Assembly: GCA_927407015.1 (NCBI GenBank)
Contig: CAKMJT010000036.1
Coordinates: 1 to 64,000, forward strand
Direction: 5' to 3'
Length of the DNA stretch: 64,000 nucleotides
DNA from: an uncultured Proteiniphilum sp.
GTDB lineage: Bacteria; Bacteroidota; Bacteroidia; Bacteroidales; Dysgonomonadaceae
The notes below the pieces were generated by a model. It saw only the letters and a program-made list of their open reading frames with translations. It made no database searches and was not told the DNA's origin. The translations under genes were made by a program, and so were the position numbers. Shown here piece by piece: positions 1-64,000 of the stretch. The first letter of the stretch is position 1, and each line of letters begins with the position of its first letter.

Positions 1-1314
1 GATGATCGCGTTAACCCTGCCTTTTCCCAGCCGGATGTAATCGAGCAGCGGCCGGTCGGCGGGGCAAGTATAACTGCATGATCCGCATTCAATACAATCG
101 GTGATACCGTTCTTTTCGGCTCGGTCCCATACCGCATATTCCGTCAGATTCATCAACAAGGTGGGGTTTAACCCCATGGGACATACGTTCACGCACTTGG
201 CACAGCGGATGCAATCTTTCATCGCCTTACGTTTCGCCTCCGGTGTGGGAACAATCAGTACGCCCGAGGTGCCTTTGGTGACCGGGATGTCGATACTTGC
301 CAGCGCTTTTCCCATCATCGGTCCGCCACTGACCACCTTCCCCGTATTCTCCGGCAGTCCGCCGGCTGCATCAATCAGGTTGCTGAGCGGTATGCCCACG
401 CGTGAAAGGATATTACACGGCTGCTTCACCTCTTTACCGGTGATGGTGACGACCCGTTCCACCAGTGGTTTGTTTTTCTGTACCGCCTCGTAGATGGCAA
501 ACACGGATCCTACGTTCTGAACGACAGCACCCACTGAGATGGGGAGCGCCCCACTGGGTACCTGACGTCCGGTCAGGGCATCGATCAGTTGTTTCTCTCC
601 TCCCTGCGGATACTGTACTTTCAATGCCTGGACAGTAATGCCGGCATACTCTTTACTCTTTCGCGTGAATTGCTCTATGGCGTCTCTCTTGTTATTCTCT
701 ATGCCGATAATGGCGCTGTTCACATTCAAGGCTTTCATGATAATGGTAGTACCTGTCAGGATCTCATCGGTCTTCTCCATCATCAGCCGGTGATCGGAGG
801 TGAGATAAGGTTCGCACTCCACCCCGTTGATGATCAGAACTTCTGCTCTCATTCCCGGAGGAGGGGTCAGCTTCACGTGAGTGGGGAAGGTGGCTCCTCC
901 CATACCCACGATGCCGGCTGCGGCAATCTTGTCGAGGATCTCTTTGGACGTGAGCGTGCATTCACTCACCACAGTTTCGGAGCGGTCGACAGAAGGTTCC
1001 CATTCATCACCTTCCACCTTGATGAATACTGCATCACGTTTGTAGCCACTGGCGTCGGGTGCTTTCTCAATCTTTAATACGGTTCCTGAAACGGATGAGT
1101 GGATATTGGCCGATACGAACCCCACGGCTTTGCCAATCAGGGTGCCTGCTTTCACCTGGTCGCCTTTCTTCACCACAGGCTGACAGGGTGCGCCAATGTG
1201 CTGGGAGAGCGGTATGATCACCTGGTCGGGGATGGCAATGGATTGTATTGCCAGGCCGGCCGAGAATTTGTTTTCTTTCGGGTGAATACCGCCAATACGG
1301 AATGTTTTTAACAT
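1..1314 (-). CDS. rnfC: Electron transport complex subunit RnfC (3' end beyond window)
   Basis: RnfC is the NADH/ferredoxin-facing subunit of the membrane Rnf complex, which couples electron transfer between ferredoxin and NAD to ion pumping. The reading frame starts at an ATG at 1314 and stays open to base 1, giving 438 visible residues, so only a few C-terminal residues should be missing. Visible are the N-terminal MLKTFRIGGIHP, a biotinyl-like stretch, the glycine-rich GIVGMGGATFP typical of the flavin/NADH fold, and two C-terminal 4Fe-4S motifs, CIRCAKCVNVCP and CIECGSCSYTCP. It follows rnfB by 15 bases in one operon. The remaining rnf genes would lie to the left of the window. Confidence 0.95.
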   Translation of the reverse strand, partial: MLKTFRIGGIHPKENKFSAGLAIQSIAIPDQVIIPLSQHIGAPCQPVVKKGDQVKAGTLIGKAVGFVSANIHSSVSGTVLKIEKAPDASGYKRDAVFIKVEGDEWEPSVDRSETVVSECTLTSKEILDKIAAAGIVGMGGATFPTHVKLTPPPGMRAEVLIINGVECEPYLTSDHRLMMEKTDEILTGTTIIMKALNVNSAIIGIENNKRDAIEQFTRKSKEYAGITVQALKVQYPQGGEKQLIDALTGRQVPSGALPISVGAVVQNVGSVFAIYEAVQKNKPLVERVVTITGKEVKQPCNILSRVGIPLSNLIDAAGGLPENTGKVVSGGPMMGKALASIDIPVTKGTSGVLIVPTPEAKRKAMKDCIRCAKCVNVCPMGLNPTLLMNLTEYAVWDRAEKNGITDCIECGSCSYTCPADRPLLDYIRLGKGRVNAII

Positions 1315-1329
1315 ATGTTCTTTTTTATC

Positions 1330-2199
1330 TTACGCGGTTACTGTGGCTTCTTCGTCCTTCGGTGCGGGCGGTGTCTCTTTCCTAGCCGGAAAGTTCAGTT
1401 CCAGAATGGAGTTGGTGGGACATACCGGCACACACTTGCGGCATAACCGGCACTTGTCGTCGTCAATATAGGCCAGGTTATTATCAATCGTGATGGCTTC
1501 GAAGGGACAGACCTGTTGGCATTTGTTGCATCCGATACAGGCTACGTTGCACGCTTTTTTTGCCACGGCTCCCTTGTCCTTGTTGACACAGCTCACATAG
1601 ATGCGGCGTGATTTGGGTCCCACCTTACGCAACTCGATGATATCTTTCGGACAGGCTTTCACACAGGCACCACAGGCAGTACACTTGTCCTCCACTACTT
1701 CGGGTAGCAGTGTATCAGGATTGATGTGGATGGCATCAAAGACGCAGGAGTCCACACAGTCGCCCAGGCCGAGACAGCCAAAGGAACAGCCGGTGTCGCC
1801 ACCGTAAAGTGCCGCAGCGACCGAACAGTTAGAAGCACCATCATAGAGGTTCAGTCGCGGACGCTCATCGCAGGTGCCGCTGCAGCGGACCACTGCTACT
1901 TTTTTTGCCGCCACGGAGGCTTTTCTCCCCAGGATAGCTGCCACATGATCCATCGTCACCTGTCCCCCTACAGGGCAATTGAGGCCGTCCATCGTCTCTG
2001 CCTTCACACAAGCTGCAGCGAAAGAGGCACATCCGGGGAATCCGCACCCACCGCAGTTTACTGCGGGCAGCGCATCCTGCACCTCCTGGATGCGGGGATC
2101 TTCTTCTACCTTGAATTTCTGGCTCACCAGATATAAAATGGCTGAGCTCCCGGCACCGATGATGCCCAAGGTTGCAACAGCTGTTAATAGGACACTCAT
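1330..2199 (-). CDS. rnfB: Electron transport complex subunit RnfB
   Basis: RnfB is the iron-sulfur entry subunit of the Rnf complex. The 289-residue protein has an N-terminal membrane anchor (about residues 3-25), then the CGGCGFPGC cluster motif of the RnfB/4Fe-4S domain, a Cys-rich middle with CSFGCLGLGDC, and paired ferredoxin motifs such as CTACGACVKACP, CIGCNKCQQVCP and CRLCRKCVPVCP. Length and cysteine spacing fit Bacteroidales RnfB. The C-terminal tail is acidic and contains a short Pro/Glu-rich stretch. The gene lies between the RseC-like gene and rnfC, all on the minus strand. Confidence 0.96.
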   Translation of the reverse strand: MSVLLTAVATLGIIGAGSSAILYLVSQKFKVEEDPRIQEVQDALPAVNCGGCGFPGCASFAAACVKAETMDGLNCPVGGQVTMDHVAAILGRKASVAAKKVAVVRCSGTCDERPRLNLYDGASNCSVAAALYGGDTGCSFGCLGLGDCVDSCVFDAIHINPDTLLPEVVEDKCTACGACVKACPKDIIELRKVGPKSRRIYVSCVNKDKGAVAKKACNVACIGCNKCQQVCPFEAITIDNNLAYIDDDKCRLCRKCVPVCPTNSILELNFPARKETPPAPKDEEATVTA

Positions 2200-2281
2200 A
2201 ATTTACACTAAAGTTAGATGTTTTCTGCGTTTATCGGAACAAATCTATTTGTTCTGCAGTCGCTGAATGAAAACGTTTTGA

Positions 2282-2692
2282 TTAATTTGTTTTTTTAATA
2301 CTGAATCTGAACGTGTTTGCCATTTTGTTTCTTAACAGATAGAGCACGAGGTAATAGGGAGCCAATGCAATCAGTGATGCAATGGCTGCCTCTGTTTCAC
2401 TAAAGTATCCTATGGATGTGGTGAGTACAAGCATGGTGAGAATGATGACCAGCGGGAGAAGGAATGCCCAGAAAACGGCTTTGTAGCCTATCGATTCTTT
2501 CCCTTCAATGATCACCTTCTCGTTCTCGGAATACCGGAGGGGATCATCATGGATCACGACCCTTTTCTCCTTCACATCGGCAGCCGTACAGGCGCCTTTG
2601 GCATGACAGGTGCTGCATGCCGATTGTTGCGATATGAGGACGGTGATCTGATGGCCGTTTATTTTCTCGATGATTCCTTCGTGTTCAATCAT
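2282..2692 (-). CDS. RseC/SoxR-reducing-type membrane protein
   Basis: This 136-residue protein belongs to the RseC/MucC-like family. It has an N-terminal soluble part with a Cys cluster (SACSTCHAKGAC, about residues 24-35) and two membrane segments (about 75-95 and 100-120) in the C-terminal half. In other bacteria RseC-type proteins sit with rnf/rsx genes and are linked to reduction of SoxR or to sigma-E control; no SoxR or RseA is seen here, so that role is only by family. It is the first gene of the rseC-rnfB-rnfC transcription unit, 82 bases upstream of rnfB. Confidence 0.85.
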   Translation of the reverse strand: MIEHEGIIEKINGHQITVLISQQSACSTCHAKGACTAADVKEKRVVIHDDPLRYSENEKVIIEGKESIGYKAVFWAFLLPLVIILTMLVLTTSIGYFSETEAAIASLIALAPYYLVLYLLRNKMANTFRFSIKKTN

Positions 2693-2744
2693 GAAACAAT
2701 AGTAAATTGAATCTAATTCTAATTTCCTCTTTGTAATTTGTGTG

Positions 2745-2752
2745 CAAAGTTA
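2745..2752 (-). promoter_or_regulatory. Bacteroidetes -7 box for rseC-rnfB-rnfC
   Basis: The minus strand reads TAACTTTG, a full match to TAnnTTTG, 52 bases upstream of the RseC-like start codon. A clear -33 TTTG is not visible. Confidence 0.5.
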
Positions 2753-3025
2753 AGGATTATTTTTGGGATAAATAAAAGTTTTATGAACTTAACAGGGCGT
2801 TGATATGTTAATAAAAGATCGGGAACTCCGGTAACCGTATTATCCCTGTTTTCACTTGTAATAAATCCTGTAAATTGCTATAGATAATAAATGTCGACGC
2901 CGGAGTCCTTAAAAAGCATTTTTGCTCTTTCGTGTACGAACATTTACTGCGCAAATTTGTTAAAAAGTGAAATTATTATCCGAAGGAAAATTTTAAAAAT
3001 TACATATTAAATACGCTTAACCGAT
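2753..3025. other. Intergenic leader between divergent rnf and aconitase units
   Basis: No gene is seen. A pair of complementary segments, GGAACTCCGG near 2820 and CCGGAGTCC near 2901, could bring the ends of an approximately 80-base stretch together upstream of aconitase. I see no perfect TAnnTTTG on the plus strand; the nearest is CATTTTTG near 2918. Confidence 0.4.
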
Positions 3026-5281
3026 ATGATTTTCGACATTGACATGATTCGCAAGGTATATGCAAATCTACCCGAAAAAATTAAAAAAGCAAAAGAACAA
3101 CTGCAACGTCCGCTGACGCTCACCGAGAAGATCCTTTTTTCCCATCTCTCACCCGGTGTTCCCCTTGTCAACTACAAGCGGGCAGCTGATTATGTGGATT
3201 TTGCTCCCGATCGTGTGGCGATGCAGGATGCTACCGCACAGATGGCATTGCTTCAATTGATGAATTCAGGCCGTACCAGTGTGGCCGTACCTTCCACCGT
3301 GCATTGTGACCATCTGATCCAGGCCTACAAAAATGCGGAGACCGATCTGGAAACAGCCAACATGACCAACAGGGAAGTATATGAGTTCCTCCGAGATGTG
3401 TCCAACAAATACGGTATCGGCTTCTGGAAGCCCGGGGCAGGAATCATTCATCAGGTAGTGCTCGAGAATTACGCTTTCCCCGGCGGCATGATGGTGGGTA
3501 CTGACTCACACACACCCAATGCGGGTGGTCTGGGTATGATCGCCATTGGCGTGGGTGGTGCTGACGCGGTGGATGTGATGGCCGGCCTGCCATGGGAGCT
3601 GAAGATGCCGAAGCTCATCGGCGTGAAGCTGACGGGCAGGCTGTCGGGATGGAGCGCCCCGAAGGATGTGATCCTGAAAGTGGCGGGCATCCTCACCGTG
3701 AAGGGCGGTACCAACGCCATCATTGAATATTTCGGAGAGGGAGCCGCATCGCTGTCGGCTACCGGTAAGGGAACCATCTGTAACATGGGTGCAGAGGTGG
3801 GAGCCACCACTTCCATCTTCCCCTTCGATGAGAAGTCGGCTCAATATCTGGAGAGTACCGGCAGAAAAGAGGTAGCCGATGAAGCACGCAGGATCATGCT
3901 GTATCTGCAGCCCGATCCCGAAGTGGTTGACCATCCTGACGCATACTACGATCAGGTGATAGAAATAGACCTCTCCCAACTGGAACCGCATATCAACGGT
4001 CCGTTCACACCCGATGCAGCCTATACCATCTCGGAGTTTGCCGATGCCGTGAAACGGAATAACTATCCCCGAATGATGGAAGTGGGGCTGATAGGTTCCT
4101 GTACCAACTCATCCTATGAAGATCTTACCCGTGCTGTTTCCATCGTGAAGCAGGCGCGTGAAGAGAGAGTGCCCGTTAAGGCACAGTTTCTCATCAATCC
4201 CGGATCGGAGCAGATACGCTACACCGCCGAACGTGACGGCATCCTCAATGAGTTCGAAAAGGCGGGAGCAACCATCATCGCCAACGCCTGCGGTCCCTGT
4301 ATCGGACAGTGGAAAAGGGATGATGAGGTGCCCAACCGTCCCAACTCGATTGTTACCTCCTTCAACCGAAACTTCGCCAAACGGAACGATGGTAACCCCA
4401 ATACACATGCTTTTGTTACCTCTCCCGAGCTGGTGGCTGCACTGACCATCGCCGGCGATCTCTGCTTTAACCCGCTGACAGATACGCTCGTGAACGACAG
4501 AGGGGAAGCGGTGAAGCTGAACGAGCCCACCGGTTTTGAAATGCCGCCGCGGGGCTATGACGTGAAGGATGCCGGTTATCTGGCGCCATCGGAAGAGGCG
4601 AAGGATGTGGATGTAAGCATCAACCCCGAATCAAACCGCCTCCAGAAACTGGAGCCGTTTGCAGCATGGGATGGCAGTGATTACATCAATCTGCCCCTGC
4701 TCATCAGGGTAAAAGGGAAATGCACCACCGATCACATCTCGATGGCAGGACCATGGCTTCGTTTCCGCGGTCATCTCGACAATATCTCCGACAATATGTT
4801 GATCGGAGCTGTCAATACCTTCAACGATCAAACCAATGCGGTGCTCGATCCCGAAACACTGGAATATGTGGGAGTCCCTGTGCTGGCACGTAAGCTCAAA
4901 TCCAGGGGGGTGGGTTCAATCGTGGTGGCCGAAGAGAACTATGGCGAAGGATCCAGTCGCGAACATGCGGCCATGGAGCCGCGTCACCTGAACGTGAAGG
5001 TAATCCTGGTGAAATCGTTCGCCCGCATCCACGAGACCAATCTCAAGAAGCAGGGTATGCTGGCACTCACCTTTGTCCATAAAGAAGATTGTGAAAAAAT
5101 TCAGGAAAAGGACAAGATCAGCATTACCGGACTCACCGAATTTGCTCCCGGAAGGAATCTGACCGTAGAGCTGCTGCATGCCGATGGCACCAGGGAGACT
5201 TTCGAGGCAGCACATACCTACAATGCACAACAGATAGAGTGGTTTAAAGCCGGCAGTGCACTCAATGCGATGAGGAAATAG
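3026..5281 (+). CDS. acn: Aconitate hydratase
   Basis: This enzyme interconverts citrate and isocitrate through cis-aconitate using a 4Fe-4S cluster. The 751-residue length and order of domains match the mitochondrial-type aconitase common in Bacteroidetes. Visible features are the substrate region [14 protein letters not shown], the cluster cysteines in [10 protein letters not shown] and [11 protein letters not shown], and the C-terminal swivelling domain with [18 protein letters not shown]. It begins a co-directional cluster acn-icd-gltA-idh, with a 25-base gap to icd. The start at 3026 ([12 protein letters not shown]) fits the family N-terminus. Confidence 0.96.
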
Positions 5282-5306
5282 ACCGAACTGTCACAGTACC
5301 AAAACC

Positions 5307-6563
5307 ATGCAAATAACGAAACAAGGTGATCAGCTGATTATTCCCGACCATCCCGTGATTCCCTTTATTGAGGGAGACGGCATCGGTAAGGAGATCACTC
5401 CTCATGTACAGCAGATTGTGAACAGCGCCGTAGAAAGGTCTTATGCCGGAAAACGGACGATAGCGTGGCAGGAGGTGCTGGCAGGCGAAAAAGCTTTCAA
5501 CAAGGTGGGCAGCTGGCTGCCTGCAGAGACGATGGACGCGTTCCGGACCTTCCGTGTGGGTATCAAGGGTCCGCTAACCACTCCCATCGGAGAGGGTATA
5601 CGTTCCCTGAATGTGGCCCTGCGTCAGGAACTGGATCTCTATGTCTGCCTCCGGCCCGTGCGATGGTTCAAAGGAGTGGCGACACCGTTGCTGCATCCCG
5701 AGAAGGTACATGTGACCATCTTCCGCGAGAATACGGAAGATATTTATGCCGGCATCGAGTGGGCAGCCGGCACACCCGAGCTGAAGAAGGTGCTGAAGTT
5801 CCTCCAGGAGGAGATGGGTGTTGCCAAGATCCGTTTTCCCGAAACCACCTCCATCGGTGTGAAGCCGGTATCTGTAGAGGGAACGGAGCGATTGGTGAGG
5901 GCAGCCATCACATACGCATTGAAGCACCGGTTGCCCTCAGTGACACTGGTTCATAAGGGTAACATCATGAAATTTACCGAAGGAGGATTTAAAAAATGGG
6001 GTTATGCCCTGGCAGAGAGGGAGTTTCCCGACCGTACCTTTACAGAGCATCAATTCAGGCAGATTGAGACAGAGCGCGGCTTGCAGAGGGCCGTGGAAGA
6101 ATACAACGTAGCTGTGGCATCGGGAAAAGTGTTCATCAAGGATGTGATTGCCGACGCCTTTCTGCAAAATACGCTTCTCAAGCCGGAAGAGTATTCGGTG
6201 ATTGCCACGCTCAACCTCAACGGCGATTATATCTCCGATCAGCTGGCAGCGATGGTGGGAGGCATCGGTATTGCGCCGGGGGCCAACATCAACTACGACA
6301 CCGGACATGCCATTTTTGAGGCGACCCATGGCACCGCCCCCGATATAGTGGGGAAAGGAAAGGCCAATCCCTGTTCCATGCTGCTCTCGGCAGTGATGAT
6401 GCTGGAATACATAGGATGGAACGAAGCCGGCAGGCTGATCACCATGTCGCTCGAAAGACTTTTCGAAAGTGGATATGGCACCTCCGATCTGGCCCGTTTC
6501 ATGGAGAAGGGAAAAGAGTTGACAACTTCGGAATTCTCTCAAAAAGTGATCGAATTCTTATAA
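5307..6563 (+). CDS. icd: Isocitrate dehydrogenase, type I, NAD-type cofactor residues
   Basis: It oxidatively decarboxylates isocitrate to 2-oxoglutarate. The 418-residue protein aligns end to end with E. coli Icd, with GPLTTPIGEGIRSLN carrying the substrate serine (S100, E. coli S113) and FRENTEDIYAGIEW. At the cofactor site the family motif reads HGTAPDIVGKGKANP: D346, I347 and A353 stand where NADP-dependent E. coli Icd has K344, Y345 and V351. Those are the residues known to switch this enzyme to NAD. S393 replaces Y391, although R397 keeps the position of R395. I therefore predict NAD dependence. It lies between acn and gltA, and a second, NADP-type enzyme follows gltA. Confidence 0.93.
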   Translation: MQITKQGDQLIIPDHPVIPFIEGDGIGKEITPHVQQIVNSAVERSYAGKRTIAWQEVLAGEKAFNKVGSWLPAETMDAFRTFRVGIKGPLTTPIGEGIRSLNVALRQELDLYVCLRPVRWFKGVATPLLHPEKVHVTIFRENTEDIYAGIEWAAGTPELKKVLKFLQEEMGVAKIRFPETTSIGVKPVSVEGTERLVRAAITYALKHRLPSVTLVHKGNIMKFTEGGFKKWGYALAEREFPDRTFTEHQFRQIETERGLQRAVEEYNVAVASGKVFIKDVIADAFLQNTLLKPEEYSVIATLNLNGDYISDQLAAMVGGIGIAPGANINYDTGHAIFEATHGTAPDIVGKGKANPCSMLLSAVMMLEYIGWNEAGRLITMSLERLFESGYGTSDLARFMEKGKELTTSEFSQKVIEFL

Positions 6564-6677
6564 TTAGTGATGAATTGTCAAAACAAAACACGATATAATT
6601 ATGTTATGACAAGAACCATCTCCTCAACCTTTACACGGGTGAAGACTATTGCAAATAAACAATTAAAATGATATAGA

Positions 6678-8033
6678 ATGAACAATGAACAAATAACGAA
6701 AACATTATCTGACTCCATTACCTTTACCAGTAATATTGATAAGGAGCTATTTACAAAGATGGGTGTAAAGCGGGGACTCCGTAATGAAGATCACTCAGGC
6801 GTGCTTGCCGGCCTTACCCGTGTAGGTGATGTGGTAGGTTATGAACGTCAGGAGGACGGAACGCTGAAACCTGTTCCCGGGAAATTGTTTTACCGTGGCA
6901 TGGATGTGGAGGAACTGGTGAAAGGAGTTCAGTCTGAGAACAGGCTCGGCTTTGAGGAGACCGCTTTCCTCCTGCTGTCGGGTAAACTACCCACCAGGGA
7001 AGAGCTGGATGCCGTCAATGATCTGATCGCGCAGACCATGCCTCTTAATCACCTGGCCACGATGAATATCCTCTCCCTGAAAGGAAAAAATATCATGAAT
7101 ATTCTGGCAAGAAGCGTACTGGAGCTCTATGCCTACGACGATAACCCGGATGATATCTCACCCGACAACCTGATCAAACAGTCGATCAATCTGATAGCCA
7201 AGTTCCCGACGATCGTCGCTTATGCCTATCAGGTGCTGCGTCACGATCAGATGGGACGCTCACTGCACATCCGTCACCCCTATGAAAACCGTTCTGTAGC
7301 GGAAAACTTCCTCTTTATGATGAAGGGACGAGACAACTATACCGAGCTGGACGTGAAGATCCTCGACCTGGCCCTTATTCTGCATGCAGAACACGGGGGT
7401 GGGAACAACTCCACATTCTCTGTCCGCGTCACCAGCTCCACCGAGACAGATACCTATTCGGCTATTGCTGCCGGCATCGGCTCACTGAAAGGGCCGTTAC
7501 ACGGTGGAGCGAACATCAAGGTGCAGGGTATGCTCGAAGATATGAAGCAGAACGTGAACGACTGGAAGAGCGTGGAACAGGTGGATAGCTACCTGACAAA
7601 GATCCTCAAAAAAGAGGCATTCGACCGTACCGGCCTGATTTATGGTATCGGGCATGCGGTCTACACCATCAGCGACCCGCGTGCGGACCTGCTGAAGGCA
7701 ATGGCACGTGATCTGGCCATTGAGAAAGGACGCCTGGAAGAGTTTGAGTTCATGGAATTGATTGAACAGAGGGCGGTGGAAGTATTCCTTGATTTCAAGA
7801 AAGAAACGGCCAAAGCAAGAACCTGTATCAACGTGGACTTTTATTCAGGGTTCGTGTATGACACCATCGGCCTGCCAAGAGAAGTGTTTACTCCCTTGTT
7901 TGCCATGGCCCGTATTGTGGGCTGGTCGGCACATCGTATCGAAGAGCTGAACTTCGCAAGCAAGCGGCTGATTCGTCCTGCCTACAAGAACGTACGTGAG
8001 AAACAGTCCTTTGTGCCGATGAATGAAAGATAG
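6678..8033 (+). CDS. gltA: Citrate synthase
   Basis: It condenses oxaloacetate and acetyl-CoA to citrate. The 451-residue length exceeds that of the common bacterial enzyme (about 430) and is typical of the Bacteroides form, which has an N-terminal extension. Catalytic residues can be placed: His239 in [10 protein letters not shown], the second His in [12 protein letters not shown], and Asp in [29 protein letters not shown] lies in the region that lines the active site in family members. The gene sits between two isocitrate dehydrogenases; only 5 bases separate it from the downstream one, so those two are almost certainly co-transcribed. Confidence 0.96.
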
Positions 8034-8038
8034 ATAAA

Positions 8039-9265
8039 ATGCAAAAGATAAAAGTAGTGAACCCCGTCGTTGAGCTTGACGGGGATGAAATGACCAGAAT
8101 TATCTGGTCATTTATCAAAGAACAGTTGATCCTGCCCTATCTTGATCTGGATATCAGGTACTACGACCTGAGCATCCAAAACCGTGATGCCACGGACGAC
8201 CAGGTGACGGTGGATGCAGCCGAAGCCATCAACCGGTACAATGTAGGGATCAAGTGTGCCACCATCACCCCCGATGAGGCACGTGTGGCCGAGTTCGGGC
8301 TGAAGAAGATGTGGCGGTCGCCCAACGGCACCATCCGCAATATCGTGGGAGGCACCGTCTTCCGCGAGCCGATCATCTGCAGCAATATACCGCGTTACGT
8401 ACAGGGGTGGACGGCGCCGATCATCATCGGCCGTCATGCTTATGGTGACCAGTACCGTGCCACCGACACCGTGATCAGGGGAAAGGGAAAGCTGACGATG
8501 ACCTTTACCGGTGAAAACGGTGAGACCCAAAGCTGGGAGGTGTTCAACTTCAGGGGTGACGGTGTGGCCATGGCCATGTACAATACCGATGAGTCGATCT
8601 ACGGCTTTGCCCGCTCATCGTTTCAGATGGCGCTGACGAAAAACTACCCGCTCTACATGTCCACAAAGAACACCATCCTGAAGGCTTATGACGGCCGCTT
8701 CAAGGATATCTTCCAGGAGGTGTATGAGAATGAGTTTAAAGATGCGTTCGAAAAGGCAGGCATCACCTATGAACATCGACTGATCGACGATATGGTGGCC
8801 TCGGCGATGAAATGGCATGGTGGTTTTGTCTGGGCCTGCAAGAACTACGATGGCGATGTACAGTCGGACACGGTTGCACAGGGCTTCGGATCACTGGGCA
8901 TGATGTCTTCCGTGCTCGTGACACCCGACGGAAAAACGGTGGAGGCTGAAGCTGCCCACGGAACAGTGACACGACATTACCGTCAGCATCAGCAGGGGAA
9001 AGAGACCAGCACCAACCCTATTGCCTCCATCTTCGCCTGGACACGCGGTCTGGCACACCGGGGAAAACTCGATGAGAACGGTGAGCTGATCGATTTCTGT
9101 GAGAAGCTGGAGCAGGTATGCGTGGAGACCGTGGAAGGAGGAGCGATGACCAAGGACCTTGCCTTGCTTGTGCACGGCAATGATGCTCCGCGCGACAGCT
9201 GGCTCACCACACAGGAGTTTCTGAATGCACTGAAACGAAATCTCGATTTGAAGCTTGGGGGATAG
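8039..9265 (+). CDS. NADP-dependent isocitrate dehydrogenase, eukaryote-like type II
   Basis: This 408-residue enzyme belongs to the homodimeric eukaryote-like subfamily (human IDH1-like), not to the E. coli Icd subfamily of the gene two positions upstream. It opens with [14 protein letters not shown] and contains SPNGTIRNI and QGFGSLGMM. Its cofactor motif [10 protein letters not shown] places R312 and H313 at the positions of human R314 and H315, which bind the NADP 2'-phosphate. [17 protein letters not shown] is the classic downstream block. It converts isocitrate to 2-oxoglutarate with NADPH formation. It is convergent with the following EF-G-like gene, leaving an 18-base gap. Confidence 0.95.
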
Positions 9266-9283
9266 CTGTCAGTGGACAGAATC

Positions 9284-11440
9284 CTAATCCTCTTTCTCCT
9301 GCTCTTCGTAGATTTTCAGCAGTTTCTCCTGCACATCGGACGGAACCAGCTCATAGCTGGCGAACTTCATGCTGAAGGAGGCTCTTCCCCCCGAGAGTGA
9401 ACTCAGAGAGGTGGAGTAGGAACTCATCTCTTTCAGGGGTACTTTGGCTTTCAGTTTTTCAAACCCTTTCTCGCTCTCCATGCCCATGATCATGGCACGG
9501 CGTCCCTGCAGGTCGCTCATCACATCACCCATGAATTCTCCCGGTACGGAAACAGTCACATCATATACTGGCTCCAGAATCTTGGGGCCGGCATTCTTAA
9601 AGGCTGTGCTGAAGGCGTTTCTTCCCGCCAGCATAAAGGAGATCTCATTGGAGTCCACCGGGTGCATCTTTCCGTCGTACACGATGACCCGCACATCACG
9701 GGCATAGGAACCGGTGAGGGGTCCCTGCTCCATACGTGCCATGATTCCCTTTAGTATGGCCGGCAGAAAACGGGTGTCGATGGCGCCGCCCACGATACTG
9801 TTGACAAACACCAGCTTACCGCCCCAGTCCAGCTCAATCACCTGCGTATCGCGGTTCTGCACTTTGAACTCCTGGCCGTTAAAGCGATAGATCTCCTGTA
9901 CCGGCATTCCTTCCGTGTAAGGTTCCACAATGAGGTGTACCTCGCCGAACTGGCCGGCGCCACCCGATTGTTTCTTGTGACGGTAATCAGCACGGGCAGC
10001 CTTGGTGATGGTTTCCCGGTAGGGTATCTTAGGCTCGATAAATTCAATCTCAATCTTATCGTTGTTTTCGAGACGCCATTTCAGTGTCCTCAGGTGGAAT
10101 TCACCCTGTCCTGAGACGATCGTCTGTTTCAACTCCTTGGAGACCTCTACCAGCCAGGTGGGATCCTCCTCTTTCATGCGGGTGAGCGCCTCACTCATTT
10201 TCTCGGTGTTCGATTCATTCAGTGCCCTGATGGCCCTGCGGTATCGTGGTTCCGGGTATTTGATGAAATCAAACCTGTTGTCAACGCCCTTGGCATTCAG
10301 TGTATTGCCCGTGCGGACATCTTTCAGCTTTACCGCTGCGCCGATACTGCCGGCCTGCAGTTCCTCCGCCTTGGTGCGGATCTGACCGGCAACCGTGTAA
10401 AGCTGTGCCAGACGTTCTTTCGAGTTACGGTCGGCATTGGTAAGGTCATCTCCTTCCTTTACCGTTCCTGACATCACTTTGAAATAGGAGACCTCACCAA
10501 TGTGCGGTTCAACCGTCGTCTTGAAAAAGAAAAGGCTTGTGGGTGCCGATACATCGGGCTTTACCTCTTCACCCTCTGCATTCACCGGCGCAGGAACATC
10601 GGCAGGGGAGGGTGCCACCATATTCAGAAAGTTCATGATGCGGTGTACCGCCCTGTTTTTTTCGGCTGATGCGCAGAAGAGCGGGAAAAGCGTGTGACTG
10701 ATCATTCCCTTGTGGATGCCGTCGCGCATCTCCTCTTCGGTAAGAGATCCCTGGTCAAAATATTTCTCCATCAACCCTTCATCATTCTCGGCAGCTGCCT
10801 CAAGCAATGTCTGGTAGTATTCGCCTGCTTTCTCTTTTTCACTTTCCGGTATTTCCAGGACATCGGGTTCCGTAGCTCCCGGTTTCCATTTGTATAGTTT
10901 TTGTTTCAGCACATCCACGATGCCGTCGAAGGTGTTGCCGCTGCCGATGGGATATTGTACGGGTACGACCTTGCTGCCGTAGAGCTCTTTGAGACTGGCC
11001 AGGGTGCTGTCGTAATCGGCTTTGTCATGATCCATCTGGTTGATCAGCAGCACGACGGGTTTTTTCATCTTGTCCACGTACCGGAACTGGTTAATGGTTC
11101 CCACCTCCACTCCATTGGCGGCATCAATGAGCATGAGCGCCATATCGGTTACGTTCAGGGCAGAAATCACACCGCCTACAAAATCATCTGATCCCGGGCA
11201 ATCGATGAAGTTCATCAGTTTATCCTTCCATTCATAGGAGAAGACAGTGGAGAAAACAGAATAGCCATATTCCTTTTCTACGGGGAAATAATCACTCACA
11301 GTGTTTTTTCCATCGATTGTCCCACGTCGTTTTATAAGACCACACTCGAAAAGCATGGCTTCTGCGAGAGTGGTCTTACCTGATCCGGCATTGCCAATAA
11401 GGGCAATGTTCTTAATTTCGTTTGTTTTGTACACTTTCAT
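9284..11440 (-). CDS. fusA2: EF-G paralogue (EF-G2-like) lacking the catalytic His
   Basis: A 718-residue protein with the five-domain plan of elongation factor G. The P-loop GNAGSGKT (residues 16-23) is intact, but the G3 motif reads DCPGSDDF (80-87) where EF-G has DTPGHVDF, so the catalytic His is Ser84. Switch I ERGITI is EYGYSV (57-62), and G4 NKxD is NQMD (134-137). The C-terminal domains IV and V look complete, with YRHKKQSGGAGQFGEV and a final SLSGGRASFSMKF. It matches the Bacteroides EF-G2 type, reported to support translation in starvation without GTPase activity. A canonical EF-G is presumably elsewhere in the genome. Transcribed divergently from the P-type ATPase. Confidence 0.88.
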   Translation of the reverse strand: MKVYKTNEIKNIALIGNAGSGKTTLAEAMLFECGLIKRRGTIDGKNTVSDYFPVEKEYGYSVFSTVFSYEWKDKLMNFIDCPGSDDFVGGVISALNVTDMALMLIDAANGVEVGTINQFRYVDKMKKPVVLLINQMDHDKADYDSTLASLKELYGSKVVPVQYPIGSGNTFDGIVDVLKQKLYKWKPGATEPDVLEIPESEKEKAGEYYQTLLEAAAENDEGLMEKYFDQGSLTEEEMRDGIHKGMISHTLFPLFCASAEKNRAVHRIMNFLNMVAPSPADVPAPVNAEGEEVKPDVSAPTSLFFFKTTVEPHIGEVSYFKVMSGTVKEGDDLTNADRNSKERLAQLYTVAGQIRTKAEELQAGSIGAAVKLKDVRTGNTLNAKGVDNRFDFIKYPEPRYRRAIRALNESNTEKMSEALTRMKEEDPTWLVEVSKELKQTIVSGQGEFHLRTLKWRLENNDKIEIEFIEPKIPYRETITKAARADYRHKKQSGGAGQFGEVHLIVEPYTEGMPVQEIYRFNGQEFKVQNRDTQVIELDWGGKLVFVNSIVGGAIDTRFLPAILKGIMARMEQGPLTGSYARDVRVIVYDGKMHPVDSNEISFMLAGRNAFSTAFKNAGPKILEPVYDVTVSVPGEFMGDVMSDLQGRRAMIMGMESEKGFEKLKAKVPLKEMSSYSTSLSSLSGGRASFSMKFASYELVPSDVQEKLLKIYEEQEKED

Positions 11441-11856
11441 GATTAGAAATTATTTAAATAGTCAATGATCCTTTCTCTCTGAAATAAGATTTTAAACCAC
11501 CCTCATCCATGCCCGCGGCAGTTGAGTCGGGTATTGTACCGGTATGAAAAATGACTTTGCGTCTGCTGGGAGACCGGCAAAGTCAAACTAACATGAATAG
11601 GGTTGCAATTTATAAAAATAGGATGACAAAGAAAAATGTTACGATTATGTTATAAAACATATAGGGGAAAGGTTACTGTGGAAAGCCAGCGTTTGGTAAA
11701 CATTTTTGGCCATCAGTTGTTTATTTACGACAAAGCAGCCTATGACGCATCAGCGAAACATACTACAGGGACGGGAAAAATACAGATTATTTTTCCCTTC
11801 GTTTGTTATTGTGCCCTTTCTTTTTGTTTGTCCATCACCCATAAAATATTAACCCA
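11441..11856. other. Divergent intergenic region with a strong stem-loop
   Basis: This spacer lies between the EF-G paralogue and the P-type ATPase. A stem-loop occupies 11552-11585: arms TGACTTTGC and GCAAAGTCA (9 perfect pairs) enclose a second 4-bp helix GTCT/AGAC. Read on the minus strand, toward fusA2, it is followed by ATTTTTCA, so it resembles an attenuator in the fusA2 leader. On the plus strand no U-run follows. No supported gene is seen in the rest. Confidence 0.5.
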
Positions 11857-14550
11857 ATGAATCACTATTACAATCAACCGATAGAGGATATATTGCAGCA
11901 GTTGGATGTTTCATCCGGTTCCGGCCTTTCGGACGAAGAGGTGAAGAAACGGCTGGAGGAACATGGAGCGAACAAGTTGGATGCCACCAGCCGGAAATCG
12001 CTCCTATCCATGTTCCTGGAGCAGTTTAAAAGCAGCATGGTACTCATACTGTTTATTGCTGCCATCATCTCGGGTGTGATTGGTGTGATGCATAACGAGG
12101 GGCTGGTAGAGAGCTTTGTCATTCTCGCCATTCTGATCATTAACGCGATCATCGGCACTGTGCAGGAGATGAAAGCACAGTCATCACTTGAGGCGCTCAG
12201 CCGGATGAGCTCTCCCCGTACGAAGGTGCTGCGTGGTGGACAGGTTACCGAGGTTGTTTCCACTGAGATTGTTCCGGGTGATATTGTGGTATTGGATACC
12301 GGTGATATCATTCCTGCCGACCTGCGGCTGATCGATGCCGTAAATCTGAAGATCCAGGAGTCGGCACTCACGGGTGAATCGGTGCCGGTGGAGAAAACGG
12401 ACAGACTGCTGGAGGAAAAGGAGGTACCCCTGGGTGACCGTGATAATATGGCTTTCTCGACCAGTATTGTTACGTACGGAAGAGGAAAAGGAGTGGTAGT
12501 GGATACCGGTATGCATACCGAAGTGGGTAAGATTGCCCATATGCTTCAGTATACTGAAGAGACCGAGACGCCGATGGGTAAACGGCTGGGTCAGTTGGGG
12601 AAGATATTGGGCTATGTAGCACTGATCATCTGTGTGGTGATCTTTGTCGTGGGTATCTCCTACGGCAACGACTGGCTGGATATGCTGATGATGGCTGTCA
12701 GCCTCGCCGTGGCGGCCATCCCCGAAGGCCTGCAGATTGTCTCTACCATCGTGCTGGCGATTGGCGTGCAGCGCCTGGTGAAGCTGAATGCGATTGTCCG
12801 CACCCTTCCCTCGGTGGAGACGCTGGGCGGCACCACGGTGATCTGTTCCGATAAAACCGGTACACTCACGCAAAACAGGATGACTGTGGTGGAAGGATGG
12901 ACCGGCGGGAACCGCATTGATTTTCATAATCCGCCTTTACCTGAAGAACTTGACAGTGATGAAAGGCTGTTGCTCCAATCCGCACTGCTTTGTACCGATG
13001 CGCACCTGAAGACGACTGCCGACGGCAAACATGAGACATCGGGTGATCCCACAGAGACGGCCATCGTTGATGTTTCCCTGGCTTTGAAAATCAACAAGAC
13101 GGCGCTTGAGGAGCAGTTCCCCCGGGTGGAGGAGGTGCCTTTTGACTCAGAAAGAAAACGAATGGCCACCATCAACAGGATGGAGGACGGGAAGTTAAGG
13201 GTAAACGTGAAAGGCGGGCTCGATGAGGTGCTGAGTGTCTCCACCCGGATTCTCATGCACGGGAAGGTACGCCCTATCACGGAAGAGGACAGGGCGACCA
13301 TCAGAGAGGATAATCACCGCATGGCCCTATCGGCGCTGCGGGTGCTTTCTGTGGCCTATAAGGATATTGATGCCATACCTTCAGCGGTCAACGCGGAAAC
13401 GATAGAGCAGGACCTGATCTTTGTGGGCCTGCTGGGTCTGATCGATCCGGCACGTCCCGAGGTAGTGGAAGCGGTGAAGAAGTGCAAGACGGCAGGCATC
13501 CGTCCCGTGATGATCACCGGCGATCATAAGGTGACAGCTGTGGCTATCGCCGATGAGATAGGGATCTATCAGGAAGGTGACAAGGCCATCACCGGCACCG
13601 ACCTGGTGGCGATGACCGACGAGGCGCTGTACCGCAATGTGCGTGATTATGCTGTCTATGCGCGTGTGGCACCCGAGCACAAGGTGCGTATTGTGAAGGC
13701 ATGGCAGTCGCAGGGTGATATCGTGGCGATGACCGGTGACGGGGTAAATGATGCGCCGGCGCTCAAGCAGGCTGATATAGGTGTCTCGATGGGTATCGTG
13801 GGTACAGAGGTGGCGAAGGATGCCTCCGATGTGATCCTCACGGACGACAACTTTGCTACCATCGTGGGCGCCGTGGAAGAGGGACGCCGCATTTATGACA
13901 ATATACTGAAAGCCATTCAATTTCTCCTCTCGGCCAACGTGGGAGAGGTGTTGCTGATCTTTATCGCATCGATCTTCAATATGGGTAACCCGCTCACCCC
14001 CATCCTTATCCTCTGGATCAACCTGGTGACCGACAGCCTGCCGGCGCTGGCGCTGAGCATGGATCCGGCAGAGAAGGATATCATGACCCGTCAGCCGAGG
14101 GATCCCCGCAAGGGCTTCTTCTCCAGGGGAATGATCTGGCGGATCGTTTACCAGGGTGCCACCATCGGACTGATTTCGCTGGCAGCCTATGTGATTGGGC
14201 GGAACGACGGCATTCAGGCGGGACTGGAAGACCCGGGGGCACTGGGACGGACCATGGCTTTTGCCGTATTGGGATTCTCCCAGCTGCTGCACGTGCGTAA
14301 CCTGCACTCCAACAAACGTTCATCTTTCCGTACCAGTCTGTGGAGCAACAAGTCACTGCTGGGAGCCATCACCCTGTCCGCACTGCTACTGCTTGCGGTA
14401 TTGCTGATCCCTGGCATGATGCATCTTTTCGGGGTAGTAGCGATGGACAATATCCATTGGCTCTACGTGGCTGGATTGTCGCTGGTGCCTATTCTGGTTG
14501 TTGAGCTGGTGAAACTGATGAGGCTCAATCATACCAAAGATGAGTATTGA
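11857..14550 (+). CDS. Ca2+-type P-type ATPase
   Basis: A P2-type cation pump of 897 residues with the SERCA/PMCA layout: actuator motif LTGES (171-175), phosphorylation motif CSDKTGTLT with Asp332, nucleotide-binding domain, and hinge motif GDGVNDAPALKQADIGVSMG. The transport-site residues of SERCA site II are recognisable: PEGL in M4 (Glu290), SANVGEV in M5 and NLVTD in M6. Together these favour Ca2+ export over Na+/K+ exchange. About ten membrane segments are visible. The start at 11857 follows the family N-terminus (cation ATPase N domain, SDEEVKKRLEEHGANKL). No obvious partner gene; Mn2+ transport cannot be excluded. Confidence 0.92.
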   Translation: MNHYYNQPIEDILQQLDVSSGSGLSDEEVKKRLEEHGANKLDATSRKSLLSMFLEQFKSSMVLILFIAAIISGVIGVMHNEGLVESFVILAILIINAIIGTVQEMKAQSSLEALSRMSSPRTKVLRGGQVTEVVSTEIVPGDIVVLDTGDIIPADLRLIDAVNLKIQESALTGESVPVEKTDRLLEEKEVPLGDRDNMAFSTSIVTYGRGKGVVVDTGMHTEVGKIAHMLQYTEETETPMGKRLGQLGKILGYVALIICVVIFVVGISYGNDWLDMLMMAVSLAVAAIPEGLQIVSTIVLAIGVQRLVKLNAIVRTLPSVETLGGTTVICSDKTGTLTQNRMTVVEGWTGGNRIDFHNPPLPEELDSDERLLLQSALLCTDAHLKTTADGKHETSGDPTETAIVDVSLALKINKTALEEQFPRVEEVPFDSERKRMATINRMEDGKLRVNVKGGLDEVLSVSTRILMHGKVRPITEEDRATIREDNHRMALSALRVLSVAYKDIDAIPSAVNAETIEQDLIFVGLLGLIDPARPEVVEAVKKCKTAGIRPVMITGDHKVTAVAIADEIGIYQEGDKAITGTDLVAMTDEALYRNVRDYAVYARVAPEHKVRIVKAWQSQGDIVAMTGDGVNDAPALKQADIGVSMGIVGTEVAKDASDVILTDDNFATIVGAVEEGRRIYDNILKAIQFLLSANVGEVLLIFIASIFNMGNPLTPILILWINLVTDSLPALALSMDPAEKDIMTRQPRDPRKGFFSRGMIWRIVYQGATIGLISLAAYVIGRNDGIQAGLEDPGALGRTMAFAVLGFSQLLHVRNLHSNKRSSFRTSLWSNKSLLGAITLSALLLLAVLLIPGMMHLFGVVAMDNIHWLYVAGLSLVPILVVELVKLMRLNHTKDEY

Positions 14551-14687
14551 TTGGACAGGTGTATAAATCCGGTTAGTGAATGTTGTGTTTGTTGGTTTGG
14601 GATTGGGAAAATAGTTTAAATTAAATTTAAAGTATCCTTCTTTTGCTCAATTTGGTGCTTTCTGTGCATCAAATAGAATATTTTTTG

Positions 14688-14695
14688 TATTTTTG
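14688..14695 (+). promoter_or_regulatory. -7 box for the oad operon
   Basis: TATTTTTG matches TAnnTTTG about 95 bases upstream of oadG. An imperfect TCTG lies 23 bases further upstream as a possible -33 element. Confidence 0.5.
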
Positions 14696-14789
14696 GGGTT
14701 CAAATATTACACTCTTGTGTTAAATCCGTCCTATTTCTTTTAATCAGGTTATGTCGGGTTATCTCTTTGAGGTTAATAAACAGACGTAT

Positions 14790-15044
14790 ATGGAAATTTT
14801 AAACGAAGCATTGGGCCTTTTGATGGTAGGTATGATCATGGTATTCATCATACTGTGGCTGGTTGTTGTGACCGGTAATCTGGTCATCCATCTCACCAAC
14901 CGGTTTATTCCGGAAGACAAGAAGCCGGGAGAAGAGGGGCAGGGCGGTAAGCGGATTCATCACAAAAGGCTGGCCGCCATTGTGGCCTCTGTCGCTGTAA
15001 TCACCCATGGGAGAGGAAAGATCGATTCTATCCGGAAAAAATAA
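14790..15044 (+). CDS. oadG: Oxaloacetate decarboxylase gamma subunit (OadG family)
   Basis: A small single-span membrane protein that holds the alpha and beta subunits of the Na+-pumping decarboxylase together. From the ATG at 14790 it has 84 residues: MEILNEALGLLMVGMIMVF leads into one hydrophobic segment (about residues 8-32), followed by a charged cytoplasmic tail. An in-frame ATG at 14751 would add 13 residues; I prefer 14790 because family members begin at this helix. It is directly followed by oadA (10-base gap) and oadB in the order G-A-B. Confidence 0.85.
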   Translation: MEILNEALGLLMVGMIMVFIILWLVVVTGNLVIHLTNRFIPEDKKPGEEGQGGKRIHHKRLAAIVASVAVITHGRGKIDSIRKK

Positions 15045-15054
15045 ATCAAAAAAT

Positions 15055-16995
15055 ATGACATATATGACAAAAGAGATTAAGTTTAGTCTGCTATACAGAG
15101 ACATGTGGCAGTCGTCAGGGAAATATGTACCCACCGTGGAGCAGCTCACCGAGGTTGCCCCGGCCATCATCGATATGGGTTGTTTTGCACGTGTGGAGAC
15201 CAACGGTGGCGGTTTTGAACAGATCAACCTGTTGTTTGGCGAGAACCCCAACAAATCGGTGCGCGAGTGGACACAGCCTTTTAATGATGCCGGCATTCAG
15301 ACACATATGCTGGAGCGTGGTCTGAATGGTATCCGGATGAGTCCGGTGCCGGCCGATGTGAGGCGGCTGATGTTCCAGGTGAAAAAGAAACAGGGTACCG
15401 ATATCGCCCGTTCATTCGACGGTTTGAATGACCCCCGCAATCTGAAAAACTCCATCCTGTTTGCCAAAGAAGCAGGCATGATCTCACAGGCTGCCCTGAG
15501 CCTTACCGTTTCACCCATCCACACGGTGGAGTATTACATTGACCTGGCCGATACACTGATAGAAACGGGTGCCGATGAGATCTGCATCAAGGATATGGCG
15601 GGTGTGGGCCGTCCGGCCAGTATTGGCAGGATCATCAAGAATATCAAACAGAAATATCCCGCTATTCCGGTAACTTATCACGGCCACGCTGGTCCAGGTT
15701 TCCAGATGGCTTCTATCCTTGAAGCAGCCTATGCCGGTGCAGAGTACATTGATGTGGGCATGGAGCCTCTCTCCTGGGGTACAGGACATGCTGACCTGCT
15801 GGCGGTGCAGGCGATGCTGAAGGATGCCGGTTTCAACGTGCCGGATATCAACATGAAAGCCTATATGAAGGTGCGTTCGCTGACACAGAAATATATCGAT
15901 GACTTCCTGGGTTATTACATCGATCCCAAAAACAGAGTAATGAACTCACTGCTGATAGGTCCAGGACTGCCGGGCGGCATGATGGGAAGCCTGATGGCAG
16001 ACCTGGAGAACAACCTCATTTCATTGAACAAGTGGAAGGTGAAAAACGGACAGTCTGAACTCACACAGGACGATCTGCTTATCAAGCTCTTCGACGAAGT
16101 AACCTATGTATGGCCCAAGGTGGGATATCCCCCATTGGTGACGCCCTATAGTCAGTATGTGAAGAATCTGGCATTGATGAACGTATTGCAACTCGAGAAG
16201 GGAAAAGAGCGCTGGACGATGATTGCCGACAATATATGGGATATGATCCTCGGCAATGCGGGTAAGCTTCCCGGGACACCGGCGCCGGAAATCATCGCGT
16301 TGGCGAAACAGCAGGGTCGTGTGTTTTATACCGGAGACCCGCAGGAACTTTATCCCGATCAGCTGGATGAGTTCCGGGCAGAGATGCAGCAAAAGAACTG
16401 GGATGCCGGGCAGGACGACGAGGAACTGTTCGAACTGGCCATGCACCCTGAACAGTACAGAGCCTACAAGTCGGGCGATGCCAAGCGATCGTTTGAAGCT
16501 GATCTGGCAAAGCGAAAGGCAGAAAAAGAGACATTGTCCACACCGTCGGCACCGGTTGTTGTAAAGACGACGAACGGCAGTGGTTGTCAGCCAAGAACAG
16601 TAGTGATTACCATCGACAACGAGGAATATGTGGTCAGCATCTCTTACCCGGATGCCGAAACCAACGGCCCGCAACCTGCCAGGTCCCCGGAACCGGTCCT
16701 GCAAAAAGAAACGGCAGCAGCCGGAGATAAGTCTGCTGCCCCTGTTCCGTCATCTAATCGCAGTGTTAAAGAGGTTGTTTCACCGCTGGAGGGGAAATTC
16801 TTCCTCACCAAGGATTCATCAGAGACAGCTTTGAAAGTGGGTGACATAGTGAAAAAAGATGACATTATCGGCTACATTGAGTCAATGAAAACCTATAATG
16901 CCGTAGCGGCAGAGGAGGGTGGCACGGTGATAGAGATCTGTTTTGCCAACGGCGACTCAGTGGACGAGGATGATGTACTCATTAAAATAAAATAA
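15055..16995 (+). CDS. oadA: Oxaloacetate decarboxylase alpha subunit (carboxyltransferase plus biotinyl domain)
   Basis: The alpha subunit transfers the carboxyl group of oxaloacetate to biotin, releasing pyruvate. The 646-residue protein has an HMGL-like TIM barrel (about 1-280, SFDGLNDPRNL and ADEICIKDMAGVG), the conserved carboxylase domain (about 300-470), a low-complexity Pro/Ala linker, and a C-terminal biotinyl domain with the lysine in ESMKT. The usual EAMK of biotin sites is ESMK here. An upstream in-frame codon at 15007 overlaps oadG and lacks family similarity, so I start at ATG 15055. It is followed by oadB after 3 bases. Confidence 0.93.
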   Translation: MTYMTKEIKFSLLYRDMWQSSGKYVPTVEQLTEVAPAIIDMGCFARVETNGGGFEQINLLFGENPNKSVREWTQPFNDAGIQTHMLERGLNGIRMSPVPADVRRLMFQVKKKQGTDIARSFDGLNDPRNLKNSILFAKEAGMISQAALSLTVSPIHTVEYYIDLADTLIETGADEICIKDMAGVGRPASIGRIIKNIKQKYPAIPVTYHGHAGPGFQMASILEAAYAGAEYIDVGMEPLSWGTGHADLLAVQAMLKDAGFNVPDINMKAYMKVRSLTQKYIDDFLGYYIDPKNRVMNSLLIGPGLPGGMMGSLMADLENNLISLNKWKVKNGQSELTQDDLLIKLFDEVTYVWPKVGYPPLVTPYSQYVKNLALMNVLQLEKGKERWTMIADNIWDMILGNAGKLPGTPAPEIIALAKQQGRVFYTGDPQELYPDQLDEFRAEMQQKNWDAGQDDEELFELAMHPEQYRAYKSGDAKRSFEADLAKRKAEKETLSTPSAPVVVKTTNGSGCQPRTVVITIDNEEYVVSISYPDAETNGPQPARSPEPVLQKETAAAGDKSAAPVPSSNRSVKEVVSPLEGKFFLTKDSSETALKVGDIVKKDDIIGYIESMKTYNAVAAEEGGTVIEICFANGDSVDEDDVLIKIK

Positions 16996-16998
16996 AGG

Positions 16999-18207
16999 AT
17001 GAGTGATATATTCTCCAATTTGACGGAAATGACCGGATTCAGCTCTATGGGATGGGAGACCATCCTGATGTGGGTGATTGCATTCGTATTGCTCTATCTC
17101 GGTATCAGGAAGCAGTATGAGCCATTGCTGCTCGTTCCCATCGGATTCGGTGTGCTGCTGGCAAATCTGCCCGGTGCCGGCCTGGGTATCGTGGACACTT
17201 CACTGGTAATGAATGCCGACGGTAGTTATATGAGTCTGCTTGATATTGCCAGTAAGCACGGCATCATGAACCTACTCTATTTTTCGCTTATCAAGACGGG
17301 CATCCTGCCTCCCATCATCTTCATGGGAGTGGGGGTACTGACCGATTTCGGGCCGATGCTGCGCAACCTGAAGCTATCACTCTTCGGTGGCGCGGCACAG
17401 CTGGGTATCTTCTCGGTACTCATGGGTGCGGTGTTGCTGGGCTTCACACTGCCTGAGGCAGCCTCCCTGGGGATCATCGGCGGCGCGGACGGCCCTACGG
17501 CTATCTACACCACCATCAAGCTGGCACCACATCTGCTGGGTCCTATTGCTATTGCGGCTTACTCCTACATGGCAATGGTACCTGTGATTATTCCGGCAGT
17601 GGCTAAGTTGCTGATGACGGAGAAAGAATTTAAAATCCATATGAAGAAGATGGATAAGCAATACCCCCCGAAACATGAGATCAAAAACCTGAAGACGGTG
17701 AAAATCATTTTTCCCATCGTGCTGGGTGTGATCGTTTCGGTGCTGGTTCCTTCCTCGGCACCGCTGCTGGGCATGCTGCTCTTTGGTAACCTGGTGAAGG
17801 AGATTGGGACAAGTACAAGCCGTCTGGCAGAAGCCGCTTCCGGCCCTATCATGAACACGGCTACCATCTTTCTGGGGTTGACCGTGGGAGCCACCATGAC
17901 CTCCGGTGTTTTTCTCTCAGCCCAGACACTGGGTATCATCGTAGGTGGTCTTCTTGCCTTTGCTATATCAATAGCAGGCGGCATTTTGGCTGTGAAGTGC
18001 TATAATCTCTTTGCTAAGAAAAAAATCAATCCCCTGGTTGGCGCCACCGGCCTGAGCGCTGTGCCCATGGCATCGCGCGTGGCAAACGAAATGGCATTGA
18101 AGTACGACAAATCGAATCACATCCTGCAGTACTGCATGGCCAGCAATGTTTCGGGTGTAATCGGATCAGCAGTGGCTGCCGGTGTACTGATCTCTTTCCT
18201 GGGATAA
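16999..18207 (+). CDS. oadB: Na+-pumping decarboxylase beta subunit (OadB)
   Basis: The membrane subunit decarboxylates carboxybiotin and exports Na+. The 402-residue protein has about nine hydrophobic segments and the family hallmarks IIGGADGPTAIYTT (with the Asp essential in the Klebsiella enzyme) and GATGLSAVPMASRVAN. Homologues serve oxaloacetate, methylmalonyl-CoA and glutaconyl-CoA decarboxylases, but the alpha subunit beside it identifies oxaloacetate as the likely substrate. Last gene of the operon; no plus-strand terminator with a U-run follows. Confidence 0.94.
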   Translation: MSDIFSNLTEMTGFSSMGWETILMWVIAFVLLYLGIRKQYEPLLLVPIGFGVLLANLPGAGLGIVDTSLVMNADGSYMSLLDIASKHGIMNLLYFSLIKTGILPPIIFMGVGVLTDFGPMLRNLKLSLFGGAAQLGIFSVLMGAVLLGFTLPEAASLGIIGGADGPTAIYTTIKLAPHLLGPIAIAAYSYMAMVPVIIPAVAKLLMTEKEFKIHMKKMDKQYPPKHEIKNLKTVKIIFPIVLGVIVSVLVPSSAPLLGMLLFGNLVKEIGTSTSRLAEAASGPIMNTATIFLGLTVGATMTSGVFLSAQTLGIIVGGLLAFAISIAGGILAVKCYNLFAKKKINPLVGATGLSAVPMASRVANEMALKYDKSNHILQYCMASNVSGVIGSAVAAGVLISFLG

Positions 18208-18292
18208 GACTGAAAGATAGTAGACTGTGAGGGCTATAGTTTCTCAAAGTTGGAATGTTTCTGTATAATGGCGACGGGATGCGTACAGGCAT

Positions 18293-18321
18293 AAAAAAAG
18301 CGGACTTTCATTCAGTCCGCT
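18293..18321 (-). terminator. Intrinsic terminator of pnp
   Basis: On the minus strand AGCGGACT pairs with AGTCCGCT around a 7-base loop and is followed by TTTTTTT, 38 bases past the pnp stop codon. The plus strand lacks a T-run, so it serves mainly pnp. Confidence 0.85.
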
Positions 18322-18358
18322 CTTGTCGTAATAGCTATTCAGCGATCCGTGGAATCAA

Positions 18359-20509
18359 TCACTCTTGATCACCTCTGTGTCCATCTGTTCTGGGAGGACG
18401 TTCCAGCAACACTTTTCGTGATAACTTGAATTTTCCTGTTCGCGGATCAATGTCAATCAGTTTCACCTGAATCTTGTCGCCTTCCTTGATGCCCGCATCT
18501 TCCACCCTCTCTAACCGTTTCCAGTCTATTTCTGAGATGTGAAGCAATCCGTCTTTTCCGGGAAGAAACTCACAGAATGCACCGTAGGGCATGACCGAAC
18601 GCACGGTAGCTTCGTAGACCTCACCCACTTCGGGTACGGATACGATTCCTTTGATCTTGTTCATGGCAGCATCTATCGATGCCTTATTGGTGGCCGACAC
18701 TTCCACACGTCCTTTGTTATCGATCTCCTGGATAGTGATGATGGCGCCGGTCTCTTCCTGGATTCCCTGAATAATCTTTCCACCCGGTCCGATGACGGCA
18801 CCGATATAATCTTTCGGTATCTCCAGCACCTCAATACGCGGAGCATGCGGCTTAAGGTCAGCTCGTGGCTCGGAGAGCGTCTCCATCATTTTGCCCATGA
18901 TGTGCTCACGGCCAACTTTAGCCTGTGCCAGTGCTTTCTCCAGAATCTCGTAGGAGAGACCATCTACTTTGATGTCCATCTGTGTGGCAGTGATACCGTC
19001 TTTGGTACCACACACCTTAAAGTCCATATCACCCAGGTGGTCTTCATCACCCAGGATATCGGAGAGAATGGCAAAATTTTGTCCCTTGTTTTCGGATATC
19101 AAACCCATGGCGATACCGCTCACCGGTTTCTTCATCTGTACGCCGGCGTCCATCAGGGCGAGTGTTCCCGCACAAACGGTAGCCATTGATGAGGAGCCGT
19201 TTGATTCAAGGATATCGGACACAACCCTTATCACATAAGGATAACCCTGTGGTATCATCCGCTTGAGTGCACGGTGTGCCAGATTTCCGTGCCCTATCTC
19301 GCGACGTCCGGTGCCGCGTTGCGGACGCGCTTCACCGGTGGAGAAGGGAGGGAAGTTATAATGGAGCAGGAAACGGTCCGTACCATGAACGAGTACATCG
19401 TCGATGATCTTCTCGTCGAGTTTCGTTCCCAGCGTAACAGTTGTCAGTGATTGCGTCTCGCCGCGTGTGAAGAGCGCCGATCCGTGGGGACCGGGAACGA
19501 AGTCCACTTCGCTCCAGATAGGACGTATTTCGGTGGTTTTACGACCATCGAGGCGTTTGCCTTCATCGAGGATTGAACGGCGCATGGCCTCTTTTTCCAC
19601 ATCGTGGTAATATTTGGCAGCCAATGCTGTTTTTGCTTCCCGTTCCTCTTCCGGTAACGATGCCATAAAATCGGTGAGGATGGCTTCAAAAGCTTCGATG
19701 CGCTGGTGTTTGTTGGGGTTCTGCGATGCAGCCACTTCGTAAGCACGCTGGTAGCATTTGCTCCACACCTGTTTGCGCAACTCTTCGTCGTTTTCTTCAT
19801 GACTGTAGGTTCTCTTAACTGTTTTACCCGCCATCTCCGCCAGTTCCATTTGTGCGCGGCAGTGTTTCCTGATCTCCTCGTGGCCAAACTTGATTGCCTC
19901 GAGCATTTCCGATTCGGATACTTCGTTCATTTCACCTTCCACCATCATGATGTTGTCGAGTGTTGCACCCACCATGATGTCGATATCGGCCTTTTCCAGA
20001 TGCTGAAAGGTGGGATTGATGACGAACACACCGTTGACGCGGGCTACGCGTACTTCTGAGATAGGTCCGTTGAAAGGTATATCGGATACTGCCAGCGCTG
20101 CGGATGCGGCCAGTCCGGCAAGTGCATCGGGCATATCTCCGCCGTCGGCAGAGAAAAGAATGACATTCACAAAAACGTCGGCATGGTAGTCGTCGGGAAA
20201 TAAGGGACGTAAAACGCGGTCGATCAGCCGGCTGGTCAATATCTCTGAATCGGAGGGTCTTCCTTCGCGTTTCATAAAACCTCCCGGAAAACGTCCGAAA
20301 GAGGCAAATTTTTCTCTGTATTCAACCTGTAGAGGCATAAAATCAGTACCCGGGGTTGCATCTTTGGCAGCACAGACAGTTGCCAACAGCAACGTGTTGC
20401 CCATACGAAGGGTCACGGAGCCATCGGCCTGTTTTGCCACCTTCCCCGTTTCGAGCGTAATCGTGCGTCCGTCTGACAACTCGATACGCTTAACAATTGG
20501 ATTCATCAT
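18359..20509 (-). CDS. pnp: Polyribonucleotide nucleotidyltransferase
   Basis: PNPase degrades RNA 3' to 5' phosphorolytically. The 716-residue protein shows two RNase PH-like halves (about 15-225 and 320-545), the all-alpha linker between them, a KH domain with [15 protein letters not shown] and a C-terminal S1 domain ([20 protein letters not shown]). The core [21 protein letters not shown] block is present. Length and domains are standard. It starts MMNPIVKR; either Met could be used. Monocistronic, with its own -7 box and terminator. Confidence 0.96.
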
Positions 20510-20546
20510 AAATTTATTGTAATTTTTTTCTTTGTATAAAAACGTA

Positions 20547-20554
20547 CAAAGTTA
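20547..20554 (-). promoter_or_regulatory. -7 box for pnp
   Basis: The minus strand reads TAACTTTG 37 bases upstream of the pnp start codon. No clear -33 element. Confidence 0.5.
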
Positions 20555-20650
20555 ATATAAAGTTTTGATTTTTTTACCTGATGAGTTCTTTAATTTATTG
20601 AAACGTTTGGACTTGGATAACCCTGCATGGGTTTTCGCACGAGTAGAATC

Positions 20651-21124
20651 CTAGTTGATACGGTAACTCAGAGAGAAGTTCAACATGGGCCACCAGTCCA
20701 GGGTGCTTTGTGAAACAGGGAGTTCCAGCTCTTCCGCCATTCTGTCAACCCATTCCTGCCCTGCTTCGTTTACATTCCTGCTTTCCAACGCATAATTACC
20801 CTAATAAACCAATCCCAGCTCCAGTCTGAATCCAACCCGCTTTAAGGGTATGGTCCTTCCCAGGCCAATGCCAATATACGGCTTGATGCTATTTCCCATA
20901 CGCAGTTTGCCGTCAAAGCTGCCATCATCATTGGGACTGATAACGATATCTTCGTATCTTAATTCCGGTTTTTGGCCCAACTGTTGTTCCAGTTCCCGGT
21001 AGTTTCTAATCAGCCCATTTGCTTTTGTGCTGTTTGTTCCCAGATAAAAGCCCCCGGTGAGACTGAAAATACTGTTATCCACGGGATAGTAATCAAGCAG
21101 GACTTTCAAATTGGAGAAGTGGAC
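20651..21124 (-). pseudogene. Remnant of an outer-membrane beta-barrel protein
   Basis: One minus-strand frame reads FSNLKVLLDYYPVDN, then GGFYLGTN, then a glycine-rich barrel strand pair ending KRVGFRLELGLVY, followed by a TAG at 20801-20803. The same frame then continues GNYALESRN and ends WWPMLNFSLSYRIN with a stop at 20651. The C-terminal alternating hydrophobic strand is what a barrel protein should end with, so the TAG is probably a disabling Gln-to-stop change. The N-terminus and signal peptide are missing: an in-frame TGA lies immediately upstream at about 21125. No start codon other than TTG is available. I infer a truncated, inactivated outer-membrane protein of unknown role. Confidence 0.7.
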
Positions 21125-21312
21125 TCACTATTCGATTTTTTGCAAATATCGTAAAAATATTGTCAATGTCAAATAAAGGACATAAAAATTTTAGAAAAAA
21201 GATATCCCCTAAAAACAGAAGATGCTGATTAAATATTCGTAACTGAAAAACGGAGCTCTTTCCGTATTTCTCCTGAAAAATGGTTAAGTTTGCACTCTCA
21301 AAACATAGCAAT

Positions 21313-22473
21313 ATGAAGAAAAATAATTTAAAGATAATTTTAACTGTACTGATGGTGGGTGGAATGTGCGCCTGCGATAAGGGGAACAGCTTTCAGATAG
21401 AGGGGAAAATCATTGCTGCTGAAGGAGATACTATTTACTTGGTGCACCGTAATTTAGCGGGCGCTCAACTGCTCGATTCGGCGGTTCTTAAAAGCGACGG
21501 GTCGTTTTCTTTCAAACAGCAGGCACCCGCAAATCCCGAATTTTATCAGCTACGCCTTGGCAACCAGATTGCTTTTTTTGCCGTGGATTCAGTGGAAACA
21601 CTGCAGGCAGAAGCCCATGGATCGGATCTGTATCGTACATTTACAATAAAAGATTCACCGACAAACGCTCAACTGAAACAGGTAGATTCACTCGTGTCGC
21701 TAACTGCCCAAAGAATCACTGATCTGGAGAATCAACACAAAGCCAAATCGATTGATGATATGACCTTCCTGACTCAACTCGATTCTGCCCTGATTGATTA
21801 CAAAGCCGATATTTCCAGGCTGATCCTGGGAAATCCGGCGGGTGCTGCTGCATATTATGCAGTTTTCCAGAAAATAAACAGCTATCTGATTTTTGATCCC
21901 TATCAAAAGCAGGATTATGCCATGTTTGGCGCGGTGGCCACCTCCTGGAATCGTTATTATCCGGATACAGAGCGAACTAAACATTTGGTTGAATTCACCA
22001 TGAACGCGCTGAAAGTACGAAAACGTCAGGAACAACAGGCTCAATTACTGGAGAACACACCTATAGAAACGGGGACAGGGCTGCCCGATATCGTGTTATC
22101 GGAGGTAAACGGGGAGAAGGTTGCTTTATCCTCTTTGCGAGGAAAGACGGTGTTGCTCGATTTTGTGGTTTACAATGCCGATTTCTCGCCGAAGCACAAT
22201 ATGAACCTGAATACCATCTACACGCAATACCAGTCTCGCGGGTTTGAAATTTACCAGATATCTTTCGATTCCGACGAACATTTCTGGAAAACATCGGCTG
22301 ACAACCTGCCATGGATTACTGTGCGTGATCCGGAATCGGTGAATGCTCGTTTACTCTCCATGTATAACGTGAGAGAAATCCCTACCTCCTTTATTATCAA
22401 CCGAGAAGGTGATCTGATTACGCGGATTGAAGATTACGCCCGTTTATCGGCAGAACTGGAAAAAGTGTTATAA
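21313..22473 (+). CDS. DUF4369/thioredoxin-fold lipoprotein without CxxC
   Basis: The 386-residue protein begins with a lipoprotein signal (MKKNNLKIILTVLMVGG, likely lipidated Cys21), followed by a DUF4369-type beta domain (about 27-120), a helical region and a C-terminal TlpA/AhpC-like thioredoxin fold (about 255-386). In active relatives the strand after KTVLLDF is followed by a WCxxC motif; here the sequence is VVYNADFSPKHN (A289-S292), so both cysteines are absent although the cis-Pro loop (IPTSF) is kept. It is probably an envelope protein with a non-catalytic thioredoxin fold. I start at ATG 21313; an upstream in-frame codon at 21280 precedes the signal peptide. Confidence 0.85.
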   Translation: MKKNNLKIILTVLMVGGMCACDKGNSFQIEGKIIAAEGDTIYLVHRNLAGAQLLDSAVLKSDGSFSFKQQAPANPEFYQLRLGNQIAFFAVDSVETLQAEAHGSDLYRTFTIKDSPTNAQLKQVDSLVSLTAQRITDLENQHKAKSIDDMTFLTQLDSALIDYKADISRLILGNPAGAAAYYAVFQKINSYLIFDPYQKQDYAMFGAVATSWNRYYPDTERTKHLVEFTMNALKVRKRQEQQAQLLENTPIETGTGLPDIVLSEVNGEKVALSSLRGKTVLLDFVVYNADFSPKHNMNLNTIYTQYQSRGFEIYQISFDSDEHFWKTSADNLPWITVRDPESVNARLLSMYNVREIPTSFIINREGDLITRIEDYARLSAELEKVL

Positions 22474-22488
22474 AACATGATGCGGAAA

Positions 22489-22520
22489 TTTGTTTTTTCA
22501 GAATAAAGTTTTTATCTTTG
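22489..22520 (+). promoter_or_regulatory. Promoter of greA
   Basis: TTTG at 22489-22492, a 20-base spacer and TATCTTTG at 22513-22520 give a full match to the Bacteroidetes -33/-7 promoter. Transcription should start near 22527, about 98 bases before the greA start codon. Confidence 0.85.
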
Positions 22521-22544
22521 CGTCAATTACATCATGGAAAAAGG

Positions 22545-22586
22545 GAGTTCCGGTCTTATGAACATAGGCCGGAATTCTTTTTCTTT
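22545..22586 (+). promoter_or_regulatory. Terminator-like hairpin in the greA leader
   Basis: Arms at 22545-22555 (GAGTTCCGGTC) and 22567-22577 (GGCCGGAATTC) form an 11-bp stem with two G-U pairs, and TTTTTCTTT follows directly. It lies between the promoter and the greA start codon, so it would act as an attenuator or yield a short leader RNA. Confidence 0.75.
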
Positions 22587-22624
22587 GTATTGTTTTAACT
22601 GCGTTAAACTGGAGAGAAATTATT

Positions 22625-23095
22625 ATGGCTATAACGTACATGACCGAAGATGGCCTTCGGAAGTTGAAAGAAGAACTGATAGAGATGGAATCTGTACAGC
22701 GGCCGGAAATATCGCGACAGATTGCCGAGGCAAGAGACAAAGGTGATTTATCGGAAAATGCGGAGTATGATGCTGCAAAGGAAGCACAGGGAATGCTTGA
22801 GGCAAAAATCTCTCAGCTGAAAAGCCTTATAGCAAGTGCCCGCCTGATTGATGAGAGTACCATTGGTACGGATGAAGTGAAAATCATGAATAAGGTGACC
22901 ATCAAAAACGCGCAAACGAAAAAGATGATGACCTATACACTTGTATCGGAGAGTGAAGCGGATCTGAAAAGTGGTAAAATCGCTGTCAATACACCGATTG
23001 CCCAAGGCCTGATGGGCAAGAAAGTAGGTGACATTGCCCAGATTAAGGTTCCATCGGGTACAATGACCTTTGAAATAGTGGATATATCGATTTGA
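22625..23095 (+). CDS. greA: Transcription elongation factor GreA
   Basis: GreA stimulates cleavage of backtracked transcripts by RNA polymerase. The 156-residue protein has the N-terminal coiled coil with the tip acidic residues in ARDKGDLSENAEYDAAKE (Asp and Glu that chelate the catalytic Mg2+) and the C-terminal FKBP-like domain ending PSGTMTFEIVDISI. Length is normal. It has a long leader with a terminator-like hairpin and is followed after 10 bases by a HIT-family gene. Confidence 0.96.
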   Translation: MAITYMTEDGLRKLKEELIEMESVQRPEISRQIAEARDKGDLSENAEYDAAKEAQGMLEAKISQLKSLIASARLIDESTIGTDEVKIMNKVTIKNAQTKKMMTYTLVSESEADLKSGKIAVNTPIAQGLMGKKVGDIAQIKVPSGTMTFEIVDISI

Positions 23096-23105
23096 CAAAC
23101 GTACA

Positions 23106-23510
23106 ATGGCAACACTCTTTAGCAGAATTATCACCGGTGAAATACCTTCCTACTGTATCGCAGAGGACGACAGGTTCTATGCCTTCCTGGATATCAACCC
23201 GATGTCGAAAGGGCACACACTGGTAGCACCCAAACAGGAAACAGATTATCTGTTCGATCTGGATGATGCGCTGCTGGGTGACATGATGGTATTCGCCAAA
23301 AAAGTGGCGAAAGCGATAGAAGCAGCTGTCCCCTGCAAGCGGGTTGGCGTGATGGTGATCGGGCTGGAGGTGCCTCATGCACACATCCATCTGATTCCCA
23401 TACAAAAAGAAGGTGATATGAGCCTTGCCAATCCCAGGGTAAGTTTGTCGAAAGAGGAATTTGAGGAGATCGCAAAAGAAATAAGGTTTGCGTTTAAGAA
23501 ATTATATTGA
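23106..23510 (+). CDS. HIT family nucleotide hydrolase
   Basis: A 134-residue histidine-triad protein with the active-site motif HAHIHLIP near residue 90 and the conserved FLDINPMSKGHTLV. HIT proteins of this branch hydrolyse AMP-lysine-like or other nucleoside phosphoramidates; the physiological substrate is unknown. It probably shares the greA transcript. Convergent with coaA. Confidence 0.93.
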   Translation: MATLFSRIITGEIPSYCIAEDDRFYAFLDINPMSKGHTLVAPKQETDYLFDLDDALLGDMMVFAKKVAKAIEAAVPCKRVGVMVIGLEVPHAHIHLIPIQKEGDMSLANPRVSLSKEEFEEIAKEIRFAFKKLY

Positions 23511-23629
23511 AATACCCCCGTTGACCGGTCGTATTGATCTTGACAATTTGAACGATTTGAACGATGGAGCGGTTTTACCGTTTCATCTTTTTTTTACTGT
23601 TTTTGTCTTTCTCTGAGGTAAGCAGGACT

Positions 23630-24580
23630 TCAGATTTTCCGGATGCGCACTCCCCTGACAAAATGGCATTCGCCCTTTTCCAGGATCAGATCGGCCCGGA
23701 AGCGGGTAGGAAGAATATTTTGTTCCAGGTTCAGCAAATTGATCTCATCCCATACCTTGTTGGCAAATTTCAACAACTTCTTTTCCGGGTAGGAGGCATA
23801 TTTGTGAAAATAGGAACCGGGATCGAGGAAGGCTGTCTGTTGGAGTTTTTTGAATCGCTCCAGATACCATTCGCGAAGATCTCGCTCACTTGCATCCACA
23901 TAGATGGAGAAATCAAAAAAATCGGAGACGAAAACACTGCGACGCGTTTTCTTGCCTGTTGTCACCTGTAACACGTTGATACCCTCTACGATGAGAATGT
24001 CAGGACGCTCAATGGTTTGTATCTCTTCTTTGATCACATCGTAATAGAGATGTGAATAGACAGGCACCTCCAGGGTGTCCCGTCCCGATTTCACACTGGC
24101 CAGAAAGGATAACAGCCGTTTGGCATCGTAACTCTCGGGAAATCCTTTTTTATTGAGAATACCCCGGCGCTCCAGCTCTACATTAGAGTAGAGAAACCCG
24201 TCGGTGGTGATCAGCTCCACTGTGGGCTTTTCAGGTGTCATAGAGAGCAGTTTCTGGAGTACACGGGCCGTTGTACTCTTACCGGCAGCCACACTGCCTG
24301 CAATACCGATGATATAGGGAATGGGTTTACTGGTATTGTCGAAAAACTGATCCCGTTCGTTGTGCAGATTGCGGTAGTGGGTGAGATGTATTTGCAGCAA
24401 CCGAATCATCGGGATGTAAATCTCTTCTACTTCGTTGAGTGTAAGCGGCTCGTTGAGGGCCTGCAGTTTGGTGAGATCAATATCTGAAATGGGGAACATG
24501 GGATGATCCTCCAGTTTTCGCCACTCTTCCCGCGTGAAAGCACGAAAAGGCGAATAGGTAACCTCATAGGCTTTATTCAT
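23630..24580 (-). CDS. coaA: Type I pantothenate kinase
   Basis: It phosphorylates pantothenate, the first step of coenzyme A synthesis. The 316-residue protein (ATG at 24580, MNKAYEVTYSPF) has the Walker A motif GIAGSVAAGKSTT, the ELITTDGFLYSN block and the C-terminal FRADLILEKGECHFV typical of prokaryotic type I PanK. A longer frame to 24676 would run through the terminator hairpin of htpG and is unlikely. Confidence 0.95.
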   Translation of the reverse strand: MNKAYEVTYSPFRAFTREEWRKLEDHPMFPISDIDLTKLQALNEPLTLNEVEEIYIPMIRLLQIHLTHYRNLHNERDQFFDNTSKPIPYIIGIAGSVAAGKSTTARVLQKLLSMTPEKPTVELITTDGFLYSNVELERRGILNKKGFPESYDAKRLLSFLASVKSGRDTLEVPVYSHLYYDVIKEEIQTIERPDILIVEGINVLQVTTGKKTRRSVFVSDFFDFSIYVDASERDLREWYLERFKKLQQTAFLDPGSYFHKYASYPEKKLLKFANKVWDEINLLNLEQNILPTRFRADLILEKGECHFVRGVRIRKI

Positions 24581-24612
24581 TTGTCTCCTTTTATCTGGGC
24601 ACAAAGGTAAAG

Positions 24613-24647
24613 AAAAACCGATAAACAACGGCTGTTTACCGGTTTTC
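24613..24647 (-). terminator. Intrinsic terminator of htpG
   Basis: On the minus strand AAACCGGTAAACA pairs with TGTTTATCGGTTT (13 bp, one G-U) and TTCTTT follows, just after the htpG stop. It separates htpG from coaA. Confidence 0.8.
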
Positions 24648-24672
24648 TTCTGTCTTTGGATGGTTGAAAAGG

Positions 24673-26568
24673 TCAAATCATCTCAAAACTACGTTTTACG
24701 AAATTGTTCAGCGCTTCACCCTTGAGCATTCCGTTGGCCAGGAGCGCCAGGTCAACCATCTGTTTCAGCTTGTTTCCGGACGAGACCTGGGCGATGAGTT
24801 CCTCTTTATCCATTCCTTCACTGGCTGCAATCAGTTCCTTGATATAGGGATGCTGCACATTCAGCAAAACCTGGCAGGTATCCGGCATCTCTCCGTAGAA
24901 CGCCATTTGTTGCTGCATGGCCGCCATCTCCTTCATTCTCCTTGAGAATTCGTTCCGGGTGATTTGTATGGGCCTGGATGCTTCACCCAACTGCTTAAAG
25001 TCGATGTTGAATTCCGTTTTATCCATCTCGGGCAGTTGCGATTTCACCGCTTCGGTGATGGATTCTTTCTGTTTGTCGGTCAACTCCACCTTCGTGTTAT
25101 TCTCTTTTTCAATGATATGTTCGATGGCATCACTGTCTACTCTCACAAAACGGGTCTTCCCCAGTTTCTGTTCCATCAATCCGATCCAGTGTACATCCAG
25201 CTGTCCATCCATCAGCAGCACATCATACCCTTTCTCTCCGGCAGCTTCGATGTGAGCATATTGTTCCTCTTTGTCGGTGGTGTAAAGATAGATGATCTCT
25301 CCGTTTTTGTCAGTCTGGGCATTTTCAATCAGTGCCTTGTATTCCTCCAGTGTGAAATATATATTATTGCTGTTTTTTAAAAGGATAAATTTGGCTGCCC
25401 TGTCGTAGAATTTCTCTTCCGACAGCATCCCGTACTGGATGAACAGTTTCAGACTGTCCCACTTCTCTTCAAACCGGCTGCGCTCTTTCCTGAACAACTC
25501 TTCCAGCTTGTCTGCCACTTTCTTGGTGATATGATTCGAAATTTTCTTCACATTGTGATCGCTCTGCAGGTAGGAGCGGGAGACGTTCAGCGGGATATCG
25601 GGAGAATCGATTACCCCGTGCAGCAGCGTGAGAAATTCAGGTACGATCCCCTCTACCGAATCAGTTACAAAAACCTGATTGCTATAGAGCTGGATCTTGT
25701 TTCGCTGCAGATCGAGATTGCTTTTTATCTTCGGGAAATAGAGGATACCGGTGAGATGGAACGGGTAGTCCACATTCAGATGGATCCAGAAAAGCGGCTC
25801 ATCCATGATCGACATCGGATAAAGACTGCGGTAGAACCGCAGGTAATCTTCATCTTTCAATCCTGCCGGTTTCTGTTTCCAGAGAGGATTGATATCGTTG
25901 ATGATGTTGTCTTCTTCCGTATCAGTATATTTGCCATCTTTCCACTCTTGTTTTTTTCCGAAAACAACCGGTATGGGAAGGAACTTGCAGTATTTTTTGA
26001 GCAGTGAATCTATTTTCTCTTTCTCCAGGAACTCCTTGTTATCCTCATCCAGATAAAGGATAATATCAGTACCCCGATCCTGTTTTTCAACTTCTTCCAT
26101 GGTGAACTCGGGGGTTCCTTCGCAGGACCATCTCACCGCTGCTGAATCCTCTTTATAGGATTTGGTCACAATCTCCACCTTCTTCGAAACCATGAAGGTA
26201 GAGTAGAACCCTAACCCAAAATGTCCGATAATGGCATTTGCATTGTCTTTGTATTTGTCCAGAAAATCGTTGGCAGAGGATAGCGCAATCTGATTGATAT
26301 ATCTGTCCACTTCTTCATCGGTCATGCCGATACCCCGATCGGAAACAGTGAGTGTCTTCTTCTTTTTGTCGATGGATATCCTGACGGAGAGATCACCCAA
26401 TTCACCCTTGAATTCCCCCATATCGGAGAATGTTTTGAGTTTTTGGGTGGCATCAACCGCATTGGAAACTATTTCACGCACAAAAATCTCATGATCGCTG
26501 TAAAGAAACTTCTTGATGATGGGGAATATGTTATCGGTGGTTACCCCAATGTGTCCATTTTGTACCAT
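24673..26568 (-). CDS. htpG: Chaperone protein HtpG (Hsp90)
   Basis: Cytosolic ATP-dependent chaperone. The 631-residue protein begins with the GHKL ATPase domain (EIVSNAVDATQKLK, DRGIGM and GHFGLGFYSTFMVS), continues with the middle domain containing the catalytic-loop arginine region (LPLNVSRSYLQ-type SYLQSD), and ends with the dimerisation domain. The start MVQNGHIGVTTDNIFP is the family N-terminus. It is divergent from an ECF sigma factor gene, with a 425-base spacer. Confidence 0.96.
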   Translation of the reverse strand: MVQNGHIGVTTDNIFPIIKKFLYSDHEIFVREIVSNAVDATQKLKTFSDMGEFKGELGDLSVRISIDKKKKTLTVSDRGIGMTDEEVDRYINQIALSSANDFLDKYKDNANAIIGHFGLGFYSTFMVSKKVEIVTKSYKEDSAAVRWSCEGTPEFTMEEVEKQDRGTDIILYLDEDNKEFLEKEKIDSLLKKYCKFLPIPVVFGKKQEWKDGKYTDTEEDNIINDINPLWKQKPAGLKDEDYLRFYRSLYPMSIMDEPLFWIHLNVDYPFHLTGILYFPKIKSNLDLQRNKIQLYSNQVFVTDSVEGIVPEFLTLLHGVIDSPDIPLNVSRSYLQSDHNVKKISNHITKKVADKLEELFRKERSRFEEKWDSLKLFIQYGMLSEEKFYDRAAKFILLKNSNNIYFTLEEYKALIENAQTDKNGEIIYLYTTDKEEQYAHIEAAGEKGYDVLLMDGQLDVHWIGLMEQKLGKTRFVRVDSDAIEHIIEKENNTKVELTDKQKESITEAVKSQLPEMDKTEFNIDFKQLGEASRPIQITRNEFSRRMKEMAAMQQQMAFYGEMPDTCQVLLNVQHPYIKELIAASEGMDKEELIAQVSSGNKLKQMVDLALLANGMLKGEALNNFVKRSFEMI

Positions 26569-26993
26569 ATAAATATCTTTTTTAATTGTAGTTTAGCTTT
26601 AATCATTGAGCAAATAGTGTGCCATATCCACTTTCTTCCCGGATTCACTTCATATTTAACCGGATGTGTTAAATCCTGAAAGTTAACACATTGACTCCGG
26701 TTTGTTGAAACGATTTTTTTATTTAGAATGAATATAAAAAAAAGGAAGTGGCCTAATTATTACAAAGTTTTATTTTTCCAGGGATAGTATTGATATAATT
26801 TATTGCTAATCGATACCCCGCATGACCCCGGTCCGGACCTTTTAAACTAATGATAATCAGCGATTATAGGCCTGTTATTTTTTTATTAACAATCATTAAT
26901 CGTTTTTACGGCTGCAAACAGACCTGCGATTGAATTTATATCTTTATATTTGCAAAGACATCTGTTATTTAACACAACAAAAAGTCATCGCTT
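26569..26993. other. AT-rich divergent spacer with an 8-bp inverted repeat
   Basis: No gene is seen. TGTGTTAA (26665-26672) and TTAACACA (26683-26690) are perfect inverted repeats spaced by 10 bases, a plausible operator for htpG. The minus strand TAACTTTC there overlaps the right arm and differs from a -7 box only in its last base. The rest is AT-rich with no further pattern I can support. Confidence 0.45.
26945..26952 (+). promoter_or_regulatory. -7 box for the ECF sigma factor gene
   Basis: TATATTTG matches TAnnTTTG, 41 bases before the start codon. No good -33 element is visible. Confidence 0.5.
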
Positions 26994-27512
26994 ATGAAGA
27001 CAAAGAATTCTTTCGAAAAACAGTTGCTTAGTCTGCAGGACAATATGTTTAATTTCGCATTAACGCTGACTGCCGACAGGGAAGAAGCCAAAGATTTGCT
27101 GCAGGAAACAACACTTCGTGTATTGGACAACCGAGAGAAATATTATGAGAATGTAAACTTCAAAGGCTGGGTTTTTACGATTATGCATAATATTTTCGTG
27201 AATAATTACCGTAAGATTGTCAGAAGCCAAACCATCATCGATAAAACAGAAAATCTCTATCATTTGAATTTACCGCAGGATTCAGGTTTCGATACGCCTG
27301 ATGGGGCATATACCATTAAAGAGATTAACAAGGCGATCAACAGTTTTACGGATGAATATAAAGTTCCTTTCTCCATGCATGTTTCCGGATTTAAATATGA
27401 AGAAATAGCCAAACATCTGGAGTTACCGATCGGAACCGTAAAGAGCAGAATCTTCTTTGCCAGAAAAAGGCTTCAGGAATTGCTGAAAGATTTCAGATTT
27501 TATTCTGAATAA
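26994..27512 (+). CDS. ECF-type RNA polymerase sigma factor
   Basis: A 172-residue sigma-70 family protein of the extracytoplasmic type. Region 2 covers about residues 15-85 (EEAKDLLQETTLRVLDN, FKGWVFTIMHNIFVNNYRK) and region 4 about 115-165 (FKYEEIAKHLELPIGTVKSR). No anti-sigma factor gene lies next to it, unlike most ECF operons; it is a single-gene unit with its own terminator. It may belong to the stress-type ECF factors known in Bacteroides, but its regulon cannot be read here. Confidence 0.92.
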   Translation: MKTKNSFEKQLLSLQDNMFNFALTLTADREEAKDLLQETTLRVLDNREKYYENVNFKGWVFTIMHNIFVNNYRKIVRSQTIIDKTENLYHLNLPQDSGFDTPDGAYTIKEINKAINSFTDEYKVPFSMHVSGFKYEEIAKHLELPIGTVKSRIFFARKRLQELLKDFRFYSE

Positions 27513-27532
27513 AGTAAATCGATATAAAAAGA

Positions 27533-27570
27533 AAAAAACCTCTTCCTCAAAAAGAGGTTTTTTCTTTTTA
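27533..27570 (+). terminator. Terminator of the sigma factor gene
   Basis: AAAAAACCTCTT and AAGAGGTTTTTT form a 12-bp stem around a 7-base loop, followed by CTTTTTA. Confidence 0.88.
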
Positions 27571-27645
27571 TCTAAAGTTGGTATCTTTACATCCGCGATG
27601 TCGGAATGTCAAAGAGAGGTTATCATCAAATTAGTATACAGATAA

Positions 27646-28581
27646 ATGGAAATTGTTTGGTTGTTATTGTCGCTGGTGATTTTGTATTTTGGTGCTGAAG
27701 GGCTGGTTACGGGTGCCGCTTCTATGGCAAAACGGGCGGGTATCAGTCCTTTAGTGATTGGGCTTACAATCGTCTCGATGGGCACCAGTGCCCCGGAACT
27801 CCTTGTCAGCGTGAAAGCGGCGCTGAACGGGCAGGGAGCATTGTCGATCGGGAATGTGCTTGGATCCAATTTTTTTAATGTGGGAATTATACTCGGTCTG
27901 TCCGCTGTGATCTATCCTTTGGCGGTCAAGCGGCAGCTGTTGAAGCTGGATGTGCCCGTCATGATTTTTGCTTCCGTATTGTTTTTTCTGCTCTTCCTTG
28001 ATTCTGAGATATCCCGGGTAGAGGGGATTATTTTCATTCTTTCCCTGATCATTTATTTTACCTATTTGTTTGTGACTTCAAGGAAGAACACCGCTACACA
28101 TGCAGAGGAAGAAGAGGAGATTCGGCTGAGCAAACATTGGTTGCTCGATATTCTCTTTATCGGAGCCGGGCTGGCTGCCCTGGTGTATGGATCGGATATG
28201 CTGGTGGAAAATGCCGTGATCATCGCAGGGAGACTGGGAATGTCAGAGGCAATGATAGGTCTTACCATTGTGGCGGCCGGTACCAGTATGCCTGAACTGG
28301 CAACATCAGTAGTCGCAGCCATCAAGAAACGTTCAGATATCGCTATTGGCAATGTGGTGGGATCGAATATCTTTAATATACTGTTAATCCTGGGTTTGAC
28401 GGGCGTTATTCAGCCCATCAGTACCTTTGATATCAACTATGTAGACAGTCTCTTTAATATAGGCATAGGTGTTCTGCTGTGGGTGTTTATGAAAAAGAGC
28501 ACCCGTATAACCAGGGCACAGGGAGTACTCTTTCTGGTTTTTTACCTGATCTATTTTTTCTATAAGCTGTTTCTGATATAA
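27646..28581 (+). CDS. Calcium/sodium antiporter family protein (CaCA, YrbG-like)
   Basis: A 311-residue membrane antiporter with the two inverted alpha repeats of the CaCA superfamily: GTSAPELLVSV near residue 48 and AAGTSMPELATSVV near residue 210, each followed by a GNVxGSNxFN motif. About ten membrane segments are visible. It exchanges Ca2+ against Na+ or H+; the true ions are not determined by sequence. Single gene between the sigma factor and lon. Confidence 0.93.
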   Translation: MEIVWLLLSLVILYFGAEGLVTGAASMAKRAGISPLVIGLTIVSMGTSAPELLVSVKAALNGQGALSIGNVLGSNFFNVGIILGLSAVIYPLAVKRQLLKLDVPVMIFASVLFFLLFLDSEISRVEGIIFILSLIIYFTYLFVTSRKNTATHAEEEEEIRLSKHWLLDILFIGAGLAALVYGSDMLVENAVIIAGRLGMSEAMIGLTIVAAGTSMPELATSVVAAIKKRSDIAIGNVVGSNIFNILLILGLTGVIQPISTFDINYVDSLFNIGIGVLLWVFMKKSTRITRAQGVLFLVFYLIYFFYKLFLI

Positions 28582-28590
28582 AAAAGAAAA

Positions 28591-28627
28591 CAGATGAGCA
28601 TTCAATTTCTCATCTGCTTTCCTTTTT
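28591..28627. terminator. Bidirectional terminator between antiporter gene and lon
   Basis: CAGATGAG and CTCATCTG form an 8-bp stem. On the plus strand CTTTCCTTTTTC follows; on the minus strand TTTTCTTTTTT follows. It can therefore end both convergent genes. Confidence 0.8.
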
Positions 28628-28708
28628 CAGGCTGCTGATCATGGAATCCCGTTTTTGATGATCAGAAGTTTACTTTTCTATTGATGCTATCGCTGTTGCT
28701 TTGATCAA

Positions 28709-31183
28709 TTATTCCTGTTGCGCCACGGTCTTTATCATAAAATCTTTCGCATTATCTACTTTTTCATCCAGCAGTGCAAGCTTCAGCACCTCTTTCACAT
28801 CGCTCACATAGTGAAATAAAACCCCTTCTACATAATCGGCTTTAATTTCGTCAATATCCTTTTTATTCTCCTTGCAGAGAATGATTTCCCTGATACCGGC
28901 ACGCTTGGCTGCCAGAATCTTCTCGCGGATTCCGCCCACCGGCAGTACTTTCCCCCGTAAAGTGATTTCACCTGTCATAGCCAGGTTGGGTCTTACCTTT
29001 CGCTGTGTATAGATGGATGCCAGTGAGGTGATCATCGTAATTCCTGCCGAGGGCCCGTCTTTCGGAATAGCTCCTTCCGGTACATGGATATGCGTATTCC
29101 AGTTTTCGAAAATATCCGGATCGATATCCAGCTCCTGCGCATGAGAGTGAATATATTCCATGGCAAGCATGGCCGATTCTTTCATTACATCGCCCAGATT
29201 ACCCGTGAGAGTGAGCTTAGCTCCCTTACCACGACTCAGAGAGCTTTCCACAAAAAGAATCTCTCCGCCAACAGCAGTCCAGGCCAGGCCGGTGACAACT
29301 CCGGCGTATTCGTTGCCCTGGTAGCGGTCGCGTGAGTATTCCTCGATGCCCAGATACTCAGGGAGGTCCGAGATTTTAAGCGATTTGGGATAGGCTTCAT
29401 CAGAGGCGATCTTCCGGGCTATCTTCCGCATGACCTTGGCAATCTTCTTGTTCAGTTCGCGGACGCCCGATTCTCTGGTATAGTGTTCAACGATCTGATG
29501 CAAGGTGGATTTCGGAATGGAGAAAGCACCTTTTTCAATACCATGATTCAATAGCTCTTTGGGTACAAGGTGGCGGTAGGCGATCTCGATTTTTTCTTCA
29601 GCAATATATCCACCCACATTGATCAGTTCCATCCGGTCGAGCAATGGTTGAGGTATCGTACTCAAATTATTTGCTGTCGCAATGAAAAGAACTTTCGACA
29701 AATCATATTCAATGGAGAGGTAGTTGTCGTGGAATGCCGAGTTCTGTTCCGGATCGAGTACTTCAAGCAACGCGGAAGAAGGATCACCACGGAAATCATT
29801 CCCGATTTTATCTACTTCATCCAGCACAAAAACAGGATTAGATGTGCCTGCCTTTTGGATATTCTGGATAATCCTGCCGGGGATGGCCCCAATATATGTG
29901 CGGCGGTGACCCCGTATCTCTGCTTCATCGTGCAATCCGCCCAAAGAGATACGTACATATTTGCGGTTGATGGCTTCTGCAATGGATTTGCCCAATGAGG
30001 TTTTCCCCACACCCGGAGGTCCGTAAAGGCAAAGGATGGGAGCCTTCAAATCGCCTTTCAGTTTCAGTACAGCCAGATGTTCGATGATGCGCTCCTTTAC
30101 CTTCTCCATGCCGAAATGGTCCCTGTCCAGCACTTTCTGTGCGTTTTTCAGGTTGAAATTGTCTTTGGTATATTCACCCCAGGGAAGTTCCAGAATTGTT
30201 TGCAGATATCCATACTGAACGGAATAGTCAGGAGATTGCGGATTCAGCCGCTCCAGTTTCTGTACCTCTTTTTCGAAGGTTTCTCCCACCTCGGTACTCC
30301 ATTTTTTCCGGAGTGCCTTTTGCCGAAATTCATCGATCTCAATCTGCTGCGTATTTCCACCCAGTTCTTCCTGAATGGTCTTAATCTGTTGTTGCAGAAA
30401 ATACTCTTTTTGCTGCTGATTCAAATCTTCCCGCGTTTTCATCTGGATGTTCATCTTCAGCTCCAGAATCTGTGATTCGCGGTTGAGGATCATCAGGAGA
30501 CGGTAAGCCTGTTCTTTTTCGTCGTTGATGCTCAGCAATTCCTGCTTTTCCCTGTTTTCAATGGGGAGGTTTGTCCCGCAGTAGCTGATGAGCATATCGG
30601 AAAAAGATTCACTGCTGATGGTCTGAATCAGTTCTTTGGGTGGTTCGCCAAGCAAGTGCAACATGTGAAGCATGGCATCACGGATGGAATCGAGAATAGC
30701 CTTGAATTCTTTATCATCCTTTGGTGCTTTCACCGATTCCCTCAGTCTGTAGGTAGCCTTCAGAAAAGGATTTGTCTGCGTGATCTCCAGCCATTCAAAA
30801 CGCTTTTTCGCCTGGACAATTATACTAAAGTTGTTGTCAGCGAGTTCAATCACCCGTATGACCTCGGCGATAACCCCTATTGGGTACAGATCTTCCTTTT
30901 CAGGATCTTCCACGCTCGTGTCCTTTTGGCACACGAGTCCTATATATCGTTGCTTTTTTCCGAGAGATCTGATCAGTGCCAGGGATTTCTTTCTCCCCAC
31001 AGAGATAGGGAGGGTACTACCCGGGAATACAATGGTGTTTCGCAGGGGGAGTATAGGCAGTGTTTCCTTCAGATAGGATTCGTCAATATCCATATTGCCA
31101 TCAATAAAATCGCTGGCAATAAATGAAATTACGTTCGTATCGGAGTCTTCTATACTCGAAGTATATTTTTTAAATGGATTCAT
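28709..31183 (-). CDS. lon: ATP-dependent protease Lon
   Basis: Serine/lysine-type AAA+ protease for damaged and regulatory proteins. From ATG 31183 ([15 protein letters not shown]) it has 824 residues: N-terminal LON substrate domain, coiled coil, AAA+ module with GPPGVGKTS and [11 protein letters not shown], and C-terminal protease domain with the catalytic Ser in [11 protein letters not shown] and Lys in [14 protein letters not shown]. In-frame ATGs at 31204 and 31297 exist, but the family N-terminus favours 31183. Its upstream region is shared with the divergent methyltransferase gene. Confidence 0.95.
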
Positions 31184-31221
31184 AATAATAAAATTCTCTG
31201 TCATCAAAACAGAAAAATGGT

Positions 31222-31229
31222 TACTTTTG
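31222..31229 (+). promoter_or_regulatory. -7 box for the TrmN6-like gene
   Basis: TACTTTTG matches TAnnTTTG; transcription would start near 31236, 45 bases before ATG 31281. Confidence 0.5.
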
Positions 31230-31280
31230 TTTTTACTTTTCTCATAATGATGGACAAAATTCGTGCCAAAAAGAGAGAGA

Positions 31281-32006
31281 ATGAACTTTATGGCCAATCC
31301 CTATTTCCGATTCAAACAATTTACCGTCTTTCATGACAGATGTGCCATGAAAGTGGGGACCGACGGTGTGCTGCTTGGAACCTGGACTGACCTGAAGGAT
31401 ACGCAGAAAATACTGGATGTGGGTACAGGCACCGGGCTCATCGCGCTGATGCTGGCACAACGCAATCCTGCGGCACTCATTGAGGCAATTGACATAGACC
31501 CGCCGGCACTCGATCAGGCAGAGACGAATATTCGGAATTCTCCTTTCTCAGACAGGATTGCCGTGAAAGAGTCCTCTTTTCAGGCGTTTGCCCGGTTAAC
31601 CGGCAAGCGATTCGATCTGATCGTTTCTAATCCCCCTTATTATTCCGATTCACTGATGCCCCCGGACCGGCAAAGAGCGCAGACGAGGCATTCAGTCACG
31701 CTGACACTCGATGATCTGCTGTTTTGCGCACGTTGCTGCCTTACGGAGGGAGGTCGTCTTTCACTTATTCTCCCCTATGACAGGCGCGATGAATTGAAGC
31801 AACGGTGCCTCACGCATGCCTTTTATCTCAAACGGGGAACCTTTGTGCATCCCACGCCCCATGCTGACAGAAAACGTGTGTTGGTTGAACTGTCGACGGA
31901 ACCGGCCGGTCCACCCGTCATCCAGTCATTGATTATTGAAGATGCCAGACATGTCTACACCAGCGAATTTACCGGGTTGACACGCGACTTTTATTTGCAT
32001 TTGTGA
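31281..32006 (+). CDS. tRNA1(Val) (adenine-37-N6)-methyltransferase-like (TrmN6/YfiC)
   Basis: A class I SAM-dependent methyltransferase of 241 residues from ATG 31281. FRFKQFTVFHDRCAMKVGTD is the N-terminal signature of the YfiC/TrmN6 family. The SAM motif ILDVGTGTGLIALMLAQ and the catalytic NPPYY follow. In E. coli this enzyme methylates A37 of tRNA1(Val). ATG 31290 is an alternative start; a GTG at 31263 is less likely given the predicted transcript start. Confidence 0.9.
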   Translation: MNFMANPYFRFKQFTVFHDRCAMKVGTDGVLLGTWTDLKDTQKILDVGTGTGLIALMLAQRNPAALIEAIDIDPPALDQAETNIRNSPFSDRIAVKESSFQAFARLTGKRFDLIVSNPPYYSDSLMPPDRQRAQTRHSVTLTLDDLLFCARCCLTEGGRLSLILPYDRRDELKQRCLTHAFYLKRGTFVHPTPHADRKRVLVELSTEPAGPPVIQSLIIEDARHVYTSEFTGLTRDFYLHL

Positions 32007-32072
32007 CAGTGTCTGCCTGGGGGTATTCCCCATACAGTTTGTTGATGCTGCCAGGCTACTTCACGCAGGAGT

Positions 32073-32219
32073 GATGTACAGTAAGGACCGGGTTGAAACC
32101 TGGAAAATTCATACACCTGCCCTTTCCAATACAACAGAGGCACAGGTGGCAGAAGTAAAGCCGAATGATGATACTGCAGTAAAAAACGCCGATTCATTTT
32201 CACAAAAGCATAAAAAGTA
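32073..32219 (+). CDS. Possible 48-residue ORF, unrecognised
   Basis: An ATG-initiated frame (MYSKDRVETWKIHTPALS to a Lys-rich end) runs up to the hpt -7 box, and the frame is open further upstream (back to about 32000). I do not recognise it. It could be a small gene, the C-terminal remnant of a lost gene, or chance. No promoter is seen for it. Confidence 0.25.
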
Positions 32220-32228
32220 GTATTTTTG
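32197..32228 (+). promoter_or_regulatory. Promoter of hpt
   Basis: TATTTTTG at 32221-32228 matches TAnnTTTG, with TTTT 20 bases upstream as a weak -33 element. The start codon is 21 bases downstream of the box. Confidence 0.6.
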
Positions 32229-32249
32229 GCGTTTTAAAATTTCAGTATT

Positions 32250-32786
32250 GTGAAAGAAATAATCACCATCAGGGACAAACAGTTCGAATTGTTCATAGAG
32301 CAAGAGGTTATTGAACAGGGTATCAAGCGCATTGCCAAGCAGATAAATTCAGATCTGGCAGGGAAAAATCCCATTTTTCTCGCTGTGTTGAATGGAGCCT
32401 TCATGTTCGCCGGAGAGCTGATGAAGGAGGTCTCAGTGCCCAGTGAAATTACCTTTGTCCGACTTGCCTCATACCATGGCACCACAACGACGAACAAAGT
32501 GCAGGAAGTGCTGGGTTTGAATGAAAGTATCGAAGGAAGGCTTGTTGTGATTGTGGAAGATATTGTGGATAGCGGAAATACCATGGTTTCTCTTGTGGAG
32601 GAGTTGAAAAAACTTCAGCCGGAAGCGGTGAAGATTGCCACACTGCTGTTTAAGCCTGCAGCATTAAGGCAAAAACTTCATCTCGATTACGTCGCACTCG
32701 AAATACCCAATGACTTTATTGTGGGTTACGGGTTGGATTACGACGGTTATGGCCGGAATCTGAAAGACATTTACAAGGTTAAATAA
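32250..32786 (+). CDS. hpt: Hypoxanthine phosphoribosyltransferase
   Basis: Purine salvage enzyme making IMP/GMP from hypoxanthine/guanine and PRPP. The 178-residue protein shows the PRPP motif VVIVEDIVDSGNTM, the early AVLNGAFMF loop and the base-binding VGYGLDYDGYGRNL. The start codon is GTG at 32250; no ATG fits the family N-terminus (VKEIITIRDKQFELF). Single-gene unit. Confidence 0.94.
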   Translation: MKEIITIRDKQFELFIEQEVIEQGIKRIAKQINSDLAGKNPIFLAVLNGAFMFAGELMKEVSVPSEITFVRLASYHGTTTTNKVQEVLGLNESIEGRLVVIVEDIVDSGNTMVSLVEELKKLQPEAVKIATLLFKPAALRQKLHLDYVALEIPNDFIVGYGLDYDGYGRNLKDIYKVK

Positions 32787-32884
32787 GATTCAATAGCTGT
32801 TTTTTTTGTCAGATAAAGTTAAATTCACAACCATGGCCGGACAGGAGTATTAAATAAACTAATTTCAAGAATTTTCTTTTGAAA

Positions 32885-32918
32885 TTTGAATGTGATATAA
32901 AAAAAATAGCTATTTTTG
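32885..32918 (+). promoter_or_regulatory. Promoter of tonB
   Basis: TTTG at 32885-32888 and TATTTTTG at 32911-32918, spacer 22 bases, 50 bases before the start codon. Confidence 0.65.
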
Positions 32919-32968
32919 CACTATAAGCGGACTTGAACAAAAAAAGAAGTAGATAAAAATTATTCAAA

Positions 32969-33667
32969 ATGGACAAAGATGAAGTAAAAAAATCGCCAAA
33001 AGCGAATTTGGAAGTGCATAAAGGAACATATGCCCTAATGGGGCTTGTGCTCGGAATATCACTCCTTTTCTTCGCTTTTGAATGGTCGACCGAAACTGAA
33101 AAGCTTGACGAGAATGTCATCGTTCAGGATGTTTTGGCCGAAGAAGAAATTGAGATTACTCGTCGCGACCCAACTCCTCCTCCTCCCCCTCCGCCACCAG
33201 AGCCGGAAACACCTGAAATCATTGAAGTGGTAGACGAGAAAGTGGATACAAAACTGGACATACAGGTCGAAGATGATCAGTCTCAACGACAGGCACAAAC
33301 CTATGTTCCGCCCCCACCACCCAAACCCAAACAGGAAGAAGTGACGGAAGAGATCTTTGTGGTGGTGGAAAACCAACCTGAATTTCCCGGAGGAAATGCA
33401 GCCATGATGAAGTTCCTGAGCGACAATATCAAATATCCGGTTATTGCACAGGAGAATGGAATACAGGGTCGTGTGATCTGTAACTTCGTGGTAGAAAAAG
33501 ACGGAAGTATCACAGACGTACAGGTTGTACGCGGCGTTGACCCGTCACTCGACAGGGAAGCTGTACGCGTTATTCAGCAGATGCCTCGCTGGACACCCGG
33601 TAAACAACGCGGACAAGCAGTACGTGTACGGTTTACATTGCCGGTAGTCTTCCGCCTGCAGACCTAA
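32969..33667 (+). CDS. tonB: Energy transducer TonB
   Basis: TonB carries energy from the ExbB/ExbD motor to outer-membrane receptors. The 232-residue protein has a short cytoplasmic N-terminus, one membrane anchor (about 23-40), a Pro-rich periplasmic stretch (PTPPPPPPPPEPETPEI and a second PPPPP block) and the C-terminal TonB domain (about 145-230) with PEFPGGNAAMMKFLSDNIKYP. The exb genes lie about 3 kb downstream in a separate unit. Confidence 0.94.
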   Translation: MDKDEVKKSPKANLEVHKGTYALMGLVLGISLLFFAFEWSTETEKLDENVIVQDVLAEEEIEITRRDPTPPPPPPPPEPETPEIIEVVDEKVDTKLDIQVEDDQSQRQAQTYVPPPPPKPKQEEVTEEIFVVVENQPEFPGGNAAMMKFLSDNIKYPVIAQENGIQGRVICNFVVEKDGSITDVQVVRGVDPSLDREAVRVIQQMPRWTPGKQRGQAVRVRFTLPVVFRLQT

Positions 33668-33686
33668 ATTTATTCGATAACGGTTC

Positions 33687-33728
33687 AAAAGAGGGTGTGT
33701 CACAATGTGATGATACCCTCTTTTTGCT
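33687..33728 (+). terminator. Terminator of tonB
   Basis: AAAAGAGGGT and ACCCTCTTTT enclose an imperfect inner stem, followed by TTTTGCTTTT-type T-rich sequence. Confidence 0.85.
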
Positions 33729-33826
33729 TTTACTCCTGCCTGGGCACAAATGTAACGGTTGCATGCCCGCAGGGTTCATTTCGAATCACCTGTCATTCCA
33801 ATGTCATTCTATATTTATCCATAGCC

Positions 33827-34804
33827 ATGATCCCGAAAGTGTCATTTTTCAAACAGAAAATCGGTACATCCATCGAAAAAGTGTTGCTGGATGAACAGCC
33901 CCATACTTTATTTGACCCGGCAAGGTATATCCTCTCCCTGGGAGGTAAAAGACTCAGACCTATATTGACCCTCATGGCTGTTGACCTGTTTGGAAAAGAA
34001 GTTGACGCCGCCGTTAATCCGGCACTGGCCATTGAAATTTTCCATAATTTCTCTCTCTTACACGACGATCTGATGGATCAGGCAGATATGAGGCGAGGTA
34101 GTCCTACTGTGCACAAAAAATGGAATGCCAACAGCGCCATCCTGTCAGGAGACGCTATGGTGATTGAAGCCTATCAATATATTGCCAGGGTCCCCCCTGA
34201 GTTCCTTCCGGAGATCATCAACCTCTTTTCCACTACTGCCATGGAGATATGTAAGGGCCAACAATATGACATGGATTTCGAACAACGGCTGGATGTGTCG
34301 GAAGCGGAATATATTGAGATGATTCGTCTGAAAACGGCTGTTCTGATTGGATGTGCACTGAAAATAGGTGCTATTATGGCAAAAGCATCTGCTATTGATG
34401 CTGATGCGCTGTATGCCTATGGTATCAACATGGGACTGGCTTTTCAGTTGAAAGACGATCTGCTGGATGTGTACGGAGATCCAAAAACGTTCGGGAAAAA
34501 AATTGGCGGTGATATCGTGAGTAACAAGAAGACTTTTCTGTTGATAAAAGCGTTAAAGAACGCAAACCAGCACCAAAAGGAAGAATTGCACAGATGGTTG
34601 TCAGCAACTGATTTTGATCCTGAAGCCAAAATTAGATTTGTTAAAAATATTTACGATGAATTAAATTTGAAATTCATCTCGGAAAATCTGATAGAAAAGT
34701 ATTACCTTGCATCTTTGGATTGTCTCTCATCCATCAATGTTTCTGATGATCGTAAAAAAGATCTGATCGATTTATCGGAGCATCTGATGCACAGAGAAAA
34801 GTAA
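33827..34804 (+). CDS. Polyprenyl synthetase (trans-isoprenyl diphosphate synthase)
   Basis: It elongates isoprenoid diphosphates, probably for the menaquinone side chain. The 325-residue protein from ATG 33827 (MIPKVSFFKQKIG) has GGKRLRP, the first Asp-rich motif LLHDDLMDQAD and the second FQLKDDLLDVYGD. The longer frame back to 33695 overlaps the tonB terminator and is rejected. It leads a small operon with an unknown gene and tatD (gap 20 bases, then a 4-base overlap). Confidence 0.93.
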   Translation: MIPKVSFFKQKIGTSIEKVLLDEQPHTLFDPARYILSLGGKRLRPILTLMAVDLFGKEVDAAVNPALAIEIFHNFSLLHDDLMDQADMRRGSPTVHKKWNANSAILSGDAMVIEAYQYIARVPPEFLPEIINLFSTTAMEICKGQQYDMDFEQRLDVSEAEYIEMIRLKTAVLIGCALKIGAIMAKASAIDADALYAYGINMGLAFQLKDDLLDVYGDPKTFGKKIGGDIVSNKKTFLLIKALKNANQHQKEELHRWLSATDFDPEAKIRFVKNIYDELNLKFISENLIEKYYLASLDCLSSINVSDDRKKDLIDLSEHLMHREK

Positions 34805-34824
34805 TAACCCTTTCAACGTGTTGT

Positions 34825-35520
34825 ATGCCCTATCGCCGATTACCCAATACAGACAACGCCCGCATCAAGGCATTGAAAATGGCAGTGGAAAAAGCAGAAA
34901 GTACTGATTTCCAGGATCTGTCTATCTCCCCAAATGTTTTATCGGAAGCAAAAAGTGTATTGAATCATTTCGAACATCTTTGTCTCCGCTATCAGCAAAT
35001 GTATGACACTCAGATAAAGGCGAATAAGTCATTTCTGGGAAAAGTGAAAAATGCCCGGATGTATATTTCCCATTTCGTTCAGGTATTGTACCTGTCTGTG
35101 TTGCGTGCAGAAATTAAAGAGGAACATTTGGATCTGTATGGATTAGAGGCTGCTTCTATGGTTGTTCCCGAACTAACTACAAACGAGCAGCTGCTGGAAT
35201 GGGGCCAAAAAATCATCGATGGCGAAAATTCCCGTATCTTACAGGGTGGCGTACCCATCTACAACCCGTCTGTTGCCAAGGTAAAGGTGATGTACTCACT
35301 TTTCAAAGACAGCTATCAGACACAGAAGTTACATCAGAAAGCGACGACCCGTATGATGAACGAGGCGGCAAATTACCGTGAGATAGTGGATAAAGTGATT
35401 TATGATATCTGGGAGGAAGTAGAAAAATGCAACACTGATCTTCCTCCGGAACAGCGACTTGCCATAAACCGTCAGTATGGAATCATTTATTATTACAGAA
35501 AGGGAGAGAGTGTAGAATGA
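34825..35520 (+). CDS. Conserved hypothetical protein, mostly helical
   Basis: I do not recognise this 231-residue protein by function. It lacks a signal peptide and membrane segments and is predicted mainly helical, with a conserved-looking ARMYISHFVQVLYLSVLR segment near residue 77 and an acidic central part. The N-terminus YRRLPNTDNARIKAL and C-terminus RQYGIIYYYRKGES look like those of a small Bacteroidetes-specific family. It overlaps tatD by four bases (ATGA), so translation is probably coupled. No catalytic motif can be named. Confidence 0.75.
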   Translation: MPYRRLPNTDNARIKALKMAVEKAESTDFQDLSISPNVLSEAKSVLNHFEHLCLRYQQMYDTQIKANKSFLGKVKNARMYISHFVQVLYLSVLRAEIKEEHLDLYGLEAASMVVPELTTNEQLLEWGQKIIDGENSRILQGGVPIYNPSVAKVKVMYSLFKDSYQTQKLHQKATTRMMNEAANYREIVDKVIYDIWEEVEKCNTDLPPEQRLAINRQYGIIYYYRKGESVE

Positions 35521-36314
35521 CCATCATTGACACCCATGCCCATCTGTTTGCGCAGGAATTCCGCGTTGATATTGACGATGTTGTTTCACGTGCCAAAAAA
35601 ATAGGTGTAAAAAATATCCTTCTACCGAATATTGATGAAACAACTATTGCTGCATTAAAGCAGACGCAGGCACGTGTTCCCGGTTTCTTTAAACCCATGA
35701 TGGGGCTTCACCCTACCAGCGTGCGCCAGGATTGGGAAGATCAATTGTACCCGATACTGCAGGAATTGAACCAATCTGCCTATATTGCCATTGGAGAGAT
35801 AGGAATCGACCTGTATTGGGATACTGCATTCAGAGAAGAACAGATTCAGGCTTTTGAAGCACAGTTGAAGTGGAGTATAGAAAAAAATCTGCCTGTGGCT
35901 ATCCATTTCAGAAATGCTACGCAGGAGGTGGTGAAAAGTATCAAAAGAGTGGGGGAGAAAGCGTTGAGAGGAGTTTTCCACAGCTTTGGCGGCTCTAAAG
36001 CCGAAATGGAAATGGTCTTACAATTGCCTGACTTTTGGGTGGGGATAAACGGGGTGGTCACCTTTAAAAACTCCGACCTGCCAGAGACACTCCGGCATTG
36101 TCCCAGAGACAGGGTCCTGCTTGAAACCGATTCGCCCTACCTTGCACCGGCACCTTTCAGAGGGAAGAGAAATGAACCATCCTATCTCTCTTTCATCGTG
36201 AAGAAAATGGCTGAGATCTGGCAGGAAAGTGAAGAAGAGGCTGCACAGTTAACGAGCAGAAACGCTCGGCATCTTTTCGGATTATGGGTGGGTGATGGCG
36301 GTAGTGATGTGTGA
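35517..36314 (+). CDS. TatD family metal-dependent DNase/hydrolase
   Basis: A 265-residue amidohydrolase-fold enzyme. Metal ligands can be placed in IDTHAHLF (HxH), IGEIGIDLYW (Glu), AIHFRNA (His), GVFHSFGG (His) and LLETDSPYLAP (Asp). TatD proteins act as 3'-5' exonucleases on DNA. Start ATG 35517 overlaps the preceding gene by four bases. Confidence 0.93.
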   Translation: MTIIDTHAHLFAQEFRVDIDDVVSRAKKIGVKNILLPNIDETTIAALKQTQARVPGFFKPMMGLHPTSVRQDWEDQLYPILQELNQSAYIAIGEIGIDLYWDTAFREEQIQAFEAQLKWSIEKNLPVAIHFRNATQEVVKSIKRVGEKALRGVFHSFGGSKAEMEMVLQLPDFWVGINGVVTFKNSDLPETLRHCPRDRVLLETDSPYLAPAPFRGKRNEPSYLSFIVKKMAEIWQESEEEAAQLTSRNARHLFGLWVGDGGSDV

Positions 36315-36383
36315 AAACCGGGGAAAATATTTTTTTATTAAAAATAAATGGTCATTGAGGTAGTATATAATCGATAAATTCAG

Positions 36384-36391
36384 TATTTTTG
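36384..36391 (+). promoter_or_regulatory. -7 box for tRNA-Ser
   Basis: TATTTTTG, 69 bases upstream of the mature tRNA 5' end, so a short precursor leader would be trimmed. Confidence 0.5.
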
Positions 36392-36460
36392 CTCCCCAAA
36401 TGGAACGCAAATGAATTTTTTTTTGTAATTTGCACCCGTTTTTGGGGGAGTTCTCCATTT

Positions 36461-36548
36461 GGAGAGATGCTCGAGTGGTTGAAGAGGCACGCCTGGAAAG
36501 CGTGTATACGCCAAAAGTGTATCGCGGGTTCGAATCCCGCTCTCTCCG
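36461..36548 (+). tRNA. tRNA-Ser (anticodon GGA)
   Basis: GGAGAGA pairs with TCTCTCC in the acceptor stem. The anticodon stem CACGC/GCGTG presents the loop CTGGAAA with anticodon GGA. A long variable arm (TATACGCCAAAAGTGTATC) and the T arm CGGGTTCGAATCCCG are present, as class II tRNA-Ser requires. The 3' CCA is not encoded. Confidence 0.96.
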
Positions 36549-36658
36549 CTCCAGAAAAAGAAAAAAGTCGTACAGATGATTTACAATATAAAACTCAGAA
36601 AATCAATTATTAATAAGAACAAAATTTAAGATCATTAATCAAAAAAATTGAACACACA

Positions 36659-37462
36659 ATGAAAAAGTTATTTGCAATTTTAGCAATCTTCGGAATCATG
36701 TCTGTAGGATTGTCATCGGTTCTTTTAGCTCAAGAAGCCACTCCCGCTGAACAAACAGAACAAGTTGCCTCCGCCCCTGTTGAAACAGCCGCTGTCGCTG
36801 TAGAAGAAACATCAGACGGAGGTTTTCACCAGGCGCTTAAAACCAAGTTTATTGAGGGTGGGGCTAGCTTTATGAGTTTGATTGCAATCTGTTTAATTCT
36901 GGGTTTGGCATTCTCCCTGGAAAGAATTATCTACCTGAGTCTGGCTGATGTGGATCCCGATGCATTTCTGGATAAAATAGGTGACGCATTGGATAGAGGT
37001 GACGTAGAAGCTGCCAAAGATATTGCTCGTAATACCAGAGGACCCGTTGCATCGATTGTATACCAGGGACTGCTTCGTTTAGATCAGGGCCCCGATTCAG
37101 TAGAACGCTCCATTGTTTCCTATGGCGGTGTACAATCAGGTTTACTGGAAAGAAATCTTTCCTGGATTACCCTGTTTATCGCTATTGCTCCGTCACTCGG
37201 TTTCCTTGGAACAGTAGTAGGTATGGTTATGGCTTTCGATGATATCCAGAGAGCTGGAGATATGAGCCCGACGATTGTTGCCGGTGGTATGAAAGTTGCC
37301 TTGATTACTACGGTAGGTGGTTTGATTGTTGCCCTGATTCTTCAGGTTATCTACAACTACCTCCTCAGCAAAATGGAAGGAATCCTCAACAAGATGGAAG
37401 ATGCATCTATTACATTCCTGGATCAGGTGATCAAATATAACGTTAAATACAAAAACTTGTAA
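36659..37462 (+). CDS. exbB: MotA/TolQ/ExbB proton channel family protein
   Basis: Proton channel subunit of the TonB motor. The 267-residue protein starts with a signal-like segment (about 1-25) and an Ala/Glu/Thr-rich periplasmic stretch, then a first membrane segment (about 70-95), a cytoplasmic loop and two further segments (about 170-195 and 215-240). ITLFIAIAPSLGFLGTVVGM is the ExbB/TolQ core. It opens the operon exbB-X-exbD-exbD. Confidence 0.9.
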   Translation: MKKLFAILAIFGIMSVGLSSVLLAQEATPAEQTEQVASAPVETAAVAVEETSDGGFHQALKTKFIEGGASFMSLIAICLILGLAFSLERIIYLSLADVDPDAFLDKIGDALDRGDVEAAKDIARNTRGPVASIVYQGLLRLDQGPDSVERSIVSYGGVQSGLLERNLSWITLFIAIAPSLGFLGTVVGMVMAFDDIQRAGDMSPTIVAGGMKVALITTVGGLIVALILQVIYNYLLSKMEGILNKMEDASITFLDQVIKYNVKYKNL

Positions 37463-37467
37463 TCATC

Positions 37468-37947
37468 ATGGCTGTAACTAAAATACACAGAGCTTCCAAA
37501 ACAGCTCTCATCATAGGTGTGATCATCTCGATCGCTGTGATGGCTCTGTTCTACCTGGGAGGGCAGGTTCCCGCTCAGGAGAAGATCGCTGCCGATATGA
37601 GCCAGCCCAAATTTACCGATATTGTTTTGTACTGGTCTTATGTGCTGTTGGTGATCACTATCGCAGCATTAATCATTTTTGCAATCATGGCCTTTCTCAA
37701 ACAAATGAAAGAAAGCCCGAAAAAAGCATTAGGTGGTTTTTTGGTGTTGGTAGGACTGGCAGCAATGTTTGTGATTACCTTTATTCTTGGTGATGGTACA
37801 CTTTTGAACATCCCCGGATATGACGGTCCTGACAATCAGCCTAACACGTTGAAGATAACCGATATGTGGCTTTTCAGCTCCTATATCATGCTTATATTGA
37901 CATTTCTGGCAATTTTACTCTTGCCTCTGTTCAAGAGGAAAAGATAA
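37468..37947 (+). CDS. Small membrane protein in the exb operon, unknown function
   Basis: A 159-residue protein with four predicted membrane segments (about 12-30, 50-75, 87-107 and 133-154) and a short polar connection rich in Asp, Pro and Asn between the last two. I recognise no family function. It is inserted between exbB and exbD with gaps of 5 and 40 bases, which suggests it is an accessory part of the same motor. Confidence 0.8.
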   Translation: MAVTKIHRASKTALIIGVIISIAVMALFYLGGQVPAQEKIAADMSQPKFTDIVLYWSYVLLVITIAALIIFAIMAFLKQMKESPKKALGGFLVLVGLAAMFVITFILGDGTLLNIPGYDGPDNQPNTLKITDMWLFSSYIMLILTFLAILLLPLFKRKR

Positions 37948-37987
37948 TTGCGTCATTCAATGAAAAAATTAAAGAAAGGTTTTTTTT

Positions 37988-38617
37988 ATGGCAAGAACAA
38001 ATAGAAAAGTTCCGGCTCTCAACGCTAGTTCAATGGCGGACATTTCTTTCCTGTTGCTGACCTTCTTCCTGCTCGTTTCGAACATGGATGTTGATTCCGG
38101 ACTGGCACGTCGTTTACCGCCACCGCCACAAACCGAGGAACAAACAACTGTGGATGTTCAGCGTAGAAATCTGCTGGTTGTACTGGTGAATGCCCAGAAC
38201 GAGACAATGGCACAGAATCAGCAGGGCAGTGAATGGTATTCTTCAACGGAAGAACTGCGTGGTAGCGGCGGGAAGACACCACTTAAAGATAAAGTGAAGG
38301 AATTTGTCCTGAACGTATCGAACAGTGCTGAACTTCCTGAATTGACCGAGGAAGACTTCGGAGCTCCCATCGGTACTGTCCCGGTTACTTCTCAGCATGT
38401 TATCTCTATCCAGAATGACGCAACCACGAGTTACAAAACCTATATTGCGGTACAGAATGAAGTGGTAAGGGCTTATAATGAGCTGAGAGAAGAAGGGGCC
38501 AGGAAATATTTCAACACCTCCTATGAAGAGTTGACGGATGAGCAACAGAAACAGATCAATGATCTTTATCCTCAGCGCATATCAGAGGCCGAACCTAAAA
38601 ATTATGGAGGAAAATAG
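37988..38617 (+). CDS. exbD: Biopolymer transporter ExbD/TolR family (first copy)
   Basis: A 209-residue protein with one N-terminal membrane helix: VPALNASSMADISFLLLTFF contains the Asp that takes part in proton transfer in ExbD. The periplasmic part (about 40-209) is longer than usual (about 140 residues), with an inserted Thr/Gln/Glu-rich region. It is followed after 2 bases by a second exbD. Confidence 0.9.
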   Translation: MARTNRKVPALNASSMADISFLLLTFFLLVSNMDVDSGLARRLPPPPQTEEQTTVDVQRRNLLVVLVNAQNETMAQNQQGSEWYSSTEELRGSGGKTPLKDKVKEFVLNVSNSAELPELTEEDFGAPIGTVPVTSQHVISIQNDATTSYKTYIAVQNEVVRAYNELREEGARKYFNTSYEELTDEQQKQINDLYPQRISEAEPKNYGGK

Positions 38618-38619
38618 AT

Positions 38620-39078
38620 ATGGGAAAATTTAATAAAAGTGGTAAAAAAGAAATGCCCGCGTTAAATACGGCATCCATGCCTGACTTGGTTTTCGCCATC
38701 TTATTCTTCTTTATGGTTACCACGACGATGCGCTCGGAGACCTTGATGGTGAAAATGAAACTGCCTACAGCTTCAGAAGTGCAAAAACTGGAAAAGAAAT
38801 CATTGGTGACCTATATCAATATCGGACCTCCTATGGAAGCCCGATTGGGTACCGGTACACAAATGCAGCTAAATGACAGATTTGCACAGGTGTCGGAAAT
38901 ACAGGATTACATTGCACAGGAAAAGGCAAGTATGAACGAAGCTGACCAGCCGCTGATGACTGTTTCCATCAAAGCAGATGAAGAAACGCGCATGCAGTAC
39001 ATCACCGATGTAAAACAGGCACTCAGACAGGCATATGCATTAAAAATCAGTTATTCTGCCCGACAGGGAGGAAATTAA
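38620..39078 (+). CDS. exbD: Biopolymer transporter ExbD/TolR family (second copy)
   Basis: A 152-residue ExbD of standard length. MPALNTASMPDLVFAILFFF carries the membrane Asp, and the C-terminal domain ends AYALKISYSARQ. Two non-identical ExbD proteins next to one ExbB is common in Bacteroidetes and suggests a heteromeric periplasmic dimer. Confidence 0.9.
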   Translation: MGKFNKSGKKEMPALNTASMPDLVFAILFFFMVTTTMRSETLMVKMKLPTASEVQKLEKKSLVTYINIGPPMEARLGTGTQMQLNDRFAQVSEIQDYIAQEKASMNEADQPLMTVSIKADEETRMQYITDVKQALRQAYALKISYSARQGGN

Positions 39079-39101
39079 ACATCACTGATATCTACAACGA
39101 G

Positions 39102-39137
39102 AAGCCGTCTCATGTTCAAACATGAGATGGCTTTTGT
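39102..39137 (+). terminator. Terminator of the exb operon
   Basis: AAGCCGTCTCATG pairs with CATGAGATGGCTT (one G-U pair) followed by TTTG. Confidence 0.75.
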
Positions 39138-39192
39138 ATTCTTATTTGCAGGTAGACAGCCTGGTTGCTGGTAAGATATTTACTATAATTTT

Positions 39193-40425
39193 CTACAATG
39201 GGTGCTTTCTTAACCGGGCCCATTCCATCACATTGGCAGGTGGACGTTGTGCAAGGAGCTCCTGTTTCATGAAATCCATGTAGGGCATCACATGATGAAA
39301 GAATTTATAATATCCCTTACAAAGATAATTTAATCCCTTATTACCGTATTTGTCTTTGATGAACCTGTTTTTAGGACACTCACCGTAACAGGCAAACAGA
39401 ACGTCGCATTCGCGGCATTGTTGCGGAAGTTTGTTGAATTTGTCATTACCAAACGTAAGCTGTTCCTCGGAATACATCATTTCGGTCAGAGTTTTGCTGT
39501 AAATGTTCCCCAAACGGTATTCCGGAAAAACAAAATGATCGCACGCGTACACATCGCCGTTGAACTCCATAACTCCTGCATGACCGCATGTTTTGGCCAT
39601 GGTGCAGACACCCGGCTGTTCTCCCACCCAATTGGCCAGCGTAGAGTCAAATATCTGAATGAATATTTTTCCCACATCCTCTTTCACCCACTCATCAAAA
39701 ACGGTACACAGGAAATTTCCCCATTTCTCTGCCGGAACGGTGAAAGGAGCCAGTTCCACCTCATCATTCTCTTCCTGCGCGGTTGCCAGTCTTAAGGACG
39801 ATTTATTTTTCCGCAATCGCTCTACGATGGGTGTGAACTGGACGTACTGACATCCGATTTCTTTGAAAAAACGATAGAATTCCAGCGGATAATCTACGTT
39901 GTAATCGTTTACAACAGCCATACAGTTGAATTCCACACCGTGTTTCTTCAACAATTCAATTCCCTTCATCACCCGGTGAAAAGAGGGTCGACCCATCTTG
40001 TCACGACGGTATTCATCGTGAAAATCCTGTGGCCCGTCGATGGAAATACCCACGAGGAAGTTATTTTCTTTAAAAAACGAACACCATTCATCATTCAGCA
40101 GTGTTCCGTTGGTTTGGATGGAATTATCGATCTGCCGGCCACCGGCATATTTTTTTTGAAATTCTATTGCTTTCTTATAGAAAGAGAGGGGGCGCATCAG
40201 GGTTTCACCACCATGCCAGGTGAACATCACCTGGGGCTGGGTCTGTGATTCGATATATTGTCGTGTGAACCGTTCCAGGAGCTCTTCGCTCATCACCTGC
40301 TGTCTGTTTTGGTAAAGATTTGCCTTTTCCAGATAGTAACAGTAGTCGCAATCGAGATTACATTTCGATCCTACCGGTTTTAACATCACATACAGGGGTT
40401 TGGCAAAGGGGGCAATAATAGACAT
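39193..40425 (-). CDS. Anaerobic sulfatase-maturating-type radical SAM enzyme
   Basis: A 410-residue radical SAM protein with the cluster motif CNLDCDYCYYLEK (residues 23-35) and a C-terminal SPASM domain whose cysteines appear in CTMAKTCGH, VYACDHFVFPEYRLGNI and CRECDVLFACYGECPKNRF. This order matches anSME enzymes, which convert a sulfatase Ser/Cys to formylglycine. No sulfatase gene lies in the window, so the partner is elsewhere, or the substrate differs. Single-gene unit. Confidence 0.9.
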   Translation of the reverse strand: MSIIAPFAKPLYVMLKPVGSKCNLDCDYCYYLEKANLYQNRQQVMSEELLERFTRQYIESQTQPQVMFTWHGGETLMRPLSFYKKAIEFQKKYAGGRQIDNSIQTNGTLLNDEWCSFFKENNFLVGISIDGPQDFHDEYRRDKMGRPSFHRVMKGIELLKKHGVEFNCMAVVNDYNVDYPLEFYRFFKEIGCQYVQFTPIVERLRKNKSSLRLATAQEENDEVELAPFTVPAEKWGNFLCTVFDEWVKEDVGKIFIQIFDSTLANWVGEQPGVCTMAKTCGHAGVMEFNGDVYACDHFVFPEYRLGNIYSKTLTEMMYSEEQLTFGNDKFNKLPQQCRECDVLFACYGECPKNRFIKDKYGNKGLNYLCKGYYKFFHHVMPYMDFMKQELLAQRPPANVMEWARLRKHPL

Positions 40426-40470
40426 ATTGTTTTAATTTAAATGATAGACCTATAGTTTTTATTTATCGGA

Positions 40471-40478
40471 CAAATATA
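40471..40478 (-). promoter_or_regulatory. -7 box for the radical SAM gene
   Basis: The minus strand reads TATATTTG 45 bases upstream of the start codon. Confidence 0.5.
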
Positions 40479-40530
40479 AACAAAACAGATAAGTTTAGCG
40501 TTAAGTGCTCACAGATAAAATGAAAATTTT

Positions 40531-40595
40531 AATAAAATTATCGTATCAAACGAGCATGAACATGATTTTCAGACAAGTACATGATAATTGCGAGT
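40531..40595 (+). repeat. Leader repeat copy 1 (CATG-rich hairpin repeat)
   Basis: A 65-base unit containing ATTATCGTAT, the core GAGCATGAACATG (40552-40564), a second CATG 15 bases later, and ATGATAATTGCGAGT. It is a direct repeat of 40619-40685; the core also occurs at 54635-54647. ATTATC and GATAAT can pair. Confidence 0.75.
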
Positions 40596-40618
40596 ACCTT
40601 ACTACCTTAATGTAAAAG

Positions 40619-40685
40619 AATAAAATATTATCGTATGAAATGAGCATGAACATGTTTTGTATACGCATACATGATAATCGCGAGT
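40619..40685 (+). repeat. Leader repeat copy 2 (CATG-rich hairpin repeat)
   Basis: Direct repeat of copy 1 with core GAGCATGAACATG at 40642-40654 and better arms: TTATCGTATG pairs with CATACATGATAA, with a 2-base bulge. Its left flank 40603-40640 matches the doxX start region 40765-40802 in about 33 of 38 positions, including GTATGAAA. Here the ATG is followed by AAA TGA, so it is not a gene start. Confidence 0.75.
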
Positions 40686-40796
40686 TCAGTAAACTTAGAC
40701 TTTTGCAGCACTTGGCAAGGTAGATTTATTTACGCTGCTCTCGTTTAATGCAAAAGTTTCATATTACCTCAATGTAAAATAATAAAAATTTATTGT
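40686..40796. other. Spacer before doxX with inverted repeat
   Basis: ACTTTTGCA (40699-40707) and TGCAAAAGT (40749-40757) are perfect 9-base inverted repeats. No gene is seen. The last 32 bases belong to the partial third copy of the repeat's left flank. Confidence 0.45.
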
Positions 40797-41213
40797 ATGA
40801 AACAAAAAGACAATTTGTTACAGGCCGGATGGCTGATTTTAAGAGTAGGAATTGGTATTTCCATCTTTTTACACGGATATCCCAAAATTACGGGTGGGGT
40901 AGAAACCTGGACAATGGTAGGAAGCTCCATGTCAAATTTCGGGATTGATTTTGCCCCGGCATTCTGGGGATTCCTTGGTGCTTTTGGCGAGTCGGTCGGG
41001 GGACTGTTGTTCGCGTTGGGACTTTTCTTCCGTCCCGCAGCATTGCTGCTTACCGGAACAATGGCAGTGGCGCTGGGGACCCATCTTTCAGCCGGCGATA
41101 ATTTCATGATTTTTGGTCACGCCCTCGATCTGTTGATTGTTTTTGCTGCATCCATACTGATTGGTGCCGGTAAATATTCGATCGACGCAAAGCTATTCCC
41201 GAAAATAGCATAA
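40797..41213 (+). CDS. DoxX family membrane protein
   Basis: A 138-residue protein with four hydrophobic segments (about 10-30, 53-75, 78-95 and 105-125). LRVGIGISIFLHGYPKI and the GESVGGLLFALGLFFRPAALLL block are typical of DoxX/SURF4-like proteins. Bacterial members are linked to quinone or thiol redox processes, but function is unclear. Unusual are the duplicated leader copies upstream. Confidence 0.88.
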   Translation: MKQKDNLLQAGWLILRVGIGISIFLHGYPKITGGVETWTMVGSSMSNFGIDFAPAFWGFLGAFGESVGGLLFALGLFFRPAALLLTGTMAVALGTHLSAGDNFMIFGHALDLLIVFAASILIGAGKYSIDAKLFPKIA

Positions 41214-41233
41214 CGAATCAGTCCCTATATGTA

Positions 41234-41270
41234 CGAAACCCCTTCTGTTGCAGGATACAGAAGGGGTTCG
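41234..41270. terminator. Long hairpin between doxX and the SRP RNA gene
   Basis: AACCCCTTCTGT pairs with ACAGAAGGGGTT, extended by two more pairs beyond a bulged A. It lacks a U-run on both strands, so it may end both convergent transcripts or stabilise a 3' end. Confidence 0.5.
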
Positions 41271-41285
41271 TTATGACATAAAAAA

Positions 41286-41381
41286 GGGTAAGCTTACTAT
41301 ATCGCGCCGCTACAACCAAATACCCTTGCTTCGGTCAAGACCTGGGGGATTCAATGGGAGCTGACCGTATAGGACTTACCC
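41286..41381 (-). ncRNA. ffs: Signal recognition particle RNA (bacterial small type)
   Basis: On the minus strand a 96-base RNA starts GGGTAAG and ends CTTACCC, giving a perfect 7-bp closing helix that extends through CCTATA/TATAG. The centre reads CCCCCAGGTC, an apical part, then GAAGCAAGGGTA. This matches the SRP core CAGGYC...GAAGCA that binds Ffh, with the same total length as E. coli 4.5S RNA there. The apical loop is UUGACC, not CGGAAG, which is unusual. A -7 box ends 5 bases before the first G, and TTTTTT follows the 3' end. Ffh itself is encoded about 5.3 kb away. SRP RNA is the best explanation by core and structure; a covariance-model test was not possible here. Confidence 0.78.
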
Positions 41382-41386
41382 AACTG

Positions 41387-41416
41387 CAAAGATACTGTTT
41401 TTTTCCAAGTTACAAA
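41387..41416 (-). promoter_or_regulatory. Promoter of the SRP RNA gene
   Basis: The minus strand shows TTTG (41416-41413), an 18-base spacer and TATCTTTG (41394-41387). The predicted start coincides with the first G of the RNA. Confidence 0.75.
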
Positions 41417-41453
41417 AGAGTGAAATTGATTTTTTCTATTCAGGCCCTTTTTT

Positions 41454-41461
41454 TATCTTTG
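41454..41461 (+). promoter_or_regulatory. -7 box for pepT-gcvT
   Basis: TATCTTTG, 48 bases before the pepT start codon; only a distant TTG is available as -33. Confidence 0.55.
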
Positions 41462-41509
41462 TAAACATAACTTTTACTAGGGAAAAAATCAAATCAAAAC
41501 AGAGTAATC

Positions 41510-42733
41510 ATGCATATCACAGATCGGTTCATCAAATACGCACGTATTGATACGCAGTCGGATGAGAACAGTCCGCAGACTCCCAGCACACAAAAACAGT
41601 TCAATCTAGCCAAGGAGGTGGAAAAGGAAGCCCGGGAGATGGGTCTGAGCGATGTAAGCCTCGATGACTATTGTTATTTTATGGCCACGCTCCCGTCAAA
41701 CACAAAGAAAGCGGTACCGGTAATCGGTTTTATCGCTCATTTCGACACCAGTCCCGACATGAGCGGTGAGAATGTGAATCCGCGTATTGTGAAGGAGTAT
41801 GACGGGAAGGAGATCATCCTGAATGAGGCAAAAGAGGTTGTTTTGTCACCGGCTGATTTTCCCGAGTTACTGAATCATGTGGGTGAAGATATCATTGTCA
41901 CCGATGGTACTACACTTCTGGGTGCTGACGATAAAGCCGGTTTAGCGGAGATCATGACCGCGATGCAGTACCTGATCGATCATCCGGAAATAGAGCATGG
42001 CAAAATACGTATCGGATTCACTCCCGATGAAGAGATTGGCCGTGGTGCCGATAAGTTTGACGTAGCTAAATTTGGAGCCAAATGGGCATATACCATGGAT
42101 GGAAGTGAAGTGGGAGAGCTTGAATATGAGAATTTTAATGCTGCGTCAGCCAGGATTGACATTCAGGGAAGGAATGTACATCCCGGATATGCGAAGGATA
42201 AAATGATCAACGCCCTTCATGTCGCCGGTGAATTAATCGATCTTCTTCCGGAAAATGAAAGGCCCGAGACTACAGAGGGTTATGAGGGTTTTTTTCATCT
42301 GATCTCGATGAACGGAACGGTGGATGAAGCAAAAATCTCGTTTATCATCCGTGATCACGACAGCCGGCAGTTTGAAGCACGCAAACAATCCATGGTACAG
42401 TCGGTGGCTGTTTTGAACGGGAAGTATGACAATCGCCTCAGGCTGGAGATGAAGGACCAGTATTACAATATGCGGGAGAAAGTGGAGCCGGAAAAACAGA
42501 TTATTGATTACGCCTTTCGGGCAATGGAGGAAGTGGGCGTAAAACCCAACATCAAACCCATACGCGGAGGTACCGACGGTGCCCGTTTATCGTTTATGGG
42601 ACTTCCCTGTCCCAATATCTTCGCAGGAGGGATGAACTTCCACGGACGATATGAATACCTGCCTGTGCCTTCGTTGGAGAAAGCATCGGAAGTGATTGTG
42701 AAAATTGCGGAGTTGGTGGCAAAAGAAGCGTAA
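41510..42733 (+). CDS. pepT: Peptidase T
   Basis: Zinc tripeptidase of the M20B family, 407 residues. Zinc-site residues can be placed in [43 protein letters not shown] and [12 protein letters not shown]. The dimerisation domain lies between about 210 and 320. The stop codon overlaps the first in-frame ATG of the next frame (TAATG), so the following gene is co-transcribed. Confidence 0.95.
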
Positions 42734-42753
42734 TGATAAAACAGAATAAGAAA

Positions 42754-43839
42754 ATGAAAAAAACCCCTTTTACTGATCTGCATATCGCTCTGGGAGCTAA
42801 AATGCATGAGTTTGCCGGATATAACATGCCGATTGAATACTCTGGTATCATGGATGAACATCTGACTGTTGTGCATGCAGTGGGTGTTTTTGATGTATCA
42901 CATATGGGCGAGTTTTGGGTGAAAGGGCCCAAAGCACTGGAATTTCTGCAACGGGTAACCAGTAACGATGCCTCGAAGCTTCAGCCGGGAAAAGCCCAGT
43001 ATACCTGTTTTGTGAATGACAAGGGAGGGATTGTGGATGATTTCATCGCCTATTGTTATGAACCCGAAAAATATCTGCTCGTAGTGAATGCCGCAAATAT
43101 TGAAAAAGACTGGGCCTGGTGTCAGCAGCACAACACCATGGGTGCCGAGCTGGAAAACGCTTCCGCACATATGGCACAACTGGCTGTGCAGGGACCGAAA
43201 GCGACGGAGACGCTGCAGAAGCTGACCTATGTCGACCTCTCTGCCATTCCCTATTATTCCTTCGTCACCGGGACCTTTGCCGGTGTGGACGATGTAATTA
43301 TTTCCAACACGGGATATACCGGTGCGGGTGGTTTTGAGCTTTATTTTTATCCGGAACACGGTGCAGAAATCTGGGATGCTCTTTTCAAAGCCGGAGAATC
43401 ATTTAACATTAAACCCATTGGCCTGGGTGCCCGTGATACATTGCGTCTGGAGATGGGTTTTTGTCTCTACGGTAACGATCTGGACGACACGACCACACCG
43501 CTGGAAGCGGGACTGGGATGGATCACCAAATTTGCGGATGATAAACCGTTTGTGGGTCGTCAGGTGCTGGAGAAAGAAAAGGCCGATGGCGTTTCGCGAA
43601 AGCTTGCTTGTTTTGAGTTAACTGAAAAAGGAATTCCCCGTCACGGATATACAATTGTGAATGAGTCTGATGAGGTGATAGGAAATGTCACTTCCGGAAC
43701 GATTTCACCCGTACTGAAGATTGGGATTGGTATGGGTTACCTGAAGCCTGAATATGCGAAACCAGATACCGATATCTTCATCCAGGTACGGAACAAAAAT
43801 CTGAAAGCCAGGGTAGTAAAACCTCCTTTCAGGAAATAA
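42754..43839 (+). CDS. gcvT: Aminomethyltransferase (glycine cleavage T protein)
   Basis: T protein of the glycine cleavage system transfers the aminomethyl carbon to tetrahydrofolate. From ATG 42754 ([20 protein letters not shown]) it has 361 residues, with [17 protein letters not shown], the catalytic-region [15 protein letters not shown] and the [20 protein letters not shown] block. An ATG at 42733 overlapping the pepT stop would add 7 residues; the family start favours 42754. No other gcv genes are in the window. Confidence 0.94.
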
Positions 43840-43874
43840 CTGTTTATTTCTTCTCTTTTTTCATAAATAACGAC

Positions 43875-43882
43875 TAATTTTG
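43875..43882 (+). promoter_or_regulatory. -7 box for the flippase-like gene
   Basis: TAATTTTG, 51 bases before ATG 43933. Confidence 0.5.
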
Positions 43883-43932
43883 TGGCCTGAAACGTATTGT
43901 TTCAGGCCGGTTGGTCTGCTAGCAACTCCTTT

Positions 43933-44931
43933 ATGGCAAAAAAAGCGAAGATAGCTCAGAATATTTTTTTTCTTCTCGGAGCCCTGGCACTGGGGATAAT
44001 GATTTACACAACGGGAATCGGCAACATTTGGCGCGATATCATTCGCACCGGTTGGTGGTTTGTACCAATCATCGGCCTTTGGGTTGTGGTCTACCTCATC
44101 AATGCCTACTCCTTTTGTATCATTATCCGGGACGGGAGTCCCGAAACTGTAGGAATCAGGTTCTCACGGATCTTCAAATTGGTCATCAGCGGATTTGCCA
44201 TTAACTATATTACCCCATTCGGGCTGATGGGAGGTGAACCCTATAAAATCATCGAGTTGCAGCCGGTACTGGGAATACAGAAGGCAACTTCCTCCGTTTT
44301 ACTCTCCACAATGATGCATATTGTCTCGCACTTTATCTTCTGGATGGTTTCCATTCCGTTGTTGCTCTTTTTGGTTCCCGTGCTCTCCGACGTGGTTGAA
44401 CTGGGTATCATCCTTTCCAGTGGTACCTCCTTCCTGCTGCTTTTCTGGGCTTTCAGGGTTTACACCAGAGGTGGGGTGAACAGAGCATTAAGAATAGGAA
44501 GCCGGCTGCCCTATATCGGGAAAAGGCTGAGGGCATACAGGAGCCAGAATCAGGATAAAGTGGATCAAATGGATACGCTGATTGCTGATTTATATAAAAA
44601 CCGCAAGAAGGATTTTATTGCTTCGTTATTACTGGAACTTTTCTCCCGTTTCTTTTTATGTATAGAGGTGATTCTGATGATGCAGGCAGTCGGTAACCCG
44701 ATCACTTACGGGCAAAGCGTGCTGATAGAATCTATCCAGTCGCTCATCGGCAATCTGTTGTTCTTTATGCCGATGCAGATGGGTTCGCGGGAGGGTGGAA
44801 TTGTGATTGTGTATGGCTTACTCTCCATCCCACTGGCGTATGGTGTGTTTGTGAGCCTGTGCAAGCGGATACGGGAGCTCTTCTGGATCCTTGTGGGGGT
44901 GTTGCTGATAAAAATCAATCGCAGTAATTAG
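43933..44931 (+). CDS. Lysylphosphatidylglycerol synthase TM region/UPF0104 family protein
   Basis: A 332-residue membrane protein with about eight hydrophobic segments. NYITPFGLMGGEPYKIIEL and LFFMPMQMGSREGG are hallmark blocks of the flippase-like membrane domain found in MprF and UPF0104 proteins. It lacks the synthase domain of MprF. A lipid or polyprenol-linked substrate is plausible but unproven. The first ATG that fits is 43933; a TTG at 43897 is less likely. Confidence 0.85.
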   Translation: MAKKAKIAQNIFFLLGALALGIMIYTTGIGNIWRDIIRTGWWFVPIIGLWVVVYLINAYSFCIIIRDGSPETVGIRFSRIFKLVISGFAINYITPFGLMGGEPYKIIELQPVLGIQKATSSVLLSTMMHIVSHFIFWMVSIPLLLFLVPVLSDVVELGIILSSGTSFLLLFWAFRVYTRGGVNRALRIGSRLPYIGKRLRAYRSQNQDKVDQMDTLIADLYKNRKKDFIASLLLELFSRFFLCIEVILMMQAVGNPITYGQSVLIESIQSLIGNLLFFMPMQMGSREGGIVIVYGLLSIPLAYGVFVSLCKRIRELFWILVGVLLIKINRSN

Positions 44932-44952
44932 AAATGCTGAAGGGCCAAATAC

Positions 44953-45705
44953 TCAGACGTAAATCATCTTCCTTGTCATCCCGCCGTCAATGATAAAATT
45001 CTGGCCGGTGATGAAACTATTCTCCGGATTCATCAGAAACAAGACCATACGTGCTATGTCACCGGCATCCCCCACGCGTCCTGCCGGATGCTGGAGATGA
45101 TCCTCTTTTGACAATACTGCCTGCCTGGCCACAGATTTCTTCTTTAATGCCGATACATCAATCCATCCCGGACTGATACTGTTCACCCTCACATCAGGGG
45201 CGAGGCTCATTGCCATCGCATGGGTGAGCGAATAAATTCCCCCTTTGGTGGCTGAATAGGATTCTGTATTCGGTTCTGACTGAAAGGCCCGGGTGGAGCA
45301 CATATTCACGATGGATCCTTTCATTTCTCTGAGGTAAGGAGTAAGGTATTTGCTGCAAAGAAAAGTACCGGTAAGGTTTGTGGCGATAGCCCTGTTCCAT
45401 TCATCGAGAGAGAGCTCCTCCATCGGTTTGAAGACTTCGTAGACAGCGTTGTTTACCAGTCCGTACGACGGACCGAACTTCTTGACAGCTGCCCTGATGG
45501 ATGAACGTATGCTCACTTCATTTGAGACATCGGTAATGAAAAAGGCACAACGGCGTTTGTTGAAATGGGGGCGCAACTCTTCCATTGCTTCGCCGTCGAT
45601 ATCGAAGATCGATAGTGTATAATCGTTATGCAGCAACTCCTGCGACACCATCCTGCCGATACCCTGGGCTCCGCCCGTAACGATAATGTGCTGCTTTTTC
45701 TTCAT
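44953..45705 (-). CDS. SDR family oxidoreductase
   Basis: A 250-residue classical short-chain dehydrogenase with the NAD(P) motif VTGGAQGIG, NNAV (usually NNAG), catalytic Ser in NMCSTRAF and YSATK. The Asp in SIFDIDGEA after the second strand suggests NAD rather than NADP. FITGQNFIIDGGMTRKM is the usual C-terminal block. The substrate is unknown. It follows folD after 18 bases. Confidence 0.9.
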   Translation of the reverse strand: MKKKQHIIVTGGAQGIGRMVSQELLHNDYTLSIFDIDGEAMEELRPHFNKRRCAFFITDVSNEVSIRSSIRAAVKKFGPSYGLVNNAVYEVFKPMEELSLDEWNRAIATNLTGTFLCSKYLTPYLREMKGSIVNMCSTRAFQSEPNTESYSATKGGIYSLTHAMAMSLAPDVRVNSISPGWIDVSALKKKSVARQAVLSKEDHLQHPAGRVGDAGDIARMVLFLMNPENSFITGQNFIIDGGMTRKMIYV

Positions 45706-45723
45706 ACAGATGAATGATTCCCG

Positions 45724-46605
45724 TCAGGGATAAATAACTCTCTTCCCTGCCAGCAGGGTGTTCTTTAGCAACGATACAATGGTCATGGGACCTACACCGC
45801 CGGGTACAGGTGTGATCCAGGAACATTTGGGTGCTACCTCGTCGAACATCACATCACCCGTCAGCCTGAAGCCTGACCTGGTTTTGTCACTGGGTACCCG
45901 CGTGGTGCCCACGTCAATCACAACAGCTCCCTCTTTCACCATATCACCCTTCAGAAATTCGGGAACACCCAGTGCGGCGATGATAATGTCGGCTGTGAGA
46001 CAAATTTCCCTGATATTCGTTGTACGGCTGTGACACACGGTTACGGTACAATCACCAGGATATCCTTTTTGTATCATCAGCATAGAGACCGGTTTCCCGA
46101 CGATGTTGCTTCGTCCTAAAACCACACAATGTTTGCCGCTGGTATCAATCCTGTATCTTCTCAACAATTCCACGATTCCGGCAGGTGTAGCTGAGAGGAA
46201 GCAGGGCATGCCCAACGACATACGTCCTACATTTACAGGGTGAAAGCCGTCCACATCCTTGCGGTAATCAATAGCCTCGGTAATTTTGTCTTCGGAGATA
46301 TGCTTTGGCAGTGGCAACTGTACAATAAAACCATCGACATCGGTATCAATGTTTAATCGACCCACACAGGCGAGGAGTTCCTCTTCAGTTACATCTTGCT
46401 CATAACGGATAAGGGTTGACTTGAATCCCACCTCTTCACAGGCGCGTACCTTGTTGGCTACATAGGTCTCACTGCCACCGTCGTGACCCACCAACACCGC
46501 CACCAGGTGAGGTCTCTTTTCCCCGGCAGCAATGATCTGCGCCACCTCTGCGGCAATCTCCTGCTTAATTTGTGCGGCAACCGCTTTTCCGTCTATCAAT
46601 TGCAT
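45724..46605 (-). CDS. folD: Bifunctional methylenetetrahydrofolate dehydrogenase/cyclohydrolase
   Basis: Supplies formyl-tetrahydrofolate and NADPH. The 293-residue protein has [18 protein letters not shown] with the catalytic Lys, [15 protein letters not shown], the dinucleotide motif [14 protein letters not shown] and the end block [18 protein letters not shown]. The longer-than-minimal length is normal for Bacteroidetes FolD. Lies between ffh and the SDR gene on the minus strand. Confidence 0.96.
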
Positions 46606-46714
46606 GGTTGAATTTTTCAGTTTTTGTGTTTAATGTTCCGCTATCAACGTTCAGCAGTCAGCTATTAGCGTTCAGCTTCAGAATTCAGATTTTTGTATTC
46701 TTATTTCTTATTTC

Positions 46715-48040
46715 CTACCTTCTCCGCATATTTTTCATGGCTTGCTTACCGCCTCCTGTTGTCATCATGCGCATCATCTTGCGGGTTTCATCGAACTGTT
46801 TGATCAGTTTGTTCACCTCCTGTACGTTGGTGCCGCTTCCTTTCGCGATACGGGCACGGCGACTGCCGTTCAGTATTTCAGGGTTTGAACGCTCACCGGG
46901 AGTCATGGAGCGTATGATGGCTTCAATACCCTTGAAGGCATCATCGTCGATATCCAGATCCTTGATCTGTTTACCTACACCCGGAATCATGGATGCCAGA
47001 TCTTTCAGGTTGCCCATCTTCTTGATTTGCTGTATCTGGGAGATGAAATCGTTGAAATCGAACTGGTTCCTGGCTATCTTCTTCTGCAGACGGCGTGCTT
47101 CTTCCTCATCGTACTGTTCCTGCGCTTTCTCCACCAGTGAAACGATGTCACCCATCCCCAGGATCCGGTCGGCCATACGCTCGGGATGGAACACATCGAT
47201 CGCATCCAGTTTCTCACCAGTACCCACAAACTTGATGGGTTTGTCTACCACCGAACGGATGGAGAGGGCTGCCCCGCCGCGTGTGTCACCATCGAGCTTG
47301 GTGAGGATCACCCCGTTGAAATCGAGCCGCTGATTAAACTCCCTGGCTGTGTTCACGGCATCCTGTCCGGTCATCGCATCCACCACGAAGAGGATTTCCT
47401 GCGGGTTGACCGCTTTTTTGATCGATTCTATCTCTTCCATCATCTGCTCGTCGATCGCCAGACGACCGGCAGTGTCAATGATCACCAGGTCTTTACCGTG
47501 CTGGCGCGCGTAAAGAATGGCATTCTGTGCAATCCTGACAGGATTCTTATTCTCCTCTTCCGCATAGACAGGGACACCAATCTGCTCCCCCAGCACTTTC
47601 AACTGTTCAATGGCTGCCGGGCGATAGACGTCACCGGCCACCAGTAACGGGTTCTTTCCCCGTTTGGTTTTAAGCATGCTGGCCAGTTTACCGGAAAAGG
47701 TGGTCTTCCCCGATCCCTGCAGTCCTGACATGAGAATGACTGCCGGAGAACCTTTGATGTTAATATCGACGGCTGTGCCACCCATCAGGGTAGCCAGCTC
47801 ATCGTGTACGATTTTCACCATCATCTGCTCCGGTTTCACGGCATTGAGCACATCCTGTCCCAATGCTTTCTGTTTGACCGTTTCGGTAAACTCCCTGGCG
47901 GTTTTATAGTTTACGTCGGCATCCAGCAAGGCACGGCGCACTTCCTTGAGTGTTTCGGCAACGTTGATTTCGGTAATCTTTCCCTGTCCTTTCAGTATCT
48001 TAAAAGACCGTTCCAGTCTGTCACTTAAATTTTCAAACAT
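46715..48040 (-). CDS. ffh: Signal recognition particle protein Ffh
   Basis: SRP54 GTPase that binds SRP RNA and signal sequences. The 441-residue protein has the N domain, the G domain with [24 protein letters not shown] and [14 protein letters not shown], and the Met-rich M domain ending [20 protein letters not shown] with RNA-binding [12 protein letters not shown]. The SRP RNA gene lies about 5.3 kb to the left. Confidence 0.97.
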
Positions 48041-48069
48041 AGTTCTTTTTCTCTATTTATATTGTGATA

Positions 48070-48077
48070 CAAAGATA
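48070..48077 (-). promoter_or_regulatory. -7 box for ffh-folD
   Basis: The minus strand reads TATCTTTG 29 bases upstream of the ffh start codon. Confidence 0.55.
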
Positions 48078-48274
48078 ATGAAAAAAGGTTTATCACGGTA
48101 AGAAGAGATAGATACGGTAGAATTCCAAATGGTTAATGAGTGTAAAAATAGCTTCTCTCAAGCTGAAACAATCTCTGTAAATGATGGAAGATCACGCGTG
48201 AAATGATGAAGTAGTAATATCAAATCTCTTAGTCTTTATATCATTCACATCATTCATAAAATAAAAAAAAGTTT

Positions 48275-48282
48275 TATGTTTG
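48275..48282 (+). promoter_or_regulatory. -7 box upstream of the GH78 remnant and first rhamnosidase gene
   Basis: TATGTTTG, 37 bases before the remnant ORF at 48320 and 177 bases before the rhamnosidase start. The stretch 48078-48274 holds nothing else that I can support. Confidence 0.5.
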
Positions 48283-48319
48283 TAATATAATAACAAATAA
48301 TATCCATTTAAAACAGACA

Positions 48320-48451
48320 ATGTCTTCATCAGATCGTTTTGTGTTGCATCTCTCTGTTCCGGTCAACACTACGGACAAAGTGTTGCTGCCCGGTGAGACA
48401 ACCTGCAGGAAGGTTGTCAGCGGCCATCACACTTTTAAGAAGGAATTATAA
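48320..48451 (+). pseudogene. C-terminal remnant of a GH78 rhamnosidase
   Basis: A 43-residue frame reads FVLHLSVPVNTTDKVLLPG and ends KVVSGHHTFKKEL. This resembles the last beta-sandwich of GH78 enzymes: the two complete copies downstream have VNVTVPPNCRATVYFP and WQITIPANSSAIVQLP at the equivalent place, then a short Gly-Ser or Ala-Gly turn before the end. It starts with ATG and ends 8 bases before the next gene, so a deletion probably fused a leader to the tail of a lost third rhamnosidase. It may now act only as a leader ORF. Confidence 0.65.
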
Positions 48452-48459
48452 AATAAACA

Positions 48460-51237
48460 ATGATGAGAAATAAGGTTGCCATTCTGTTTTTGATCTTCTG
48501 CACATCGGCTGCTTTTGGAAGAAACCCTTCGTCGGTAACACCCGTGAACCTTTTGTGCGAGTACCTCACCAATCCCACCGGGCTGGATGTGCGGCATCCC
48601 CGCTTCAGCTGGATACTCCAGGCCCGCAACGACAGTGAGTACGGTCAGCGACAGTCCGCCTATCGCATCCGGGTGAGCATCTCTCCTGAAAAACTAAGCA
48701 GAAACAAAGCCGATATGTGGGATTCCGGCTGGATTGACTCTGATCAAATGCAGCTGATTCCGTATGCAGGAAAGGAGCTGATGTCCGACCGTGTCTATTA
48801 CTGGAAAGTAGCAGTAAAGGATGAGAGGGGAAGGGTATCAGATAACAGTAAAACAGCCACCTGGAGTACCGGTTTGTTCACTCCCGGGGATTGGACGGCC
48901 CGTTGGATAGGCAGTGCGCAACTCTTCGATTACCCGGCATCCGCGGGAAGTTGCAATATTGACGATCCATGGTTGCGCAAAACGTTCATGCTGAAAGAGA
49001 AACCGGAGAAGGCGACACTGTTTGTTGCGTCGGTAGGGTATCATGAACTCTATGTAAACGGCAAGAAAATCGGTGACGATGTTTTATCTCCCGCGGTGAC
49101 CGATCATACAAAAAGGGCCAGATACATTGCCTATGATATTGCCGGGGAGTTGAAGCCCGGGCAGAATGTGATTGGTTTATGGCTGGGTGCTTCCTGGTCG
49201 GTCTTCGCCCCCTACATCACACCCGATAAACCGCGCACACCCCTTGCCATTGCGCAGGCAGACATCTATGACAAATCAGGGAAAAAGATCTCGCGCATAG
49301 AAACTGATGATACGTGGAGAACACATCCCAGCCCCAATAAGCTGGCTGGGACATGGGAGATGGGCAATTACGGCGGTGAGATATGGGATGCCCGTAAGGA
49401 TATCGCGAACTGGTGCAGTGAGGATCTGGATGAATCGACCTGGGAAAAGGCAACGCTCTACAGTCCCAGGCTGACATTGTCGGCACAACGAACGGAAACG
49501 AACCGGTTGTTCGATGAAATAGAGCCTGTATCCATCGAGAAGAGAGCTGATGGCTCCTATCGTGTGGATATGGGCGTGAACTTTGCGGGCTGGACCCGTA
49601 TCCACGTGAAAGGCAATCCGGGAGATACCATCCACTTCCTGTTTTCAGAAAGAGCGCAAAATGATCTTACCTTTAACATCCGAAGTGCCTTTGTCGTCGG
49701 TGAGTCGGGTGAAGGGGTATTCCGGAACCGTTTCAATTACAGTTCCGGCAGATGGATCACCATCAAGGGGCTGAAATCGGCTCCGGTGACAGCGGATATC
49801 CAGGGATGGATGGTACGGACGGCTTACGGTGATGCATCCCGGTTTGAATGTTCTGATCCGCTGCAGAACTGGATTTACAGGACGGTGACCTGGACCTTCG
49901 AAAACCTGTCGCTGGGAGGGTATGTGGTTGATTGCCCGCAGCGGGAACGATTCGGTTACGGGGGTGATGCACATGCCACCTCAGAGACTGGCTTGCTCAA
50001 CTACAAGCTGGGAGCCTTCTACACGAAATGGCTTGAAGACTGGCGCGATGTACAGGGTACCGAGCCGATGGTCGGAAATATGAATGACCCGGCCTGGGCA
50101 CACCGGCAGGAAGGGAGTGGCCGCCCACTGGGTGGAGGCGTGCTGCCGCAAACGGCACCTACCTATCATGGTGGCGGTGGCCCTGCATGGGGAGGCATCG
50201 TGGTGACATTGTCCTGGTTTGTGTATCAGTACCAGGGGGACAGGAAGGTGCTGGAGGATAATTTCGAAATGATAAAGGGCTGGCTCGCTTTTCTGGATAC
50301 GCAGGTAGAGAACCATATGCTCAAACGCTATGGAGGCAGGTGGGATTTTCTGGGCGACTGGCTCTGGCCGGGAGCAACCGCGCAGGGGATGAATAATTAC
50401 TCTGATGAGAATCTTTTTTTCAATAATTGTTACCGGGTATACAATCTGAAAACCGCTGCAAGGATTGCTGAAGTGCTGGGCAAACAGGAAGAGGCACAGC
50501 GGTGGAAACGGCAGGCTGCACTCTCGGGTGACGCTATTCACAAAAAATACTATCATCCGGATGATCACAATTATTCCGATAAGACGATGCGCAGTCTCGC
50601 TGCTGCTTTGTATGGTGACATTATGCCGGCAGCACTGCGTCAACCAGTTATGCAGCGCCTGGAGAAAGAAATTTTGCAACACCACAATGGGCATATCGAC
50701 GTGGGAATTACGGGGGGTGCCATGCTTTTCAAAGTACTCCGGGAGGCGGGCAGGGATGACCTGATCTACGCCATGACATCGCAGACCACCTATCCGGGCT
50801 GGGGTTATATGCGTGAGAACGGCGCAACGACCATCTGGGAGATGTGGGAGAAAGATCTGCCCGGTCATTCCCTGTTGCATAGTTCCTATCTTTATCCCGG
50901 AGCATGGTTTATGGATGGTGTGGCAGGTATCAGAATGAAGACACCCGGATTCAGGACGTTTGAACTTCGAATTCCGAAACTTGCCGTGTCTCAGATATCG
51001 TGGGTAAAGGCGGAATACGACTCACCCGCGGGGATGATACGCTCCCACTGGAAGAGAGAGAACAGAAGTACGGAAGTAAACGTGACCGTACCTCCAAACT
51101 GCCGTGCCACTGTTTATTTCCCAAATGAAAATGGAAGGACGATCCGGGAGAAATCGGGTAAGGCCCGACAAACCGGGAAAAAAGAGGGATATACATTGTT
51201 TGAGATACCTGCAGGGACATATCAGTTTTCAAATTAA
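48460..51237 (+). CDS. Alpha-L-rhamnosidase, GH78 (first copy)
   Basis: A 925-residue secreted enzyme that should remove terminal alpha-L-rhamnose from plant glycans or flavonoids. It has a signal peptide (MMRNKVAILFLIFCTSAAFG), N-terminal Ig-like and beta-sandwich domains (FDEIEPVSIEKRADGSYRV region), an alpha/alpha barrel and a C-terminal beta domain. The catalytic-acid region reads VVDCPQRERFGYGGDAHAT, a variant of the DCPQRDERxGW motif. No SusC/SusD pair lies nearby. Confidence 0.92.
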   Translation: MMRNKVAILFLIFCTSAAFGRNPSSVTPVNLLCEYLTNPTGLDVRHPRFSWILQARNDSEYGQRQSAYRIRVSISPEKLSRNKADMWDSGWIDSDQMQLIPYAGKELMSDRVYYWKVAVKDERGRVSDNSKTATWSTGLFTPGDWTARWIGSAQLFDYPASAGSCNIDDPWLRKTFMLKEKPEKATLFVASVGYHELYVNGKKIGDDVLSPAVTDHTKRARYIAYDIAGELKPGQNVIGLWLGASWSVFAPYITPDKPRTPLAIAQADIYDKSGKKISRIETDDTWRTHPSPNKLAGTWEMGNYGGEIWDARKDIANWCSEDLDESTWEKATLYSPRLTLSAQRTETNRLFDEIEPVSIEKRADGSYRVDMGVNFAGWTRIHVKGNPGDTIHFLFSERAQNDLTFNIRSAFVVGESGEGVFRNRFNYSSGRWITIKGLKSAPVTADIQGWMVRTAYGDASRFECSDPLQNWIYRTVTWTFENLSLGGYVVDCPQRERFGYGGDAHATSETGLLNYKLGAFYTKWLEDWRDVQGTEPMVGNMNDPAWAHRQEGSGRPLGGGVLPQTAPTYHGGGGPAWGGIVVTLSWFVYQYQGDRKVLEDNFEMIKGWLAFLDTQVENHMLKRYGGRWDFLGDWLWPGATAQGMNNYSDENLFFNNCYRVYNLKTAARIAEVLGKQEEAQRWKRQAALSGDAIHKKYYHPDDHNYSDKTMRSLAAALYGDIMPAALRQPVMQRLEKEILQHHNGHIDVGITGGAMLFKVLREAGRDDLIYAMTSQTTYPGWGYMRENGATTIWEMWEKDLPGHSLLHSSYLYPGAWFMDGVAGIRMKTPGFRTFELRIPKLAVSQISWVKAEYDSPAGMIRSHWKRENRSTEVNVTVPPNCRATVYFPNENGRTIREKSGKARQTGKKEGYTLFEIPAGTYQFSN

Positions 51238-51496
51238 ACAATGAGTCCCCTCCGATAAGTCTTTTATGCCTAAAATGTACAAAAAAACACCCTGATTTTC
51301 AATATGTTGTAATTCAGTAAAATCGGTTTTCAGGGTTTTCGGAGCAGACTCAACAATGAAACTATAAGCTTACATCATGAAACGAACCCTATTATATTCT
51401 GCAGCTGCCGGACGCTCCGGTAAACCATGTGCCGGTAACGAAGGGCAGTCGTTATTTTCATATCACATCATCAAAAATTATAAACATATTCGTCCT
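51238..51496. other. Spacer between the two rhamnosidase genes
   Basis: A possible hairpin at 51289-51339 has outer arms ACCCTGA/TCAGGGT, an inner ATTTT/AAAAT, and TTTC after it. It could end the first gene, but the loop is long. An in-frame extension of the second gene back to 51377 is not similar to any signal peptide. Confidence 0.35.
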
Positions 51497-54223
51497 ATGA
51501 AACACATTTATTTTTTATCAGTATTGATTGTGGCCATCCTGATGGCCGGATGTCAGGGAATAAAGACCGAAGTGGTCTCTCTGAAAGTAGAAATGCAGGA
51601 GAACCCCGAGGGGCTGGGCATGACAAACCCCCGTTTCTCATGGCAGATTTCCTCCTTGCAGCCTGATTTAATGCAGCAATCCTATCAGATCCAGGCAGCC
51701 CGGACGGAAGAAGACCTGAAAAAAGGACAAAATCTGGTATGGGATTCCGGTATCATCGAGAGTGACCTGTCGGTACTTATCCCATATGAGGGGGAAGATC
51801 TTATCTCCAGAGGCTCATACTACTGGCGCGTGAAAGTAAACACCAATCACGGAGAGACCGGCTGGAGCCGTATGGCGCACTGGAGTATGGCAATACTGAA
51901 CAATGCAGAGTGGCAGGCTAAATGGATTGGCGAGGATGCACTCTCCAATCCGGGTGAAACAGCAAAGGGAAACACCCGCCTTGCTGCCCGTTATCTGAGA
52001 AAACCGTTTACGGCGAAGAAAGGAGTGAAAAGAGCCATGCTCTATATCTCCGGACTGGGGTCGTATGAGGCTTATCTAAATGGAAAACGGGTGTCGGACG
52101 ATGTTTTCGCACCTACGGTATCCTGGTATCCCGGGCGTATTTACTATAATGTTTATCCTGTGACGTCGCTGCTGCAAAAAGATGATAACCTGTTGGGTGT
52201 GAAATTAGGCAACGGGCGGTTTTTCGGGATGCGGGAATCTGATACGCAGGTATTCGGCTTACCACGCCTGCTTGCGCAACTGGAAATTGAATACAACGAC
52301 GGTACAACGGATGTCATCCTGAGTGACAACAGCTGGAAAGTAACCTCCAAGGGGCCGATCATCGCCAACAACGAATTCGACGGTGAAGAATATGACGCCC
52401 GCCTGGAAATGAATCAATGGTATACCACCGATTTCGAAGACAGTGCCTGGAAGGCGGTTGACATCATGCCTGCACCGGGAGGTGAGCTCACGGCACAACC
52501 CAATCCAAACATCCGGGTGATGGAAGAGATTCAGCCTGTACATATCACCCGGCTTGAAGACGGCAGGTTTATCCTTGATATGGGCCAGAACATGGTGGGA
52601 TGGCTGCGTATCAATAACCTGAAGGGGAAGAAGGATCAGCCGGTCACCCTGCGTTTCGCGGAGTTGCTCAACCCTGACAGCACGCTCTACCTGGCCAATA
52701 TCCGGTCGGCAAAGGTGACCGATATTTACACGCCGGCCGAAGACGGTTCATTCAGCTGGGAACCCTCATTCGTATATCACGGATTCCGGTTCGTGGAAAT
52801 TACGGGACTGAATGAGCCACCGGAACTGTCGAACTTCATGGGCAGGGTGATTTACGACAAGATGGAGACAACCGGACAGTTCGAGACTTCCAACGAGATT
52901 ATCAATCAAACTTTTCAGAATGCCTTTTGGGGTATACGCGGCAATTATCGCGGGATGCCTACCGACTGTCCGCAACGCGACGAGCGTCAGGGATGGCTGG
53001 GTGATCGTGCTACCGGATGTTTCGGCGAAGCATTTGTTTTCAATAATGCGCTGCTGTACAGTAAATGGGTACAGGATATCGAAGATTCACAAAGTCCTGA
53101 GGGAAGCATCTCGGTGGTATCTCCCCGTTACTGGACCATTTACAACGATGACGTGACCTGGCCGGCTGCCTGGTTTTATGCGATGAAGATGCTCTATCAT
53201 CAGTATGGGGACACCGCTCCCATCCAAAAACATTATGCTTCGATGAAAAAATATCTGGAGCGCATTCAGCAGGTTTCCATGCAGGACTACATCCTTACCA
53301 GGGATACCTACGGCGACTGGTGCATGCCCCCCGAAAGACAGGATCTGATCCACTCGCAAGATCCGGCACGAAAGACGGCAGGAGCGGTGTTAAGTACCAC
53401 CATGTATTACAGTCTGCTCAACCTGATGGCTGAATTTGCGGTGATAACCGGTAATCAGGCTGATATACCGGGACTGAAAGATCTTGCCGCAAAAGTAAAA
53501 GATGCCTACAATGTGAAATATTTCAATGCCGACTCTGCCCGGTACGATAACAACACCGTTACGGCCAATATCCTTTCTCTGCAGTTGGGCCTTGTTCCCG
53601 AAGGAAAGGAAGAAGCCCTGTTTGAGCAAATCGTGCAGAAAACGGAAGTGGATTTTGGAGGACATGTAAGTACCGGCGTATTGGGCATTCAACAGCTGAT
53701 GCGCGGACTGACAAAATATGGAAACGTGGATCTGGCCTATAGGATTGCCACCAACAAGACTTATCCCAGCTGGGGTTATATGATCGAGAAGGGTGCCACC
53801 ACCATCTGGGAGCTGTGGAACGGAGATACAGCCGATCCGGCGATGAACTCCGGCAACCATGTGATGCTGCTGGGTGACCTGATTATCTGGTATTACGAAG
53901 ATCTGGCAGGTATTAAAAACCATCCTGAAAGCGTTGCGTACAAAAAACTTCTGATGGAGCCCAAATTCCCGGAAGGACTTTCTCACGTGAAAGCATCCTA
54001 TCAGTCGGCTTACGGGGAGATAAAGAGTGAATGGACCAAGGAGAGTAATTCATTTGTCTGGCAGATTACCATCCCGGCCAACAGCTCGGCCATCGTGCAA
54101 TTGCCTGCAGCATTTGATATCACCGTTCCACAGCAGGAGGGTGTGCGCGGCGTGACGGAGAGCGACGGGAAAAGTGTCATTGAACTGGGATCGGGAAGCT
54201 ACCGGCTGACGGCCCGCATGTAA
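51497..54223 (+). CDS. Alpha-L-rhamnosidase, GH78 (second copy), lipoprotein
   Basis: A 908-residue enzyme from ATG 51497 with a lipoprotein signal MKHIYFLSVLIVAILMAGC. Domain order follows GH78, including WQAKWIGEDALS, YISGLGSYEAYLNGKRVSDD and the catalytic block PTDCPQRDERQGWLGDRA with the general-acid Glu. SWGYMIEKGATTIWELWNGD is the second conserved active-site block. It is probably on the cell surface or the periplasmic face, unlike the first copy with a cleavable signal. The two copies share architecture but are clearly diverged. Confidence 0.93.
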   Translation: MKHIYFLSVLIVAILMAGCQGIKTEVVSLKVEMQENPEGLGMTNPRFSWQISSLQPDLMQQSYQIQAARTEEDLKKGQNLVWDSGIIESDLSVLIPYEGEDLISRGSYYWRVKVNTNHGETGWSRMAHWSMAILNNAEWQAKWIGEDALSNPGETAKGNTRLAARYLRKPFTAKKGVKRAMLYISGLGSYEAYLNGKRVSDDVFAPTVSWYPGRIYYNVYPVTSLLQKDDNLLGVKLGNGRFFGMRESDTQVFGLPRLLAQLEIEYNDGTTDVILSDNSWKVTSKGPIIANNEFDGEEYDARLEMNQWYTTDFEDSAWKAVDIMPAPGGELTAQPNPNIRVMEEIQPVHITRLEDGRFILDMGQNMVGWLRINNLKGKKDQPVTLRFAELLNPDSTLYLANIRSAKVTDIYTPAEDGSFSWEPSFVYHGFRFVEITGLNEPPELSNFMGRVIYDKMETTGQFETSNEIINQTFQNAFWGIRGNYRGMPTDCPQRDERQGWLGDRATGCFGEAFVFNNALLYSKWVQDIEDSQSPEGSISVVSPRYWTIYNDDVTWPAAWFYAMKMLYHQYGDTAPIQKHYASMKKYLERIQQVSMQDYILTRDTYGDWCMPPERQDLIHSQDPARKTAGAVLSTTMYYSLLNLMAEFAVITGNQADIPGLKDLAAKVKDAYNVKYFNADSARYDNNTVTANILSLQLGLVPEGKEEALFEQIVQKTEVDFGGHVSTGVLGIQQLMRGLTKYGNVDLAYRIATNKTYPSWGYMIEKGATTIWELWNGDTADPAMNSGNHVMLLGDLIIWYYEDLAGIKNHPESVAYKKLLMEPKFPEGLSHVKASYQSAYGEIKSEWTKESNSFVWQITIPANSSAIVQLPAAFDITVPQQEGVRGVTESDGKSVIELGSGSYRLTARM

Positions 54224-54224
54224 A

Positions 54225-54389
54225 GATTCAACGGCAGCCCGTGTCTTCGCCGGCAAGGTGGAAAAAATGGGATTCAATAGCGTGGCGATGTACAACATGG
54301 AGGGACTCAACGAGGACTACCTGAGGTTTCCGGCAATTCATCTTCACTGTCTACAACCAGCGTTGATGGCCGGGCAAATGGGTATATAA
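54225..54389 (+). pseudogene. Unrecognised gene fragment
   Basis: Right after the rhamnosidase stop, one frame reads AARVFAGKVEKMGFNSVAMY, then NMEGLNEDYLRFPAI, and ends at a TAA. It has a protein-like composition but no proper start, and the other frames continue with short coding-like pieces, which suggests a broken gene. I could not assign a family. Confidence 0.35.
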
Positions 54390-54705
54390 GACGACGCATC
54401 GCCTATAACCCCGGTGTAGTAACCGTCTGATAAATGGCATGGATATGTATTATTTATATTCAATATAAATAAAGATATCCTGCCATTTTTTTTATTTCTT
54501 TTGTATAAAATATTTGGTTATTAACATTGATTGTACAAAATTTGCATCTCTCCGTCACTACATTTTTTTCTGTGCGCATATTTTGCGTTAGTTTTTCTAT
54601 TATTCTAACCATTCAATGAATTGCATGATGAAACGAGCATGAACATGTTCTATGACTGTTTCATGTGAATTCCATACGATACCATTGAAAAAATGTTTTA
54701 ATCGT
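54390..54705. other. AT-rich leader of the fimbrillin gene
   Basis: No gene is seen. It holds the third copy of the CATG repeat (listed separately) and CATACGAT at 54673-54680, which is complementary to ATCGTATG at 54701-54708 around the next start codon. No clear -7 box. Confidence 0.4.
54621..54671 (+). repeat. Leader repeat copy 3
   Basis: It contains the same 13-base core GAGCATGAACATG (54635-54647) as the two copies before doxX and a further CATG 14 bases later. ATGAAAC and GTTTCAT form the arms here. The perfect palindrome GAACATGTTC lies at 54641-54650. Confidence 0.65.
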
Positions 54706-55971
54706 ATGAAATGTAGTAGTTTTATTTTGCCGTTATTAGGTGTCATCTTATTGGCGTGTGAGGGAGAGATTATTGACCCGTTGAAGGGAAGTAAAAGTGT
54801 GCGTCTGAACGCAGAGATCGAGGGTATGAAAACGCGGGCTTCCCATACCTCCTGGGAGACGGGGGATGCCCTGGGCGTGTATATGAAGAGGTCGGGTGTG
54901 CCACTGGATGCCTCTGCTCTGGCACAAAACGTGAAATATGTGTATAACGACTCCACCGGTTTTGCCCCAAAGAATCCATCCGATTCTCTTTTTTTCCCGT
55001 TTAACGGATCTGATGTCGATTTTATCGGTTACTACCCTTACCGTGGAGATATCACAAATTTCACTTATCCGGTGAATCTCACGATACAATCGAATCAGGC
55101 AGCCATAGATCTGATGTATTCCGATAATGCCACAGGGAGGAATATGAGCAATCCATCCGTCAATCTGGTTTATTCACATCGGCTCTCGAAAGTGGTGTTG
55201 CAGATAGCACATTACAGATCCATTAATTTAAGCGGATTGTCGGTCATCCTCACTGGTGTGCCTACAGAGAGTAGTTTTAATCTTGTGAATGGAACACTCT
55301 CCGCACTTTCCGGTGTAGTAGATATTGCGTTGGGTGTAAATAATGAAGGTACGGTAGCTGAGGCTATCCTGCTTCCCGGAACCGATCTCTCTGCAAGTCA
55401 TCTTTGGTTTGTATTGGGAGATGATCAGGTGTATCACATCCCTTTGACGGGTATAGTAACCAGTTCCCTTGCCCAATCCACCCAATATCTCTTTAACGTC
55501 ACACTTTTTACCGAGGAGGATCCGCTCATCTCCACCGGAGAGATTACAGACTGGCTCACGGCGCCCTCACAGACGATCACTGCTGACCGTACCGGTGATC
55601 TTCCTCCGGCCATCAAAGGTTCGAAGACAGATCCCTACACGGTGTCGCAGGCGATAGCCAATCAGGGAAAAACAGAAGTATGGGTCAAAGGGTATATCGT
55701 CGGGGCTTTTGATGGAGCCATCAGTAAGTTTGTTACAGATACAACCGGACAGGTGAGGACCAATGTTGCACTGGCAGACCTGGCAACGGAGACCGAAATT
55801 GCCCGTATGCTTCCGGTGAATATCACCACCCTGTCAGCAATGAAAAATGCACTCAATATTGTGGATAACCCTGGTAATATTGGCAGACCCGTGATGATCA
55901 AGGGTAATCTGGCAGCCTACTTTTCGGTGCCCGGATTGAGAGAAACGACCGATTATCAGTTCCTGGACTGA
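54706..55971 (+). CDS. Fimbrillin family lipoprotein with C-terminal OB-fold-like domain
   Basis: A 421-residue lipoprotein (MKCSSFILPLLGVILLAC signal) with an N-terminal Mfa-like/fimbrillin domain (about 30-290: KTRASHTSWETGDALGVYM) and a C-terminal DUF6359-like segment (about 315-421: YTVSQAIANQGKTEVWVKGY and LNIVDNPGNIGRPVMIKGNL). Such proteins are exported pilin-like or adhesin-associated subunits. Start ATG 54706 gives the lipoprotein signal directly. No fimbrial operon partners are adjacent. Confidence 0.82.
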   Translation: MKCSSFILPLLGVILLACEGEIIDPLKGSKSVRLNAEIEGMKTRASHTSWETGDALGVYMKRSGVPLDASALAQNVKYVYNDSTGFAPKNPSDSLFFPFNGSDVDFIGYYPYRGDITNFTYPVNLTIQSNQAAIDLMYSDNATGRNMSNPSVNLVYSHRLSKVVLQIAHYRSINLSGLSVILTGVPTESSFNLVNGTLSALSGVVDIALGVNNEGTVAEAILLPGTDLSASHLWFVLGDDQVYHIPLTGIVTSSLAQSTQYLFNVTLFTEEDPLISTGEITDWLTAPSQTITADRTGDLPPAIKGSKTDPYTVSQAIANQGKTEVWVKGYIVGAFDGAISKFVTDTTGQVRTNVALADLATETEIARMLPVNITTLSAMKNALNIVDNPGNIGRPVMIKGNLAAYFSVPGLRETTDYQFLD

Positions 55972-56015
55972 TAAACAAAAGAGTGCTTTCGGTTGTTTGT
56001 TGATAAACTATATGG

Positions 56016-56144
56016 ATGAGCAAGACAGCTTGTAAGGACAAGAGTGTGATTACCTGTGATGAGGCTAGGTTTACCTGCAAGAAATGTGGCGCAACGGTAA
56101 AAAAGGGGACGCAGGCCTGTAAACCGAAGAAGATAAAAAAATAG
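56016..56144 (+). CDS. 42-residue Cys/Lys-rich zinc-ribbon-like protein
   Basis: MSKTACKDKSVITCDEARF is followed by CKKCGATVKKGTQACKPKK. Cysteines at 6, 14, 21, 24 and 33 include one CxxC, and the tail is strongly basic. It looks like a miniature zinc-binding protein that may bind nucleic acid. The function is unknown. An overlapping ATG at 56012 in another frame stops after 7 codons. Confidence 0.6.
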   Translation: MSKTACKDKSVITCDEARFTCKKCGATVKKGTQACKPKKIKK

Positions 56145-56201
56145 GAGATGCTCTCTCCTGTAAGGGGTCGCGGTCTTGTCTGTGATCCTGAATGAACTGA
56201 C

Positions 56202-56230
56202 GAGGGTGAATCATGTGTTGATTCACCCTC
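56202..56230. other. Perfect 12-bp hairpin without U-run
   Basis: GAGGGTGAATCA and TGATTCACCCTC enclose a 5-base loop between convergent genes. No T-tract follows on either strand; it may be a terminator aided by other factors or a 3'-end stabiliser. Confidence 0.6.
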
Positions 56231-56270
56231 AACTTAATATACTCGATACTACAAAGTATTCAGCTGTAAT

Positions 56271-56972
56271 TTATTTAAACTCTTTCCACATCAGCAGAGC
56301 GCGGGCGATGGCATTCTCAACGATGGGCGCCATCACGGCGTAGCCCGCTTTATTGGGATGCACGCCATCCTCCGAGAGCTCCTTGGGGAGGCCGTTGCGT
56401 TCATCGGCCATGGCGGAGAAGAAATCACAATAAACAACACCGTGTGTATCGGCATACTGTTTTAACCGCTTGTTTAATTTCACAATTTTGGGAGCAGGCT
56501 CCAGTCCGGGGCGCCACGGATAGTCGTATGCCGGGAGCACAGAGCATAACACCACCTGTATGCCATGTGCCTGAGCCAGCTCTGTCATGGAGTAAATATT
56601 ATCTTCAATCATCTCCAGTGTCGACGGACCCGTATTGCCGGCGATATCATTCGTACCGGCCAGAATCACCACCACCTTCGGCCACAAATTGAGTACATCC
56701 TGACGGAAGCGAAGCAGCATCTGGGGTGTGGTTTGTCCGCTTATTCCCCGATTAATAAAGGGTTTTCCGGTAAAAAACTCCGGCACCTGTGTGATCCATC
56801 CCTGTGTGATGGAGTTTCCCATAAAAACGACTCTGTCGTCACACATTCTGGTTGGGCCCAGCTTCTCATTATCTTCTCTGAAACGATTTAGATTGGCCCA
56901 GTCCTGGGCTTCTGTAATGGTTATCCAGCACATAATCGATGTAAGCAGTAGAAACAGTTTTCTCACATTCAT
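56271..56972 (-). CDS. SGNH/GDSL-type hydrolase (acylhydrolase)
   Basis: A 233-residue exported esterase with a signal peptide (about 1-22). SGNH blocks are present: FMGNSITQGW (Ser), INRGISGQTT (Gly), LAGTNDIAGN (Asn) and SEDGVHPNKAGY (Asp-x-x-His). This PAF-acetylhydrolase-like branch often removes acetyl groups from polysaccharides, which would fit next to rhamnosidases, but the substrate is inferred. Confidence 0.92.
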   Translation of the reverse strand: MNVRKLFLLLTSIMCWITITEAQDWANLNRFREDNEKLGPTRMCDDRVVFMGNSITQGWITQVPEFFTGKPFINRGISGQTTPQMLLRFRQDVLNLWPKVVVILAGTNDIAGNTGPSTLEMIEDNIYSMTELAQAHGIQVVLCSVLPAYDYPWRPGLEPAPKIVKLNKRLKQYADTHGVVYCDFFSAMADERNGLPKELSEDGVHPNKAGYAVMAPIVENAIARALLMWKEFK

Positions 56973-56999
56973 TATTTTTTGTCTTTTTTATTGAAAGGT

Positions 57000-57007
57000 C
57001 AAAATTA
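57000..57007 (-). promoter_or_regulatory. -7 box for the SGNH hydrolase gene
   Basis: The minus strand reads TAATTTTG 27 bases upstream of the start codon. Confidence 0.5.
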
Positions 57008-57125
57008 GTTATTTTAATCTTACTGCTAACCCTGTTCATCGATTATTTTGCACGATATGTCGATAATTAGCACTAAAAAAACTAAAATAGGCTGCTACAA
57101 GTGCTTTCGGTCTGTTTTAAATCGG

Positions 57126-57133
57126 TAAATTTG
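57126..57133 (+). promoter_or_regulatory. -7 box for the RND efflux operon
   Basis: TAAATTTG, 20 bases before the adaptor start codon, leaving a leader of about 14 bases. No repressor gene is adjacent. Confidence 0.5.
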
Positions 57134-57153
57134 AAAAAAATTTATTCATCGAC

Positions 57154-58251
57154 ATGCATAAAAAGACCAGGATTATCGTTTTTGGCTCCATTGCAATATT
57201 GATTCTGGGGATGGCTTTTTTCCCCGCAATTAAACGTCAGTTTGCTTCAGCCAGTCAAAATGAACCTCCGATCCGGGAAAGAGAAGCCGGAAGGTCGGAG
57301 CTGGTAGTAAACGCCACCATATTACAACCACAAACACTGAACAATATGTTCCGCATTACAGGGGTACTGCTCCCTGATGAGGAAGTAGACCTTACGTTTG
57401 AGTCGCCGGGAAAGATCACGCACATTTACTTCCGGGAAGGGACGTATGTGCAGCAGGGCGCCTTGCTGGCCAAAGTAAACGACGCCCCCCTACAGGCTGA
57501 ACTCAAAAAGCTGGAAGCGCAACTGCCGCTGGCGGAAGATCGGCTTTACCGTCAGCAGACACTGTTGGAGAAGGATGCCATCAGTCAGGAGACCTATCAG
57601 TCGGTATTTACCCAGCTGGAGACATTGAAAGCCGATATTGAGTTGGTGAAAGCACGTATTCAGCAGACGGAGCTACGGGCACCCTTCAGCGGTATGATCG
57701 GACTGAGGCAGGTGAGTGAAGGTGCCTATGCCTCGCCCACCGTAGTTGTTGCCAGCTTAACAAAGATATCGCCCCTTAAGATTGAGTTCTCCCTCACCCA
57801 GAATTTTGTGAATATGGTCAGACCGGGTACGGAGATCACTTTCACGGTAGAAAACGACCTGAAGGAATACAATGCTTCGGTCTATGCGGTGGAATCGCGC
57901 CTCGATGTACAGACACTCAGTCTGTTTGCCAGAGCACGTTACAATAATGTCGACGGAAAGATGAAACCGGGCCAGTCGGCCAGTATCCGAATCAAACTGG
58001 ATCAGATCGACAACGCCATCGTGATCCCAAGCATCTCCACGGTAAAAGAGATGGGACGGGACATCACCTATGTCTATGAGAACGGAAAGGCGAAAGAGGT
58101 GGATATCACCACGGGCATGCGCACCTCCTCCTCCGTAGAGGTAATCAGCGGTCTCTCCGTGGGAGATACTCTGCTGACTACCGGGGTGATGCAGCTCCGC
58201 AGCGGCATGCCGGTAAGAATTGACCGAATGATTCCAAACAGTGTAGATTAA
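57154..58251 (+). CDS. RND efflux periplasmic adaptor subunit
   Basis: Membrane fusion protein of 365 residues that joins the inner-membrane pump to the TolC channel. It has an N-terminal anchor (about 8-25), a lipoyl-like half (PGKITHIYFREGTYVQQGAL), a helical hairpin (about 105-165), the second lipoyl half (LRAPFSGMIGLRQVSEGAY) and beta-barrel/membrane-proximal domains. First gene of the tripartite operon. Confidence 0.94.
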   Translation: MHKKTRIIVFGSIAILILGMAFFPAIKRQFASASQNEPPIREREAGRSELVVNATILQPQTLNNMFRITGVLLPDEEVDLTFESPGKITHIYFREGTYVQQGALLAKVNDAPLQAELKKLEAQLPLAEDRLYRQQTLLEKDAISQETYQSVFTQLETLKADIELVKARIQQTELRAPFSGMIGLRQVSEGAYASPTVVVASLTKISPLKIEFSLTQNFVNMVRPGTEITFTVENDLKEYNASVYAVESRLDVQTLSLFARARYNNVDGKMKPGQSASIRIKLDQIDNAIVIPSISTVKEMGRDITYVYENGKAKEVDITTGMRTSSSVEVISGLSVGDTLLTTGVMQLRSGMPVRIDRMIPNSVD

Positions 58252-58255
58252 AGAG

Positions 58256-61200
58256 ATGAACTTTTCCGAACTAAGCATCAAACGACCGGTACTGGCTACG
58301 GTAATGGTATTGATAATCATTATCTTTGGCATTATCGGCTATACGAACCTGCCGGTACGGGAATACCCCAGCGTAGACAACCCCGTCATTACCGTGAGCG
58401 TCTCCTACCCCGGAGCCAACGCCGAGGTAATCGAGAACCAGATCACCGAACCGCTCGAGCAGAACATCAACGGTATTCCCGGGATTCGTTCGCTCGTGAG
58501 TCGCAGCAGTCAGGGAAGCTCCCGCATCACCGTGGAGTTTGAGCTGAGCGTCGACATGGAGACTGCCGCAAACGATGTAAGGGACAAGGTATCCATTGCC
58601 CAGCGTTATCTGCCGCGGGATGCCGACCCACCCACCGTTTCCAAGGCCGATGCCGACTCCGACCCTATCATGCAGATCACCATACAAAGCCCTACCCGCT
58701 CGTTGCTGGAGCTCTCCGAAATTGCTGACCTCACCGTGAAGGAGCGGCTGCAGACCATCTCCAACGTGAGTGCGGTGGAGATATGGGGAGAATACCGCTA
58801 TGCCATGCGCCTATGGCTCGATCCTATTCGAATGGCAGCCTACAATATCACGCCCATGGATATCAAGAATGCCCTTGACAGGGAGAATGTGGAGCTTCCC
58901 GCCGGTAACATTGAAGGAGACCAGATATCCCAATCTATCCGCACCATGGGCTTGATGCAAACCCCGGATGATTTTAACAACCTGATACTGATTGAAGATA
59001 ATTTCCGCATTGTTCGTTTCAAAGATGTGGGTTATGCTGAGCTGGATGCGGCTGACCGGCAAAATATCCTTCGCCGGAATGGCGTTCCAATGGTAAGTTG
59101 CGTGATCATCCCGCAGCCCGGCGCAAACCACATCAACATCGCCGACGAGGTGCGGCTGCGTATGGAGCAGATGAAAAAAGACCTTCCGGAAGATGTGATC
59201 CTGGATGTGGCGTTCGACAACACCAAATTCATCCGGGCATCCATTGCTGAAGTACAGTCCACTGTGATTATTGCCTTTATCCTGGTCGTCTTCATCATCT
59301 TCGTCTTTCTGCGTAACTGGCGGGTCACCCTGATACCGGCAGTAGTGATTCCGATATCTCTCATCGGCATTTTCTTTGTGATGTATCTCGCCGGATTTTC
59401 AATTAACGTGTTGTCGATGCTCGCCGTGGTACTTGCCGTGGGTCTTGTGGTGGACGATGCGATTGTGGTGACCGAAAACATATTCCAGAAGGTGGAGGCC
59501 GGAATGGATCCCGAAGAAGCTGCTATTGCCGGATCAAAGGAGATCTTTTTCGCCGTGATATCCACCACAATCACGCTGGTGGCCATTTTCTTTCCGATCG
59601 TTTTTCTGGAAGGAATGACCGGACGGTTGTTCCGGGAATTCAGTATCGTGATATCGGGGGCAGTGATCATTTCCGCATTTGTGGCTCTATCCTTCGTACC
59701 CATGCTTTCATCCAAGTTACTAAGCCGGGAAAGAAAGAGAAGTAAGTTTTATGACAAGACAGAGATTTTCTTCAACGGAATGAACCGGTTCTACGAAACG
59801 ACGCTACGAACCTTCTTCCGCCGCAAATGGCTTGTCCTTCCTATCCTGATCCTTTCTGTGATTTTGATCGGACTCTTCTGGAACATCATCCCCGCAGAGA
59901 TGGCTCCGCTGGAAGACCGTTCGCAGGTGATGATCCGCAGCACAGCTCCGGAGGGTGCTACCTTTGAGTTTGTGCGGGATTATACCGACCGCATCGCCAC
60001 CATTGCCGACTCAATTGTCCCGGAAAGGGAGTCAAACATCATATTCACCCGTAGCGGCTTCAGCATGGTCCGCCTCATCTTGCCCGATATGAGCGAGCGG
60101 GATAGAAGCCAGATGGAGATTGCCACAGAGCTGACACGAGGCGTGCGAAACGAAACAGCCGCACGTGCCTTTGTGCAGCAACAATCTACCTTCGGAGGAC
60201 GCCGTGCCGGGATGCCCATTCAGTATGTGCTGCAGGCGCCCAGTATAGAGAAGCTCCAGGAGTTTATCCCTCCCTTCATGGAGAAAGTAAATCAGAGTCC
60301 CTATTTTCAAATGGCCGATGTGGATTTGAAATTCACAAAACCCGAAACACGGATTAACATCGATCGTGATAAGGCTGCGATGCTGGGGGTGAGCACCCGC
60401 GATATAGGACAGACATTACAATACGCCCTGAGCGGACAACGCATGGGTTACTTCTATATGAACGGAAAGCAGTATCAGATTTTGGGAGAGATCAACCGGC
60501 AGCAACGTAACACGCCGGTGGATTTGAAGACCATCTATATCAAGAATAACAACGGACAAATGATTCAAATGGACAACCTGGTAAAACTGGAGGAATCGGT
60601 TGCCCCACCCCAGCTCTTTCGGTACAATCGCTTCAACTCGGCTACTATCTCAGCCGGCCTGGCTCCCGGCTATTCTCTGGGAAATGGATTGGAAGAAATG
60701 GATCGCATTGCAGCCGAAGTACTCGATGACAGTTTCAGAACCGCGCTGGAAGGTGAGTCGAGAAACTTCCGGGAAAGCTCATCGAGCCTTTTGTTTGCTT
60801 TCGGGCTGGCTATCATATTGATATTCCTTGTCCTGGCAGCACAGTTTGAAAGTTTCAAGGATCCTTTTGTGATCATGTTTGCCGTGCCTATGGCGCTATT
60901 CGGCGCCTTGTTGTTTATGTGGCTGTTTGGGGTAACAATGAACATCTACAGCCAGATCGGGATTATCATGCTTATCGGGCTGGTAGCGAAGAACGGTATC
61001 CTGATTGTAGAGTTTGCCAATCAGCGTCAACAGGCAGGGCTCAACAAATACAAAGCAATTATTGAGGCTTCCGTGCAACGACTACGCCCCATCCTGATGA
61101 CCAGTATATCCACGATTCTTGGAACATTGCCGCTGATGTTTGCCAGCGGTGAGGGAGCCAACGGACGCATTGCCATGGGCACGGCAGTCGTGGGAGGCTT

Positions 61201-61312
61201 GCTGATCTCCATGGTGCTCACCCTGTTTGTAGTTCCGGTAATGTATATCTATTTCTCCACCGACAGGGAAGCCAAAGAAAGGAAGAAAAAAGAACAAATG
61301 AACCATGCATAG
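58256..61312 (+). CDS. RND efflux pump permease (HAE1/AcrB type)
   Basis: A 1018-residue proton-driven exporter. The proton relay Asp-Asp is seen in VGLVVDDAIVVTENIFQ (about residue 405) and the Lys in IGLVAKNGILIVEFANQ. Two sets of six membrane segments and two large periplasmic loops (NLPVREYPSVDNPVITVSVS start) follow the AcrB plan. Substrates (drugs, bile salts or others) cannot be read. It overlaps the TolC-like gene by 8 bases. Confidence 0.96.
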   Translation: MNFSELSIKRPVLATVMVLIIIIFGIIGYTNLPVREYPSVDNPVITVSVSYPGANAEVIENQITEPLEQNINGIPGIRSLVSRSSQGSSRITVEFELSVDMETAANDVRDKVSIAQRYLPRDADPPTVSKADADSDPIMQITIQSPTRSLLELSEIADLTVKERLQTISNVSAVEIWGEYRYAMRLWLDPIRMAAYNITPMDIKNALDRENVELPAGNIEGDQISQSIRTMGLMQTPDDFNNLILIEDNFRIVRFKDVGYAELDAADRQNILRRNGVPMVSCVIIPQPGANHINIADEVRLRMEQMKKDLPEDVILDVAFDNTKFIRASIAEVQSTVIIAFILVVFIIFVFLRNWRVTLIPAVVIPISLIGIFFVMYLAGFSINVLSMLAVVLAVGLVVDDAIVVTENIFQKVEAGMDPEEAAIAGSKEIFFAVISTTITLVAIFFPIVFLEGMTGRLFREFSIVISGAVIISAFVALSFVPMLSSKLLSRERKRSKFYDKTEIFFNGMNRFYETTLRTFFRRKWLVLPILILSVILIGLFWNIIPAEMAPLEDRSQVMIRSTAPEGATFEFVRDYTDRIATIADSIVPERESNIIFTRSGFSMVRLILPDMSERDRSQMEIATELTRGVRNETAARAFVQQQSTFGGRRAGMPIQYVLQAPSIEKLQEFIPPFMEKVNQSPYFQMADVDLKFTKPETRINIDRDKAAMLGVSTRDIGQTLQYALSGQRMGYFYMNGKQYQILGEINRQQRNTPVDLKTIYIKNNNGQMIQMDNLVKLEESVAPPQLFRYNRFNSATISAGLAPGYSLGNGLEEMDRIAAEVLDDSFRTALEGESRNFRESSSSLLFAFGLAIILIFLVLAAQFESFKDPFVIMFAVPMALFGALLFMWLFGVTMNIYSQIGIIMLIGLVAKNGILIVEFANQRQQAGLNKYKAIIEASVQRLRPILMTSISTILGTLPLMFASGEGANGRIAMGTAVVGGLLISMVLTLFVVPVMYIYFSTDREAKERKKKEQMNHA

Positions 61313-62630
61313 GACCCTATCCAAAATAGTTTTGCTCTCCTGTTTTCTGATGCCGGCCATTGCCCGGTCGCAGGAGGTGATGGATCTGCAGGAGTGCCTG
61401 CGCTTAGGTCTGGAAAACAATTATGACCTCCAGATCACACGCAACGAAGCGCTGATATCCGGCAACAATGTCACGCCGGGCAATGCCGGATTTCTTCCCG
61501 AGATAACCCTAAACTCGGGATACACGCTCCGAAACAATAACTCAGACCAATTTTCTGCCGGTGAGGAAGAAACAGTACAAACACGCAATGCCAACACCGG
61601 CACCCTGGATGCGGGTGTAAATCTCAACTGGACCCTGTTTGAAGGATTTCGGGTGCAGACAAACTACAAACGCCTGCAGGAGATGCAGACTATCGGAGAG
61701 CTGAACACCCGCCTGGCGGTGGAAGGTTTTATCGCCAATCTCACAGCAGAGTATTACAATTACGTGCAGCAGCAGCTCCGGCTGGGAAACCTCAAATATG
61801 CGGTGGCCCTGTCCAGGGAACGACTCCGCATCGTGGAATCACGCTATCAGGTGGGATCACTCTCCCGACTTGATCTGCAGCAGGCGCGGGTTTATTTCAA
61901 TGCCGACAGCTCACTGCTGATCCAGCAATATGAAATTCTGCACAGCTCCCGCATCCGTCTAAACGAGATGATGGGCGGAGATGTGAACCATCTCTTCGCA
62001 GCACAGGATACCACCATCCGGTTCGATGCAACATTATCGAAACAACTACTGCTCGATGCCGCACTGCAGCAGAACACCATCCTGCTCCTCGCCGTGAAAA
62101 ACAAGACCCTTAGCGAGCTCGAACGAAAGAACCTGCAGAGTCGCAACTATCCCTATCTGCGCCTCAACGCCGGATACGGGTTTACGCACTACAACTACAA
62201 CAGCGGCACACTCGACCGCCAACGCAACTGGGGTCCCACCGTGGGGGTAACACTCGGCTACACGCTTTTCGATGGCTTCAATCGCCGCAGGGAACAGAAA
62301 AACGCGAGGATATCCATTCAAAACAGGGAACTGGAGGTAGCGCAAAGTAAACTCGCTTTGCAAAGCGATTTTGCCAATATGTGGATGGCTTACCAGAATA
62401 ACATTGAACTGACCAATCTGGAGATCGAGAGCCTTGAAAACGCCAACCTCAATTACGAAATCGCCATGGAGCGTTATAAAATTGGCGACCTGTCGGGACT
62501 TGAACTCAGAGAGGCGCAAAACAGCCTGCTGGAGGCCGAACAACGTCTCTTAACCGCACAATATAACACCAAGTTGTATGAAATTTTGCTGCTGCAGATT
62601 AGCGGTAATGTCGCAGCCTATCTGAATTAA
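61305..62630 (+). CDS. TolC family outer-membrane efflux protein
   Basis: A 441-residue outer-membrane channel subunit with a signal peptide (about 1-22, ending IARSQ) and two repeated OEP domains. LQECLRLGLENNYDLQI is the usual start, and ELREAQNSLLEAEQRLLTAQ the second-repeat helix. Third gene of the operon; its stop codon overlaps a minus-strand MATE remnant by a few bases. Confidence 0.94.
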   Translation: MHRTLSKIVLLSCFLMPAIARSQEVMDLQECLRLGLENNYDLQITRNEALISGNNVTPGNAGFLPEITLNSGYTLRNNNSDQFSAGEEETVQTRNANTGTLDAGVNLNWTLFEGFRVQTNYKRLQEMQTIGELNTRLAVEGFIANLTAEYYNYVQQQLRLGNLKYAVALSRERLRIVESRYQVGSLSRLDLQQARVYFNADSSLLIQQYEILHSSRIRLNEMMGGDVNHLFAAQDTTIRFDATLSKQLLLDAALQQNTILLLAVKNKTLSELERKNLQSRNYPYLRLNAGYGFTHYNYNSGTLDRQRNWGPTVGVTLGYTLFDGFNRRREQKNARISIQNRELEVAQSKLALQSDFANMWMAYQNNIELTNLEIESLENANLNYEIAMERYKIGDLSGLELREAQNSLLEAEQRLLTAQYNTKLYEILLLQISGNVAAYLN

Positions 62631-62776
62631 AGGGTGGATACAAAAGTGAAGAAGGTGGTTACCAGTGTCAACAGGAATGCACGTAGGAAAACATTGGCAT
62701 TCACCCTGAAATAGAGTCGGATTGAATGCCTGTCCCAGATAGTGGGGATGGCCAATCTGAATATTTTCCTGTCCAT
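62627..62776 (-). pseudogene. MATE/DinF-type transporter remnant
   Basis: A 49-residue minus-strand frame reads MDRKIFRLAIP, the usual start of MATE family transporters, then jumps to RLYFRVNANVFLRAFLLTLV followed by TTFFT, which resembles a central MATE block (FFRVNxxxFLRTL). The roughly 200 residues that should separate them are missing, and the frame ends within the TolC gene. I infer an internally deleted and truncated transporter gene. Its -7 box is intact. Confidence 0.6.
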
Positions 62777-62781
62777 CGGCG

Positions 62782-62789
62782 CAAAAATA
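62782..62789 (-). promoter_or_regulatory. -7 box of the MATE remnant
   Basis: The minus strand reads TATTTTTG only 5 bases before the ATG at 62776, so any transcript would start at or near the start codon (leaderless). Confidence 0.45.
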
Positions 62790-63024
62790 GACAAAAAATG
62801 AGAATGGAGTCAATACTGTGAAAATATTTCCGGAAATCAGAGAGGTGAGACGATAAAAGGGAAATGATTTATATTTTGAAATTGATAATCAGAAATTATA
62901 CATTCTTTTTTCGTAACTTTGTAAACTTTTTAACAATTGGCAATTCATGTTTTACTCTACCTGTTTGGATATTTAAAACTGATTACCAGATTAGCAATGG
63001 AATAAGAACTACAATTGATTCAGT
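62790..63024. promoter_or_regulatory. Leader and -7 box of the V-ATPase operon
   Basis: No gene is seen. TAACTTTG at 62914-62921 matches TAnnTTTG and would start a transcript near 62927, with a leader of about 97 bases before the E subunit. No -33 TTTG at the right distance. Confidence 0.5.
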
Positions 63025-63612
63025 ATGGACAAAATTCAGGAAATCACTACAAAACTTTACGCAGAAGGAGTGGAAAAAGGCAAGGAAGAAGCCGACAGGA
63101 TTGTTGCTGAGGCAAACGCCTTAAAGCAACGAATTTTGGACGATGCCAACGCCCGTGCCCGGGAAATCATCACCGCGGCTGAAAAAGAAAACGAAGCACT
63201 GAGAACACATACCGAAGCAGAACTTAAGTTGTATGCGGCACAGTCGATAGAAGCCTTGAAAACGGAGATTACCAATCTCGTAACAGACAAATTAGCCACG
63301 TTGAATGTGAAGGCTGTGTCGGCAGACAAGGTATTTATGCAGAGCCTGATTGTTGAATTGGTGCAGAACTGGTCCGGTGACACAAAGTTATCGGTAGGAG
63401 TCCAGAATCCCAAAGAGCTGGAGACATATATTGCCTCCAACGCCAGGGCTCTCCTTGATCAGGGATTGAAAATAGAAGCAGTGAATGGCATGCAGACAGG
63501 ATTCATCGTGTCACCCGAGGATGGTACCTATAAAGTAAAATTCGGAGAAGAGGAGTTTATCGAATACTTCAGGGAATTTTTACGTCCCCAGATACAAAAG
63601 CTTTTATTCTAA
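63025..63612 (+). CDS. atpE: V-type ATP synthase subunit E
   Basis: Peripheral stalk subunit of the V/A-type ATPase, 195 residues. The N-terminal half is a long charged coiled coil (about 1-90, KGKEEADRIVAEANALKQRI), and the C-terminal half is globular, ending in EEFIEYFREFLRPQIQKLLF. It begins the V-ATPase operon; the next gene encodes a DUF2764 protein. Confidence 0.9.
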   Translation: MDKIQEITTKLYAEGVEKGKEEADRIVAEANALKQRILDDANARAREIITAAEKENEALRTHTEAELKLYAAQSIEALKTEITNLVTDKLATLNVKAVSADKVFMQSLIVELVQNWSGDTKLSVGVQNPKELETYIASNARALLDQGLKIEAVNGMQTGFIVSPEDGTYKVKFGEEEFIEYFREFLRPQIQKLLF

Positions 63613-63657
63613 ATAACCGTAGATTATTTATTCTTCTTTATCCATCAGGTTTTGCAT

Positions 63658-64000
63658 ATGCTTTTCAAAAATCAATATTATTATTTTATTGCCGGTCTTC
63701 CCGATTTCTCTTTCGACAGCATGAAGCTTCCTTTCACGGTGGAAGAATTCAGTGTCATGCTCGATGAAATATTGAAGCCGGGAGATAAGAAGCTGTTGAG
63801 CAAATATTTCCTTAAATATGATAGCGATAATCTCTTCCACTTGTTGAAGAACAAGGATTCAATGTTGAATCTGATCGGAAAGCTTTCCCGTGAAGAGTTA
63901 TTGGCCGTAGTGGAGAAGGTCAGGGAAGATCTTCCCGTCAGCAATGAAAAGATACCTCCCTACTTCGAAGAGTTTATCAGAATATGGCTGGGTGATGACG
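63658..64000 (+). CDS. DUF2764 family protein, V-ATPase operon (3' end beyond window)
   Basis: The frame opens at ATG 63658 with MLFKNQYYYFIAGLPDFSFD and stays open to the window end (114 residues). The YYYFIAGLPD start is characteristic of the DUF2764 proteins found between subunits E and A in Bacteroidetes V-ATPase operons, probably the local equivalent of the C subunit. The A, B, D, I and K subunits should follow to the right. Confidence 0.85.
   Translation, partial: MLFKNQYYYFIAGLPDFSFDSMKLPFTVEEFSVMLDEILKPGDKKLLSKYFLKYDSDNLFHLLKNKDSMLNLIGKLSREELLAVVEKVREDLPVSNEKIPPYFEEFIRIWLGDD

What the first reader, a model, noticed from the sequence alone, without database searches (positions are those of the whole stretch)
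5307..9265. Two unrelated-subfamily isocitrate dehydrogenases with opposite cofactor residues flank citrate synthase
Seen: the first enzyme carries D346/I347/A353 at the positions where NADP-dependent E. coli Icd has K344/Y345/V351, while the second carries R312/H313 as in human NADP-dependent IDH1. Known: the first set of changes is the classical NADP-to-NAD switch in Icd. Inference: the cell keeps an NADH-forming and an NADPH-forming route from isocitrate side by side, possibly to match redox supply to glutamate synthesis or to Rnf. R397 of the first enzyme keeps an NADP-type arginine, so dual specificity is possible.
Basis: partly seen in the sequence, partly recalled or inferred. Interest (0 to 1): 0.7.

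Follow-up and report, generated by a model that had tools for sequence, protein, structure and literature searches.

The report
Paired NAD/NADP isocitrate dehydrogenases, one cluster
Beside its aconitase and citrate synthase genes this bacterium keeps two different isocitrate dehydrogenases, one apparently built to make NADH and one to make NADPH; each is a known kind of enzyme, but pairing them in one gene cluster is unusual and has repeatedly been undone in its close relatives.

Summary
D346/I347/A353 align with E. coli K344/Y345/V351; 1iso and 2d4v carry the same D/I/A. S393 replaces Y391; only R397 (R395) stays. Idh keeps NADP-type R312/H313. NCBIfam would name both "NADP-dependent".
Of 101 family genomes 41 hold both, 38 of 41 on one contig about 3 kb apart; D-I stands in 51 of 51 fetched relatives. 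A second family has acn-idh-icd with N/A-I-A-S-A residues. Of 392 genomes of the order 6 hold both, 17 expected; all 6 have them in one cluster with a non-KY Icd. In the window's genus icd presence changed at least five times, best read as losses leaving acn-gltA-idh. Where both exist, both are under purifying selection.
Best reading: one cluster with an NADH-making and an NADPH-making exit from isocitrate; in this genus the NADPH exit is the one kept. Cofactor use is inferred, not measured. Known enzymes, unusual arrangement: moderate interest.

The parts
2730..2765 (+). Bacteroidota-type promoter-like site (TTTG, 17-24 bases, TAnnTTTG; consensus recalled), two overlapping matches about 260 bases upstream of acn; no further + strand match lies before the end of idh
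   Evidence: 10 matches in the window, 1.61 expected by chance; a match to a consensus is not proof
3026..5281 (+). acn, mitochondrial-type aconitase (751 aa)
   Evidence: TIGR01340 1083.2 bits, cut-off 825.35
5307..6563 (+). icd, type I isocitrate dehydrogenase with NAD-type residues D346, I347, A353, S393 (R397 kept)
6678..8033 (+). gltA, citrate synthase (451 aa, PRK14032 subfamily)
   Evidence: NF010635 640.1 bits, cut-off 426
8039..9265 (+). idh, type II isocitrate dehydrogenase with NADP-type R312/H313

Best explanation
The cluster acn-icd-gltA-idh makes 2-oxoglutarate from oxaloacetate and acetyl-CoA by a citrate branch whose last step can run on either of two cofactors. The type I Icd has lost four of the five residues that hold the 2'-phosphate of NADP (K344D, Y345I, V351A, Y391S in E. 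coli numbers) and most likely forms NADH; the type II Idh keeps R/H and forms NADPH. Shown: gene order, residues, conservation, purifying selection on both genes, at least five changes of icd presence in the genus. Inferred: cofactor use, co-transcription, and that the cell uses the pair to split electrons between energy metabolism (NADH) and biosynthesis such as glutamate formation (NADPH). In the window's genus the NADP enzyme is the one kept where only one is left, so there it probably carries the basic duty and the NAD enzyme a conditional one.
For: Residue mapping against 1iso and 2d4v and type II chains. D346/I347 in 51 of 51 fetched family Icds; R-H in 62 of 63 type II sequences, the other being a fragment that does not reach the site. 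Both genes in 41 of 101 family genomes; 38 of the 41 on one contig, low ends 2636-3407 bases apart, 3 on separate contigs. dN/dS of icd 0.028-0.063 in 8 pairs of loci, in the range of acn, gltA and idh. A second family (f65) has acn-idh-icd in 4 of 4 fetched two-enzyme genomes, with an Icd that has lost R395 too (N/A-I-A-S-A). In the order sample 6 of 6 two-enzyme genomes have a non-KY Icd, and none of the 48 genomes read with a KY or RY Icd has idh (70 of 121 Icds read; Fisher p 6e-4 without correction for kinship). Eight genomes of the window's genus have acn-gltA-idh without icd; at least 5 changes on the tree, one clade rejected (p-AU 4e-60).
Against: NCBIfam models score the first enzyme over the cut-offs of two 'NADP' families. 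R397 is kept and may allow some NADP use. No kinetics or expression data. 114 bases lie between icd and gltA, so co-transcription through the cluster is not proven. The six two-enzyme genomes of the order sample belong to two families only, so independent events are few. In the family as a whole the NADP enzyme is not always the one present: eight genomes of g4, g10, g11 and g13 have icd with no idh match, and in g13 one genome (G093) has both on separate contigs while G094 has icd only, so a loss of idh there is possible.
Confidence: 0.72

Rival explanations
1. Gene displacement in progress: an older NAD-type Icd was joined by a type II NADP-Idh that does the same job; the pair is a passing stage and icd is being lost at random.
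For: The two genes exclude each other in the order sample: 6 genomes with both of 392, about 17 expected, Fisher p 4e-4 without correction for kinship. At least five changes of icd presence in the genus. Outer groups g2, g8, g15 and families f37, f98 show acn-gltA-idh without icd in the loci fetched.
Against: Both genes are under similarly strong purifying selection where they coexist; the active-site residues are kept; 41 of 101 family genomes in five of 15 genus groups hold both, so the pair is not recent.
Confidence: 0.2
2. The pair is a substrate cycle that works as a transhydrogenase: one enzyme oxidises isocitrate, the other makes it again from 2-oxoglutarate and CO2, moving electrons between the NAD and NADP pools.
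For: The window's own genome (94.7% complete) shows no PntB match, and the reaction is reversible (general knowledge).
Against: PntB is not rarer where both IDHs occur: 17 of 41 with both, 4 of 31 with idh only, 1 of 12 with icd only, 2 of 17 with neither. G6PD is found in 87 of 101 genomes, the window's included, so NADPH has another likely source.
Confidence: 0.08

Closest known systems
PDB 1iso (engineered NAD-preferring E. coli Icd, recalled) and PDB 2d4v (Acidithiobacillus thiooxidans NAD-IDH, recalled)
   Same: D/I/A at 344/345/351 and loss of Y391 (alignments).
   Different: The window enzyme keeps the arginine at 395; the printed alignments show S in 1iso and A in 2d4v.
acn-icd-gltA cluster of Bacteroides fragilis (Baughn and Malamy 2002, recalled; not held; PMC11304471 passages give BF638R_3567 citrate synthase, _3568 Icd, _3569 aconitase)
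   Same: Same three genes; the Bacteroides gallinarum and Parabacteroides Icds here also lack K344/Y345.
   Different: No idh match lies within the 6 kb flanks of icd in those two loci (L007, L010).
Bacteria with IDHs of different cofactor and subfamily (Congregibacter litoralis; Xylella and Xanthomonas named there; PMC4420465, passages and section 20)
   Same: Two IDHs with different cofactors in one cell.
   Different: There the type II enzyme is the NAD one and the E. coli-like one is taken to be NADP-specific; that genome has isocitrate lyase; no gene cluster is described in what I read.
Mitochondrial NAD-IDH3 beside NADP-IDH2 (recalled)
   Same: NADH- and NADPH-forming IDHs share one isocitrate pool with a related aconitase and a type II IDH.
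   Different: IDH3 is an allosteric oligomer of another type I branch.

Membership tests
Type I NADP-IDH (E. coli Icd; TIGR00183, NF005425) | whole-protein match over curated cut-off | tested here: met
   584.6 bits vs 567.3 and 612.7 vs 490
Type I NADP-IDH (E. coli Icd; TIGR00183, NF005425) | K344, Y345, V351, Y391, R395 that hold the 2'-phosphate (list recalled) | tested here: not met
   window has D, I, A, S, R: one of five kept
Type I NAD-IDH (homodimeric) | D at 344 with I345 and A351, loss of Y391, as in 1iso and 2d4v | tested here: met
   D346, I347, A353, S393
Type I NAD-IDH (homodimeric) | loss of R395, as in 1iso and 2d4v | tested here: not met
   R397 kept; a secondary feature, not taken as decisive
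Type I NAD-IDH (homodimeric) | NAD preference in vitro | not testable with these tools
   needs kinetics
Type II NADP-IDH | family match and Arg/His at the 2'-phosphate site | tested here: met
   NF006156 745 bits vs 335; R312/H313 aligned with solved chains; that Arg/His discriminates is from passages of PMC4360740 and PMC4420465
Type II NADP-IDH | NADP specificity in vitro | not testable with these tools
   needs kinetics

The most novel reading that the evidence does not exclude
Bacteroidales evolved, probably twice, a built-in cofactor switch at isocitrate: an NAD-type I Icd joined in the acn cluster by an NADP-type II Idh. The two are tolerated together only when their cofactors differ: no KY-type (NADP) Icd was found with idh in the 48 genomes read. 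In the window's genus the pair is undone by loss of the NADH-making partner, which offers natural icd-plus and icd-minus sister species for testing what the NADH exit is for.
Probability: 0.35. Interest if true: 0.55.

Novelty: new variant of a known kind. Interest (0 to 1): 0.4.

Why it matters
Cofactor choice of isocitrate dehydrogenase is a textbook case of adaptive evolution, usually tied to growth on acetate and the glyoxylate bypass (abstract of PMC5909895 as listed; passages of PMC4420465). No isocitrate lyase match was found in any of 101 family genomes and only in 2 of 392 order genomes (8 of 14 control genomes ring), so in these bacteria cofactor choice probably answers to something else. 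Sister species that keep or lack the NADH-type enzyme in an otherwise equal cluster make that testable. Automatic names ('NADP-dependent') are likely wrong for this Icd group.

Tried and rejected
Transhydrogenase substitute: tested by PntB distribution, no negative association. Isocitrate lyase as what separates NAD- from NADP-type: it is nearly absent in the order while KY-type Icd is common. Decay of icd in the window: dN/dS and active site argue against. Assembly artefact: the four-gene order recurs in many genomes, and absence of icd in G053 is on a single-contig genome. RNA element in the leader: no Rfam match at gathering score between 2650 and 9400. Chitinophaga (L016, L017) also has icd beside idh, but its Icd reads R-F-M-I-K and cannot be called NAD-type, so it is not counted. 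No structure was predicted: identity to solved chains is high enough to map the residues.

Full report
What is there. The window holds four genes on the + strand: acn 3026-5281, icd 5307-6563, gltA 6678-8033, idh 8039-9265. The gaps are 25, 114 and 5 bases. The next long frame, 9284-11440, runs the other way (it reads like EF-G, my recall). A Bacteroidota-type promoter-like site lies at 2730-2765 and no other + strand match lies before the end of idh. Family models name the four as mitochondrial-type aconitase, type I IDH, citrate synthase and type II IDH. The closest named record found is Proteiniphilum sp. UBA5267, Icd 84-85% identical, with the same four genes in the same order; the scan may leave out the window's own genome.

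Residues. In the printed alignments the window Icd reads D-I and A where E. coli has K-Y and V, and where 1iso and 2d4v have D-I and A. Counting along them gives D346=K344, I347=Y345, A353=V351, S393=Y391, R397=R395. So four of the five 2'-phosphate residues (list recalled) are gone. The ten active-site residues are present. The type II Idh keeps R312/H313, the pair that papers describe as discriminating NADP in type II enzymes (PMC4360740 and PMC4420465, passages). NCBIfam still places the first enzyme over the cut-off of two 'NADP' models: a likely misnaming.

How common. Of 101 genomes of the family, 53 have Icd and 72 have Idh at E 1e-60; 41 have both, 12 icd only, 31 idh only, 17 neither. 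Of the 41, 38 hold both on one contig with low ends 2636-3407 bases apart, and 3 (G093, G096, G098) on separate contigs. Of the 12 'icd only', G067 carries an idh fragment at its contig end, and in G039, G048 and G099 the contig ends within about 250 bases after gltA, so they are unresolved; the other eight belong to g4, g10, g11 and g13. D-I at 346/347 was read in 51 of 51 fetched family Icds other than the window's own.

Order sample. Of 392 genomes (at least 90% complete), 121 have Icd and 55 have Idh. Comparing the two lists gives 6 with both: G000, G092 and four of family f65. Independence would give 17 (Fisher p 4e-4, no correction for kinship). In all 6 the two genes lie in one cluster: either side of gltA in G000 and G092 (and the window), side by side in f65. 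In f65 the order is acn-idh-icd and the Icd reads N/A-I-A-S-A, so even R395 is lost. I read the switch residues of 70 of the 121 Icds, not chosen at random (first the best-ranked and the fragmentary matches, then a run of the middle ranks): 48 are KY or RY, 22 are not. All 6 two-enzyme genomes are among the 22. KY-type Icds also occur in acn-icd-gltA clusters (for example L198, L201, L202), so the cluster itself does not decide the cofactor.

History. In a quick tree of 117 Icds with the five cofactor columns masked, one group of 81 rows (support 95, SH-aLRT) holds the window and every row shown that is neither KY/RY nor R-F type, with no KY row inside; f65 branches at its base. Outside stand KY-type Icds of Bacteroidota, Bacillus and Myxococcus and the R-F rows. 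The root is not inferred, but the simplest reading is one change from NADP- to NAD-type inside Bacteroidota. Within the window's genus the Icd tree agrees with the rpoB tree in its main groups (my comparison by eye). Eight genomes of that genus have acn-gltA-idh with no icd between; a ninth, G074, is cut by its contig end. On a tree of acn+gltA+idh (39 rows) icd presence changes at least five times, and holding the eight together is rejected (p-AU 4e-60; group named after seeing trees). Because icd tracks the species tree, losses are more likely than gains. Joined genes may mix histories: between G054 and G051 gltA and idh are far closer than acn and icd (dS 0.20 and 0.08 against 0.67 and 0.96). 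No clear loss of idh with icd kept was seen in g1, g9, g12 or g14, where G048 and G099 are unresolved; in g13, G093 has both on separate contigs and G094 only icd. For the outer groups g2, g8, g15 and families f37, f98 (acn-gltA-idh), loss and original absence of icd cannot be told apart.

Function. dN/dS of icd is 0.028-0.063 in eight pairs, in the range of its neighbours (synonymous change is near or above 1 in several pairs, so values are rough). So where both enzymes exist, both are probably in use. Isocitrate lyase has no match in 101 family genomes and matches in 2 of 392 order genomes. G6PD is found in 87 of 101. PntB is found in 24 of 101, in 17 of the 41 two-enzyme genomes, and not in the window's own genome. 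The own genome has two glutamate dehydrogenases: both score over the NADP-specific model NF006929; one is also over the NADP-specific equivalog NF010634, the other is not and fits the general NF010633 best, and its best solved chains include one titled NAD-specific. So an NAD/NADP pair there too is possible but not settled. I take the best reading to be a two-exit node, NADH for energy and NADPH for synthesis, with the NADPH exit as the basic one in this genus.

Known or new. Each enzyme belongs to a known kind. Two IDHs of different cofactor in one bacterium are reported (PMC4420465, section 20 read); a review says that most prokaryotes are thought to have NADP-IDH only, with a growing number of NAD-IDHs (PMC4518329, section 9 read). 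The acn-icd-gltA cluster is known in B. fragilis (recalled; gene numbers seen in PMC11304471 passages). I found no report of the four-gene pairing in the listings of 'Proteiniphilum + isocitrate dehydrogenase' (3 papers), 'isocitrate dehydrogenase, NAD-IDH, NADP-IDH, operon, coexist' (6 papers) and 'Bacteroides fragilis + NAD-dependent isocitrate dehydrogenase' (none); the papers were not opened. Searches gave longer listings of which I opened four papers in passages or sections. Most subscription papers are not held, so this is a weak negative.

Noticed in passing
G096:C263, G047:C85, G044:C48, G017:C5, G049/G050/G041 C1, G005:C6: PntB transhydrogenase reading frames of 658-1043 aa in which the C-terminal domain (profile about 285-455) matches one to three more times in tandem.
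   Followed up: no
L005 (Zophobihabitans), L006 (Mucispirillum MAG), L009 (Brachyspira innocens): acn-icd-gltA clusters with D-I type Icd (65-68% identical) in records named for other phyla; they fall inside the Bacteroidales group in the trees (long branches), which suggests transfer of the whole cluster.
   Followed up: partly
L096 (G054) and L097 (G051): gltA and idh are far more alike between these two genomes than acn and icd (dS 0.20 and 0.08 against 0.67 and 0.96), as if gltA-idh had been exchanged recently.
   Followed up: no
L016 and L017 (Chitinophaga), L037, L066: Icds with R-F-M at the K344/Y345/V351 sites and I/V and K/N at Y391/R395; in Chitinophaga the gene sits beside a type II idh. 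Cofactor unclear.
   Followed up: partly
G072, G073 (same genus, 99% complete), also G003, G021, G095: Genomes at least 97% complete with neither IDH at E 1e-60 and no G6PD match; G072 and G073 have PntB matches.
   Followed up: no
G384:C1:1950757-1951983: Type II idh of a single-contig f65 genome read with one TAG inside; no Icd match is listed for that genome.
   Followed up: no
L183 (G209) 3665-4915: A divergent Icd with S-L-A-E-K at the five sites.
   Followed up: no
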